A stretch of DNA of 64,000 nucleotides, from positions 248,001 through 312,000 of the forward strand of contig NGBS01001161.1 in NCBI GenBank assembly GCA_002245135.1. Direction: 5' to 3'. The notes beneath the pieces are model-generated. The model saw nothing but the letters and a program-made list of their open reading frames with translations, searched no databases and was not told the DNA's origin. Below are positions 1-64,000 of this stretch, piece after piece. The translations under genes and the position numbers were made by a program. Within the stretch, counting starts at the first letter, position 1. The number at the start of each line of letters is the position of its first letter. The DNA comes from Proteromonas lacertae (lineage: Eukaryota; Sar; Bigyra; Opalinata; Proteromonadidae).

Positions 1-142
1 ATTGTAACAAACCAAATCCCATTACAAAACAATATCAATCAAAGGGCAAGAAATAATCATCCCAATAAAGATATTCATTTATATATTCATACAGTAAGAG
101 AAGATATTTAAAATATAGTAATATTATTTAATATTTATTTAA

Positions 143-2820
143 TTATATTGTTTCATAAAGCTTCATATCTCCTAATGTTTTACCAATTTTCACTTTAACT
201 ACCAAAGGGACATTGAATTTAACCTTATAATTATTCTCCAAATAACGGATAACTTCTACTTCCATAATCTGTTTATATGTCTGTACTAAACTGGAAATTT
301 CTGTTGGAGGTAATACTGGTACTTGAATAACTAATTCATCATGTAATTGTAAAATCAGCTTGTATTTCTCACTTCTATTGGGGTTTAAACGATTCAGTGA
401 TTGTAATGAGTTGAATATTCCTATCATTGCATATTTTATAATGTCACTTGCACTTCCTTGAATAATACTATTAACAGCTTGTCTTTCAGCTCGACTATTC
501 AAAAAAAAATAAAAATTCTAAATGTATATACAACTTTTCAGATTCATTTTTACTATGGCAATTTGATATATATCTTCTTCTTCCCATTATACTCTTTATA
601 TAATTATTATATTGAATATCATTCTTCGTATTACATATGAATGACTTGATTCCTGGAAATTCTGATAGAAAATGATTCTTTAAATTTATTGCTTCATGTA
701 CTGTAATATTCAATTTCTCACTTATATCATTGATACCCATTCCATAGCAAATACCCTAAGCAAATAATATATATAAATATATATACTAACGTTATGCATT
801 TAGCATTATTTCTTTCTTTGTCATTTATATCTTTAATATTTTTATGGTATATTTTACTACTCACTAATCTATATATATCACCATCATAATTATTATTATC
901 TTTAAATAATTCCAACAGATGAACGTCATTACTATACTATATAAACAATAATAACAATAAAATATCCAATACATATGCCAATATTCTCATCTCTATCTGA
1001 TTATAATCAAATGATATAAATAATGTATTTTTATCACTATAAAACGCATTTCTTACATTGAAACTTAGTTTTTCATTTATTACTATATCTTCCTATTATT
1101 ATTATTATATAGATAATATATATATACAGAAGGCATATTTTGTATGTTTGGATTACACGAACTTAACCTCCCTGTTGATGTATTAATATGATTCCAATGT
1201 GAATATATATGATAAGAACCATCTGAGAATTCTCTACAACATTCATTATATCCATTTATATAAGTGCTATTATTAATATATTTTAGTGTATTATACTTCA
1301 GTATTTTCTGTAATTTTCTATACTCTATTATTAAATTCGGAAATTCATGTTGATCCTTTAATTTCTATATAATATTATATATATATACATATAACTTATC
1401 ATTATTATACATTTAATATATTCTTATTTGATGATAATTTCTTCATTTTGGATTTACTTTCATTCAATGATAAATGTAAAACATTAAACAATACATTACT
1501 CACCTGTTCACTTGATGATAAAAGAATTGGAGATGGTAATAATGAATTAGCTTTTATTTCAATCTTATTACACAATTCATTTATTATATTTTTATAACCA
1601 TTCATATATTCATAATTATAATTCAACCCTTCTATTTCTAACATTGATAGAATAGGAATAACTTTAGATTCAAGTGAAATGAATGTGAAATAGAGATGAT
1701 TGTTGATTAATTCAGTTTTAATCTTTTCGTAGAGTGATTTTATGATTAACAAATTGTATTTTAATGATTCTATTGACTGAACTTTATTAACTATATAACG
1801 AATAGAAAAAAATGAAAAAATATACTCGTTTCATTATTCAAATATTTCAAACACAAATCTTCAACTGTCATATTTATTGTTTCATTTTCACTATTTAATA
1901 TCCAATTAGCTATTTTAACATCTCTAATTCCTTGATATTCATCTACATAATTCATTACCGTTTTTATTGATTGTTGACAATCATAGCTAATTATTTCTCT
2001 TGAATTTCCTTTAAATATTGACTTATATAATTCTATTTTCATTTCATTTGTGATTTGCTTATTCGATATATTGAATGATAAAGATGGTATATAATAATAT
2101 TTATATTTATCTTTAATATTGTACATTATAAATAACCCTTTCCATTTTAACTACAATCTATTAAAGATTAACTTCTGATTATTTTATATTTAAAAATGAT
2201 ATATCTTCTGGTATTACTGATACTTGATAATTTTTGTGTTTTGATTGCTTTAATTGTAATAGAAAATGTGGTAACATATCATCTCCATATAATGAAAAAT
2301 ACCATATTCTCTTCACTTCGGTTTTTAGTTCAGCAATTACCGATTCATATACGCTTTGACTACTAAATGCATTATATGTTTTGCTCTAATATGTATTAGT
2401 TATAGTAATAATAATTCTACTGTGAATAACTGATGAAATAACAAAAATGAAGCTGAATCAGGATGATTTATTGTCTGAGAGAAACACTATTGTCTAGATG
2501 AAAAAATATGGTACTGATAGTATTGTTGATTGATTTTTAAGTTGTCTGCCCATCGTTTTTATTCTCTTCTTTGGCAAATCTACCACTTTTGGTAATAACT
2601 TAGTAATCACCTCGTCATTGTGAATTCTTTTACGTGTATTCAATGTAGCTGTTAGTGTTGATTTAATATTCGCTTTAACTTGATGATTTATGTCTATTTT
2701 CTTCTCTTTAACTAAATTCTCTGGATTTTTTATTTGTTCCCTCATTCTAAGCACTTCTAAAAAGCTTTGTGGAGGTTTAGGAGGTTCAAGCCTTGCTTTT
2801 AATCGAATAATCTCAAACAT
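143..2820 (-). CDS. Family A DNA polymerase, theta/nu-like (polymerase without helicase)
   Basis: The spliced reading frame holds the whole Pol I-type polymerase module: motif A as DYNQIEMRILAY, the O-helix region ending AKCITLGICYGMG, a GRLSSCNPNIQNMP block, the ERQAVNSIIQGSASDI block, and motif C as LHDELV near the C-terminus. Three aspartate-bearing motifs are present, so it should be catalytic. The upstream part resembles the exonuclease-like domain of POLQ/POLN, with no DEDD residues that I can see. At least seven short introns were traced by frame continuity, for example a 31-nt intron GTATATAT...CTTAG just before GICYGMG. I placed the start at the methionine of MFEIIRLKARLE; an earlier ATG near 2901 is open but gives a hydrophobic, non-family N-terminus. 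No helicase domain precedes it, so it is nearer POLN or a bare POLQ polymerase. Likely role is DNA repair or lesion bypass in the nucleus. Confidence 0.87.
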
Positions 2821-2974
2821 AAAAAAAGTGATCAAACATAAAGCTTGATTTATTTTCAACATAAAAACAAGTAACTTATAAACAGAGTAGATTAGTAACA
2901 TATGATCTAGAAATTAATCTTATAAAATGAATAACAAACAAATCATATACTAATTAAAAGTAATATAATATAAA

Positions 2975-5900
2975 TTAAAGTGTATAAACATCTACTAATT
3001 CAATTTCTTGTTCTTCTGTATCTTCAAATACAATAACTGGATATATTCCACCTACTGGCAAATCAGTAATGAACGAATCAAAATTCATATCACCAATAGT
3101 AATACACATCACTTTTCTAGTCATATCATACAATATTTCAACTGTCTTTCCTACTTCTAATTTCGGCATTTTCCTCATTACACCCATACCACATCTATAA
3201 GCGATTCCAGTACTTCCTCTATATACAAATAAATTATCAGATGTAGGAGGATGTGAATCAATAATAGGTAATAAAGCAGCACCAAATGAGATTAAGTTTC
3301 TACCTCTGATTAATTTATACTTAACACCAATAACTTCATCTTTCAATTCTTTATGAAGACATACATATTGATTCACTGCATGTGTTGATTTGCCTTTACC
3401 TCTACTAGTTACATGTCTTCCATGTAAATCAATCAATGGAGTACGATATTTTGGAGAGAAGAATACTATTAATAATAATAATATATATACTTGAATTTTC
3501 TGGTAAATTGTCTTTTATTGCTGGTTGATTATTGACTATTGTTATAACTTCTTTTACATCCATCAGTGTTAATGGTATTGTTTTAGCTAAACCTGTTAAT
3601 GGCTGAGTTTCTATTAAATAATATATATATATATATATAAATACTATCAACAACAGTAATTGATATATTTGTACAACATGAACCATATTCATTCGTAGCT
3701 GTAACAACATATTGTTGAATATCATGCTTTCTGGGAGCTCCAGTAAATACACCAGTTTCTTCATTGAATTCTAAACCATCATCTAATTCAGGTTCAATCT
3801 TATAAACTGTTGGATTGTTAATAACTTCAGGTTTGATTGGCTCTATTTCTTCATCTGAGAATAATGTGTATTTTGATTTTGGATATTGAAGTTTCTGTGG
3901 AACTGGTACTTCCACAACTTCAATAAATAATTCACAAGTTCCTTTACCACTTTCATTAGCTGCTTCAACGATATATTTAGTTTTATTAGATAATTGTTGA
4001 GGAATTCCACTTATTGTACCATTCTTTGGATCTATTTCAATACCATTTGGTAATAATGGAGAAATAACAAATGCATCAGCTCCATTCTCTAACTCAGGTA
4101 CAATATCTTCTTCTATATTCATATTCAAATAAAAAGTATATTCTTTATGAGGATAAACTATATTATGTGGTTTTGGAGTAACTATTTCTATTGATAATGA
4201 ACATTTTATCACACCAACTGAGTTACTGGCTGATATATTGTAAACTGCTTCTTCTTTTTCAGCCATTGGCTTTCCACTAATAATTCCACTAAACGAATCC
4301 ATTTCCAATCCATCAGGTAATGCTATTTATATAATAATAATAAATCTAATACGAGGAGATATTGTATAAACTGAAGCTGTATGATCAATCTGTGGTTTTA
4401 ATGGAGTAATATCTTTATTCACAAAGAATGTGAATTTATCACCACCATATTTCAACATCGTTGCAGCAACAGCAGCTATTTAATATATATATATATATAT
4501 ATATACTATCAACAAAGAAGGTAATTTTAGTTTCACATCTTCCTTTCTTACACAATGCAGTAATAGTATAATGATATTCACCAGAGAGTGAAGTTCTACC
4601 TGAGAATATACCAGTATTAGGATTGAATTTCAAACCATTCGATATTTCAGGTTCAATAACAAACTGATCAACATTACCTAAATAAGAAGGTTTTATCTCT
4701 TTAACTCCATAATATAATGGTAATCTATATTCATCTTGTGGATATTTTAATCTGATTGCATATGGTGGTTCTAATACTTCAAATGATATTTGTGTTGTAT
4801 CTGATCCAAATGGATTACTGGCTCTTATTGTTAATACTGTTTTAGTCATTGTTTCTTCAGCAACTCCACTAATTTCACCAGTTTCACTATTAAATGTCAA
4901 ACCTTTAGGCAAGCCTGGTACTAGTAAATATTCTAAAACTGGATAAGTAACAGTTGGAACAATATTATCTACTTTAGCATCTAAATAAAATGAATAAGAT
5001 GTTTGTGGATATTTCAAATCCTTTGGAGCTAATGCACCACATACATATAGATTTATTTCTGTTGAAGATTCACCAAATGTATTTCTACCTGTTATTGTAT
5101 ATTTCACATTATCTACAGACATCATTGGCCTGCCTAATATCTCACCTGAATCTTGATTTAAATATAAACCTTCACAAAGACGAGGTGTAATTTCAAATTC
5201 GTGACAATTCAATACATAAGGTACAATAGGTTTCATTTCTGCTTCTTGTTCTATCATATATACTTTTCTATCATATTTAATAACAGGTAATAAAGCTATA
5301 ATAATAATAATAATAAATCACAAAAATATACTTTTAGTTTGAATTCCATGTTCAAATTTATCTAACTCATCATTAGTACTTCTAACTACAGAAATAGTTA
5401 AAGAAGTTACAACAAATCCAAATATATTCTTTGCTTGAACAATATATGTTCTAGTAGGAGATAACTGTGGAGTACCTGATAAAACACCTGTTTTTTCATT
5501 GAAATATAAACCAGCAGGTAATTCTTTGGGGGAAATAGAAAATGAATCAGCATGACCTTTATAATTTGGTTTTAATGGAGTAATAACATGATTAAATATA
5601 AATTCTGCTTTACTAGGAACATATCTAAAATCAGATGGTGGTGCACCTTTCACTTTAATTTGAAATTCATATGGATAATACTCTTTATGATATTTCATTA
5701 CAACTTTATATTTAATAGATGGTTGTATTTGTACAGGTGTTCCTGATATAACTCCTGTTTGTATATTTAATAACAATCCATCAGGTAAAGATGGTTCACA
5801 GAGAAATGTTCCTTTTTCACAATTAGTTTCAGGTGTAATTGGATCAATTCTTTCTCCAACATAAAACTTGTATTTATATTCTGAATAACTGAACTTAATA

Positions 5901-7242
5901 CGATCTAATACATCTACTTCTGACAATAATTCTAATGGAATATCTTCTAATTTCATTTTTTTCTTTTCTTCTTTTGGTTTTTCAATTTCTGGGTAGAATT
6001 TTGATGTTTTCATGTATAAAGATATATCTTTTTTATTTATATCTTCTTTTTGTTGTTGTACTCTTTGTTTATTATTAACATATAAGTCCATTAATTCCAT
6101 TTGAACTTCATTTCTTCTTAATAACCAATTTGCTTTACCAATTGTTAATTGTCTGAAGTAATTCTGTAAATAAACCAACGGGAATAACACTGATGGTGAA
6201 TTAGTAACAGATCTTTTAAAATCAACAAATTCTAATCCTTTTGTCAATTGTTGTAAACGTAAATATGGTTTATAATTCAACATAAACAATTTCAATTCTT
6301 TTACTAAACATGCATTATAATATGACTTTCCTAATTCAGGTTCTCTTAATTCCCTAAATCTTGCTGTTAATTTATCAATATTAATAAACTCAGTATTATC
6401 AGATTCTCTAAAATCAGTTCTTAAAAATTCAAATGCTAATCTAATCAAATCAGATTCAGTCATTAAACATAATATTTCTATTGAATATATAAATTCATCA
6501 ACTTTTAATCTCAATGGATGTACTTGTGGTGTTAAGAAGAAGAAGGATTTTATTAACAATGCTTTTGCTATAGATTCATTACTCTCACCAATATAATATT
6601 CCAAATCTGTAAAATTAATTTCTCCTCGTCCTTCTATATCTATTGCACTGAATAATGAATAAAATCGTTCTTCTTGAGCATGTGTAAATGGTTTACCTAT
6701 CAATCTCTTTCTATCTAGTAATACAATATCATTTAGAGAGAAATTCTCTGATAAATATAAATATCTGTAATAATAATGTCCAAAATAAGAGGCACGTAAT
6801 CGCATATTACGTTCTACTGGTTTATCTTCATCCAAGTATTTCTATTATTGTTTAATTTATATAGACATATGAAGTATACATTATATATGCTAATTAGATA
6901 TTTTAACTCACGTACTGGATTCTTTACAACCACTGTGTATTTTCTACACTATTCAGAATAGAGAAGAATGTGTAATACCTGAATAATAGCTTCTACTGGA
7001 TATGGAATCTGAAAATCTAGATGATAATATGGTGCGTAAATATACGTTCTACATTTCTCTTTCACTTTTCTATCTTCATCATAAATATGTGCAAACATAA
7101 GTAAGCATTTTCTCATCTAAAGCGATAATATTGATTTAATAGATACATTTTCATCTGATAGTTCGGCAAATTCTTGTACAGTTTTGGGAATAGGTACTAC
7201 AGCATCATAATAGACATTTTGACTTGATTGTTCATTTCCCAT
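2975..7242 (-). CDS. EF-hand / (PIG Ig-like repeat)x8 / SPRY protein with N-myristoylation motif
   Basis: The start codon gives MGNEQSS, a good N-myristoylation sequence (Gly2, Ser6), so the protein is probably tethered to a membrane on the cytosolic side. An EF-hand-like loop DIEGRGEINFTD follows, then a helical linker, then eight He_PIG-type units recognisable by G-L-x-(F/L)-N-x-x-T-G-x-(I/F)-S-G-x-P (for example GLYFNEKTGVLSGTP). The C-terminus is a SPRY domain (from about IDLHGRHVTSRG to the end). Exons join in phase through introns of 25-45 nt, including a 25-nt intron next to the SPRY domain and introns made almost only of TA or TTA repeats. He_PIG units are normally found in extracellular or surface proteins, so an intracellular lipid anchor is unexpected. 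Function is unknown; a scaffold is a guess. Expected length is about 1,350 residues. Confidence 0.82.
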
Positions 7243-7368
7243 TATGACTATTTATTTTTTGATTGATTTTAGTAATGATAAATTACTCTAAATAACCAAC
7301 GTATCAAAAAATAAAAATCTGATCAAGCTTAACTCAAACTTCGAGCTTCTATTAATAAGTTTGAAGCA
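7243..7368. promoter_or_regulatory. Divergent promoter region with TCAAGCTT
   Basis: This 126-nt space separates two start codons. It has ATCAAGCTTAA at 7322-7332 and a second CGAGCTTC, 40 nt or less from the plus-strand ATG. The same TCAAGC/GCTTGA core occurs in several other upstream spacers. Confidence 0.4.
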
Positions 7369-8105
7369 ATGTCTGAAGCGTATGCAAAGGCAAAAGGAGG
7401 TAGATTAAAGATTAAAGGGGTTGAAATAGCACCGTATTTAATAAAATGATATTTTTATAGTAAAAAACACAAGCATCACCATCATCATCATAAAAAAGAA
7501 GAAAAAGAAGAAAAAGAAGATGTATTTATGTTTAATTTATTTTTAGGAATATAATTTACAACGATTTGTTGGAAAAGGAAGAATCTTATCAAGTGGTACA
7601 GTAATAACTGGAAGTGGAACAGCATTTCAAACAGAATTATCATCTGGAGATGCTTTGATCATTCAACATCCTACAACGTATTGTTTTACTGTGTATTGTT
7701 TTTTCAATTAGTTTAACAGAAGAAGTAAGAATAGTTAAAATGGTTGTGAGTGATTTGTCTTGTGCAATAAATGTTCCATTTTCTTCAGATTTAATATCCA
7801 ATACAGCCTTCGAATATATCAAAAAACCAAAAGAGAAAGTAGATCCAAAGCTTCTCGAGAAAGAAAAACGTGATAAATTAATTAAAGAAGAAGAAGATGC
7901 TTTTGGAACTTATGCTGGAAATTTAGGAACTACGTTTACGTATATGATTAAGAAATCTGGTCCATATGGAGGATGTAAAATTATAACAGAAGTATAATTG
8001 TCTATTTTAATGTAAATAATTATATAGAAAACTAAAAGGAAGATGACAAGAGAAGAATTATTAGATGAAAGATGTAAAAAGAAAGCTGATAGACATTGTA
8101 TGTAA
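7369..8105 (+). CDS. Conserved protist protein with His-rich linker
   Basis: Four introns (27, 25, 34 and 35 nt) join five exons in frame from MSEAYAKAKGGRLKIKG to a TAA at the end of a lysine-rich tail. The first 20 residues resemble the start of FAM32A-like nuclear proteins. A linker of histidines and alternating Lys/Glu (KKHKHHHHHKKEE) follows. A compact domain then reads GKGRILSSGTVITGSGTAFQ and continues through a segment with GDALIIQHP and TFTYMIKKSGPYGGCK. I think I have seen similar domains in proteins of other protists but cannot name a family. It shares a 126-nt divergent upstream region with the PIG/SPRY gene, which contains a TCAAGCTT motif. The terminal exon is very basic, which fits a nucleic-acid or nuclear role, but that is inference. 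Confidence 0.7.
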
Positions 8106-8312
8106 GATTTATTTATAATAACGAATGAATTTATTAAAGATCTTAATTATTTTTTCTAATATTCACTTATAAGATAGATAATAGAGATTTTAATATTTTT
8201 TGGTGTTTGAAAAATGAAATTGGTTATTGAAAACAAATAGTAATTTCTTTCATTTTCTCTATTAGTATCTAAAAATCTAAATAATTTCTATTAACAAATT
8301 GATATCTATAAA

Positions 8313-9714
8313 ATGCTTAATAAAATAACAAAGGTTTCTACAAGATCTGTTACTCAATTGGCAATGAAAACAACAGAAAAGAATATAATAGTAAATCAAA
8401 ACACTCAAAAGTTGTTATCATATTCTTTACAATTTGTTGATATTAATTATTTTACTAAAAAGAATAAAGTGTATTTAGATTGTTATAATCAGAAAATAAC
8501 GCATTATAAAGATCCACATTTATTATCATCTATAAAAATATACTATTCAATATCATTTTTTCAAATGTATATAAGATAATATCCCTAATTGTTTTATTCA
8601 TCTTCTAATTTGAGAAATAATTATTTATGTTCCACAATAAATTTTGATCAAATAGAAATAATTAAAAGTATATATATACTATATAATAATTCTTAACTGA
8701 TAATAAATAGAAAGAGAAAATCTTCATGGATTGGTAGAAATGTATAGTAATTACTTTCCTCATATAAATAAATATATTTTCTGTTGTAAAACTATTGAAT
8801 TACCAGTAAAAGTATTATTATTATTATTTATATATTATTTTGACATTTACTTTATATTGTTATAGAATTATTTACAAACAAATCACAAAACAATTTATCA
8901 TATGTCATTTGTTACAAATACATTGAATAGAAAGAGTGGGAATTGTAATTTAGATATTGTTATTCCTAATGTACGACACAGTTTATCGAATGAATTAATT
9001 GATGTCATTAGTAAATCAATTGCAACTTACACAAGTGAAACAGTTGATATTAATTTAATAAGAAAAAGTATAGATTTGTTATCATCTCAACCAATACCAT
9101 TTACTGATAAAGAAATTAACATGTTCTTCAGAAATCACAGTGTTTCCCAAAATAATTATCGTTTTGGTAAAATATATCATAAAGTATTACCCTCTTTATC
9201 ATTGTTGTTATGCCTGAAAACACAATTATTTCCATATTTTAAAGAAATTTATGAAACTGTAAAAATGATATTATATCACAACAAATATAAGTGTAATAAT
9301 CAATCTATTATTGATTATTTATCTTATACATACAATCGAGATGATGTATTTCTTTCATAATTGTTGATTTGATAGGTTAAATATTGCATGAAAAAGTTGA
9401 TAGATTGGAAATTAATAGAGATGAATGAGAATAAAGAATATGTTCAATTACCAAATTCCATTTTAAATAGTAGAATATTTTTAAAAAAGCTTATACAATA
9501 TGCTTATAAAGTAGCTCCAGAAGTGGCAAATAAATTAAAGGTAAATGACTGGATTGAATATATTTATGGATCTAATGTAATAGTATTATTGAAAAATAGA
9601 ATTTATATATATAATAGATTCGAGACAATGACAGAAAAGAATTATATGATGTATTACTACTTAATTAATTTTGATTGTTTTTTTAAGAGGAAAATTATTT
9701 GGCTTGATACTTAA
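8313..9714 (+). CDS. Unrecognised protein, multi-exon
   Basis: I do not recognise this gene. A frame starting MLNKITKVSTRS can be followed through candidate introns at about 8566-8613, 8668-8710 and 8807-8865 and a 30-nt intron at 9358-9387. The joined protein of about 400 residues ends at TAA 9712-9714. The later exons are the most secure: the frame continues upstream of MSFVTNTLNRKSG into NYLQTNHKTIYH, and the 9358 intron joins RDD to VKYCMKKLIDW without a frame break. The first intron would need a TTTGAG acceptor, unlike the usual ATAG, so the 5' part is uncertain. The C-terminal piece (MKKLIDWKLIEMNENKEY) could be a winged-helix-like unit. The stop lies only 3 nt before the ATG of the PDH gene. 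Confidence 0.5.
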
Positions 9715-9717
9715 AAT

Positions 9718-10973
9718 ATGAACAAATTCATTTCTTCTTCGAACTTCTTAAGATACAAGGCTTTATACGAGTCAAAACGATTTGCTTCAAATAGTTTGAC
9801 TTATAAATTGCCAAAATATGATTTACATAGTATAATTGCGTAATACTTATCTAAAATCTTTACCTAGAGATTGAATCTCCTCCAAATACAATTGAAATCA
9901 ACAAAGAAGAGTGTTTAGATATGATAAAAAAGATGTACACAATAAGAAGAATGGAAATGACATGTGATTCAGAATACAAGCAGAAACACATACGTGGTTA
10001 TTGTCATTTATATGATGGCCAAGTATAACTAATAATTAATGAATTATTGAATTAATAGGAAGCTGTAGCTATAGGAATCGAAAAAACTTTACCTTCTCCA
10101 AATGATCTTATGACAAGTTATCGATGTCATGCACAACAATATTTAAGAAGTGGTGCAAATCAAGAAGCAATTGTATCTGTACTAGGAGAACTGTTAGGAA
10201 GATCATGTGGTTTCTGTAAAGGATTTGGTGGTTCTATGCACTTAGTTAACAAAGAAAAACACTTTTGGGGAGGTATTGGAATTGTTGGTTCACAAGTACC
10301 AATTGGAGCAGGATTAGCTTTAGCTAATAAATACTTAGAAAATGGTAATGTAGCTATTACTCTGTGTGGAGATGGTGCTTCTAATCAAGGCCAAGTGTAT
10401 GAAACTATGAATTTGGCTAACTTATATAAACTGCCTTTAATTATTGGGATTGAAAATAACCAATTTTCTATGGGTAGTTCTATTCATTATACTAGCAGCA
10501 ATAATAAATATTATACGATTGGAAACTATATTCCTGGTATTAAAGTTGATGGTATGAATGTATTTCATGTTATTAATGCTGTAAAATATGCTAAAGAATA
10601 TGCTCTTAAAAATGGTCCTATTATATTGGAAGTATAAATTCATACACTTTTAATTCTATAGTTTAATACTTACAGATATCATGGCCATTCTATGAGTGAT
10701 CCTGGCACTACATACAGATCTAAAGCAGAAATACAACATGTAAGAAAGACCAACGATTGTATCAATAACTTGAAACAAATAATGATTGATAATAAACTAG
10801 CAACAGAGAATGAGATACTAGAAATAGAAAATAGAGCAAAGAATGATGTTCAAAATGCTTTAAAAGAAGTGCTAAACAGTAAACCACCTGATGATTCATA
10901 TTATAAGAAGTTTATATACTCTGATTGCGATACCAATAACATTAAAACTTGTTCAATTAGAGATATTGATTAA
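9718..10973 (+). CDS. PDHA1: Pyruvate dehydrogenase E1 component, alpha subunit
   Basis: This is the thiamine-diphosphate-binding alpha subunit of the mitochondrial pyruvate dehydrogenase complex, which decarboxylates pyruvate with the beta subunit. The N-terminus MNKFISSSNFLRYK...SKRFAS is rich in Ser, Arg and Lys like a mitochondrial presequence. Family blocks are clear: RRMEMTCDSEYKQKHIRGYCHLYDGQ, the GGSMH segment, the TPP/Mg motif GDGASNQG with a downstream ENN, and the regulatory loop YRYHGHSMSDPGTTYR that carries the kinase-phosphorylated serine in animals. Three introns join in frame at about 9831, 10024 and 10634. Length (about 375 residues) fits the family. The ATG is only 3 nt after the previous stop, so its promoter or splice leader signal must sit in the neighbouring coding sequence. 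Confidence 0.95.
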
Positions 10974-11169
10974 AATAAATATCTTTAATGTCTCTTTTTT
11001 CTCTTTTCTCTCTAAAATTCTATAAACCGTTATATAAACATAATAAAAAATAATACACATTCTCTAAGTAATTTTAATACATTTATTCATCTATAAAATG
11101 AATTTAGAATATAAAGTCGTTTCATTTAAAATCTATTTTGATATTTTGGTTTAATAGCTTATTCTGCCA

Positions 11170-13896
11170 ATGTATTTAGTTACTGCTAAAGTTATTTGCA
11201 TGCTATTTGTTATGGTAAACATAATCCCTGTAACTAGCTCTTCTAATATTACTAATACACAATATCTTGATTGGGTATATTTAAATGAATGTATATACTA
11301 TTTTATAATAACTCAATAGCCTATAAGGATAAAATCTATATAAAACAGTATAATGGTCAAAGCAGAATGTTTGCATTAGTAGATATTGACGAAAATTCTG
11401 AGATATTTTTTATTCCCAGAAATAGATTAATGTATAATATGATACTGATAATATTATAATAGATCAAGAGAATCAGTGTTAGAATCATATCCAAGCAATA
11501 TTTCAAGTGAGATTGATGCTATTGATTCAGATTATTACATTCTTGCTATGTATTTGATGAGTGAATATGCTAAAGGCAATGAGAGCAGTTGGTATCCATA
11601 CATAAAAGTCTTGCCAAAGAGAATGTTCAATTCATTATATTTCAATGACAATAATCTAAATGAGCTTCAAAATAATGATTTAAAAAAGAAAATTCTAAAA
11701 CATATTAAAGAAACTAGAAAAATATACAATGAATTTTATAATAATGGAACAATCAAATATTTCTTCTCTCAATCTTTAGATAAATATTATAAGTATTCTA
11801 CTTACAGTATTTTTAGATGGTCATTATCTATTGTGTATTCTTACGGCATATTGATAGATGGAAGTCAATATTTTATTCCAACAATGGAACAGTTACAGCC
11901 AGTTAATTTTTATTCATTCAATGAATATGACAACAACAAAAACTATCATGTATTAGATAATGAAGGATTTCATCTATATTCAAATAAGAAGGTATTTAAA
12001 AATGAAATAATTGAAGAGCCAATTATAAATACTCCTAATTCTATGTATTTAGAATATTTAGGAGGATTAATATTTCCCAATCCATCAGATTGTATTGATT
12101 TTACTCTTCCTGCTCCAAGAATAAGTATGATATTATATTATAATCTATAACTAGAAAATCAATACAAAATATTGCATAATCTTGGTTATGAAATGCCATT
12201 TCATGTGTGTTTATCAATGAACATGTTGTTATCAAAGAAGGTATTGATGTATATATATGCTTTGTTCATGTCAAGTGATTGGGCATTAAAGTGTTTAAAT
12301 AATAATATAGTAGTTAGAGGGTTAATCAATCCACCGCAATTGGATTATTGTTTTTGGTCAGAAGATTCTCAGATTGATAGAATACAAGCAAATATACAAT
12401 TGAATTATTTACTTACTAAGTATAAAGAAAAATATTCCACATCATTAGAAGATGATTTGAATTTATACAAAAGAATATATGGAAGAATTGATAATATTGA
12501 TGATATTGAGATTAATTACTCCAATAGATCTAATACTCAAGACATTATAATGCAGAATATATTACTATATAGAATAAATCAGAAATTGATAATTACTAGC
12601 ATGATATCTACGACATTACCACAAAATACATATCACAATACCTCTTTATTCATAACTTATTATTATGATAAAGTAAAATTGACAATGTTCAATGAGTGGT
12701 TTTATAACCAAAATATCTCTTCAAACTCAAAAAATATGATTCAAAGTGACTTATTTCCAAATTATAGATATGGATTAAGAAGCAAAAGGAAGATAAGAAA
12801 GAATGAAATATTCTTGTCTATGTCTGATGATATTTTGTTAAATAGAAAATCTGTTCATAGTAATATAACGATATTATTTCCATTATTAAAGAATGAAATA
12901 GGTTACGATGATGAGTATATGAATATTATATTATTGTTTTTGTATGAAAAGCATTTAGGAGAAAATTCATTTTGGTATCCATACATGTCAATGTTACCTA
13001 AGCTAACTGAATTGAATTATCCTATTCTTTATAATGATAAATATTTAGTTGAACTATATGGATCTGATTTACAAGAATATATAACATTATATCAGCTTGA
13101 TCTTAAACAGAAATACGAAAAATATAAAAGAATTTTATCAAATTACATTGACATATATCCAGTTGAAATATTGGATGATTTTAATTCATTTGTATGGTGT
13201 AATGCATTAGTTAATTCAAGGAGTATATATTTGAACAATATATATAATTTCATTCCAATGTATGATTTAATTAATTGGAGTGATAAAAGAAATAGAGAAA
13301 ATGAAAATTTGAACAATATATTATGGAATGAAGAAATACATTTTATGCAGTTCTTTTTTAATGGTGAAGTTGTAAATAATCAATTACTAATGTTTGATAA
13401 TCAACCAAATTACATTCACTTTGTATATCATGGATTTATCTCCGAAATACCTATAGAAGAAGATTGTGTATATGTTTCATTAAGATTAAATCAATATGAT
13501 AAGGATTATATTGTGAAAATAAAACAATTGAAAAACTATAACATATATAACACTCATTTTCAATTTTGTTTGAATAGTGATACTATACAATCTAATAATT
13601 TTAGATTGATATATTCTATTCTAAACATGATAGATTTAAATGATGATGAAAAATATCTAAAATCAATATACAGATATATTGGTGATAAAATAAATACATA
13701 CACAACATCTATTGAAAGTGATGAAATGCTTTTAAAGTATATATAAATATAAAATGTCTGTTTACTCTTTATATATAGATCAATAAGTGATGAGAATATG
13801 AAAATTATAATCAAATATAGAATAATTGAGAAGAAAATTCTATCTGAAATGTATTATTTCTTGTTCAGAAGTGATGCATCTAATAATTTAAACTGA
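11170..13896 (+). CDS. Secreted-looking tandem SETD3/Rubisco-LSMT-like protein, both SET units degenerate
   Basis: The N-terminus MYLVTAKVICMLFVMVN...VTSSS looks like an ER signal peptide. Two SETD3/LSMT-like units follow. Unit 1 has the FIPRNRLM block and GNESSWYPYIKVLPKR; unit 2 has IFLSMSDDILLN and GENSFWYPYMSMLPKL. Rubisco-LSMT substrate-binding-like sequence (NQYKILHNLGYEMPFHV) follows unit 1. The SAM-binding NH motif usual in the family (D-M-x-N-H) reads PTMEQLQPVN in unit 1 and MYDLINWSD in unit 2, and the catalytic YG near the end of SET is absent in both, so it is probably not an active methyltransferase. A 30-nt intron near 12130 joins the two units in phase, and a final intron leads to the TGA. 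An alternative upstream exon (MNLEYK at about 11098) cannot be excluded. About 850 residues. Confidence 0.72.
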
Positions 13897-13937
13897 TTTT
13901 CAACAACAACATATTTATAATATTAATTAATAATTAA

Positions 13938-14617
13938 TTAATTAGAGAATATGTTCTTTTTGTCTTTTTCATATGCTTTTGGATCAGCTTTTCCAAATGG
14001 ATGTTCTTTAGCAAATTTTTGTATTCTACGAAGAATAGGTGAGTCTACAGATTTTGGTGGTGTTAATCTACCAGATACCCATCCTAATATATCTTGTGTT
14101 TCTGCATTCAATATTGTCTCATATTGCTTTAGTTCTTCTCCATTAAGTTTATCAAGTTATACTGATTAAGTCATCATTGCATTTATTTTAATCAAAAATG
14201 ATATATTTTCATATGTCCATTTTCCAAGTAATAAATCAACTTCTAACATACCTCTCTGTTTACTTCTATACAACAAACGCTTTCTTAATACTTCATTCTA
14301 TTAATTACACTAATTTCATTTAATAATACCCTATCTACTTTACCATTTGGTGGAAGACTTTCTTTGGGAAATTCTTTGGGTAAATCATAATACTTTTCTC
14401 TTAACTTTTGATCTTCTGAGTGTATTTTATCAGAAAACTTCTTCATTGCATCTTCGTATGGTAAGTTATCATATGTTGGACGGCCTTCTTCAAATAAAGC
14501 AATACTTGGGTAAAAAGAACGACTAATCTATAAATACACTAAAATTATCACCTATACTAATTTTGTTGATGACTTAGATAAAAATCTAATTGAATTAATG
14601 CAAGTTCTACCAATCAT
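13938..14617 (-). CDS. SDHAF2: Succinate dehydrogenase assembly factor 2 (Sdh5 family)
   Basis: The family core is readable: EVLRKRLLYRSKQRGMLEVD followed by LLLGKW, then LNGEELKQYETILNAETQDI and LGWVSGR. SDHAF2/Sdh5 promotes covalent flavinylation of SDHA in the mitochondrial matrix. The N-terminus MIGRTCINSIRFLSKSSTK fits a mitochondrial presequence. Two normal short introns (at about 14299-14330 and 14528-14557) join in frame. Between TYE and DKLNGEE, however, the frame contains two in-frame TAA codons and about 17 extra codons with no usable GT-AG pair; removing 14156-14206 as an AT-AC intron restores a family-length helix. The usual DWDIYYW block is weaker here (TQDILGWV). It converges with the SETD3-like gene, with only 41 nt between stop codons. 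Confidence 0.82.
14156..14206 (-). other. Candidate AT-AC intron in SDHAF2
   Basis: On the minus strand this 51-nt segment starts ATATATC and ends ATAAC. Its removal (phase 1) deletes two in-frame TAA codons and joins TYE to DKLNGEELKQYE at family spacing. No GT-AG pair in the interval keeps both flanking family blocks. A CTTAAT run lies about 12 nt before the 3' end, weakly like a U12 branch site. The 5' end does not match the U12 consensus ATATCCTTT well, so a sequence error remains possible. Confidence 0.35.
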
Positions 14618-14752
14618 TCTATAGAAAAAAGAAGAAGAAAGAATTTTTAAATGTGTGGTTATTTTTGGAATGATTTTTCAGAACCCTAAAAAGTAAATAT
14701 AGTATTATTTCATTGTATATAAACTAATATATGATAAATTTATAATATATAA

Positions 14753-16018
14753 TCAAGATCGAAGAGATTGATTTAAATCATCTATTTTGTTTTGCAGTTC
14801 AAATATAGTTTTTGAATCTTTTGGCATTGATCCGATTTAATTTACTAGCTATTGCTCTCAAAGAGTTGATCATTGTTTGTACAGATTCATTTGTCTTTTT
14901 ACTCCTTCTCGGTGGATTTATTGTTGTTGGTATTGGAGATTCTTCTTCTTCTTCCCTTGTGTTAATGAGGATTGTTGGAATGGATTTATTAGATCTTAAT
15001 TGATCAATCTTGTCTAATCTACTCATTATACTGTTGATGTTGGTGTTACAATATAGAATGTATTGGTTTAATTTCTCGTATATATGATTGCAGTATGTTT
15101 CATAATCATTCAATATCTATTTATATTAAAGAATTGTGATACATTTGTTGTATTGACACTGATCATCTTTTCTAGTTGTTTAATGACTTCATTTTCTTCT
15201 GGATTCTCAAACTTTTGTTTCATATTGTCGATTTCTTGTTTAAATATTATTAAATCATCTTTATATTGTTTCTTTATAAACGGAAAATTTGTTATATCCT
15301 CTTTCACTTCTTCTATTGTATTTGCTAGTTTTTTAATATCATTTTTTATATTCTCAATCTCTGTTTTATCTGCAAAACAATTATTATTATTTTGTCTGTT
15401 TTGATTATTTTCATCTTCATAATTATATTTCTTAATATTCTACAACAATAATGATTTTATTCATATAATTATACTTTTATTAGTATTTCATTTGTTTTTA
15501 AATTATCTATACTCATCTTTAAAGATACTATTCTATTTTTTTCATAATAAATAATAGTTTATATACTCTTTTTCAATTTTTGTAATTTGAGTAACATTTG
15601 TTTCAACAATTACAAATCTCTTCTTTATATCATCAACTTTATTCTTCAAATTTTGGTATTTCTGACTTTCTTTAATAAAATTATCGTTTATTTGTAATGT
15701 GAACTGTTGAATATATTTTTTAATTTCACTGAACTGTGTTGTTGTAGATAATGTTAATTGGTTGATTGAAGCTGAGATGTTTTTTTCATTATTTTCTTTA
15801 TATTTGCTTATAGATTTATCAACATAACAGTAAATGTCCTTTTTAACTATTTTTGTCATATTTTTGTTATTTTCTTCACATTTATTCATTATTAAGTCAA
15901 TTTGTTCTTTGATTGATGAAATATCATTCAATATTGGATCAATTTCGTTATTTATTTTGTTGTTTATATTATTAATATCTACATATATTTGTTCATTTTG
16001 TTTTGTTATTGATGAATG

Positions 16019-16054
<36 letters not shown>

Positions 16055-16569
16055 ACTGTTTCTAATTCTTCAATTAGTGATTGCATTTTAGATGATGATT
16101 CTAGATTTCTGTCATCATAATGACTATTAACTATATATTCAATAATATAATACGAATATATGCTTTTCATATTTTTGTCTACTGTTTTGTTTATTTCTTC
16201 ACTGTATGATCTAATACACATGAGAAAATGGACGTATATTTAAATACTTAAATTTCTGTTGAATATCATCATTTAAAGATGTTATTTTTGTATTTATTGT
16301 TTTTGTTGTATTATTCAATTTCTTATCCAAGGAATTGAAATGACTACATATCTTTGATATTAGAGCATCTTTTTCTGCATTTGATTCTTCTAATTTAGAT
16401 ATTCTATTTTCAAAATCTTCCTTTTGTGCTTTATTAGATAAGACAAGAGATTTTATTGCTTTTCGAAGAACGACCTATATTTTATTATACTTAGTCGTAC
16501 TTGAATGTTCTGCCAATCGTTTCTACAATGATCTAAATCATACAGATCGATAGTATCGATGTAATTCAT
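14753..16569 (-). CDS. Long coiled-coil protein, unrecognised
   Basis: The protein starts MNYIDTIDLYDLDHCRND and is then almost entirely heptad-like, rich in Lys, Glu, Asn, Ile and Leu (for example KEDFENRISKLEESNAEKD). A short disordered Pro/Arg piece (TTINPPRRSKKTNES) lies near the C-terminus before a last coiled-coil segment ending LNQSLRS. Several short introns were traced, including one at about 16022-16055 that is essentially a pure TA repeat, and a 28-nt intron at about 14813-14840. No enzyme or membrane motif is visible. About 500 residues. It could be cytoskeletal, basal-body or ciliary, but sequence of this composition gives no reliable homology. It shares a 76-nt divergent region with the TMEM260-like gene. 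Confidence 0.6.
16024..16052. repeat. (TA)n microsatellite forming the body of an intron
   Basis: An uninterrupted TA tract sits between the exons of the coiled-coil gene. Read on the minus strand it supplies GTATATAT at the 5' end and TTATAG at the 3' end, so nearly the whole intron is a dinucleotide repeat. Confidence 0.85.
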
Positions 16570-16645
16570 TTTGAAATTTAAAAATAAAAACCACTATATT
16601 TTCATAATAGATTTGAATTTTATTCATTACTAACTCACAATAGTG

Positions 16646-19317
16646 ATGGAATCTGATATGAATTACTCAAAGAGGAAGAGAGCTACATCATTTATCGCAT
16701 CAGATATTATAGAATTCTCATTTATTTGGATTTTATATTTTGGATACTACAGCAAGTTGGTGTATAGAACTGTGAATGGAAATAGTTCGTATTACATTTT
16801 ATATATCGATAGAACAAAATACATCATTGAAGCTTTAGATGTTGAGAATTCAACAAAATCATCATATTCTCTGATTGTTTCACTACTTATTAAATTTATT
16901 GGATTAATTGACATTACATATTATGTAAATCTGTTGTGCTCGTGTATATATTCAATCTAGTATAATGTTTTAGTTTTTCTCTCCATGAGCATTTCTTATT
17001 TATATTTAATTATATGTAATATCTTAAACATATCAAAAAATATACATAAATGTCTAATATTTCTTATTTCTACATTGTATATTGTAAATTGTATTGTTTG
17101 AAAAATAGTTATGCTTTATCTTCATTTTGCACAGAAATTGCTGTCACTGGAAGTTTAAAATCATTAAATATGCTCTATCTTAGTATGATAATATATTTTG
17201 CCATAAAATTCAATCAAAGAAGTACAATTTCATACTTTGTGTTATTAAACATTTTAATGGATTTGTCATTTACCACATCAGTATATATATATATTAATGG
17301 TATATTGTTGATAGTATTCATTATTACCTCTCATAATATTCATATTCATATGGCTGATTATTGAAGTAGTATTTATAAAGAGAAATATGAAATATGTAAT
17401 AATTACACTTATCTTTATTATGATATGTATATATATTTCAATAATTTATTATTTTAAATAGGTGTAATGATGAATTATTCTTTGGTAAAGAGAGATATAA
17501 ACGCATATCTAAAGTATATAACTCCTACTTATCAAAGTGTTTATAACTATTATTATTCTAATGGAAAAAGTATATATTATTATTATCACTTTTCTACTTT
17601 ATAGATTATGTTGATTTACTGTATATGTTTTTGAGTGATCTTCATACAAATCAGACATGCAAAATGGGTTTATTCTTGTTAGGGTATATATCCAATTTAA
17701 AATACAAATATACAAAAATAGAATTGGATTAATTGTCAATCTATTTCATTGGTTGTTTATGGAAAAGAATTTTTCATGTTTATACTATTTCATATTCTGT
17801 GGTTATATATCGTATTGAATAATTATATTTAATGTGAATAGATTGTTTCTATACCATAACAGAACCACATTTTATCTTAATCAATCTTCTGTAGATTTAC
17901 AACAAACAATTATTAATGAATGGTGTTCAATTAATTTCATCACTTTTATGTATATTGGAATTGGCTTTGTATGGATTGTTACTTATATTTCTGATCAATT
18001 ACAGATTCATTTAATGCTTCTAATGATTAGTGGTGGATTCTTTTTGATTAGAAATCAATTTAAGAAATCAATAAAATACAACAGAAGTGAAACAAATTTC
18101 ACAAGTAGTTATGGAAAAGCTGTTTTATCTTTTCTTCCAAACAACAAATCTGTATTGATAATAATGAAATCTGAGTATCAACAGAATATATTGAAGTATC
18201 TTCAATTAAGTGATAATTTCCAGTATATTTTTTTTATATCTTGATCATTGTTTAGATCTAACATTATTGTCACATCTGAATCATCGCTTATATCTCCTTA
18301 TTATCAAAACAAATTAATAATAAAACCAAAAAATAAAACATCATTATTACCTCTTCATTTACAGGTATTATAAAAACATCATTCTATTAAATAGTATTCA
18401 ACAAGATTGCATTATTTCACTTATACTGAGTTTATAAATGAAAATTATGATAGATTTTCAGATGGAATATTATTATCTAATTCAGTATAACACTTTTTAT
18501 TTTTCTAATCTTGAAACAGGAAAATATTGCATATCTAGATTATAGTTTTAATAAAACGTATGATTTAATTCCATTTGGATTTCTACAACGAGTGTATAGA
18601 AAAGGAACATATAATGAATCTATGTATGATTATTATCACAATAACATGGACAGATTTCACATAATTAATCAAGTATGATTATTTATTTGAAATATTTGTT
18701 CATAGACAAATATAGATTTGTTTGATACATTACCAATAGCAAAGAATTACAAAGAAAATACAATAGAAGAAGAAATCATAAATGATTATTGGAATGCTGT
18801 ATTAATTATATATATACTATGTATAGGTTGGTAATTTTGGTTGTGTATTAATAAGAATAGCAAATTTACATATGAATTACCTATATTTAACTCAAGGTAC
18901 AAGAATAATGGATGAATGGTATGATAATACTTTAACTCCATTATTTCAATATCATTTTTTGAAATGTATTGGACATGGACATTATACACATGTTGGACCT
19001 GGAATATATCCTACACCAGCTAGAAGAGATGATACTGGATATAAACCTGAAGGTTATATTCTTACAAAGAATTCAATTAACACACATTCTATATATTTAG
19101 ATCATCGTAATAATGAGTATATTATTATTATTATTATTGAATATATAATAGATGGAGGGATAAAAGCTTAGAGAGATTATGTGAAGCATTTACTAGATCT
19201 TTGTTATGCACAACATTTACAGAGAAAGACCCAGATGTTACAGGAATAGAAGAGATTTTAGCAACATGGTGTCCCTCTCCAGAGCCTTCTACAAAATATG
19301 TCTATCAATTCACATAA
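16646..19317 (+). CDS. TMEM260/DUF2723-like multi-pass membrane protein, divergent
   Basis: A multi-exon protein with many hydrophobic segments and a soluble C-terminal part. The first membrane block ends ITYYVNLLC, which matches in place and pattern the Y-x-VNLLC block at the end of the first region of TMEM260; the later SSFCTEIAVTGSLKSLNMLY aligns with the helix after the second loop in that family. A block LIPFGFLQRVYRKG and a soluble tail with GHYTHVGPGIYPTP and LCEAFTRSLLC follow. TMEM260 is an ER protein O-mannosyltransferase acting on Ig-like IPT domains. The acidic GDSGEL-type motif after the first helix reads NGNSSYYI here, so activity is doubtful. Introns after about 17500 were traced less completely. 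The start is ATG 16646 (MESDMNYS). The family call rests on remembered family features and could be wrong. Confidence 0.55.
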
Positions 19318-19387
19318 TATATATTTATAATAATTAAAAAAAAACATTTCAAATAATAATAATAAGTGTTTCTTCTTAAAAATATTA

Positions 19388-20800
19388 TTAAGCAAACAAT
19401 GTTTTTGCTTGATTTTCAATATCAATGTATAATTCATGAACATTTTGCATCCACATACTAATTCCTGTCGCTAATGATTTAATTTCATCTAAATTCAACA
19501 CTTTGGGTTTTAAATTGGTAATATTGATAGTCTGATTAACTTCATCAATTTCACCAGTGATTAATCCATCACTCATTGCTCTCATTACAATGTATTCAAC
19601 TTGATCTAATGGCATTTTAGTAGCTACACACACTTCTTCGAATGTAATTATTCTATTCTTTGATGGTTTATTAAACACTAACTGTAATAAAGCCATAATT
19701 ACTGCTTTTTGCTTAATAACATCTAATTTATTACACAATGCAGGTTGTTTTTGTATTTCAGTCATATGATTACCAATTAAAGTGTTGAAGTGATCAATAT
19801 TCCCTTCGTTGATGACCTTTATTAAATCATATAACCATCCATATTGAGTATTGATTAAATACTGAAATACAGGTGTTTGAAGTATTTCACCGTAATTATA
19901 AATATCTTTGCCAATTAAAGAAGCAATACTTATATTCATAGATATATTTATTCTATCTTCTGGAGGTATATCATCTACTGGAGTATAAGATATATAGGAT
20001 AGCGTATGAGAGAAATATAACTCTGGTGGTCCAATTGCTAAATAATATTGACTACATACACCTATTTCAATATATATTTAATGTATAAATACGATGATAG
20101 CATGAATATATATAAGGCTCACTACAAGACACCCGATTAAAGTAATCACTACATTTATCTAAGTATTCTTTAGCTTTAATTTGATCATTAAGCAACATGT
20201 ATAATGAACATATTTCTGATAATACGACTATGTAATATTCATACCCAATTCTTCTGATTTTTTGCTCAGACTCTTTGTATAATCTTACTTCCTCTGGTTC
20301 TTTATATTCTTCATCTTCTTCATTCTTTTTGTCTTGTTCTTCAGTCCATCCGTTTGGTTTTTCTACATTTCCTCCCACAATTCTATGAAGAAAGTTAATA
20401 GCAGCATAAATATCTATATATTACTCCTAAAATCAATATTTCATACTTTCAGGTGACTTTTCAGCTTCGTAGTATTGTTTTGAGATAATAACTAAAATTC
20501 TGGTGAAAGCGAGAGTATTTAATTGATCTTGAAAAAAATTAATAAAATTTTCATAGAGCTATGATCGATAAAAACAACTAAATAATACACGAACTAAATT
20601 ATCACCTTTAGAGTTCTTTGGATTGCTTAGAAAATTCATCAATTCAATAGTTAATTCATGCCATAATCTATGAACACTCAAATGCATTTAGAATACCTTC
20701 TGTCGTATAAATCAAAGAATGAAGCATAGGTTTGTGCATTTTCACCATCATTTGCAGCAGCGGCTTTAAGAAAGTCTTGAATTCTTTGCCTTAATGACAT
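19388..20800 (-). CDS. PSMD13: 26S proteasome lid subunit Rpn9 / PSMD13 (PCI domain)
   Basis: The N-terminus MSLRQRIQDFLKAAA...YASFFDLYDRR leads into an alpha-solenoid (LWHELTIELMNFLSNPKNS) and then a PCI/winged-helix domain with ITFEEVCVATKMPLDQVEYI and VMRAMSDGLITGEIDEVNQ, ending VHELYIDIENQAKTLFA. This order and ending match the non-ATPase lid subunit Rpn9/PSMD13, a structural part of the 19S regulatory particle. Introns of about 28-42 nt join in frame at about 20043-20073 and 20406-20438 and before LWHEL. An acidic low-complexity insertion (EEQDKKNEEDEEYKEPEE) interrupts the solenoid. About 400 residues, typical for the family. Confidence 0.88.
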
Positions 20801-21141
20801 TTTGAGATAATGAAAGTAAGAAGAAAAAAATGCAAACTTGAATAGAAAAGCAAGTTTTTTTAAGCCTCAATTAAACATTCTCAATTTTATGAATTGGTGT
20901 TATTAATATTGACTTATTTATGTTTATTGAAGATACTTGAGCTAGTTATAAGTAGTTCTATTGACTGGATAGAAAAATATATGAACAATTTGAAGCATTC
21001 AATATTTAAATAAATATATATCATTTCTACTTTTTATCTTCTTTTCAAATAATTATTTTCCATTTAAAACACATAGAATTATTCATTTCATTTTAAAATA
21101 GCAAACCATCTCAAGTTTTTTTATTCGTTACACAGTTAAAA
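20801..21141. promoter_or_regulatory. Divergent intergenic region between Rpn9 and the large receptor gene
   Basis: This 341-nt spacer is the longest gene-free stretch in the window and must carry the start signals of both flanking genes. It has AAACTTGA at 20833-20840, AGCAAGTTTTTTTAAGC just after, and TCAAGTTTTTTTATTCGTTA at 21111-21130. The ATTCGTTA part recurs before the second receptor gene (63504-63511). No tRNA, repeat array or further reading frame is seen. Confidence 0.45.
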
Positions 21142-24100
21142 ATGGTTTTTAAGATTATATTTATATTGTTATCAATATATTTTGATGTTGTAGCAGCTGA
21201 TACAGAGTCATTAGTTATTGGATATTTGCATCGAGGACCTACAGATACTTTCTATAAAGAATTTTTTGAGAAACTAATAGAAGATAATAAAAACGATATA
21301 TCTCCCAGCACTATTACTTATAAAGAGTTTCCTGTGGCTAATGATTTAAGTGATTTAGATGCAAAGCTCCAAGAAATAAAAGAAACCGAAAACCTATTAC
21401 ATGTATTTACTGATGATACAATATATGGCAAAACTGATGAATTGAGTAATTACCCATGTTATTTTTGGATGGCATATCCACTTGCTCAGGAGAAATGTTC
21501 CAAGAATGTAATATATTACAGTTCATTTGTTCCTATGATGATTTCATGTATTTATATTATATTTATAATATAATAGTTGGTCAAGCATTTGTAAAAAGAT
21601 TCCAAGATCCTAGAATCAATGTATATATCGTTGAAGATGATAAGAATAATGTTAAGAACAATAATGTATATGATATGATGAGTGGTAATATCAGACATTA
21701 TGGATTTAACTCTGTATTTGATATTTTACCTGAGAATTTTGATGCAAATATAACATCAATCTTATCAAAGAATGAAAAATCAATATTCTTGTGGGTAAAT
21801 AGAAATAAAGATAAAATAAAGAAGTTTTATGGTGATGCTAGTTTTGATTCAACTAAACATATTGTATATTCATTCATTCACTTTGAAATTAAATCAATAA
21901 CATCTCCTGGAATAAATACATTAAAAAATCTAAAAGAATCAACTCAAATGTTTACTGTTTATATCAGGAATGCTACAATGTTTGAAGCTAACATTACAGC
22001 ATTAGATTCAACAAGACAGTTTACATATACAGATATTATGTTTTACAATATGTTTAAACTTTTATTAAAAGGTTTTAAAGGTCATGACAATTTTGCTCCA
22101 CTTGCATTAAGTTATGAAATATACTATAAACATTATTATGATTTAGAATCAGGTGCTGTTTATCCATTACCTCATAATTTCATATCAACTTCATATTATC
22201 ATGTATCATTTAAAGATAAAGGTGATAATGATAATGATGATTTAGATGTAATACATGAATATTTACCAAATGTTTATTTTGACCCAAAAGAACAAATGGG
22301 TAATGTTCCTTTACAGCATTGTAGTTGGCAAGCAAATCCGTTTACTGGTAACGTCAGCATTAGTCCTGTTGTTGTTTTGTTCTTAAATCCAAATAGTGGT
22401 GAGGCAAGTCGTAACAGTGTATTGTCTATACTTTATTTATTATATTGTTAATAGCAATCATTAAGTGATTTAGAGACAGCAGTTGTTGATCATATTAATA
22501 GACAAGGAGGAGTACTTGGCACTTATATTCGTGGGTATGTTATTAATACAAATATACCTTGGGAAGTTTTGAAGATAAAAGTATAAATAGTTTATATTTT
22601 TTAAATAATTATAGCTAATTGGATTTTATAATAGATATAAAGTTCCAATAATGTTTCAATCGTCAGTAGGAGAAACAGCATCTAAGATACATGACTGTAT
22701 GAATAATAATTCTATTATTTCATTATAGTATCAATTGAGCTAAAATGGGAAAATATTTTTTTATATTTGAACAATATACCTCGTGCTCAGTGTAATAATT
22801 ATGGAACATTCTATATTGGAATGTCTGCTTCAGTTGTATCGAAAGCATTAGTTAGTCATTATTTAGAGGAAAATATTAATTCAGTTTTTATAGTTGGAAC
22901 TACAGAAGAGTATCATTTATTAATTGTATTTATATCATTGTTTAGATTTTCAGTAGCTTTATTAGATCTATTAAAAATAAGATTGACAGAATATGAAATA
23001 TTTATCGAATCACAAGCAATAATGGCTGCTACTGATCTGGATAATGGTATTGTAATAGCTAAAGCAATCAAGAAGTCTTATCCAGATGGTGGTTATGTTA
23101 TTAATGCTGCATCAAGTTCATATAATCAATATTTATTTGAAGCATTGAATATTGAAGGTGTAAATGAGACAAATGGTTATTACATTTATAATGTATTTTT
23201 ATCTGAACAAGATGTTACTTATTTTAGTAATTCAAATGTATAATGATGTAGTTATTAATATTAAATAGTTGACTGGATTTTATTCTCTTGGATATTATTT
23301 TGATTCAGAAAAAATACCATCAATGGAAGCAATAAAGAGTAGTTTATATGATAAAGACTATAGATTAACATCAGATTTAGTTATTGCAAGAAATGCAATT
23401 GAAATGGTAAAACAGATAATTGTTAATTCTGGAATATATAATAAAGCAACACTTCAACAGTATATATATTTTATTAATCTTATCATATTCTGTTTATAGA
23501 TTTATGTTTTCTCAAACAATAACCGATCCAAGTATTTACAGCATTGAATTTTCTGGTTTTGCCAGAATGAAAATAAAAATATATAAAGTGAATTATTTAA
23601 ATGAATTTGAAGATGTTTATACACCAAAGTTTACATTTTATTCAGATTATGCTTACCCATCAAGTTATGTTTGTTCTTGGAAAACTAGTATACAATTATA
23701 TTAATTTAATATTATTTATAGCTGAAAGTAATGGACTTAGTAAATATAATTTAATGGTTTTTGGTAGTATTTATGATAGAACAAATCCAGATCATATTCC
23801 ATACATAACACAATTAACTAATATTGTAGAAGCAGTTAATTCACTTGAAGTATGTCCTGATACAGTTTTCCATATTTATCAATTCAAACATTTAGATGAT
23901 GATCCATATAAGAACTATGAACTAAACATTTTTGAAATGGTTCATAATACTTATAATAATTCTGATCCAATCTTTCTTGGTATCTTTGGAGGATATGATG
24001 GAGAAGAAATTGAAAGAATTGAACCATTATTAAAGAAATTTAATTTGTTATTCTTTGATTTACATCCTCATTATGGTGAAACATGTAATTCTCAAGTTGT

Positions 24101-27100
24101 TCATGTTGGAGGTACTTTTAATCAGTTTGGAGAATCCCCTTTAGTATTTGCTCTTCAAGATACAGAATTAGTTGCTATTTTTACTGATAATTTAGAAAAT
24201 AACATACAAATATCAAATACAGCTGTGAATATGTTAAATCAGTTTACTACTACAGATTATTTTAATGAAACAATTTTAGATTCAACTAATTGTAGTATTT
24301 ACAATTCTGTTATTGATGAATTTGATGGGAAAACTGCAAGTATATTTATATATATGAATCAAGAAAATGCAGAGAATATTATATTGAATTGTTATTCATA
24401 CAATCCCAATATTGATGTATATGTGTTTGACATATGGGATCAAACTGTTCATAAGAATCCAGACAAATGGAATGGAGTTTATATTATGTCTACTTATCTT
24501 ACATCACTTAATAATACAGAGAATCGACAATACTTTATATTATTATCGAGTAAGATAGGTAATCCGCATGATTTTATAACTCCATTTGTAGTAAATGTTT
24601 ATGATTCATTGTTGTTTTTTAGAAAAAGTGGAGATTTGGTAAGATCGCTAATTGAGAAAAACCAATACTTGAATATATTATATAATACAGAAATGTCATC
24701 AATTTATGGACCAACATCATTAGGTAATAACAATTATTTGGACAGACCGATATATATAACGCAGATTGTGAATTGTACAAACTGTGAATATGGTTTTTAT
24801 CATGATACTATTTATATTAGTTCAACATCACTCAAAGCAAAACCTTATGCAACATATGTATATATTTTTGTTATTTATATCTAAATATAGAATAATGATA
24901 ATAAATATTATGAATGTAATTTTGTTGATAAAAATGTCCAAGAGAAAAAAGATATAGACACTTTCAATACTGCATTTTTGATTGATAAAAATAGAAGATT
25001 AGAATCTTTTGGAATATATGGATTGTTACTAACTATGATTCAAGAAACTAATACTGATGGAGGAGTAAGAGGCAAACAGATTTCACTTATTGCTAAATCA
25101 TGTCCAGTTGCTGATGCTTCTGATTTATTTCTAAAACTTCAGTCAGAAAATGTAAGATATGTATTTAGTATTTGCTCTCAAGAATCATTTGAAATTATGA
25201 GAGAACCCATTAGTTTATTAGATATTATATTCTTTCAAGCTGGTAGAAATTATGGAAAGGAATGTGCATATAATGTTATAATGCTTGGCACAGCTGGTTA
25301 TCAAGAAATTACACCATCAATTGTGTATTTAATCAAGGAATATAGGATGATAAATGTTATTTTTATATTCAAAACTGATAAATATAGAGCTTCAAGAATA
25401 AGTCTCATTAAATCAATATCACCTCTTACTACATTTTCTAATCCAGTTTTTATTGAAATTTCACCTGACAATACAACCGATGAAAGAAATGATATTCTAA
25501 GAGATGCTGTTAATTCATTACAACAGTATCCAAATAAATGCTTAACTATTATGTTAGTAGATCAAGATGATTTAGAACAGTATTCTGAGTATTATTACAA
25601 ATTATTTGGAGGAAAACCAGAAACATTGAAAACTGCATTACAAACATTTCCCGTAGTAGTAATGACTGATTTAAGTGGTATTTTGAATAATCCACAATAT
25701 TTAGAAGGATATAGGATTATATCTTCATTTGCTGCTACTACTAAAACAGAGTTTATTGGTGATTTTATTGATACAGTTGGATCTCATGTAGATAAATTCA
25801 TTATTCCATACAGTATCGTTCAGGTGTACGATGCATTTATGTTATTGACTTATGCAATACAAAAAATAGAACAAACTACTGAAGACATTGAAAAGATTAT
25901 TGACCAAATAAAAGAATATGTGCTAACTGGTGTAACTGGATATTCATATATTGATGATAATAACCATCTACTACAGCAGATACTGTTTAGTACAATTAAA
26001 GATGGTATTGTTGATGATCCAATACAAATATCTGAAGTATATCCATCTCATCCTTTTTACACTGATTATGACTATGAAAGAGAGCTGAGATGTGTAGGAT
26101 CGAAAATTATTGAAATTCCTTCTATTGTAATTGCAGTGTTTGTGTCTATAACCGAAAGTGAGATTGAGAAAAACTTGCAAATGATAGAAGCAGCAATGAC
26201 ACAGTTTGAAACTACAAGTTTAGATTTATATGGATATAATCAAGTAATATTGTTGTGCGATATTAAAGGATATTTGGAAGTAATGGGAAATTACTGTTTT
26301 CAATTTGCAATGAAGAAGAATGCAGTTGCTATTGTAGGAACAACATCGTATTTATAGTATGTATTTATATATCGAATAGATCTGAGCAACTTGAATTCTT
26401 TGCACCTCTATGTGATGAATATGATATACTCTATTTTGTTCCTTTTTTAACAGAAGGTAAACAGTGTTATAAGAATACTATATTTTTAACTCCTCCAATA
26501 TCTGCATATGTATATTTATATGTAATTATTGTTATATAGAATACTCTCTTTTCTATAATAACTAAATCATTTGATATGGATACAGTAATGGTAGTGAGTA
26601 ATTCACAAAATACAAAAGAAATAGCAAAATATATAGAAGTTGAGTTAGCTTATCGTGGTTTAATTATTTTAAAAGTTTATACAATTCCATACATAAATGT
26701 AGATTTAGATCCAATAGCAGATACAATTAAGAATGATTTACCAAATGGAGGATTTGTCATTAATCTATTGGAAAATGGTCCTGCACTTGAGTTCATAAAA
26801 GTTATGTATAAAAAAAAACTTTATTACCCTGACTATAAGATAATGTCATTCTTTGTAGATATTGATTCGATAAGTAATGAAGAATATGGAGAAGTAATGG
26901 TGAATCAATATTTTTGGAATAGTTATAATCCATTTACAATTGAACCACTTTCATCTTATACATTATGGTATGAAAAAATATTTTCATTCAGAGACTACTA
27001 TTCATCAATGGCAACTGCATCTTATACTTCACTATCTATAATAGTATTAGGATTAGTTAATGTAGATGAAATTACGCCCGAAAATATAAGAGTTTTATTT

Positions 27101-30100
27101 CAAACACATTATATTACTTGTACATATGGACAAATTAATTTAGCAAATACAAATATATTTGATGTAAATATATATCTTTCGCAAGTTATTATGGCTGACG
27201 ATGGTAGTTATTCAGTTTCAAATGTGTATCAATCTATTCTATCAGGAGTTCCAGAGGCATTGCAATTCAATCCAAATTTTTATGAAACATGTAATTTTGA
27301 TGAAAGATATGGAGATATTGGAAGACAACAATATTACTATATTAAAATAGGAATTTTACTCTCAATGAGTGGTTATGATAGAATAAATGATGCTCCATTG
27401 TTGGAAGTTATACTAGGATATTTTAAGTATATCAATTCTTTAACAACAGTTCATGGTTATAAATTATTAACACTTTTAAAAGATTTGAAATCTGATGTAA
27501 ATAATGTACAAGATGCAATATATGATTTAATGGATAATTATGTGAATATTATAATCGGTTGTACAGATAGTGATTGTAAGGATAAAGTACTTGAAGAAAT
27601 ACACTATGATGCAACTATAATGTTCTTTTATATTGGTAATTCTAATGGAGAAGAATGTTATACAAATGGTTATTTTACTGGTCATTTACCCAACCAATAT
27701 GTTACTCAGACGATTGAATATATTATAAAATCAGATTTACCTCAATCATTATTAATAGTTGGAACAGAAGGTTCATCTTTTTCTATGCAGCTTGCTGCAA
27801 CAGTAGAAAGTACAGCTGGTGCGTTATTATTTACATTGCCTGTAGAACTGTTAGAATCTGCATCTACGTATAATGCATTTTTGTACAATTTACCTTCTCT
27901 TTGTCCTGATGCAGGTTGTTGTATTATATTAACAAGTGATGTGAACGATGCAATCCAATTTATTAATGATTTTCATTCATCGGAGATGTCTTCCACTTTA
28001 TACCCAATTTTTACATTAACATTAAATTTGAATAATGAAAAATACTTTATAAATAATAATTTCAGAGATTTTTATATTCCAACAATCTATTCTAGTTTAG
28101 CAGAAGAATTTTATGATAATCGTAATGTGAAAAATAAGATTAAACACTATGTTGGATATGAACCAAATGATGCAATAATTCAAGCTTATTATGCTGCGGA
28201 TATATTGACTAATGGTTTTATAAATGCTCCAAGTTTAGCTCCCTATGTGTTTGACGAAGAAATTGTTGATTATCCATTACAAGGTCCATTAGGAAGTTAT
28301 TCTGTTCATAAGACTCATTATGTTGATCATCCTTATATATTAGTACATATCAACTCAAATGGTGAAGAAGAATTAGTTACTTATTTCCTTGAGACAATTG
28401 TACCACAACCTTGGAATTGGATGATAAATACAGAATTAGGTAAATCTTGTTCTTTTAGAAGAGGTTCGACTGCATTTATTACTACAGAGAAAGTCTCTAC
28501 ACTTACTTCATTTATTAATATGGCAGGAGAGGATGGTGAATTGAATAATGGTGTATCAGAAGCAATAAATGCAGTAATTGATAGTTATAATGCTGCAAAT
28601 GGAATAAATGGATATACTATTGTTCATTATTTAACTGCAGTTGAAAATGCAGAAACTGCAAAGAAGTATATAGGTGTAATAGAGAATAGTATTAACAATC
28701 ATGCTGATGATATAGTGCCAATGTCGCCATTAGTATTGATAAGTGTTGATGATGATAGTCGAGATGCAATTTATAGTAAAATATCAGAATTGAAAGGTTT
28801 ATTGGTTGATGTATCAATGTCAGTTCCAAATTATTGTGAAAAGAGTGTTGTATCTGCAAGTTTAACAATTGGTTACTATGATAGATTATTGGATATTATT
28901 ATTCATAGACATTATCCTGGTTTTGCAATTATCAGTGAATTAGATAATGTAGCTTCATCTTATGTAAAGAAATACTTAGAAAGAAAAGGTGGTAGTGTAT
29001 TGATGGTTTATTATGATGAAAATAACTTGAATGTAATTGTAATGTCATCTTTATTACATACATTAAAATCTCAATTCTCTGAAGGTTGTTTAATCTTTTT
29101 AGGTAAATCAAAATATCATTCTTTATTAAATGCAGGAATGATAAATACTGAATTATATGAACCAAAATACCATTTAATATCGTTTACAAGTGGTGGTGAA
29201 ATAGTAGATTCAATCGAGAATATATTACCATTTGAAGCAGCTGGTGCTTATTCTCAATCAATAAGTCGAAATGAAAATACTGAATTTCTAAACCGAATGA
29301 AAGCCTATTACACTGGTTCAACATTTTTGAGTGATAGAATAGCTAGAACTTACTCAGTATTAAGTCTATTGTTTGATTCAATGATAAAAGCAGGAACAGT
29401 AAGTGATTTTTCTTTGATAAGAGAAACAATGTATCATACCAGTTATTCTGCACCTGAAGGTGTATTGACATTATCTGAGAATAATTATCTAACTCGTGTG
29501 AATGACATTATCAACATATGATCCTTCAAGCAAAACATTTACTCTTGTTTATTCAACCGAAACAGCAGTTGAAGGTACAGCTTGGATAAGTGATGGTAAA
29601 GTAGAGATAAATTCATGTAATTTTGTAGATTTAAGTATAGGAAAAAAGAAAAAAGAGAAAACAATAAGTGTAGTAATTCCAGTTGCTTTAACAGGTGTTG
29701 ATCAAAAAGATGAATTAAAATTATTAGATTCAATATTACTAGCAATTGATGAAATAAATGAGAATGGTGGTATTTTAGATAATAAAGTAATAGCTGATAT
29801 AAGAGATACAAATTCTGATGAAGCAGAATTCCTTAGTATAGTTGAAACAGTGAAAGACACAGATTCGAAGTTAATAATTGGTGGAATAAAGAGTGAAGTA
29901 TATTCGAATGTTGGACCAAGAGTTGATAAAGTTTTATACATATTCCCTGGTTATAATCCAGGTGAAGTATGTTATGAAAATGCTATATCAGTTAATTTCA
30001 TGTTAAATCAACTAAGAAATCCATTACAGATTTATTTATACAAAGAAATGAAGACAATCTTTATAGTTTATGAATCAAATGAAATAAGTCAACAATGTCG

Positions 30101-33100
30101 ATTAATGGTAGGAAAACTAATAGGTGAATCTCATTTGACTAGTAATGGTCAGACATTATTAACAAATAGTAATATTCAAACATCAGTGATGTTAATGCAA
30201 AGTAAATTATTAGATGGTGGAACAATAGTAAATTGTCTATCTTCTTCAATAACAGTTGATCTTATGAAAGAAATGTGTAATCAGAATTTATATCCACCAA
30301 CTTATACAATAGTTAGTTTATTCTTCCAAAATCATTATTTAGATGATTTAGGTAATATAGATAGTAAATGTATAGCAAATCATTATGTAATTTCTTCCTT
30401 CTTTCCTTCTTTATCTGATGACTCTTTCATCAAAAATAACAATCTCATCCACTTCTTTGAATGGATTTGTGAATAGTTTAGGTCAAAGAATAGGTTGGAA
30501 TGAGAGAATAGAATCTTATATGGAAGCAGCCTATTCTTCAATGATATTATGGGCTGATGCAGTTCAGAAAGCCTATACATTTGATTCATCTTTAATAAGA
30601 TCTGTAATGTATGGTAGAAAATATAATTCTCCTTCTGACTTTTTGATAATATCGAATAATAATGTAGCAAGTCGAAGAATATATACAGCTTATATAACAG
30701 CGAATAAAGATTTGTATGTAGTTGAAGGTCCAGATGAAGCAATAACACCAAATGTGTATAGTGATATAAACGCAAATGGATTAGCTAATCATTATTGTGA
30801 TTGGTCTAGTGCAAATGGTGGGAAATCTTTTAAGAAATTGAGTAAGAATATTTTAATGGTTCATAATACTGATGCAACAGATCAATTAACTGATTTATAT
30901 AGATCATTAGCTGAGAAGGTGTATATTGATGCAATAAATCAAGATGGTGGAATATTAGGTTATAATCTAATAATCATTGATGCTTATTTAAGTGTAAATT
31001 CAGGTGAAATGAGAAGAAAAATAAAGAATATGATAATAGATAATGATGTAGTTGCTGTATTTGGATGTTCTTCAATATTTTGCATTGATGTAATGGAGTG
31101 AAGTAGCGAATGATTTAAAGATATTATTCTTTACAACTCAATCTGATGATGGTACAATATGTTCTCCATACACAATTCACACTGGTCCATCTATTGAGCA
31201 AATGATGTATCCTTTATCTACATTTATTCCTACCGTTCAAGCAAAAGCCATATTTGTGATTACTTATCCTCTGGATGCAATGATATACAACATAAATGAA
31301 TTATTGAGTGAAAAAATAGATCTTCCATTAGCTGGTGCATGCCTTTATAAAGAAGGAGAAACTGTATCTAGTAACATTTTCGATTCTTGTATGTCTGATT
31401 TGAAAAAAGCTTATACAAAGTATAATAGAGTATTAGTTTTTGCAATTGTCTATTCATATGAGTTATCAGCTTTTATTAGTGCATTAAAAAAGGATAACAT
31501 TTTAATGGAACATATCAAGATTGTGTTTTTTACATTTGAAAGTTTTTATTTCAATGATGATGATTTAGATTATATAGATGGAAATTTCATTATTACACCA
31601 AGTGGAGATGGAACTCAGAATACAGTAGCTTTATCATTCACAAGATTAATTCAATCCAATTTAGGATCTGATTTCCCAATAACAGCAACAATGACATATA
31701 TGTATTCTGCTCTACAATTATGGAAAGCAGGAATAGAAGTAGCAACAAAACAAGTGAATGGAGAATGGCCTGGAACAGAATATGTAAGATTAACAATGAT
31801 AGGTCAAAGAGCAAATACTCCAGGTGGAACAACAACAGTAAAATCATCAATGTATACAACACAATCATTCTATATAACCGAAATTGTCAGTAAAGAAGAA
31901 TCATTAATATATCCTGCAAAAGGAACTGTGATAGAGACAGATCCGTTATTAACATATAATGGAACGTGTGAATTTGGTATTTCAAGAAGATTGTTTTCAT
32001 ATAGCGAAGAAGAAAGAATAGCTGTATATGTAGTGGCAATCGCTATTGCAATATTTTGTGTATTTGTATGTTATTTCTTATGGAATTATCGTGAATTGAA
32101 GATAGTGAAATTTGCCTCTCCATTGTTTTTGTTTTATTTGTTAATTTCACTGTTCCTATTAGCTGTTGAAGGTACTGTATTTGTGTTTGAACCAACAAGT
32201 GATGGTTTAGTTTGTGCTTTTAGAGTTTGGGGTCTGGCATTAACAGTTGATTTGGTATTTAGTATTATTATAGCCAAAGCTTGGAGGATTCATAGATTAT
32301 TCAACAATAAAGAACTTAAGAAAGTATAATACACTATTACAATTGTTATTATTAAATAGATTAATATCTCGAATGGATCATTATTGAAAGTTATATTTGT
32401 AGTTTTAGGTGTGCAAGTGATATATCTTGGTATTTGGTGGTTAGTAGATAGATCAAAATACACAGAAACTTTTAGTCCATCTTATTCATCTTTCTTTGAA
32501 GATGTATATATTCCTGAATGTACAGAAAGTCAATACTTTATTTACATTCAAATTGCTGTTGTAGCAGTGATGTTTGTGTTTGGTATAAGATTAGCTTGGT
32601 CAGTAAGAAAAGCTTCAAAAGAGTTTAATGAATCAATCACCTTAGCTTCAACATTTTTGATTATGTGTATGAAATATATTATTCTAATTTTTATTTAATA
32701 GTGATTATTGGTGTTATTGATATACCATTGAACTTTATATTATCAGATAGTCCAAATGTATTAGTGTCATTAAGAGCATTTGGAGATGAATTAGGTGTAA
32801 TAATCATTTTATTAATACAATATTTCCCCAAAATCTATGCAGCTTATACAACATCATCTGCTATTGATACAATGACACTTGAATCAAGTAAAAGCACAAA
32901 TACCACAACTCAGTATAATTTTATCATATTATTAATAGGCAAACAAATAAATCGAATGGATCTATATCAGAATCAGTGAATGTTGCTCCAAATCAAGATT
33001 TATTAGTAAATAGAAGTGCTTCAAAGAGGATGAGTTTAGATCAAAGAGGCAGTCAAATATTTAGTGAAAAATTCAAGCAAAATCCTGATCATGATGATAT

Positions 33101-33176
33101 TATGAAAGTTGGTAAAGCTACATTAGCTGCAATATTGTTGTTATCTCGTGATTATGCTGAAATGAAAGAAGACTAG
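21142..33176 (+). CDS. Giant class C (family 3) GPCR-like receptor with nine tandem ligand-binding domains
   Basis: Signal peptide MVFKIIFILLSIYFDVVAA, then nine repeats of the periplasmic-binding-protein/ANF-receptor fold at about 21.2, 22.4, 23.6, 24.9, 26.1, 27.3, 28.5, 29.65 and 30.85 kb. Many show the strand-turn (N/D)GG(V/I)xGxxI. Each unit ends in a Cys motif: HCSW, VCSW, ECNF, RCVG, TCNF, SCSF, SCNF, YCDW, TCEF. Hydrophobic segments from about 32.02 to 32.87 kb form the 7TM_3 core, with a cytosolic Ser-rich tail ending YAEMKED. Predicted size is about 3,800 residues; ordinary class C receptors have one such domain. About 15 short introns join in frame, but three +1 frame changes (29502-29521, 30418-30476, 31094-31101) break the last units, so it may be an eroding gene, carry sequence errors or use frameshifting. 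No inner signal peptides or gene boundaries were seen. Confidence 0.78.
21449..21664 (+). repeat. 216-bp direct repeat, copy 1 (receptor exon-intron-exon)
   Basis: This stretch is identical, base for base, to 63785-64000, and the match runs to the end of the window, so its true length is unknown. It covers the end of exon 1, the entire 29-nt intron 21548-21576 and the start of exon 2 of the receptor gene. Confidence 0.95.
29502..31101 (+). other. Three apparent +1 frame changes in the receptor gene
   Basis: The reading frame advances by one base in three places. Between YLTRV and the segment TYDPSSKTFTLVYS the switch lies in 29502-29521. Before SLGQRIGWNERIESYM it lies in 30418-30476. Between CIDVME and EVANDLKILFFTT it lies in 31094-31101. 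Sequence on both sides matches the other receptor repeats, and no GT-AG pair repairs the frame. Whether this is error, decay or recoding cannot be told from sequence alone. Confidence 0.75.
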
Positions 33177-33345
33177 ATATGGTGATGATAATTATAGTTA
33201 TTTTTATTTCATTTATATTATTTTTATGTTATTCAATCTTTATAAACGTTTTCTTGATATTATTTATGATAAATTCATTTCAACTATTAATACATTCAAT
33301 ACAGCGTATTCTGTATTTTTCTTTTTATTCTTTTTTTACTTCGTA

Positions 33346-35972
33346 ATGGATGATGCTATAAAATCATTTGCTGAAATGCTTGATGTGGACTATAAAGTAG
33401 CCAAATACTTTTATGAGAAAGCAAATGGAGATCAAGAAATGGGTATATAAATCACTTTTACATTGTATAGCTGCTAATATGTTATTTGAAAAGTAAAACA
33501 CGTTAATATTATTCTATAATAGTGAAGGAAAGATACCTGAGGCTCAACCTTCTTCTCTTTTATTAAATCTAGGTAATCTTAATCCATGTGAGCATTGGAG
33601 CAGTTGTACAAAGTTACCTCAAAATACAGATAAAATATACAAGGAGGAATGCATGAAATGTTTTGATAATTGGGTATTTTAATTGTTTATCATTACTGAT
33701 AGGATATGAGCAATGGTAATAATGTTTGTTTACAATGTTTCTGGGGATTTTGTTCAGATCATTTACAGCATCATGTAGAAACTTCTAATCATTACATTAC
33801 AATGAATATAATGAGAATAGAAGATGTAGAACATAGAGAAAAAATAACAAAATTAGCAATTGGTGTAGAAGGAGGAGCTCAGCAGAAGAAATATAGATAT
33901 GAATACAATATAAAATGTCATAAATGTAATATAGAATTAGATAAATCAAATTTATTTGTTCAAAATATCAGTAAAATGATAATAGAATCTCAATCAGCAG
34001 AGGATAAAGAAGAATTGACGAAATGGGAAGCTGAGAAATTAAAAGCCATGTCCACACGTAGATAAATTTGCAGCAAGAAAATAATAAAGTACAAGATAAA
34101 AGTATATCTAAAATTTTAATTATAAATAGATACAGCACATTGTTCAAATTGTGAAATTAATGAAAATCTTTGGATGTGTCTTACCTGTGGTAGTCTAGGA
34201 TGCGGTAGAAAACAATGGGGTCCAACAGCTCCCCCCGGAAATAATCATGCAATTGAACATTATGAAAAAACTGGTCATCCAATAGTAGTGAAGATGGGAA
34301 CTATTACACCTGATGGTAAAGCAGATATTCATTGTTATGCATGTGATAATAACCCGCAATATAATTATGGAGATATAACAGATCCTAAATTATCCAATCA
34401 TCTTTCTCATTTAGGAATTGATATTAATATACAAGAAAAAACAGTGAAGAGTTTATCTGAAATGGATTTGGATATTAATAAATCATTTTTAAGCTTTGAT
34501 AGTATGAATAATAATAAAACAGCAGATGGTAAAGAATTAATTCCATATTATGGCAGTGGTTTTATTGGATTAATAAATTTAGGTAATTCTTGCTATATGA
34601 ACAGTGTTTTACAGTTTTTATTCACTTTACCAACTTTCAAAGAATATTATTTTGATTTATATAAGAATCATTTATTAACATGTTCAAATAATCCATTCAC
34701 TTGTTATTTATGTCAATTCTGTAAATTAGCAAATGGAATATATACTGATAAATATGCTAATTATATTAATAATGATGGACTAAGAGGAATTAGACCAAGA
34801 GCATTTAAAATGTATGTAGGTGGAAATCATGAAGAGTTTTCCACCAATCGTCAACAAGATGCTTTAGAATATTTGGACTATTTATTAACATTTATGAATA
34901 ATCATGATAATAAACCAAATATCAGTGATTATTTCAAATATGAAACTACTAGAAGATTAGAATGTAATAGTTGTCATGGTATAAGATATACCAGTAATAA
35001 TAATGAAGTATTATTGATTTCTATTCCATATGAACCAACTGATAGAGATAATGAATTGATAGGTAAAGATGTCAAAATAGCATTAGAAGAATGTATTAGA
35101 TATACATTTGAAGAGAATATTGTAGAATTAGATTGTCCAAAATGTCAAAAGAGTATATATATAATATTATGTAATGAATAGAAACATCATTTAAAACTTC
35201 AACTCATTTCAAAACATTTCCTAAAAGAATGGTAATTGCACTTAGAAGATTTGGTTTCTTTGGAGGTTCTTGGGTTCCTAAGAAGTTACAAGTAATAGTA
35301 GAACCACCAGATGAATTAGATTTATCATCTTATTATTTAAAACCATCAGAAATACATAATGAAAATGTATTACCTGAAATTAAAACAAATACTCCAATTA
35401 ATGAAGAATTATTAAATCAAATAATGGATTTTGGAATTGAAAGAAATGTAGCTATAAATGCTATTAAAATACTAAATGTAAGTGATGCTGAAGTGATAAT
35501 GAACTATATTTTTGAACATATGAATGAATTATCACAACCAACAACAACAGCCAATAATTCATCAACAAGTGAAGTTTCAATAGAATTAGTCAATACAGTA
35601 AGAGAGATTTGTCCAGGATTATCAGATGGTGTAATAAAGAAAGCATTAAAAGAATGTAATAATAATTGTGATGAAGCAATTGGCTGGATATATTCTCATC
35701 CAGAAGCTGAAGCTGAAGTATTTAAAGAAGAAAAAGAGAAAGAAAAAAGTAAGTCAATTCCAGTAAATGATAAGATAAAACCATTAGAAAAACCACCACA
35801 TTATACGTTAAGTAGTGTAATTGCTCATAGAGGTACTTCAGTGATGTGTGGACATTATGTTGATATGAATAGAATAGATGGAAAGTGGTATTTGTATAAT
35901 GATGATAATATAGTAATTCACCCTAGCCCACCATTAGGAGAAGGATATATCTATATTTACAGTGATGAATAA
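33346..35972 (+). CDS. USP5: Ubiquitin-specific protease of the USP5/Ubp14 (isopeptidase T) type
   Basis: USP5/Ubp14 disassembles free polyubiquitin chains. Visible in order: an N-terminal UBA-like helix set (DDAIKSFAEML...), a first Zn-UBP-like region (NPCEHWSSC, CLQCFWGFCSDHLQHH), the main ZnF-UBP (CSNCEINENLWMCLTCG, LGCGRKQW, NNHAIEHYEKTGHP), the catalytic Cys box GLINLGNSCYMNSVLQF, the STNRQQDALEYL box, two UBA domains (NQIMDFGIERNVAINAIK and CPGLSDGVIKKALKEC), and the His box HRGTSVMCGHYV with YNDDN. Introns include a 25-nt mini-exon near 33478 joining to FENEGKIPEAQ. Two +1 frame changes lie at 34039-34045 and 34061-34080, around the PCPHV and LQQENNKVQDK segments that both look like family sequence. 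The rest is intact. Confidence 0.9.
34039..34080 (+). other. Two apparent +1 frame changes in USP5
   Basis: Frame 1 reads EKLK then would reach TAA at 34063. A shift of one base gives KPCPHV in frame 2, and a further shift gives INLQQENNKVQDKN in frame 3, which then splices in phase into TAHCSNCEINENLW. Both new frames read as plausible USP5/Ubp14 sequence. An extra A in the AAAA run and an extra base in GTAGATA would explain them as errors. Confidence 0.65.
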
Positions 35973-36088
35973 TGGATATACTATTATTATTATTGATTGA
36001 TTGATTTTGAATTATATGTTTTTTGTTTTTACTTTAGTAATTTAACAAAAATGGAATTAATTAAAACAAATCATTAAACTCAAATTAC

Positions 36089-36623
36089 TTACCTAGTATT
36101 ACTTTTCAATGAAGACCATACTCCTGACTTCCAACTGTCGAAATCTCCATCAATATCAACACAAGCATTTCCTTCTCCTAATCTGTATATTCTAACAGCT
36201 CCCAACTTCTCTAAATACTTATCAGTAAGCTATATATCCTTTAAAAAAAACAAAAATACTCTTCCCATTTCACAGTACTTTGGATAAGAAGTATCTCCAC
36301 AAGCAAACACTGTATACTTTAGATGAGCTAATTTATTTACATAATTTGGTTCTTTCAATTTTCTTTGCAAAAAATTAAAGAATTTCTCAGCAGTTCCTAA
36401 TTCAATTATAAGAATTACATAAAATACTCGTAGGTTCACCATCGCCATATGTTGCAACAACAAATACAGCAACTTTAACATTGTCAAGTGTATTATCACC
36501 AAAATCAGCTAGATCATGAGCTTCTGCTTTAATGGCATGTGGTCCTGCTTCAAATTCCAGTGTCTCAGCGAATGATTGAGCTGTTCCAGTTTCACTCCCG
36601 TAAAAAATGTGTACTGTTGTCAT
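36089..36623 (-). CDS. Stand-alone flavodoxin (FMN) domain protein
   Basis: The protein starts MTTVHIFYGSETGTAQSFAE, with the FMN phosphate loop GSETGTA, then VVATYGDGEPT and FACGDTSYPKYCEMG, and ends with a DIDGDFDSWK segment and a Trp-rich helix. These are the FMN-binding signatures of the flavodoxin half of diflavin reductases (cytochrome P450 reductase, NDOR1, sulfite reductase). Two introns of about 30 nt join in frame. The frame ends at TAA 36089-36091 after about 155 residues, with no FAD/NADPH-binding partner. A GTAAGT follows the last sense codon, so a further exon is conceivable, but none with family sequence is seen downstream. It shares an 81-nt divergent region with the next gene. 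Confidence 0.8.
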
Positions 36624-36704
36624 TAAAAACAGAATTTTATAAAAAGTAATTGCGATTTTCAAACTCAGATCGTGAATCGAAAATTCAAAAAACTGAAATT
36701 TTAA

Positions 36705-39700
36705 ATGAGTGATGATGAATGGAAAGAAGATGAAAAAGAAGAAGAATACGGCGACGTAGAAGAAACTAAATATGAAGATGAAGAAAATGAAGACAGTATA
36801 AATCATTTCTTATATTCTAGGCGAAGATGGTATTATATTCTATTATTATTGATGTAAAATAGAACCTCCTCCAATGACAATACTCAATGCTTTTGGTATT
36901 TTGTATTTTTTTAATGTTATAGCGAACGAGAGAAAAATTAGTGAAGAAAAAGATGACAATGGATTTATTATGACAAGAAATAAAAATAAACATACGAAAA
37001 AGAAGAAAATGAATGAAGAAATTCCAAAGACAGGAACAATATCAAGAGCAGAACGATTTAATTACAGTATATTGATAATTGTTTATATTTATCTTAAAAT
37101 AGAACCAAAAGATGAGAAGAAACCCAAGTATAAAAACTGTATTTGAGTGTTATTACTATTGTTCTTTTTAGATTTGGAAGAATTAAAGTCAACTACAAAA
37201 AAATCAACAACAAAAAAGAGTAAAAACGCTTTTGGTTCAACAGATCTTTCAAATAGTATGTTTATGGACAATTTTCACAAAGATGATGATATAAGTGTAG
37301 TAGATGAAGATGAGTTAGATAAAATTACACAAAAAATAAAACAAAAAGAATCATCATTATTAGATGAAAATATATCACTATTCAATGAAGAAGAAAAAGA
37401 AAATGATACTGAAAATGAAGAAAAGAAAGAGGAAGAGGAAGAGGTAGAAAATAACAGTATTGCAAATCCTCGGTTTAATCCATTTAAACTATTTATTACA
37501 CTTCAAAATATTGTTGATATTCCTTCTAATTTAGGAAGTATATTTTATATTATTATTATTATATTTAGTAAAATCTATTTATTTATCATTTCAATTAAGT
37601 TGTGGTAATCCATCAGACTTTGAAAAGAGTAATACTATAAGAATATATAATAATAATGGAAAATGGGAAGAAAATACTGTAATAGAATTGAAATGTCTTA
37701 GACCATTAGAAGGATTAATGTTGAAAGTTTTAGTATTATATTTATTTATTTACTTAATGTTATTATATCTATAGTTATATAATGCAGAAACAAATCATAA
37801 CTTTGCATATATCAATTTTCCTTTAAATCAACAAATTCCAAATCCTATAGAATTTACATTTTATCGAGATATTTATTCAACAATACCAAAACTATCATGG
37901 GAGATAGAAACTGATGAAAATAAGGATGAAGTAAAAAATGAAGTTGCAGATGATATAGAAAAGAAAAATATTCCTCAATTAACATTCGAATCAATTGATG
38001 AAAAGAGTGATACATTATCTTCATATATAATGTCTTACAAATATAATTTATATGATGAAGATATATTGAAAAGTAGATTTAATTTAAAAGTACATTATGA
38101 GGAAGGAACAGGAAGTTTTTATTTTTTATTTTATTCATTGTCACTTGGTTGTGATGTAGGGAAAAAAGTAACTCAAGAAGATTTAATAATAGAGTTTCAA
38201 CTTGGTGTATGTTATTAATATATTATTTATATATTTTGTATTTAGTTATCTTTATTAAATGATTTTAATGATATTTATGAACAAAAAATGAGAAACTATT
38301 TACTAGCTGATGCTGATATTGATGAAAAAACAACAGTAATATGGATATTAAGAAGATTATTAATAATAATTGATGATAAAAAATGTTATTTAACTCATGA
38401 AACTAAAAAATTATTAAATAATAATGAAAATGAAAATCCATATTATATTCAACCTGATCCTATAGAAGAAACTAAAAATCGACTTGATTTCCTTCGTAAA
38501 GAATTTGAATTCAATAATAATGTCAAGGAAAAGATATATATTGTTGATAATGTGTTGAAAGATGTTGCTCAATCTAAAATACCAGCTGTAACATTTGATA
38601 TGGATTCATTAGAAAAAGCAGCAAAGTTAAGTGGATCTTGTATAATATATTATTATTATTAAAAAATAGTATGTAGGCCAAGAAAAGAAATAGAACCTTC
38701 ATTGCAATATAAATTTGATTTAAAAATTGACAAAGAAAAAGCTGCTAGAATACAGAAGAAAGCGAGAGAAATAGTGAATAAAGCGAGGAAAGATATTGAA
38801 ATGGATGAAATAGAATATCAATTAAGAGTTAAAAGAGAAATGCAAGAAGAAATGAGATTATTGAATGTATATATATATATATATTAAAATCAATAGTTGG
38901 TTGAAAAACATAGAATTGATGATATAAAAAGGAGAGAAGAAAGAGAAATACAAAAACTGCAGAAAGATGCTGAGAATTATGCAAAATATATGAAAACACA
39001 AAGAAGAGTATTAATTCTATTAATATAAAATAGATACAAAGAGAACAATATCATAGTATGATTAGAGATACGAGATTAACTACATTTGGTATTGGAAATA
39101 TAAAAGGATCTTACTTTGGACCAGCTCCAATAATTAAAGACACAAAAATAAAACCAAGTGAAACTGTAAATGATGAATATTATTATGATGAAAATGGAAG
39201 AAAACATAAACGAGATGAAAAAATGACCGTTACATTAAGAAATAATAAATTGCTAGAATCACCATTTACATCAGCAGATGAAAAGAGAGGAAGATTGGTA
39301 GAAAAACAGTTATTTAATACAATTCAAAATATGGGAAATGATTATAATTATTGTGATATTTATTCACCATTTTCACCTTATAAAGATAAAGATAGTGGTG
39401 ATATATCCTATTCTGAGTTTAGATTAGGTTTAGAATCATTATCTATTCATTTAGAAGATTGGCAATTAGATGCAATAAGTGATTTCTATGATAAACATGG
39501 AACAGGTAAAGTGAATTTAGATAAATTCTATTATTCGTATTTCACTAGAAAACAGAGTAAACAGTGGGAAAACATGAGATCGAATATTGGAAAAATATTT
39601 AACAAGGATCAGTTGATAAAAAAGAATGATTTAAGGAATAAATTAAGACTAAATAATATTCATCAGCCTAATTATGAGTTTAACCAATTAATGTCTATTC

Positions 39701-39927
39701 TAGACCATGGAAAAGAAGGATTGATTAAAGTTAATGATTTTATTAAGTTTTTAGATATAAATCCAAATTTAATTGATTATGAAACAAAAGATGATACAAT
39801 TAAGTTGGATTACTCTTATCGTTCAACCAGATTAATAGAAAATGATGGAGTATATGAAGAAACAAAGAAAGAGCTTGAAAGACTGAAACAGAAACAAAAG
39901 GAATTAGAAGATTTATATGATTTTTAA
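36705..39927 (+). CDS. Acidic, coiled-coil EF-hand protein, unrecognised
   Basis: MSDDEWKEDEKEEEYGDVEE starts a highly charged N-terminal region. A predicted beta-rich domain follows (RFNPFKLFITLQNI, LSFQLSCGNPSDFE, NFAYINFPLNQQIPNPIEFTF), then a long Lys/Glu coiled coil (EKAARIQKKAREIVNKARKD). The C-terminal part has EF-hand features: the loop DKDSGDISYSEF with a helix before it, and a second possible pair around DKHGTGKVNLDKF. The last residues form another coiled coil ending ELEDLYDF. About ten short introns join in frame. Architecture of this kind is common in axonemal and basal-body proteins of flagellates, but I cannot name it. The beta-rich block could be C2-like; this is uncertain. 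About 950 residues. Confidence 0.62.
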
Positions 39928-40092
39928 TTATTTTTTTATTTTTTTATTTATATAGACAGTTATTTTATTTATAAAAATGTAAAATATGTGTTATGTATGT
40001 CGCAAATCATCTTTATTCAAAATAGATTTTAATGACTGAAATTTTGACTGTATTTTTACCAATCTAATTTAACTGTTATTTTTATCTAGAAA

Positions 40093-40310
40093 ATGAACTT
40101 TTTTTCTAAGATGAGTGCAGAAGACAAATCAGTCGAAAAGCCAAAAACAGTTACTGAGACTGGGAAAGCCTCTTGGTATGAGATCTAGTAGATTTATAAA
40201 ACTTAGGTACACTTGCAGAAGGAGAAAAACCTGAAGATTTTTTTAAAGAAATGGAAGCTAATTTAAAGAAAAAAGCAGAAGAGGAAGCTAAAAAGAAAAA
40301 TAACACATAA
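40093..40310 (+). CDS. Small Lys/Glu-rich protein, frame join uncertain
   Basis: Exon 1 reads MNFFSKMSAEDKSVEKPKTV and is followed by a typical intron GTATGAG...CTTAG (about 40177-40207). Exon 2 encodes LAEGEKPEDFFKEMEAN and a Lys/Glu/Ala helix ending KKKNNT. The phases do not agree: exon 1 leaves two bases, while exon 2 in its good frame needs one. This is the same sign of mismatch as the +1 changes seen elsewhere in the window. The protein would be about 70 residues. No family is recognised. It converges with the next gene, with only 26 nt between stop codons. Confidence 0.4.
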
Positions 40311-40336
40311 TCTCTTAAGCATATATTATTTATAAC

Positions 40337-41664
40337 TTATTGGTTTTGGAATTCTTCTGCCCATATCTCTAAACAACATTGAGGGATAGTTCTTATTTTT
40401 TCAGGTAGTTTAGAAACATTTATCTTTGGACAAATTGTATTAGGTTCAATTGTATTGCAATAACTTTCTATACAGCTATATATATACATAGATTAGCATA
40501 AATAAAAGTACCATATTGGAATTGAAGATAAATATTCTTCAAACAGTCTTATGGAATCATCACTATTTGACACTGATGATATTGATGAATTAACTGATTC
40601 ATCAATACTATTGCCAGATACAGAATCAGACATTATATTATGTTCAATTTCAATTGAAGAATTAATTTCTTTGTCATTTGAATTTCTCTTTTTACTTTTA
40701 TTTTTAATAACAATCGGAGAATGTGAAAATGGTATATCATTCTCTACAGCGATAATTGGACTGTCATCAGGTGGTAAAACAAATTCTAGAGATGAATCAT
40801 GTCCAAGACTTCCAAATGATATATTTTGGTTCATTTTCACATTAGTATGTCTATTTTCATAACTATCTGGAGATGATAATGTCAAATCTGACCATGAAAA
40901 TGATTCTTTAGGTGATTCTCGTTGTATTTCTATTTGAGGCTCTTCTTCCTTCTCTATTTCCATATTGTACAGTTTATCACTCAATTTGTCTTCTTCTAAA
41001 TCTGTCTTATTCTCTACATTGTCGATTTCATAGTTAGGATTGGTGATATTCTCTTCATAATTCATATTTTCATCATCTCTTTCTACCACTTCTTCTTCCT
41101 CTTCTTGTACAAGTATCTTATCATTATCTTCTGGATTTTGATCTTCTATATTTGTTTTACATTCATCATTAATTGAACGTTTATATTTTATAGGGGAAGC
41201 CTTCTACAAGTAAAATAAAAGTAAATACAAAATATCTAACTGCTACATCATTACTAAATTCTACATGAAGGTTTTTTTTCTTTTTTGCAACGACTATGTT
41301 TTCAATTGGAATTGGATTTTCATCTTCTATTGCATTATTCATTAACTTTTTGTGTAATTTTTTGGCCTCTATTGCTTCAGGTGGAGTCTAATATTCATAA
41401 TACAGTAATGTCGTACAACCATTGAATCAAATACAGAATCTTCTTTGTGTAGAGTACTATATAGCATATTTGTAGTAGATATACGTTTTTGTAAGTCCAG
41501 TATCTATCCTTTCATTCTCATTTTTGTCGAAATGTGAAAGCAACTTTATATCTAAACGAATTCGGTGTTATGATGAAAATGGCCTTACCTATATAGAGTC
41601 TGTTTGTTCTAAATCTTCTAAATTTGCGATGTTTTTCTGTTAAAGCTTTATAGACTTTCTTCAT
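40337..41664 (-). CDS. Disordered acidic Ser-rich protein, unrecognised
   Basis: The N-terminus is basic (MKKVYKALTEKHRKFRRFRT), followed after several short introns by DIKLLSHFDKNENERID and PPEAIEAKKLHKKLMNN. The centre is a long acidic, Ser/Asn-rich disordered stretch (NENMNYEENITNPNYE-like composition) with Ser-Pro sites such as FSWSDLTLSSPDSYE and FSHSPIVIKN that suit phosphorylation. The C-terminus is short and cysteine-bearing (CIESYCNTIEPNTICPK, then IPQCCLEIWAEEF). The basic start, Ser-Pro-rich middle and small Cys-rich end might suit a chromatin or kinetochore protein, but no homology is recognised. About 350 residues. Confidence 0.55.
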
Positions 41665-41749
41665 TTTCAATAAATAAAAAAAGTGATAATTTTCTGCCAA
41701 ATCAATTATCTCAATGTCATTAAAAAAAACAATTTCAAATATATTGTAA

Positions 41750-44700
41750 TTAGAAAGACATAGATGTGCCTACATGACTCTCATCATCAGACTCTTTATA
41801 CTCATCATCACTAATTGCATTGTATTCAAACTTTATATTCTCCAATACTTTCTTATAATACTCAGCAAACAATTTAGAATAGCTTGGTGGAAGTAGTTCA
41901 ACACATTGTTGGAACAATGAATCTGCATGAGGTGTTTTCAGCTGTAAAGCAACACATAATGTCCTTTCTGCAATAATCTTAGCGGCAGTAGGAGATCTAG
42001 CAACATCAAATAACACAGGGAACGACAACTTTGTAATATGGAATACCTTCATCTTTTGGTGTTATTTTGTATAATCTTTTAATAGTCTTTAATACATTCA
42101 CTACTGTGATATTATCTTTTCTTGACTTTCAATTCTTCTTCCATATTTGGTAACAATTCCCAAATAAAACCAATCCAAGTTGGATCTCGTTCTTCTTGGT
42201 GTTTGATTGCAGTAACTAAACAATAAATACTTTCAGAAACATATTGTTTAATTGAAGTATTTTCATTTTGTAAAGTATTTTTAACAAATGGTATAATTGA
42301 TGATATATACGTTAGTGCTACTAATTGTGAATGATGTGCTATGGATTTAATAGTCATACATCTAAAATATTACATTAAAACATATATATATATATATATA
42401 TATACCTTCCCAATAATGTATTATCATTGCTATTATTAGTTGAACATAGATAATTAATTGTCGATTGTTGAACTTCTGGTTTGCATATACTAATAGCAAT
42501 ACCAATAATTGAACTTGATAATCTTTTAACTCCTTCATTATTGTCTGATAAATTGTCTTTTATTGTTGTAATCAATTCTTCAGCTACAGGAGTTGAGATT
42601 GTTGATTTTGCAGATAATAATGTGATTCTTATACCACGATATAATGCTTCTTTAATCTATTCATTATATAATATATAATATATAATATATACACTAACAT
42701 CTTTTGCTGTTTTTAAGTGAGTATTTAAATCTTTAATTAAACTTTCATTTCTACTAGATATCTTTGTTAAATTCTTTAATGTAGTTAAACCATGTTGTCT
42801 AACAGATCCATGTTCATTCTCTAATGCTTTAATAAGAACTGTATGTAATTGAGGAATGAATAACTTAAACACAGTTTCATCACCTTTATCTAATAACTTT
42901 GATATATCATCAATTAATTCACATTTCAATGTATGTTTAAATCGATCATTTAAACCTCTTATTAATGTGCCAATTATCTTTCTACAGAGATCTTGATTAA
43001 TGTTATTCTTTGTACTTAACGTTAAAATATCACCTAAACATCCAGCTGCTTCTGATCTGATTTCTTCTGAAGTTGATTTTAATCCATGTTGTAAGAAATT
43101 CCAGAATGGATTTGTTTTGAAACTCATTGTAAATGCTGGAATTGTGATTGAATCAGCTGTTAAATTCCTATTAATATTTATTTATAATTCATATATAATT
43201 ATACTTTTGTCTGATTCTTCTACCAACTAAAACAATATCTTGTCTTATAACTGATACATATTTTGACATTTCTATTTCTGTAATTGATTTGACCAAACTG
43301 TCCATTGCATCCCAAGCAGCTCTAATGATTTCTTCTTTTGGATCGTTAAATGCTTCAATTATACCTTTACTAAATATGGCAATCTATTCATTATTATTAT
43401 TATTATTATTATATACATTATCATGGAAATCTATCTTTGTATGTTTGAAATATTCAGATAATATTTTCATAGCGGTTAATCTCCATCCCCAATTATCTTT
43501 AGTAGTAAACTGTATAATCTCTGGAATAGTGACATGTAAACCATTTGATTTAACACTCACTAATACAGTCAATATACAATTTTCTAAAGCTTCTGTTAAT
43601 TCAGGATCAGACTATTAATATCATATATATATATATATATATAATGTAATTATACACAATCTGTTGGTTCTATATCCATTGGACAACCTCTTAATGCAGT
43701 GAAGAAATCAGTAAATATTTTACAAGTTGAAAAATGCAATACTGTTCCACAAACATCCACTATTTCACCTAAAGCTACAACATTCGCCTTTTTCAATGGT
43801 TTAGATAATAATTCATCTAAAATAATTTCAAATGCATTCAATTGTCTTGATAAAATACCTTTTAAACAATTAGTACCTCTTCTAACTAGTTTTTCATCAT
43901 TACTATTAATTTGTTCGATTGTTTTGGGTAATAACATCTTCAAACAATCATTTCCTACTGCATTGTATAATTGACTATATGCTATTGATGCTACTGATCT
44001 AACATCATAATCATCATCACCTAAGGCACTTTCTAATGGTTTGATTAAGTTACTTAAATATTCTTTCAATTGTCTCTTTGGACATGCTTTTATAATTTCA
44101 CTTAATCCCATACATATGCCAGTTTTCTTTCTGCTTTCTTGATCTTCTGTTAGTTCATCTTCTAATAATGGAATAATTGTCTGTAATACTGAATCTCCTA
44201 ATTTGGAGACTACATCTCCTAGACATTTACCTGCTACCACTTGTAATTCTCCTTCTATTAAGAATTGGTCGTTTAATAGTTGCAATAATGTTGGTAATAT
44301 TGATTTTAAGGTTGCTGGTGTGTTGTAGACTATAGATTTCCATATTTGTAAAGACTTTTGTTTTACGACTGTATTAATATCTGAGCGTATCATATATAAG
44401 CAAGATAAGACAAGATTGTATTGCTTTTCACCAAGGGTTGATTCTATTAGATTTATTTATAATTCATTGTTATACTCAATTGTTTACATGTATTAGCATT
44501 AACAACATATTCCTCTTCATCATCTTCATCATCACTATTTTCACTGATTGACTTATTTCCACTTAATTTTGATCTAATTCATAAAATATTAAAAGAATAT
44601 ATTAAATATATACAATAATTGACCTAATAATTGTACAGCACTTTGTCTATACCTCCAATTTTCAGATAATATGTTTGATAAGATAGGACTTAATAAAAGC

Positions 44701-47700
44701 TTGGTATTTGTCAAGCCAAACTTGTTGATCAAAGCTTGACCAGCTTTTAAGCTTACATTACTAACAATATCAGTTTCATCAGATAGATCTTGAATAATTA
44801 CTGGGAATATGATATCAATAGTATCAGCGATTTTTTCACTGATTACATTTGGTAAATATGAAATGAACCACATTACACCTTCTCTGATATAAGGCTTAGG
44901 ATGTGAAGCAGATACAATAATCTTTGATAATAGTGTAATTAATCTATCATATCCTAAAGCAGCTAATACTTCAGCTAAACCTAATGCACTACCAGAACGT
45001 TCGGCACTATCTCCTTCAGAGCACATATGTGTAGTTAACCATTCTATTAAATCAGGGAATTCTTCCTCACCAACACCTTTTACTAATTGACCTAATGCAT
45101 GTCCTGTCTCTTTTCTTACAATTGGGTCATGATCTAATAATGCATGTTTCAATGGTTCATTTAATATTGGAATATATGGAATAACTGCTGCTGGATCTGA
45201 TAATGTGCAAATGCTTCCAATAATTAAGCATGTATTTTGTTTAATAGCAGTTTTTCTATCAATCAAACCTCTTTGTAATAATGGCATAAGTAATGACAAT
45301 GATGCTGCATCTATTTTATGAATAAATGAAGTTGAAGTTAAAGATTCTAATGCATCACCAGTCTTTTCCATTGGATCATATAAAGCTTCTAATATTTTAC
45401 CAGAAACAGCACTAATTTCAGGATTAGTAATGACTTTAGTAATACCAGCTAAAGCTTCTTTTGCAGCTTCTCTAACTTTAGGATGTGAATCAGTAAAACA
45501 AGTGACTAATTTTGGTACAATCTGTGGTAATGATGATGATAATGATTGTGGTGAACAATTACCCATTGTACCTAGTGTATTAATAGCAGCAACTTTAGTT
45601 CTCCAAGCTGGATCACTTGTTAATTCAATCACTTTTGGTAATACTTGTTTAATACAATACACACTCATATTCTTCATGATTTCTTCAGATGCACTTTTGG
45701 CTGCTATTCTTACATCTTCATTTACTTCAGAAAAACCTTTTAATAAGTCTTTTAATATAACAATGACATAAGGATCGAATTTCTTTTTAAACATACGTGA
45801 TAAACATTCTATTAATAATAAACATCCTTCTTTAGCTTCCCAACTTTTACCTTCAAAAGCTCCAGTTATTTTATTCATAATATCATATTTCTTTAAAGAA
45901 GGAATACCAAAACCATTCAACAAACCTGCAATACCATTAGCAGCACCTAATCGATGGCCAAATTCAGGATTTGTCAATAATGTGCTGAATAAATCATCAA
46001 TTATTTCATTACCATTCGAAGTAACATAAGAAGTTCTTGCAATACTTGTCATACATTCAGATACAGCAGATTGTACTGATTCTGAAGGAGTATATAATGC
46101 ATTTAATAAGATCTTAAATATAGATTCAATCTATAAAATAATAACCATAATAATATACTTTTGGATCATCTTTTTCCATATACTGTGTTATTGATCCTAA
46201 TAATACAACTGTTCCTTCCTTTTGATTATCTTTAATAATCTCATCTTCTTCACTCTTTATTGCTTCTAATGAATCTTCAAATATACTTACAAATGTTTGA
46301 CAATAGCTTGATCCATATGTTTTAATAATATCTAAACCTGCATTTAATGAGTTTAATCTTACATTTTCATCTTTATCTCCAAATCCATTGATTATTATTA
46401 TATTCATTATTGTTTGTAGTTGTTCTATTGTTAATATATTTGATTCTACTTTACCAAAACCATTGAATATCTTCATAATGCCTATTCTTGTATTGATATT
46501 ACCTTTTATTCTTAATCTTTCATTTGGTTTTGATTTTATATATAAATCTTTTAAATTGTTTATTATGTCATTAATTCTATTCGGATCATTCAATAAACCA
46601 GCAGCTAAAGCATAACATGACATTGTCTGAATAACACTCTTCTCATAATCAATATAATTCATTAAAATGTCAATATAATCTTCAGGTAATTGACAATTGA
46701 GTTTATTCCATATTTCTATAGCTTCAGTCTTATTATTTTCATTACTATCACATGTTAAGATATAGAAAATAGTTAATAAATTTGTAGGAATTGAACCTTC
46801 AATATTTTTAATCATTACTAAAACTAATGATCTTACATAATCATATACTGATAAACATCCATATTTAAATGCATTTATATCACTTTCTTCTATATTTTCT
46901 TCACTCATTAAATCAGTTAATAATTCAGAAAGAGATGGTTTTATTTGTGGTGCAATTTCATAACAGTGTAATAATAATAATATAATATCACCTCTTATAG
47001 GTAATAATGAGTTATTATATCCTTCATCTTTTATTGAATTTTGAATTATATTTTGATAGAATAATACGATAGAGTTAATATAAGGTAATGGTGGATCATA
47101 TAATGAAATATTATTAAATAATATATTCAAAATAGACACAACAGGTATAGAAATAATACAATCTTCTTTATTCAACATCTTTTCAATTGAAGTGACTATT
47201 ATATTTCCTATATCTTTCAATATTGGAACATTTTCACTTATTCCTGGATTAATTATACTTTGTAATATACAATATGATAAATCATAAGAATAATTATTAA
47301 GTGGTGAAGGTAATGACTTAATTAAATACTGTAAACAGTTCATTCCATATACTCTTGATAGTGGATGTTTTAACCAATTATATAAATAATCCTTATAAGT
47401 AACAAAGAATTCTAATCCTTCATATGAATTTGACTTTAATAAATGTGAAAAACCAATCATTCCAGATATAAATGGTTCTACTATTACTTTCATATCATTT
47501 CTTAATTGACTTTGCTCTTTTAATTTCTCTTCTTTTTCTAATTGAATTTTCTTTAACTTTTCTTCAACCTCTTTTTGCTTCTTTATTTCCATCTCAATCT
47601 GTTTCATTCGTGCTTTTTCAGTCATTGGAATGTTATTATTATTGTTATCTTTTGGAATGTCAATTTGATTTTGTAATGATGAATAATAATCATCTTTATC

Positions 47701-49194
47701 ATACAGTTTACCTTCTGGTGTAAGGTATATATTCGTTTCTTCTTCACTATATTTTTCTATTAATTCTGGTTTACTTATTTCAGATATATAATTCCAAATG
47801 GATGTAAATTCTTTATGATTTATATAATAACCATATGCACCAATAGAATTATAACATGTCTCTCTGCATAGTTGACATTTTGAACTCAAGCCAAACGAGC
47901 TTTTCAATATTTTATTGAATATATCTAATGAATCATGAATATAACTTTGACGATCATCAATATGAATGGATTTCACTAAATACTCAATGACTTTAACACC
48001 ACAGTTAATCTCAGGAATGGATGATATATATACAATAAATGGAATTAATGAAGGACTTGGACAGGAATAACTTAATTCATAAATTGTATTTCTCAATATT
48101 TCAATATCAGTAATATAATTTATTTTAATATTACTCTTTTCATTGAAATTGGTATTTGATATAATTGAGAGATAAGGATATAATAAACTGGGGATTAATA
48201 TAGTTGAACAATCTTGTAACATTGAATATAACAGTTTAGAAGAATATTGATGAATTGGAGTGTAATAATGCAACTATATATATATACAAATAAATAATTA
48301 TATATATATACAGTAAATTTAGCTAAAACAGTAAACAATGGATGTGGTATTTCATTATAATTATTCAATGATAATTTTGAATAATATTTCTTTGTTATTA
48401 TCTCAATGATATCACATATACTCGTCCAAATATATTCAAACTCTTTACATTCATCTTTTGATTTACTATATTGATATAATCTATCATGGTATAAGTATGA
48501 ATTTGAATCATTGATTACATTCCATATATCTTCATTTTTATCACTATCTATTAAGTGAATTAGACTTAACCATCCTATGTAAATATGACTGATTGGAGAT
48601 TCAATCCCTTTTTTAAATATGCTAAGTAAATCCTTCTGTAATTCTAAATTTGATTGGCTATTTTCATACATTGAGGATATTGATATTAATGGTAATAATG
48701 ATTGATTTGAATTGGTTTTAATTGGTTTGGATATAAATGTATCAAAATCATTTTTAATTGAACATTTATCTTCATTGCATTTCATCCATTTTCCTATTGT
48801 ATAATAACCTAATTTCAAGATTGAATCATTTCCTTCTTTCTTAATAAACTCAAATATTGTCTTGGTTATTTCATCACAATATAATTCTCTTTCATTTTCT
48901 GGAATGAATTTCAATAATTCCATATACATTTTCATATATAACAATCTTTGACGTATATCATTTGGTCTTGACAATAACAGCTTTGATAAATAAGCAACAA
49001 CATCTTTAATAATCTCATGTTCAGTTGTCTTTCGAGTGAATAGCAATAATACATATTGATGAATGATTTGTTCAATAAGTGACTCACTACTTATTATAAA
49101 TTCATTCAATAATGGTAAAAACAATGTAATATAATATTTGGATAGATTATTCTTACAATTCGTTAAGAAATATATAATTGGAGTTACTAACATC

Positions 49195-49228
<34 letters not shown>

Positions 49229-50031
49229 TATACAATTGCATTTCTCTTCATAGCTCTTACAAATGAAGGAATCAATGTATTTTCTAATTCACTATCTGTT
49301 ATACTCTCAAATAATGGCTTGAAGTAACTCAAATCATCTTTAGTGATCTTTTTCTTTGAGTTTAGTATTTGAGTATTAAAGATTGTCATTATCTGTGTTC
49401 TTTCTTCTTCACTTTTCATATATTTTGATAGTAAATAGGTTAATGAAATATTTGAAGTGATTTTGGATTTGTAATATTTGTCTTTATAATCTCCATGCTT
49501 TTGCATTAAATAATGGAAATAATGCCTTAATGATTGTACATAAATCGGTTGTACTTGAAGTAAATTGATATATCGACACTATTATTTATAATTATGAATT
49601 TATATATATATATATACTTGAAATTCAATAATGCTCTTAACTGTTTCTTCTTCTATATCTGGTATTTTTGTCAAAATAATAGAACAATAATTACATAAAT
49701 TGAATAAAACATCTGAGTCACTTTCATATGATTTACCACATTTCGTCAACACTTTTACAAATGCTGTTGGTAATTCTTTACATTGTAATAAAACGTCAAT
49801 TCCGCTTCTAACAAACTTTACAACATTCTGTGTTCCAATATGCAAATAATTGAATGATATTGATAGAATCTTGCATAACTGTGCGATATTTCTTTCTTCT
49901 TCAGATATATTTACATACTTTGTAACACAATCCTAAAAGAAGTAACACTTCAGTAATACATTGATAGCAGTCTTTAGATTTCTGTCAGTACATATCACTA
50001 GTTTGTTTAAAGCTTTATCGAGTTCTTCCAT
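41750..50031 (-). CDS. GCN1: GCN1 translational activator (HEAT-repeat scaffold)
   Basis: GCN1 binds stalled or collided ribosomes and activates the kinase GCN2 during amino-acid starvation. This gene encodes about 2,600 residues of HEAT repeats from MEELDKALNKLVICTD. The most conserved region is 46.0-44.6 kb: HRLGAANGIAGLLNGFGIPS, WRTKVAAINTLGTMGNCSP, HPKVREAAKEALAGI, AERSGSALGLAEVLAALG, which matches the eEF3-like HEAT core of the family. A coiled, Lys/Glu-rich stretch (MKQIEMEIKKQKEVEEK) precedes it, as in other GCN1. More than ten introns of 27-45 nt join in frame. Two +1 frame changes occur only at the C-terminal end (42112-42128 and 42006-42058); the frames used on either side keep the spacing of plant and animal C-termini. 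It diverges from the TMEM17 gene. Confidence 0.92.
42006..42128 (-). other. Two apparent +1 frame changes near the C-terminus of GCN1
   Basis: The upstream frame ends EELKVKKR at TAA 42112-42114. One base on, the frame reads NITVVNVLKTIKRLYKITP, which lines up without gaps with the corresponding helices of plant GCN1 as I remember them. A second one-base step is needed before DVARSPTAAKIIAERT. A 74-nt GT-AG intron would also fix the frame but would delete the family-like helix. Confidence 0.65.
49197..49228. repeat. (AAT)n microsatellite forming an intron of GCN1
   Basis: A trinucleotide run between two GCN1 exons. On the minus strand it gives GTATATATTATT...TTATTATAG, a GT-AG intron that is nearly all repeat, and joins NAI to MLVTPIIYF in frame. 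Confidence 0.8.
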
Positions 50032-50133
50032 AACCTTGAATAGACGGAAAACTAAAAATGATAATGAAAGCTTGAGTTTGCTTGACTGAATTTGTTATTT
50101 TTTAAACGAAATAAAGAAAAAATTACATTAAAA
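50032..50133. promoter_or_regulatory. Divergent promoter region between GCN1 and TMEM17-like
   Basis: A 102-nt spacer holding AAGCTTGA at 50068-50075 and GCTTGA at 50080-50085, the recurrent upstream motif. No other structure is seen. Confidence 0.4.
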
Positions 50134-50813
50134 ATGGATAATCATAGTTCCAGAAGAGATACAAAAGAAGGAACGAGATATAGATTCCCTAGTATGCAAG
50201 ATTTTGTATATTTTTGTTAGAAAAACAAGTATCTAGCAGTCTTATTTTTCAAATTATCATATATTTTAACATATGGTATTCAATAATACATTTTATTTTG
50301 TCTTTGTTGTTGTATATTAAGAAAGTATGATGTATATAAAGATATTTCATGATATAGTATAATGATTGGTTTATTAAAGTCGGAGTAGTTATTCCAGTAG
50401 TAGCAAATTATAGCGTTTGGGTTTTAGTTGAATTTATCCGTTTACCTCTTGGCTATATAGGAAATGCTTCAGAGAGAGTATATATTCACTATTTTTATGA
50501 ATAATATATGAATGTAGATGGCACTTTTATCAGCTTATGTATTATTCACTTTATTTCCTTCAATATGCGAGACTATATTCTTGTGCATACCAATTGATGT
50601 ATTATATTTTAAATATAATGGAGATAGGGAGTAGGTATACCAGCAATTCAAATGTTGAACATAATTCAGATGTTTTTTCAAGTCTCTGGTATGATATTTG
50701 GCTGGTTTGCTATTCAAAACATGAGTAGAGTTCATACTGAGTCATTCCTGCATGAAGTAGAAATGTCTAAACTAAAGAAATTGAGTGAAGAAAAGGAAGA
50801 AAAGAAAGAGTAA
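50134..50813 (+). CDS. TMEM17-like ciliary transition-zone membrane protein
   Basis: The spliced frame runs from MDNHSSRRDTKEGTRYRFP through four transmembrane segments: SSLIFQIIIYFNIWYSIIHF, VVIPVVANYSVWVLVEFIRL, ALLSAYVLFTLFPSICETIF and MFFQVSGMIFGWFAIQ. It ends in a charged tail (MSKLKKLSEEKEEKKE). The SSLxxQxxxYFN opening, the EFIRLxLGYIGN turn after the second helix and the four-helix layout fit the TMEM17/TMEM216 family, tetraspan components of the MKS complex at the base of cilia. Introns of about 29-54 nt join in frame at about 50192, 50324, 50481 and 50633. If correct, the organism has a cilium or flagellum. About 190 residues, normal for TMEM17. Confidence 0.7.
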
Positions 50814-50831
50814 TACCAATATGGTTGGTAT
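50813..50831. terminator. Short hairpin just after the TMEM17-like stop codon
   Basis: ATACCAA at 50813-50819 and TTGGTAT at 50825-50831 form a perfect 7-bp stem with a 5-nt loop, overlapping the last base of the stop codon. It might affect 3'-end formation or be chance. Confidence 0.25.
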
Positions 50832-51111
50832 GGTGAGTATAATTTAATATAATTGATAAGAATAATTACTAAAGAATATTTTTGTTGTAATTGTTTTTAA
50901 ACAACCAATAAGAAAATCATAGCAACATAAATAAATTTATGATATTAAAGCATAACAATTCTAGATTATTAAAGTAAAAAAAAGAAAAGAATATAATTTG
51001 AAACGAATAAATTTTTAATACATCTTGCATTTTTAGTCTTTCTGTAAGATATAATACTCTAATAAAAGTAATTTAATAATTTTTGAATAGAGTCGTAGAT
51101 AATATAAAACA
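50832..51111. other. AT-rich spacer between TMEM17-like and importin genes
   Basis: About 280 nt of AT-rich sequence with no reading frame, repeat array or RNA gene that I can see. It should contain the 3' end signals of the TMEM17-like gene and the promoter of the importin gene. The TCAAGC/GCTTGA motif found in other upstream regions is absent. Confidence 0.5.
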
Positions 51112-54100
51112 ATGACAGCTCAAATTGACCTTAGTGTTGTTGAAACTTTATTAAACAATACATTCTCAAGTAACAATGAAGCAAGAAGTAAAGTTGAAGA
51201 GCAATTGCGAATTGTATATAACTCTATTCATTTTGTAGTTAAGAGAACAACCAGCTTTTTATCCAGTTTTGTTACAAATAGTTGCAAGGCCAGATGCTTC
51301 TATTGATGTAAAGAAAGTATTTATTTATAATCTATAATAATTTTTATATAGGCTGCAGCCATTCATCTCAAAAACAGTTTAATTAACCGTTGGGACAAGC
51401 TCAATGAACAAAATCAAGTATTAATAAGAGAACATATAGTTCAAGTAATTGCAGAATCAGAAGAGTTAGTAATAGTAAAATTCTTAGCTGTAGCATGCAG
51501 AATAATTGGTGAAACAGATTTCCCCTCAAAATGGAGTTCATTTATCCCAACCGTAATAAGCTATATATCAACAGGTGATCTAACAAAAATAGCCAATATT
51601 TTATTCCCATTAAGAATGATGGTTCATGCGTATGTTTATAGAGAATCGAAACACAGAGTACCTGCAGAAATGGATCAATTGGCACAAACAGTATTACCTG
51701 TTATATACACCATATATCAAAATGTAAGAAACAAGTGTATTGGTGAAATAAAAACACCAATAATAATGGTACAAATTGAAAAGATATTTGCTGATTTATT
51801 GAATAGATTTGATGAAGTATTTATACCACATTTGGATGTATTTCAAAACTGGATGAATGAATTTAAAATATCATTAGATATCCCTATTGGCCAATATGGC
51901 GAAAATATTATACCTTCTCAACCAGAAGATCCTGAAGATATTGAGAAATTTGGATGGTGGAAAATGAAGAAATGGATTATGAACATCATTAACAAAATAT
52001 TCTCATCTTATGGTAAAAAAGCAAAGTATATATTATTGTTTATAATTTATATATATATTAGTACAAAATATGAAGAATTCAGTAAAGAATGGGTTAATAA
52101 ATATGCATTAGGATTTTTAGAAAGTTGTTTTGCAATAATGCAATTGAAAAAAGAACATAAATTATACAATGAATATGTAATGAATTTAGCATTAACCTAT
52201 ACAGCTACAGCATCTCAAATGTCAGTAACATATCGTTATATTAAAAAACAATTAGAATTTCTATTAGTAGATATTATATTAGGATGTGTTAGAAAGAGTG
52301 ATTCTTTAATGGAACAATTCCAGGATGATCCAGTTGAATATGTAAGAGAAAGAAATGATTTTATTAATGATTATAAGAGTGAATCATATGCAGCATCCTG
52401 TTTATTGATTGATTTAGCTAAATTTAGAGGTCAAGATGTATTACCACCTTTTATGCAGTATTGTAGTCAAGTGTTACAACAGTATATATTATTATGATTA
52501 TTAATATATATTATATATTCGTAGATGTCAAGTAGTACCACCTGAACAACAAGATTTTAGACTGAAAGATGCTGTTTATCAATGTATTGGTGATTTATCT
52601 CCAAATTTGATGTCTAAAACAGTCTATATTTCAACTATTGAACCATTGTTGATTAATTTCGTTTTACCAGATTTTCGTTCACCTTATCCTCTATTAAGAA
52701 GTACAGCTTGTTGGTTGTTTGATGTATATTCAAGATATCAATTCAGTCAAGAAATATACTATCAACAAATTATTCAAGAGATTATTACTGTATGAATATA
52801 TTCATATTATATTGTAGTGTTTATCAGATGAACAAATACCTGTGAAAATTGTTGCAGCAGTAGCAATAGGAAGAATAGTTGAAGAGAAAACATACTCCAA
52901 AGTATTTGTTTTATACCATTATTAATATATAGTTTTTTACACAAGAATATATAATACATATATTGAAAGTATTTTTACAGTTATCATTAGAATATGGTTT
53001 TGATAATATCACAACTTCGTTTTCAGCATTTTTAGAGTATAATATAATGATATATTTAAATATATAATAGTAAGTTTGATGAGCCAATAAAACCTCATAT
53101 TCCAGAAGTTGTACAAACCTTATTAGTAGGTTTTACCAAATTTGCAAATAGTCAAGATGAAGAAGATTTATCCAACAGTATTGGATATTGTGATTTACTA
53201 ACATCATTATGTTATAAAGTAGAAAAAGATCCTATCTTGATTAACCACTTAGAACAATTGATTATTCCACAATTATTAGTATATAATTTAAATAGAATAT
53301 AATTATGCATTTATAGGGATTTTTACAACCTGAGAAATTCTATTTAGAATTATTTGAATCAATAGTTGATATTATTAGTTTTTTTACATACAGAATTGAA
53401 GCATTTCCTTCAGAATTATGGTCAACTTTTTCACTTCTCATAAATGATTTATTCGATATTGCACCAGATTATATATCATCCAGTGCTCCAGCATTAGAGA
53501 ATTTCATTTCAAGAAGTACAACCCAGTTTATGCAAGGTAAATTGATTTTAGATGGAAAAGAAATGTCTAATTTAGATGGTATTTGCACACTTATATTCCG
53601 TATTTTGCAAAGAAATGATGAAGATTGTGATGGTTGTTATTGTTGTTTATTATTACAATCAATTCTATTTAACTGTGAAGGTATATATATTTATATTGTG
53701 TTTGTTATTTTAATTGAAATAGCATTGAGACAACAAGTGATTCCAATATTCGTTACTAAAATTATTCAAAAAGTCACACAGCCATTGTCAAAAGCTGTGT
53801 ATAAAGTAATGTTACTTGAAGTTATTGAAACATGTATTGGTTTTGAACCAATTCTTACTATTGACTTATTGAATAGTTTGAATGTGTTACAACCAGTATT
53901 ATATATTGTTTTGTTATATATATATATTTAATCTTAGACTATTCAAGAAATTATTGCTTCAAGAGTAATGCATACTGAAGCTGATGAAAAGAGATTATTT
54001 GTGTTTTGTTTATCATCAATTATTGGAATTCCATTCAATTCATGGTTACCAGCATTACAAACTATTTGTCAATCAGTATATATATTATGTTTCTAAATAC

Positions 54101-54557
54101 TTAGATTATTGACGCATTGACAAATCAAATCGTAGACTTAAGAAACCAACAAGAAAATGAAAAGGGTGATAATGGTGAAGATGATGATGAAATTGAAGAA
54201 GAGAATGATGGATATGATGATGATGATGATGATGATGGATATGAAAAGGATGATTGGGGATATATGGAAGATAATGATGCTATAGATAAAGATGAATTAA
54301 AATACTCAAAGCTGTTAGAAGGTATTACATTAAATGATGAAGAAGATCTAAATTATGAATCATTATATGGCTTTAGTAAATCAGAATTAAAAGGATATGT
54401 TGAACCTATAAGGAATATAAAAATATATGGAATGTTTTCACAGAATTTTGAGAAGAATGTTAATCTAGTTCAAGTAATATCTCCAAAATTAAACCCAGAA
54501 GCTAAACTAGTATTACAAGGATGCATTGATTTGGGTAAAAAGGAATTAATGAACTAA
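51112..54557 (+). CDS. IPO7: Importin-7/8 family nuclear transport receptor
   Basis: This is a beta-karyopherin of the importin-7/8 (yeast Sxm1/Nmd5) type. The importin-N domain is clear: EARSKVEEQLR, then QPAFYPVLLQIVARPD, KKAAAIHLKNSLINRWD and LIREHIVQVIAES. Family-specific blocks follow: DFPSKWSSFIPTVISYI, FGWWKMKKWIMNIINKIFSSYG, DPVEYVRERNDFINDYKSES, LPPFMQYCSQVLQQ and SPYPLLRSTACWLFDVYS. The acidic tail (about 54170-54300, many Asp/Glu) is also typical of importin-7/8 and binds basic cargo. About twelve short introns, all GTAT...AG, join in frame and no frame change is needed along the roughly 1,000 residues. Cargo cannot be inferred from sequence. Confidence 0.92.
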
Positions 54558-54647
54558 ATATAAACTTTGTTATTTTTATTTTTAATTCTTTTTTTATTCA
54601 ATTAAAAAATGAAAGGAAAATGAAATAAATAAGAATAATTATTACAA

Positions 54648-57600
54648 TTATTTACTTACAACTTCAAGTAAATGTTGGAATTCTTTTAATAAGAAATTCA
54701 TATCACATTTCAACTTTGATTCAGTAATTATTCCTTTTATCCTTAAATAGATTTGATAGTGGTTATTAACAGATTGCTTTGATTGGATGAGTTTATTATA
54801 TAAATCTTTACCAATCTTTCTCACTTCATCGATTGATGCTACTTCTTCTTGAGAAATTGAAACACTTTCTGATTGAGATGGCGGTGGTAATATCTCCTCA
54901 GTATGATCATAAGCATGTCTTAACTTTGACACTACATTTTCTTCTCTTCCTTCTTCATCATCATTACTATTACAATTGTTTTCTTCACCTTCTTCTTCTT
55001 CCATCTTCTTATTCTCCTTCTTCTTCTTCTTATTATTATTACTTTCACTATCACTTTTATCTGTTTCTTGTATTTCTTCATCATCTTTCTTTTCATCTCC
55101 AGATTTGTTTTCTTCTTTAGATTCTTCATAGTATTTCAAACATTCTCCAAACAAATCATAGCCCAATTTATTACTAAATCTATGTTGATATGATAAAATT
55201 TCTTCTCTCAATTGTATTGCAGATCGAATTATGCTTCTTCCTTCAGTGGTATTTGGATTATACTCTTTTGCATTGTTTACTAATAAATCTATATCACTCA
55301 TAAATGATTCAACAGTTGGATATTGTGAATTATCTACTTTATCATGCATATCATTTAAACAGATTGGATTCTTGATTATTTCATAATAATCTTCTACTTC
55401 TTTTTCATCTATAGGATCCACAAATGCTTTGAATCTTTTATCTCTTTCAAAACAAGTAAGAACAGCTCTAATATAATTCCTCAATTCTCTAAAACAATGC
55501 TCTTTGTATTCTTGTTCTATTTTTTCTTGTTCTAATTCCAATGGAGATGGACCTTTATGAATTCTCTGTTTTAATACTTGAATTGGTGGTTGTCTATAAC
55601 AATAATAACAATAAGTAATACTCAGATTCATATTCTTCTGGTTTTATAGTAATTTTGTCTATATTTAATAGTAATGGTTTGTAAAACTCTTTCAATTGAT
55701 TTTTGTTTGGTTTTATCATTGTATATAATGAAGATAATAATGTAGTGTTATTCTCAGGTATAAATAGATTCTTTAATATCTGTTCTAATCCATCAAATGG
55801 AACAGATGATGAACATAAAAACAATATAGGCAAAGTTGGAGGTAAAGACTATTAAATAATAACAATGAATATAATTATACATCTAATATTGACAATAATA
55901 AGTTTTGTAAAGATTGTGAAGCATAATCCCACCACTTGTCAATATTTTCTATATATAAAATACATGGACAATGTTTTCTAGCTTCATGTATTCTTCTGCA
56001 AAAGGCTTCTTCAGGTGATGATTGTACTTCCATCGTTAAAGATGGGATATTAATATCAATTAATGGAATATACTCATAATGATGTAAAAGTGATGATATT
56101 ATCATATCTTGTCCATCTCCATTTTCACCACTTATAATTAATCTTGGTCTGTATACAGGATATAATAAACCATAACCATTATTTGAATTGTCTAATAAAG
56201 AACCAACAACATCTAAAGCTTCTTTTGCAATGTTATCTAATTTTTTACCTTCATCTCTACATGTTTGACAATACCATTTATCATCTGAATCAAGCAATGG
56301 TTTGATTGAATTATCAATACATTCTAGATGAAATGCTTTTATACATCTATTTATAAAAAATATAAATAATATATATACCCATCACAGCATATCAAATCAC
56401 CTGCTTTATGACATTTATCACACAAATCATTATTGATTATACCATATGTAGCATTCAACTGTGTATTATATGGAGCAATTAATCTATTCTTCCTATCTTT
56501 ATAATCTTTATTCACTGGGAATAACTGATAGAATAAATTCACAACACTATTCAATTGATCTCTTAATAAAGAATCTAAAATACTTGGCAATGGAGCACCA
56601 TAACTCTAAACAAATATATACATATATATAATCAACACAATATATATACAATTTGACTTCTCTTTTCACAAGGAATCAAAGTTCCCAAAGTCTCTGAAAA
56701 ATCTTGAATTAACACTCTCAATTGTTTTGGGTTTAAAATGAATGTTTTATTTGATTGATATATTTGAGGATATTGTCTTCTTATAGATCTTAAAGCAGCT
56801 TCACTGCACAATGCTTTCAAATCAGCACCACAATATCCACTTGTTACTTGAGATAAATAATTACGAAACTCAACTGATAATGGAGGATTCCACTCTTTAG
56901 TATGAATATCAATTATTTTCTTTCTTGCTGCTTCATTTGGCAATGGAAAATATAATTCTCTATCAAATCTACCTGGTCTTCTTAAAGCAGGATCTATTGC
57001 ATCAATTCTATTAGTTGCTCCAATTACAATAACTTGTCCTCTTTTATCTAAACCATCCATCAATGCCAATAATGTTGAAACAATAGAACTATGGATTTGG
57101 TCTTGTTTTGCTGATCTTACTGGAGCTAATCCATCAATTTCATCAAAGAATATAATTGAAGGTTGATAATGTTTAGCTTGTTCAAATAACAATCTCAGTT
57201 GTCTTTCAGCTTCACCAACCCATTTACTTAAACAATCTGCTCCTTTTCTCATAAAAAAAGAAATATGCTGACCACCATCTGAACAACTATTGGCTAAAGC
57301 TCTTGCAACTAAGGTCTTACCAGTTCCAGGAGGTCCATAAAACAACACACCTCTTGGTGGAGATATTGAAAAATTCTCAAATATATTTGGATAAAATAAT
57401 GGTAATAAAACCATCTCTTTTAAATCCAATATATGATCATTTAATCCTCCAATACTATCCCATGTTATTGAACTATCAATTTCTATTGGCGTTACATCAG
57501 CTCTGCTTAGATCTTTCTTATCAACTCTTTTGTCATTTAGCCTTAAATTTATTGGTAAAATACTATTAATTGCATATCTGTTCTTTTCTATTTGATATTT

Positions 57601-58737
57601 CTCAAATCCATCACTATCACTACTTGAACTATCAGAACTACTATCAAAATGTCTTCTATGGCTTTTTCTTCCGCTTCTTCTTCTTCTTCCATAACTGCTT
57701 CTATTACTACTATAACTATTTCTTTTTCTCCTATCATTTACGTCAGATTCATCTTTTTGATTTTTATCATTCGTGAAATAATGAACTTTATTTACATCTC
57801 TTAATGGATATCTTGATTGTTTCTATATGAATAATAATCACAATAAAAATCTATACAGAATTTGATTTAATCTTCAATGGAGAAAAATTATCCAATCCCA
57901 ACTATAAATTATATTAATTGTAATTCATATACATCTTCATCTCTATGTCTTCTTCTTCTTGATTTTCTTTTCTTCTGATTGTTATTCTCCTGTACTTCTA
58001 CACTATCATCTTTTGCATCATCACTGTCATTATTATTTGAGTTATTTTCTTCTTCCTCCTCCTCGTTATTTTCATCATTTCCTGATTCTTCACCAGAAGC
58101 ATCTCCATTATGTTCAAATTCACTCGATTCTTCTTCTTCTTCTTCTACTACCTCTTCATCATCATCATCTTCATCTTCATTACCATTATCATCTTTTACT
58201 ATACTATTCTCTTTCTCATCATTGCTATTTGATTCATCATTATTCTCTTCTTCATCTTCTTTTTCATCATTGATGCTATTATCTTCATCTTCTGATTTGT
58301 TTTTGATATATCTGGTATTTCTTTTACTATTTTTTATATATCAACAGATATAATACTTATTACTACTTGTGCTATTACTTCTTCTTCTTCTTTTGTTTGG
58401 AGATATTGTTTTTCTTCTTTTCACATGATAACTCGACCTTTTTCTTTTTTTAGGTAAAGCAGATCCTCTTCTTTTCATTGATCTATTTACCTTTTTATAT
58501 CCTATAGAAATTAAACAATTATGAATACTTCTCACGTCATCAGTCACACTACCACTATAATGTAAAAAATGATTTATATACTCTGTACTATCATCATCCG
58601 AGTCATAATTATCGCTGCTTTCCGATAAAGAATCCTCAATTCTCTTCTTTTCTTTTTCTTTCTATTAATCATAATAGAAACGATGAAATTACTTTGTTTA
58701 ATTCATCTAAACGGGCACTATGTCTTCTTTTTGACAT
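54648..58737 (-). CDS. ATAD2: ATAD2/Yta7-type AAA-bromodomain protein with a PHD finger between the AAA domains
   Basis: ATAD2/Yta7 proteins are nuclear AAA hexamers that remodel histone H3-H4. The start is MSKRRHSARLDELNK, followed by basic and very acidic low-complexity segments and RYPLRDVNKV. AAA1 is complete: DSIGGLNDHILDLKEMVLLP, Walker A GPPGTGKT, Walker B IIFFDEIDGLAP, sensor GATNR and RRPGRFDRE. A C4HC3 PHD finger follows (LCDKCHKAGDLICCDGCIKA, then FHLECID and WYCQTCR). AAA2 is degenerate (GENGDGQD for Walker A, ILYIENIDKWW), as is usual for the family. The bromodomain has KAFVDPIDEKEVEDYYEIIK and the acetyl-lysine Asn in EYNPNT. An acidic stretch and a coiled C-terminal domain end in LLEVVSK. 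Introns join in frame, including one through the PHD finger. About 1,250 residues. Confidence 0.9.
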
Positions 58738-58856
58738 GGCGCTAAAATTTGCTTGAATCAGATAGGCTTGAGACAAATGACTAAACGTTTTTTACTATTG
58801 TTATTCAATAACATTTTCTTGCATTTTCATTATATTTATATTCCGAGGAAACCGCT
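58738..58856. promoter_or_regulatory. Divergent promoter region between ATAD2-like and RPS12
   Basis: A 119-nt spacer with GCTTGAATC at 58751 and GGCTTGAGAC at 58765, then an unusually GC-rich leader CCGAGGAAACCGCT right before the RPS12 start. Confidence 0.4.
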
Positions 58857-59346
58857 ATGGCTGAGGAAGTGTATATGATTTTTATTTATTATGAGTCATA
58901 GTCCTGCTGGTCAAATGGATATTAACACTGCTTTACCTGTTGTAATCAGAAAATCATTAATTCACGATGGTTTATTAAAAGGTTTAAATGAGTATTTCAT
59001 TTTTGTGTTAATTGCAATAGATGTGTAAAAGCTCTTGATAGAAAAGCTGCTAGACTCTGTATCTTAGCTGATGATTGTGATCAAGCTGAATACAAAAAAT
59101 TAGTTCAAGTATTTATAATAATATTAACCATGTTTAACATAAAAATAGGCTTTATGTACTGAACATGGTGTTCCAAGACTCAATGTAAAGAGCCGTGAAC
59201 AATTAGGAGAATGGTGTGGTTTATGCCATATGGATGAATCAGGTAATGCCAGAAAGACAGTAAAGACATCTTGTTGTGTAATTACTGATTTTGGTGAAGA
59301 AAGTTCTGAATTACAATTTGTCTTAAACCTTGTTAAATCAGCATAA
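58857..59346 (+). CDS. RPS12: 40S ribosomal protein S12 (eS12)
   Basis: Three introns (31, 28 and 40 nt) join four exons into about 130 residues: MAEEVPAGQMDINTALPVVI, then RKSLIHDGLLKGLNECVKAL, DRKAARLCILADDCDQAEYK, LCTEHGVPRLNVKSREQLGE, WCGLCHMDESGNARK and the C-terminal CCVITDFGEESSEL. This is the L7Ae-like fold of eS12 at normal length, a component of the small-subunit beak. The first exon encodes only MAEEV before an intron, a common layout for ribosomal protein genes. It is divergent from the ATAD2 homologue, with 119 nt between start codons that contain two GCTTGA copies (58751 and 58766). Confidence 0.95.
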
Positions 59347-59538
59347 ATAGATATAATGATTATGCTCTTTTATTTTTGTTAGTAATTGGGATTTTATGTT
59401 TTGAACACAATTGAAAATATTTTCACAGCTATTCATATTATAAAAATTATACAAATAAAATATCACTCTCTACAAAACCTAATACATCAAATCAAAAAAA
59501 ATCTAAACAAATTAGTTTGTTCAAAATAGATTTGAAAA

Positions 59539-60635
59539 ATGAATAATACCTCAGAAACTCCGTGGATCGAAAAATTCAGACCTCAAAAAGTATTTTTTAA
59601 GTTTATCAACTTATATAGTTTGAAGATATCGTGGGAAATGTTGAGGCGGTTCAAAGATTAAAACTCATTGCTGAGAATGGGAATTTACCTAATATAATAC
59701 TAGCAGTATGCATTTTTATATATGAAATATAGGGACCTCCCGGTATAGGAAAGACTACTTGTGTAATGTGTCTTGCAAAAATAATGTTAGGTGAGAATTA
59801 TAAAGAAGGTGTATTAGAAATGAATGCATCGGATGATAGGTATATATATTATGATGTTATTTTTCCATTATAGAGGTATTGAAGCTGTAAGAAACAAAAT
59901 CAAGACTTTTGCTCAAAAGAAAGTGACTTTACCTTCTGGAACCCACAAGATAATCATCTTAGATGAAGTAGATTCAATGACTCCAGCAGCACAACAAGCC
60001 ATGAGAAGAACTATGGAGATTTATTCAAATACAACAAGATTTGCTTTAGCTTGTAATATTTCCACTAAAATAATAGAACCAATACAAGTATAATATTAAT
60101 AATATAGTAATTTATATATGAATAGAGTAGATGTGCTATTCTACGTTTTTCACGTCTTACAGATCAAGAAATATTGGATAGATTAGTGTCAATATGTAAA
60201 ATAATGAATATATCATATACAAGTGATGGTATGGAAGCATTATTGTATACTTGTGATGGAGATCTAAGACAAGCCATTAATAATCTTCAAGCTACCTTCT
60301 CTGGTTTTAATTCAATCACTTCAGAAAATGTTATGAAAGTGTGTGATCAGCCTCATCCTGTTATATTAGAGAAAATTCTTGATCATTGTGTGAAATGTGA
60401 AGTTAAAGAGAGTTGTGATGAAATTTCTGCTTTATATAATGAAGGTTATTCATGTAATGATATTATTGGTACTTTTTTTAAAGTCATTAAGAATTCTAAG
60501 AATATAAGTGAAGAACAGAAGCTAAAGTTTGTAAAAGAAATTGGAATAGTGCATATGAGAGCTATTGAGGGTGTAACTTCTCTACTACAATTATATGGAT
60601 TATGCTGTAGATTATGTAATATAAATATGACCTGA
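59539..60635 (+). CDS. RFC2: Replication factor C small subunit, RFC2/Rfc4 type
   Basis: This clamp-loader ATPase loads PCNA on DNA together with four other RFC subunits. The start [22 protein letters not shown]-type opening is the classic W-(I/V)-E-K-(Y/F)-R-P motif. Walker A is [12 protein letters not shown], followed by [19 protein letters not shown], Walker B as [11 protein letters not shown], then [20 protein letters not shown], the Ser-Arg-Cys arginine finger in SRCAILRF, and [14 protein letters not shown]. All are intact. Length is about 325 residues. The NASDDRGI and TRFALACN combination fits RFC2 (yeast Rfc4) best, though RFC4 is close. Four introns of about 28-45 nt join in frame (at about 59589, 59706, 59838 and 60089). 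Confidence 0.93.
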
Positions 60636-60772
60636 TGATTAATTTGTATGTTTATTATCTTTTTGTAACTGTAAAATTATATATCCAATAATCTTCTTGC
60701 ATTTATCATTTCTACATATGAAAAAAAGCTTGAAAAAAGATTGCGGAATTATTTACATGTCTTTAATTTGGG

Positions 60773-61649
60773 ATGTTTCCCACACAAATCAATAAAATAC
60801 ATTCACTATGCTTCCCTACGCTAGACAATTATATGATTGATAGTATATTATATCATTTTCATATTTAGATCGAGAAAATGCATCTAATGAAGCACCACCT
60901 TCCCCTACCTTCCCTATATTATCCAGTATAGAGTAGACTATTATATTTATATAGATGGATATGGTTTAGAATATTCACATAATACAATAAACAATAGTGA
61001 CAATTTTACATACATGGATGATCAAAACCCATTTGGTTATGATCCCTTTGATGATGATGGTTTAGGATCTAATAGTCCTGACCCATACACCAATGAATCT
61101 CCTTATCAGCCTCCAGAAGAGAAAAACGACATGAACAACCTCTCAATCTCAACAATGCCAATTATAAACTCTATACCAAATGAAGCAGATAAAATGGAAG
61201 AAGAGGATGATGAAGATGATGAAATTCCAATTGATTTACTTAGAAATTCAGGGCACTTTCTATACGCAAAGAATATTCATGGAGAGAATCTAGAAAAAGC
61301 CAAGGCTGAATACATTAAAAAGGAAGGATTAACTATCACATGCAAATTCTGCAAAAAGATTATACCTAATCTTGAATACTTCTCTTATGACAAAACTGAG
61401 TATATTTGCATAGATTGTGCAGTAAAAGAATATTCCACTGTTGGAGAGTTGAAAGATAAGTATCCAGAAACAGGAAGGATTAGATGTAAACGTCTAGCAC
61501 ACTATAAACCTGAATGGCAGTTCATTAAACATTCTGAAAGATCTGGATATATAACTGGTAATTTATGCATCCACTGCAGAAATTGTAAAAGATTTGAATA
61601 TCAAGTGAAGAGATTAAAGAAAAAAACCAACTGCCGAACGCACCATTAA
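60773..61649 (+). CDS. Acidic protein with NPF/DPF motifs and paired Cx2C zinc ligands, unrecognised
   Basis: Two short introns of identical phase join MFPTQINKIHSLCFPTLDNY and SNEAPPSPTFPILS to the main exon. The N-terminal part is disordered and has NPF and DPF tripeptides close together (DDQNPFGYDPFDDDG), then DPY and Pro-rich sequence, then an acidic run. NPF and DPF are the short motifs that bind EH domains and the AP-2 ear in endocytic adaptors. The C-terminal part has CKFCKK, then CIDC 18 residues on, and CIHCRNCKRFEY near the end, a likely zinc site, and ends in a basic run. I first considered XPA but the spacing and following sequence do not fit. About 270 residues. GCTTGA (60729-60734) lies upstream. 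Confidence 0.55.
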
Positions 61650-61802
61650 ATATCGCTATTTTTTACGATATAATGCTACTTACGAACTATATATGATATT
61701 GTTTTGTATTTTAACATTTACTTGTTGGGTTAAAAATGAAAAAATAAAATTGAATATCAAGCTCAATCAAGCCTATTTAATTCTATACCGTTTTTTAAGG
61801 TT

Positions 61803-63415
61803 ATGTATCGATTGAATTCAATATTTCAATCTAAAAGAATAAATAAAATATATAAAAGAACTTATTATGATATTGAAAGTGTAGGACCGTTGAAATCAAA
61901 TCCAAAGAAACATCCTATTACATGTAATTTAACAGATATAGATAAATTACTTCATAGTGATATGAAAGTATATGTAAAATATGTAATGAATAGATATCTG
62001 TAGGAATTGCAGGAGGGACTGCTGTTCCATTAGTTAATTATATTACAAAGGTATTATTAATATATATAATTTATGAATAATAGACAGTTGCTAATAAAAA
62101 CTTTAGGAATATTGAATTTATGCATTTACTAACAGCAGGAAGTGTACCATACACTAAACTTGAGAATACTCACAAGTTTTCTACACGTTGCTTTTATTTA
62201 GGTCAAAATATGAGAAAACCAATAGAAGAAGGAAATGCAGATTATGTATATATAAATATGCAATTAATATTATATTAATACACAGTGTCCAATATTTTTC
62301 AGTGATATTCCAAAACTGTACAGAGAGAAAATCATTCCAATTGATATATGTTTAGTAAATCTAAGTCAACCAAATGATAATAACTATTGTTCACTTGGTG
62401 TGTCTTGTGGTGAAACAAGAGCTGCAATTGAATCTGCAAAAGTATATTATTATAATATATATATATATATATCAGTAGATTGTAATAGGAATGATAAATA
62501 AAAAGATGCCGTATAGTTTTGGTGATAGTGAAATTCATATTTCTAATATTGATTATTTAGTGAATATAGATGATGAAATAGAAGAAATAAAACTTCCTCA
62601 AATAACTCCAGAATCCAGAATAATTGCTAATTATATATCAGAAAAACTTATTGAAGATAAAGCTACACTTCAAATCGGTGTTGGATCTGTTATAATGGCA
62701 TTAATGGAGAATTTGAATTCATTTAAAGATATTGGAATTCATACTGAAGTATTTAGTGATGGTTTAATACCATTGTATAATAAAGGTATTATTACTGGTA
62801 AATACGTATAAATATATATATCATTTATCTCTATTTATTAATAGAAAACTGTGGATAATGGTTTAATAACAACGACATTTGTAAAAGGTAGTAAAATGAT
62901 GTATATATTTTTATAATTATTTTTTTATTATTCTATTGCATATTAGATATGACTTTGTTGATAAGAATAAAGATGTTATTGTTCGAGATGTTGCATTTAC
63001 AAACAATCCATTTGTTATAGCGAACAATTATCATATGATATCAATAAACTCAGCAATTGAAATAGATCTAACTGGTCAAGTTGTTTCAGATTCTATAGGT
63101 AGTTATATATACAGTGGAACAGGAGGACAAGTAGATTTTGTTTATGGAAGCTCTTTATGTCCTGCAGGAAAGTCTATCATAGCTATGTCGTCTTGTACAA
63201 AAAAAGGTAAATCAAAAATAGTCTCATGTATTGAAAAAGGAGCTGGAGTTGTAACAACGAGAGCAAATGTGAGATATGTAGTGACTGAATATGGTATTGT
63301 AGATCTTTTTGGTAAATCGATAAGTGAAAGAGCTAAATTACTAATAAGCATTGCTCATCCTTCTAAGCGATCAATTTTATATGATGAAGCACATAAAAAC
63401 GGTATAATTATTTAA
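61803..63415 (+). CDS. Acetyl-CoA hydrolase/acetate:succinate CoA-transferase family protein
   Basis: Members move CoA between acetyl-CoA and succinate (ASCT) or hydrolyse acetyl-CoA. The basic N-terminus MYRLNSIFQSKRINKIYKRT looks like a mitochondrial presequence. Family blocks in order: VGIAGGTAVPLVNYI, LLTAGSVPY, FFSDIPKLYREKIIPIDICL, LGVSCGETRAAIE, RIIANYISEKLIEDKATLQI, HTEVFSDGLIPLYNKGII, MISINSAIEIDLTGQVVSD, SGTGGQVDFVYG, VTTRANVRYVVTEYGIVDLF and IAHPSKR. Six introns join in frame and length is about 450 residues, typical for the family. Together with the PDH subunit and SDHAF2 in this window it suggests acetate formation coupled to succinyl-CoA turnover, as in anaerobically adapted protist mitochondria. 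Which sub-type it is cannot be judged here. Two TCAAGC copies (61757 and 61767) precede it. Confidence 0.88.
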
Positions 63416-63528
63416 AAACTAACGTAAATTCTGTGATTCTTTTTGTATATATTAAGGGAATAATAATTACATTTTTTAATACAGTATTCAAGCCAAACTT
63501 TTCATTCGTTATTTGTTTATAAGAATCA

Positions 63529-64000
63529 ATGGGCATTTTAGTAGTTTTAAATATTTTATTATTTATTCCTGCTTTTGTTGGAGCAAATTTTGCTGTGATT
63601 ATAAGAGATTCAGCTCAAATAACTTTTTATGAGACATTCTTTCGTTCTCTAGCTGGTGACCCAACTGTCCAGGTTTTTGCTTGTGATAGTGGTTTAGATG
63701 CAACTCTAAATATATTAAAGACTGGTTTATATCAACATGTTTTCACAGATGATTGCTTATACGATATGGTAGATGATCTAAAAGATTACCCATGTTATTT
63801 TTGGATGGCATATCCACTTGCTCAGGAGAAATGTTCCAAGAATGTAATATATTACAGTTCATTTGTTCCTATGATGATTTCATGTATTTATATTATATTT
63901 ATAATATAATAGTTGGTCAAGCATTTGTAAAAAGATTCCAAGATCCTAGAATCAATGTATATATCGTTGAAGATGATAAGAATAATGTTAAGAACAATAA
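63529..64000 (+). CDS. 5' part of a second class C receptor gene (runs off the window)
   Basis: A new signal peptide MGILVVLNILLFIPAFVGAN is followed by the start of a periplasmic-binding-type ligand domain (FAVIIRDSAQITFYETFFRS, HVFTDDCLYDMVDDLKDYPC). The first 85 residues are clearly related to, but diverged from, the receptor gene at 21.1 kb. From 63785 onward the DNA is identical to that gene, including a 29-nt intron at 63884-63912. Upstream the two genes share TTCATTCGTTA-like sequence (63501-63511). The gene continues past the window, so domain number and membrane part are not visible. TCAAGC is at 63488-63493. Confidence 0.85.
63785..64000 (+). repeat. 216-bp direct repeat, copy 2 (second receptor gene)
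   Basis: Identical to 21449-21664 over every base to the window edge, intron included. Immediately 5' of 63785 the two genes share protein similarity (HVFTDD) but differ at many bases, so the boundary is abrupt. Confidence 0.95.

Follow-up and report, generated by a model that had tools for sequence, protein, structure and literature searches.

The window examined here, 64,000 nucleotides in length, covers positions 248001-312000 of contig C1155 (NGBS01001161.1) in the Proteromonas lacertae assembly (50.2 Mb, 1181 contigs, GC 26.7%). Two receptor genes lie on its forward strand. Gene A (21142-32870, the second figure being the end of its alignable part against B), delimited by its gene model, cysteine motifs and Pfam matches, encodes nine tandem modules of about 350-395 aa and a class C type seven-transmembrane (7TM) domain. 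The 5' end of gene B (63529-64000) is delimited by its gene model and by the A/B alignment, for which 28 kb of the contig downstream of the window were added; B extends past the window to approximately 75155-75190 in window coordinates (C1155:323155-323190). The two genes share one orientation and are 42.3 kb apart, other genes occupying the interval; both gene models are split by GT..AG introns, mostly of 26-40 nt. An exon for the C-terminal part of an acetyl-CoA hydrolase (E 1.1e-58) at 62936-63412 ends about 110 bp upstream of the B start codon. A HEAT-repeat exon on the minus strand (44592-46052) has a 95% identical match (P0001) from an 18-contig source, so that close relatives, or the same organism, are present in public data.

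Judged by sequence, the A and B proteins look like class C G protein-coupled receptors (GPCRs), with nine modules at flytrap spacing followed by a GABA-B-like 7TM domain. In B, the nine modules (353-394 aa, each ended by a short cysteine motif) lie upstream of the 7TM domain, and the gene model places about 3,450 aa N-terminal to it. The cysteine motifs that end the modules in A are located at 22314, 23666, 24909, 26085, 27287, 28445, 29613, 30793 and 31964, and the A exons contain Peripla_BP_5/6 and 7tm_3 Pfam matches. When five stretches of the A receptor were scanned, Peripla_BP_5 was above its cut-off in three and 7tm_3 in one other; the 7tm_3 match at 31202-32326 of the window reached 69.0 bits and that in a piece of the family member L021 reached 134.4 bits, the curated cut-off being 33.5 bits. 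A match to Pneumo_M2 was below its cut-off and was taken as spurious. A profile made from modules D3 and D6-D9 recovered D5 (E 1e-11), D4 (E 1e-8) and D2 (E 2e-4); D1 had no significant match to this profile, and it is therefore counted as a module by spacing alone. In a relative, P713, seven Peripla_BP_5 stretches were found within the 2366 aa tested.

The last module and 7TM domain of L021 were also compared with proteins of known structure. By phmmer, the flytrap part resembles a bacterial urea-binding protein (PDB code: 8hic, E 7.3e-16) and the 7TM part a GABA-B receptor (PDB code: 7ca3, E 1.9e-15), and the best Foldseek match of the predicted fold (mean pLDDT 74, 18 sequences) is again a GABA-B receptor (PDB code: 7c7s, E 4e-27). 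Among the 50 Foldseek matches listed, TM-scores by query length are low (0.31-0.35) and rmsd exceeds 24, which is understood as a difference in how the two halves are arranged, the fold match resting on the parts. The venus-flytrap (type I binding protein) fold that marks a class C GPCR is found both in the Peripla_BP_5 matches and in the predicted fold of L021. Searching the genome with 7tm_3 gave at least 132 matches, at least 123 of them above the cut-off, counts that take in copies resembling haplotypes, genes that are split and frames interrupted by stops. With two receptor pieces as queries, protein searches returned none at E <= 0.001 among the candidates scored, and the family was not recognised among the open-licence PMC papers listed.

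The original prediction concerned a 216-bp tract common to the two genes, and the identity holds base for base: 63785-64000 in B equals 21449-21664 in A, the preceding base differs between the copies, and both carry a 29-nt GT...AG intron (21548-21576 and 63884-63912). Divergence just upstream was also borne out, as the coding start at 21142-21448 is only 54% identical to that of B (136/253) and the N-termini differ; by eye they resemble the signal peptides that formed part of this claim. Once the locus is extended past the window, the exact run grows to 331 bp (21449-21779 and 63785-64115), 115 bp beyond the end of the tract, and the genes can be aligned over 11.7 kb. The 216 bp are merely the portion of the exact match that fits inside the window. 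The assembly holds at least two exact copies of the tract and, on contig C994, at least one 90-bp match of 77% identity.

Plotted along the two paralogues, identity alternates, and the tract proves to be part of one of ten high blocks. With a match scored +1, a mismatch -8 and segments of score 30 or more kept, ten high blocks of 39-2396 bp alternate with nine low blocks of 57-70% identity, all on the forward strand. In A coordinates, high block H1 (21449-21972) is identical at 522 of 524 positions and is followed by l1 (21973-22252, 68%). H2 (22253-23683, 1431 bp) has 59 differences, mostly in two sharp pockets at 22739-22817 and 23407-23454. A diverged stretch (23684-23889), made of two parts each 68% identical, surrounds an exact block of 39 bp (23757-23795). 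H3 and H3b (23890-24244) comprise 247 bp with three differences and 68 bp with one, separated by a 40-bp pocket of 70% identity. The diverged middle (24245-28513, 64%) contains the end of D3 and modules D4-D6, and two introns (33 and 32 nt) of the A model there are absent from the B model. H4 (28514-28634, 121 bp, three differences) and the pocket l7 (28635-28793, 57%) precede the longest block, H5 (28794-31189), whose 2396 columns contain seven substitutions and four 1-base length differences. Pocket l8 (31190-31546, 62%) is placed in the last venus-flytrap module, in its second lobe. H6 (31547-31929, 383/383), l9 (31930-32068, 63%; stalk and TM1), H7 (32069-32137, 69/69) and l10 (32138-32175, 58%; TM2) follow in turn, and H8 (32176-32870, 692/695) covers TM3-TM7, the start of the C-tail and two introns.

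The distribution is bimodal: among 235 windows of 50 alignment columns, 105 are at least 96% identical, 108 are below 80% and 22 are intermediate. At the block edges, silent sites and introns switch together with the coding identity, as the prediction had stated for its tract. Tracts are flanked by diverged, still homologous, in-register sequence at the inner edges and at 21449. Past the last block, at 32870, homology is no longer clearly alignable and the C-tails differ. The outer flanks of A and B are unrelated on both the 5' and the 3' side, and the A/B identity begins and ends within coding sequence.

A third full-length paralogue, C (contig C994), is 65% identical to A and to B and serves as a reference. 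For summed classes, the two H2 pockets, the stretch around the 39-bp block and the 54% coding start were counted as low. In the high class, A and B agree at 5769 of 5803 positions (99.4%), and each is only 71.5% identical to C (A/C 4068/5693, B/C 4071/5692); in the low class the values are 63.6% for A/B (3682/5791), 57.8% for A/C and 58.2% for B/C. Four-fold silent sites, counted in eight A exon stretches that skip 22455-23721, everything after 32323 and three short gaps, and hence most of H2 (with its two pockets) and most of H8, are identical between A and B at 448/453 in high blocks and 153/271 in low ones, and between A and C at 165/294 in high blocks, with a chance level of 0.42. Introns within high blocks are identical or almost so. 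In the three-way alignment with C, the longest A=B run spans 171 variable sites, the maximum in 2000 column shuffles being 25; runs above the 95% level (18 sites) number 21 for A/B and one each for A/C and B/C. The longest exact runs are 707, 583 and 408 bp for A/B and 80 bp for each of A/C and B/C. Chance is thereby ruled out as the source of the A/B identity, and purifying selection is ruled out by the silent sites and by C, which is so much less similar to either gene in the same blocks.

Uneven constraint could account for part of the contrast between high and low blocks, since l8 and l9 sit at the least conserved places of an alignment of 18 family members over the last module and 7TM domain. 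Mean pairwise identity in this alignment is lowest in l8 (0.25) and l9 (0.27); l10 (0.40) lies between the lowest and highest values of four converted segments taken for comparison (0.37, 0.39, 0.49 and 0.53). For H1, constraint would be insufficient, as this block is 55% identical to C and 99.6% identical between A and B.

A second subfamily, represented by P713, Q140 and R802 on three contigs (about 11.8 kb each), shows a similar mosaic. P713 and Q140 are 60.6% identical in the first part (2796/4616), then 76% over 1.3 kb with short high blocks, and then 97.2% over 4.3 kb. Of the 86 windows in this last block, which ends near the 3' end of the gene, 74 are 96% identical or more and three are below 80%. 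The P713/R802 pair has 97% identity over 10.5 kb, a few pockets and unrelated 3' flanks. R802 (L058 and L039) has a frame change at about 4300 and an in-frame stop at about 9667, where P713 is open. L020 and L021 were compared over the final 2.5 kb of their coding sequence, where they differ at 150 positions: 79 belong to a diverged C-tail, 25 to a single 60-bp pocket and 20 to three small clusters, and the other 26 lie outside these. An allele-like contig, L022, has 30 differences from L021 in this part and leaves the edges of the 60-bp pocket against L020 unchanged.

A pairwise survey was made of 31 loci, namely the best 30 7tm_3 matches (including A and C) and B, with 2.3 kb each. An exact 60-mer is common to 23 of the 465 pairs; these comprise the two groups with a mosaic, pairs that look allelic, older relatives in which the runs are isolated, and a single set of 5'-truncated copies. 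Most pairs are without sign of recent exchange, and several of the 23 are allele-like or truncated copies; L016/L017, L025/L026, L027/L028, L029/L031 and L030/L032 were not counted as mosaics, being judged allele-like, duplicate or truncated copies. The first three of these are near-identical copies with unrelated 3' flanks. In L017, the receptor is cut at 2223 (gene orientation) inside the 7TM region and joined to DNA unrelated to L016. In L025, the 3' flank from about 2734 (gene orientation) is unlike that of the 99.8% identical L026 and reads like what we take to be a Tc1-type transposase. L030 and L032, compared with L029 and L031, are a receptor on two allele-like contigs cut at the same 5' point, with near-identical sequence after it; in L029/L030 this sequence continues into a downstream gene, presumably kinase-like.

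Of the three origins that the original prediction had offered, gene conversion gives the best fit. A and B are very probably old paralogues in which repeated, recent, non-reciprocal conversion between the loci overwrote about half of each gene, in at least ten tracts. The runs of identity are longer than the overall A/B divergence predicts, and silent and intron sites within the tracts are homogenised like coding sites, both as inter-locus conversion would have it. RNA-mediated copying is disfavoured, as introns within the tracts are identical or almost so, and exon shuffling is not suggested, as the distance to an intron edge is 10 bp or less for 3 of the 24 edges of blocks and pockets. The second option, a swapped 5' end after recent segmental duplication, is contradicted by the nine low blocks that alternate with the ten high ones and by the unrelated outer flanks, which also rule out a recent duplication of the whole gene with its surroundings.

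A proposed course of events can be described as follows. Starting from two old members of a large family, whose giant receptors are class C GPCR-like, homologous repair by strand exchange may have copied segments of one gene into the other without crossover. Its repetition would have produced the ten or more tracts, with D4-D6, TM1, TM2 and a single lobe of the final flytrap left untouched. Non-crossover conversion appears to be the simplest process because the genes share an orientation and have other genes between them, which points to the absence of crossover, and because the tracts include introns and are in register. The spared segments may stay diverged since they are too different to pair, since selection keeps the difference, or both. 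Exchange seems to halt partly where family members are least alike; this leaves unexplained H1 and H2a, whose distance from C (55-57% identity) matches that of the spared middle (57-63%). The conversion reading draws on one genome and a single assembly.

The same pattern of identity with pockets would also arise if a whole gene had been duplicated recently and diverged segments had then been imported into one copy from family members or old alleles, and for P713 and R802, with 97% identity over 10.5 kb and a few sharp pockets, import is the better fit. For A and B this course is improbable. Their unrelated 5' and 3' flanks, the beginning and end of identity within coding sequence and the two introns of the diverged middle that only the A model contains all speak against a fresh duplicate. 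Moreover, a donor search of the assembly, which skips common words, with the middles of A and B and l8 of both as queries found none above 76% (70 bp in C) and otherwise 63-73% among the matches listed; there, the middles and l8 match only each other (67-73%), and the middle also C (63-76%, in pieces). Old paralogues that were partly overwritten are therefore favoured over a fresh duplicate with imports, since no close match was listed for the diverged segments searched.

Two further explanations turn on the four 1-base length differences. These are the only ones in the high blocks, to which the count is confined; they fall in H5, at A 29501-31095 and in the matching part of B, and break the frame three times in A and once in B. 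A consensus in which two similar genes were partly merged by assembly or polishing might leave such errors in a 2.4-kb block where short reads presumably could not be placed. Nevertheless, such an artefact is highly improbable as the origin of the mosaic, and the assembly chimera of the original prediction is unlikely, because about 20 in-register switches would be needed inside one contig, with low blocks preserved beside near-perfect ones. Single-base differences are preserved inside the high blocks as well, and a similar mosaic is found on contigs C713, C140 and C802, with C667 repeating the main pocket of C140 with the same edges in the last 2.5 kb. Alternatively, A or B, or both, may be decaying copies that serve as donor or recipient of sequence, like the silent copies of antigenic variation. 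This idea, which is compatible with conversion between old paralogues, is possible if somewhat doubtful: the frame breaks, the frame change and stop of R802 and the existence of truncated copies (L030/L032) agree with it, but the A/B breaks all lie in the one block where base errors are expected, frames are open over long exons in the diverged middle and the nine modules of A and B are in step. In that middle, 645 of 1302 amino acids and 112 of 205 silent sites are identical, a contrast that may reflect constraint. Residual base errors are likely at the four differences, since they fall in the longest block, where short reads are not uniquely placeable; decay is possible.

On the protein, the shared blocks take in D8 completely, most of D2, D7 and the 7TM domain, about two thirds of D9 and roughly half of D1. 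D4-D6 are diverged throughout, and diverged pockets cover TM1, TM2 and one lobe of D9. In the L021 model, the pocket for this lobe, l8, maps to residues 228-348, a run of helices and strands that we interpret as lobe two of a type I binding-protein fold. The suggestion that exchange could shuffle ligand domains is plausible and calls for one amendment: D4-D6 and one lobe of D9 stay diverged. It is conceivable, though unlikely on present evidence, that the family acts as a segmental repertoire generator, with conversion holding selected flytraps and the greater part of the 7TM signalling domain uniform between paralogues, and with defined units for ligands or gating (D4-D6, the last flytrap's second lobe, TM1/TM2) excluded from exchange. 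If so, each receptor would combine shared signalling parts with private sensing parts.

The A/B pair allows the control of tract edges to be asked about, as a matter of pairing failure or of selection on function. Receptors with nine flytrap-sized modules and a GABA-B-like 7TM domain, whose family numbers over 100 matches, are relevant to the origin and elaboration of class C GPCRs outside animals. GABA-B receptors (7c7s, 7ca3 and other solved structures) rank first in structural similarity to the last module plus 7TM domain of L021, and match the 7TM part by sequence; however, they have one flytrap instead of nine, and by sequence the present flytrap is nearer to urea-binding proteins of bacteria (8hic). 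In anaerobic gut fungi, 24-51 class C GPCRs per strain were counted by transcripts, with N-terminal parts of 200-1600 aa of which about half have type II binding domains and, in the available part of that source, none an ANF domain (PMC5168858). That family is likewise large, belongs to a microbial eukaryote and has binding domains of bacterial type, whereas the modules of A and B are of the Peripla_BP_5/6 kind and, in the gene model of B, about 3,450 aa lie N-terminal to the 7TM domain (compare PMC5168858).

Gene conversion has been described for related situations. In Plasmodium falciparum, the surface-antigen paralogues DBLMSP and DBLMSP2 undergo conversion, seen across many isolates, and the accessible part of that report proposes that conversion abruptly creates deeply diverged lineages (PMC10919680). 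As in A and B, segments are exchanged between diverged surface-protein paralogues; unlike the antigens as presented there, A and B come from one genome, are GPCR-type receptors and have at least ten tracts in one pair (PMC10919680). In the fish OlfC (V2R-like) receptors, conversion events were detected by the permutation test GENECONV (PMC6588630). This is also a large class C GPCR family with conversion established by permutation, but it is a vertebrate one, and the available sections of that paper describe no alternation of perfect and approximately 60% blocks along one pair (PMC6588630). Overall, conversion in receptor and antigen families is already known, and at least ten alternating near-perfect and approximately 60% blocks in one gene are an unusually clear case of it.
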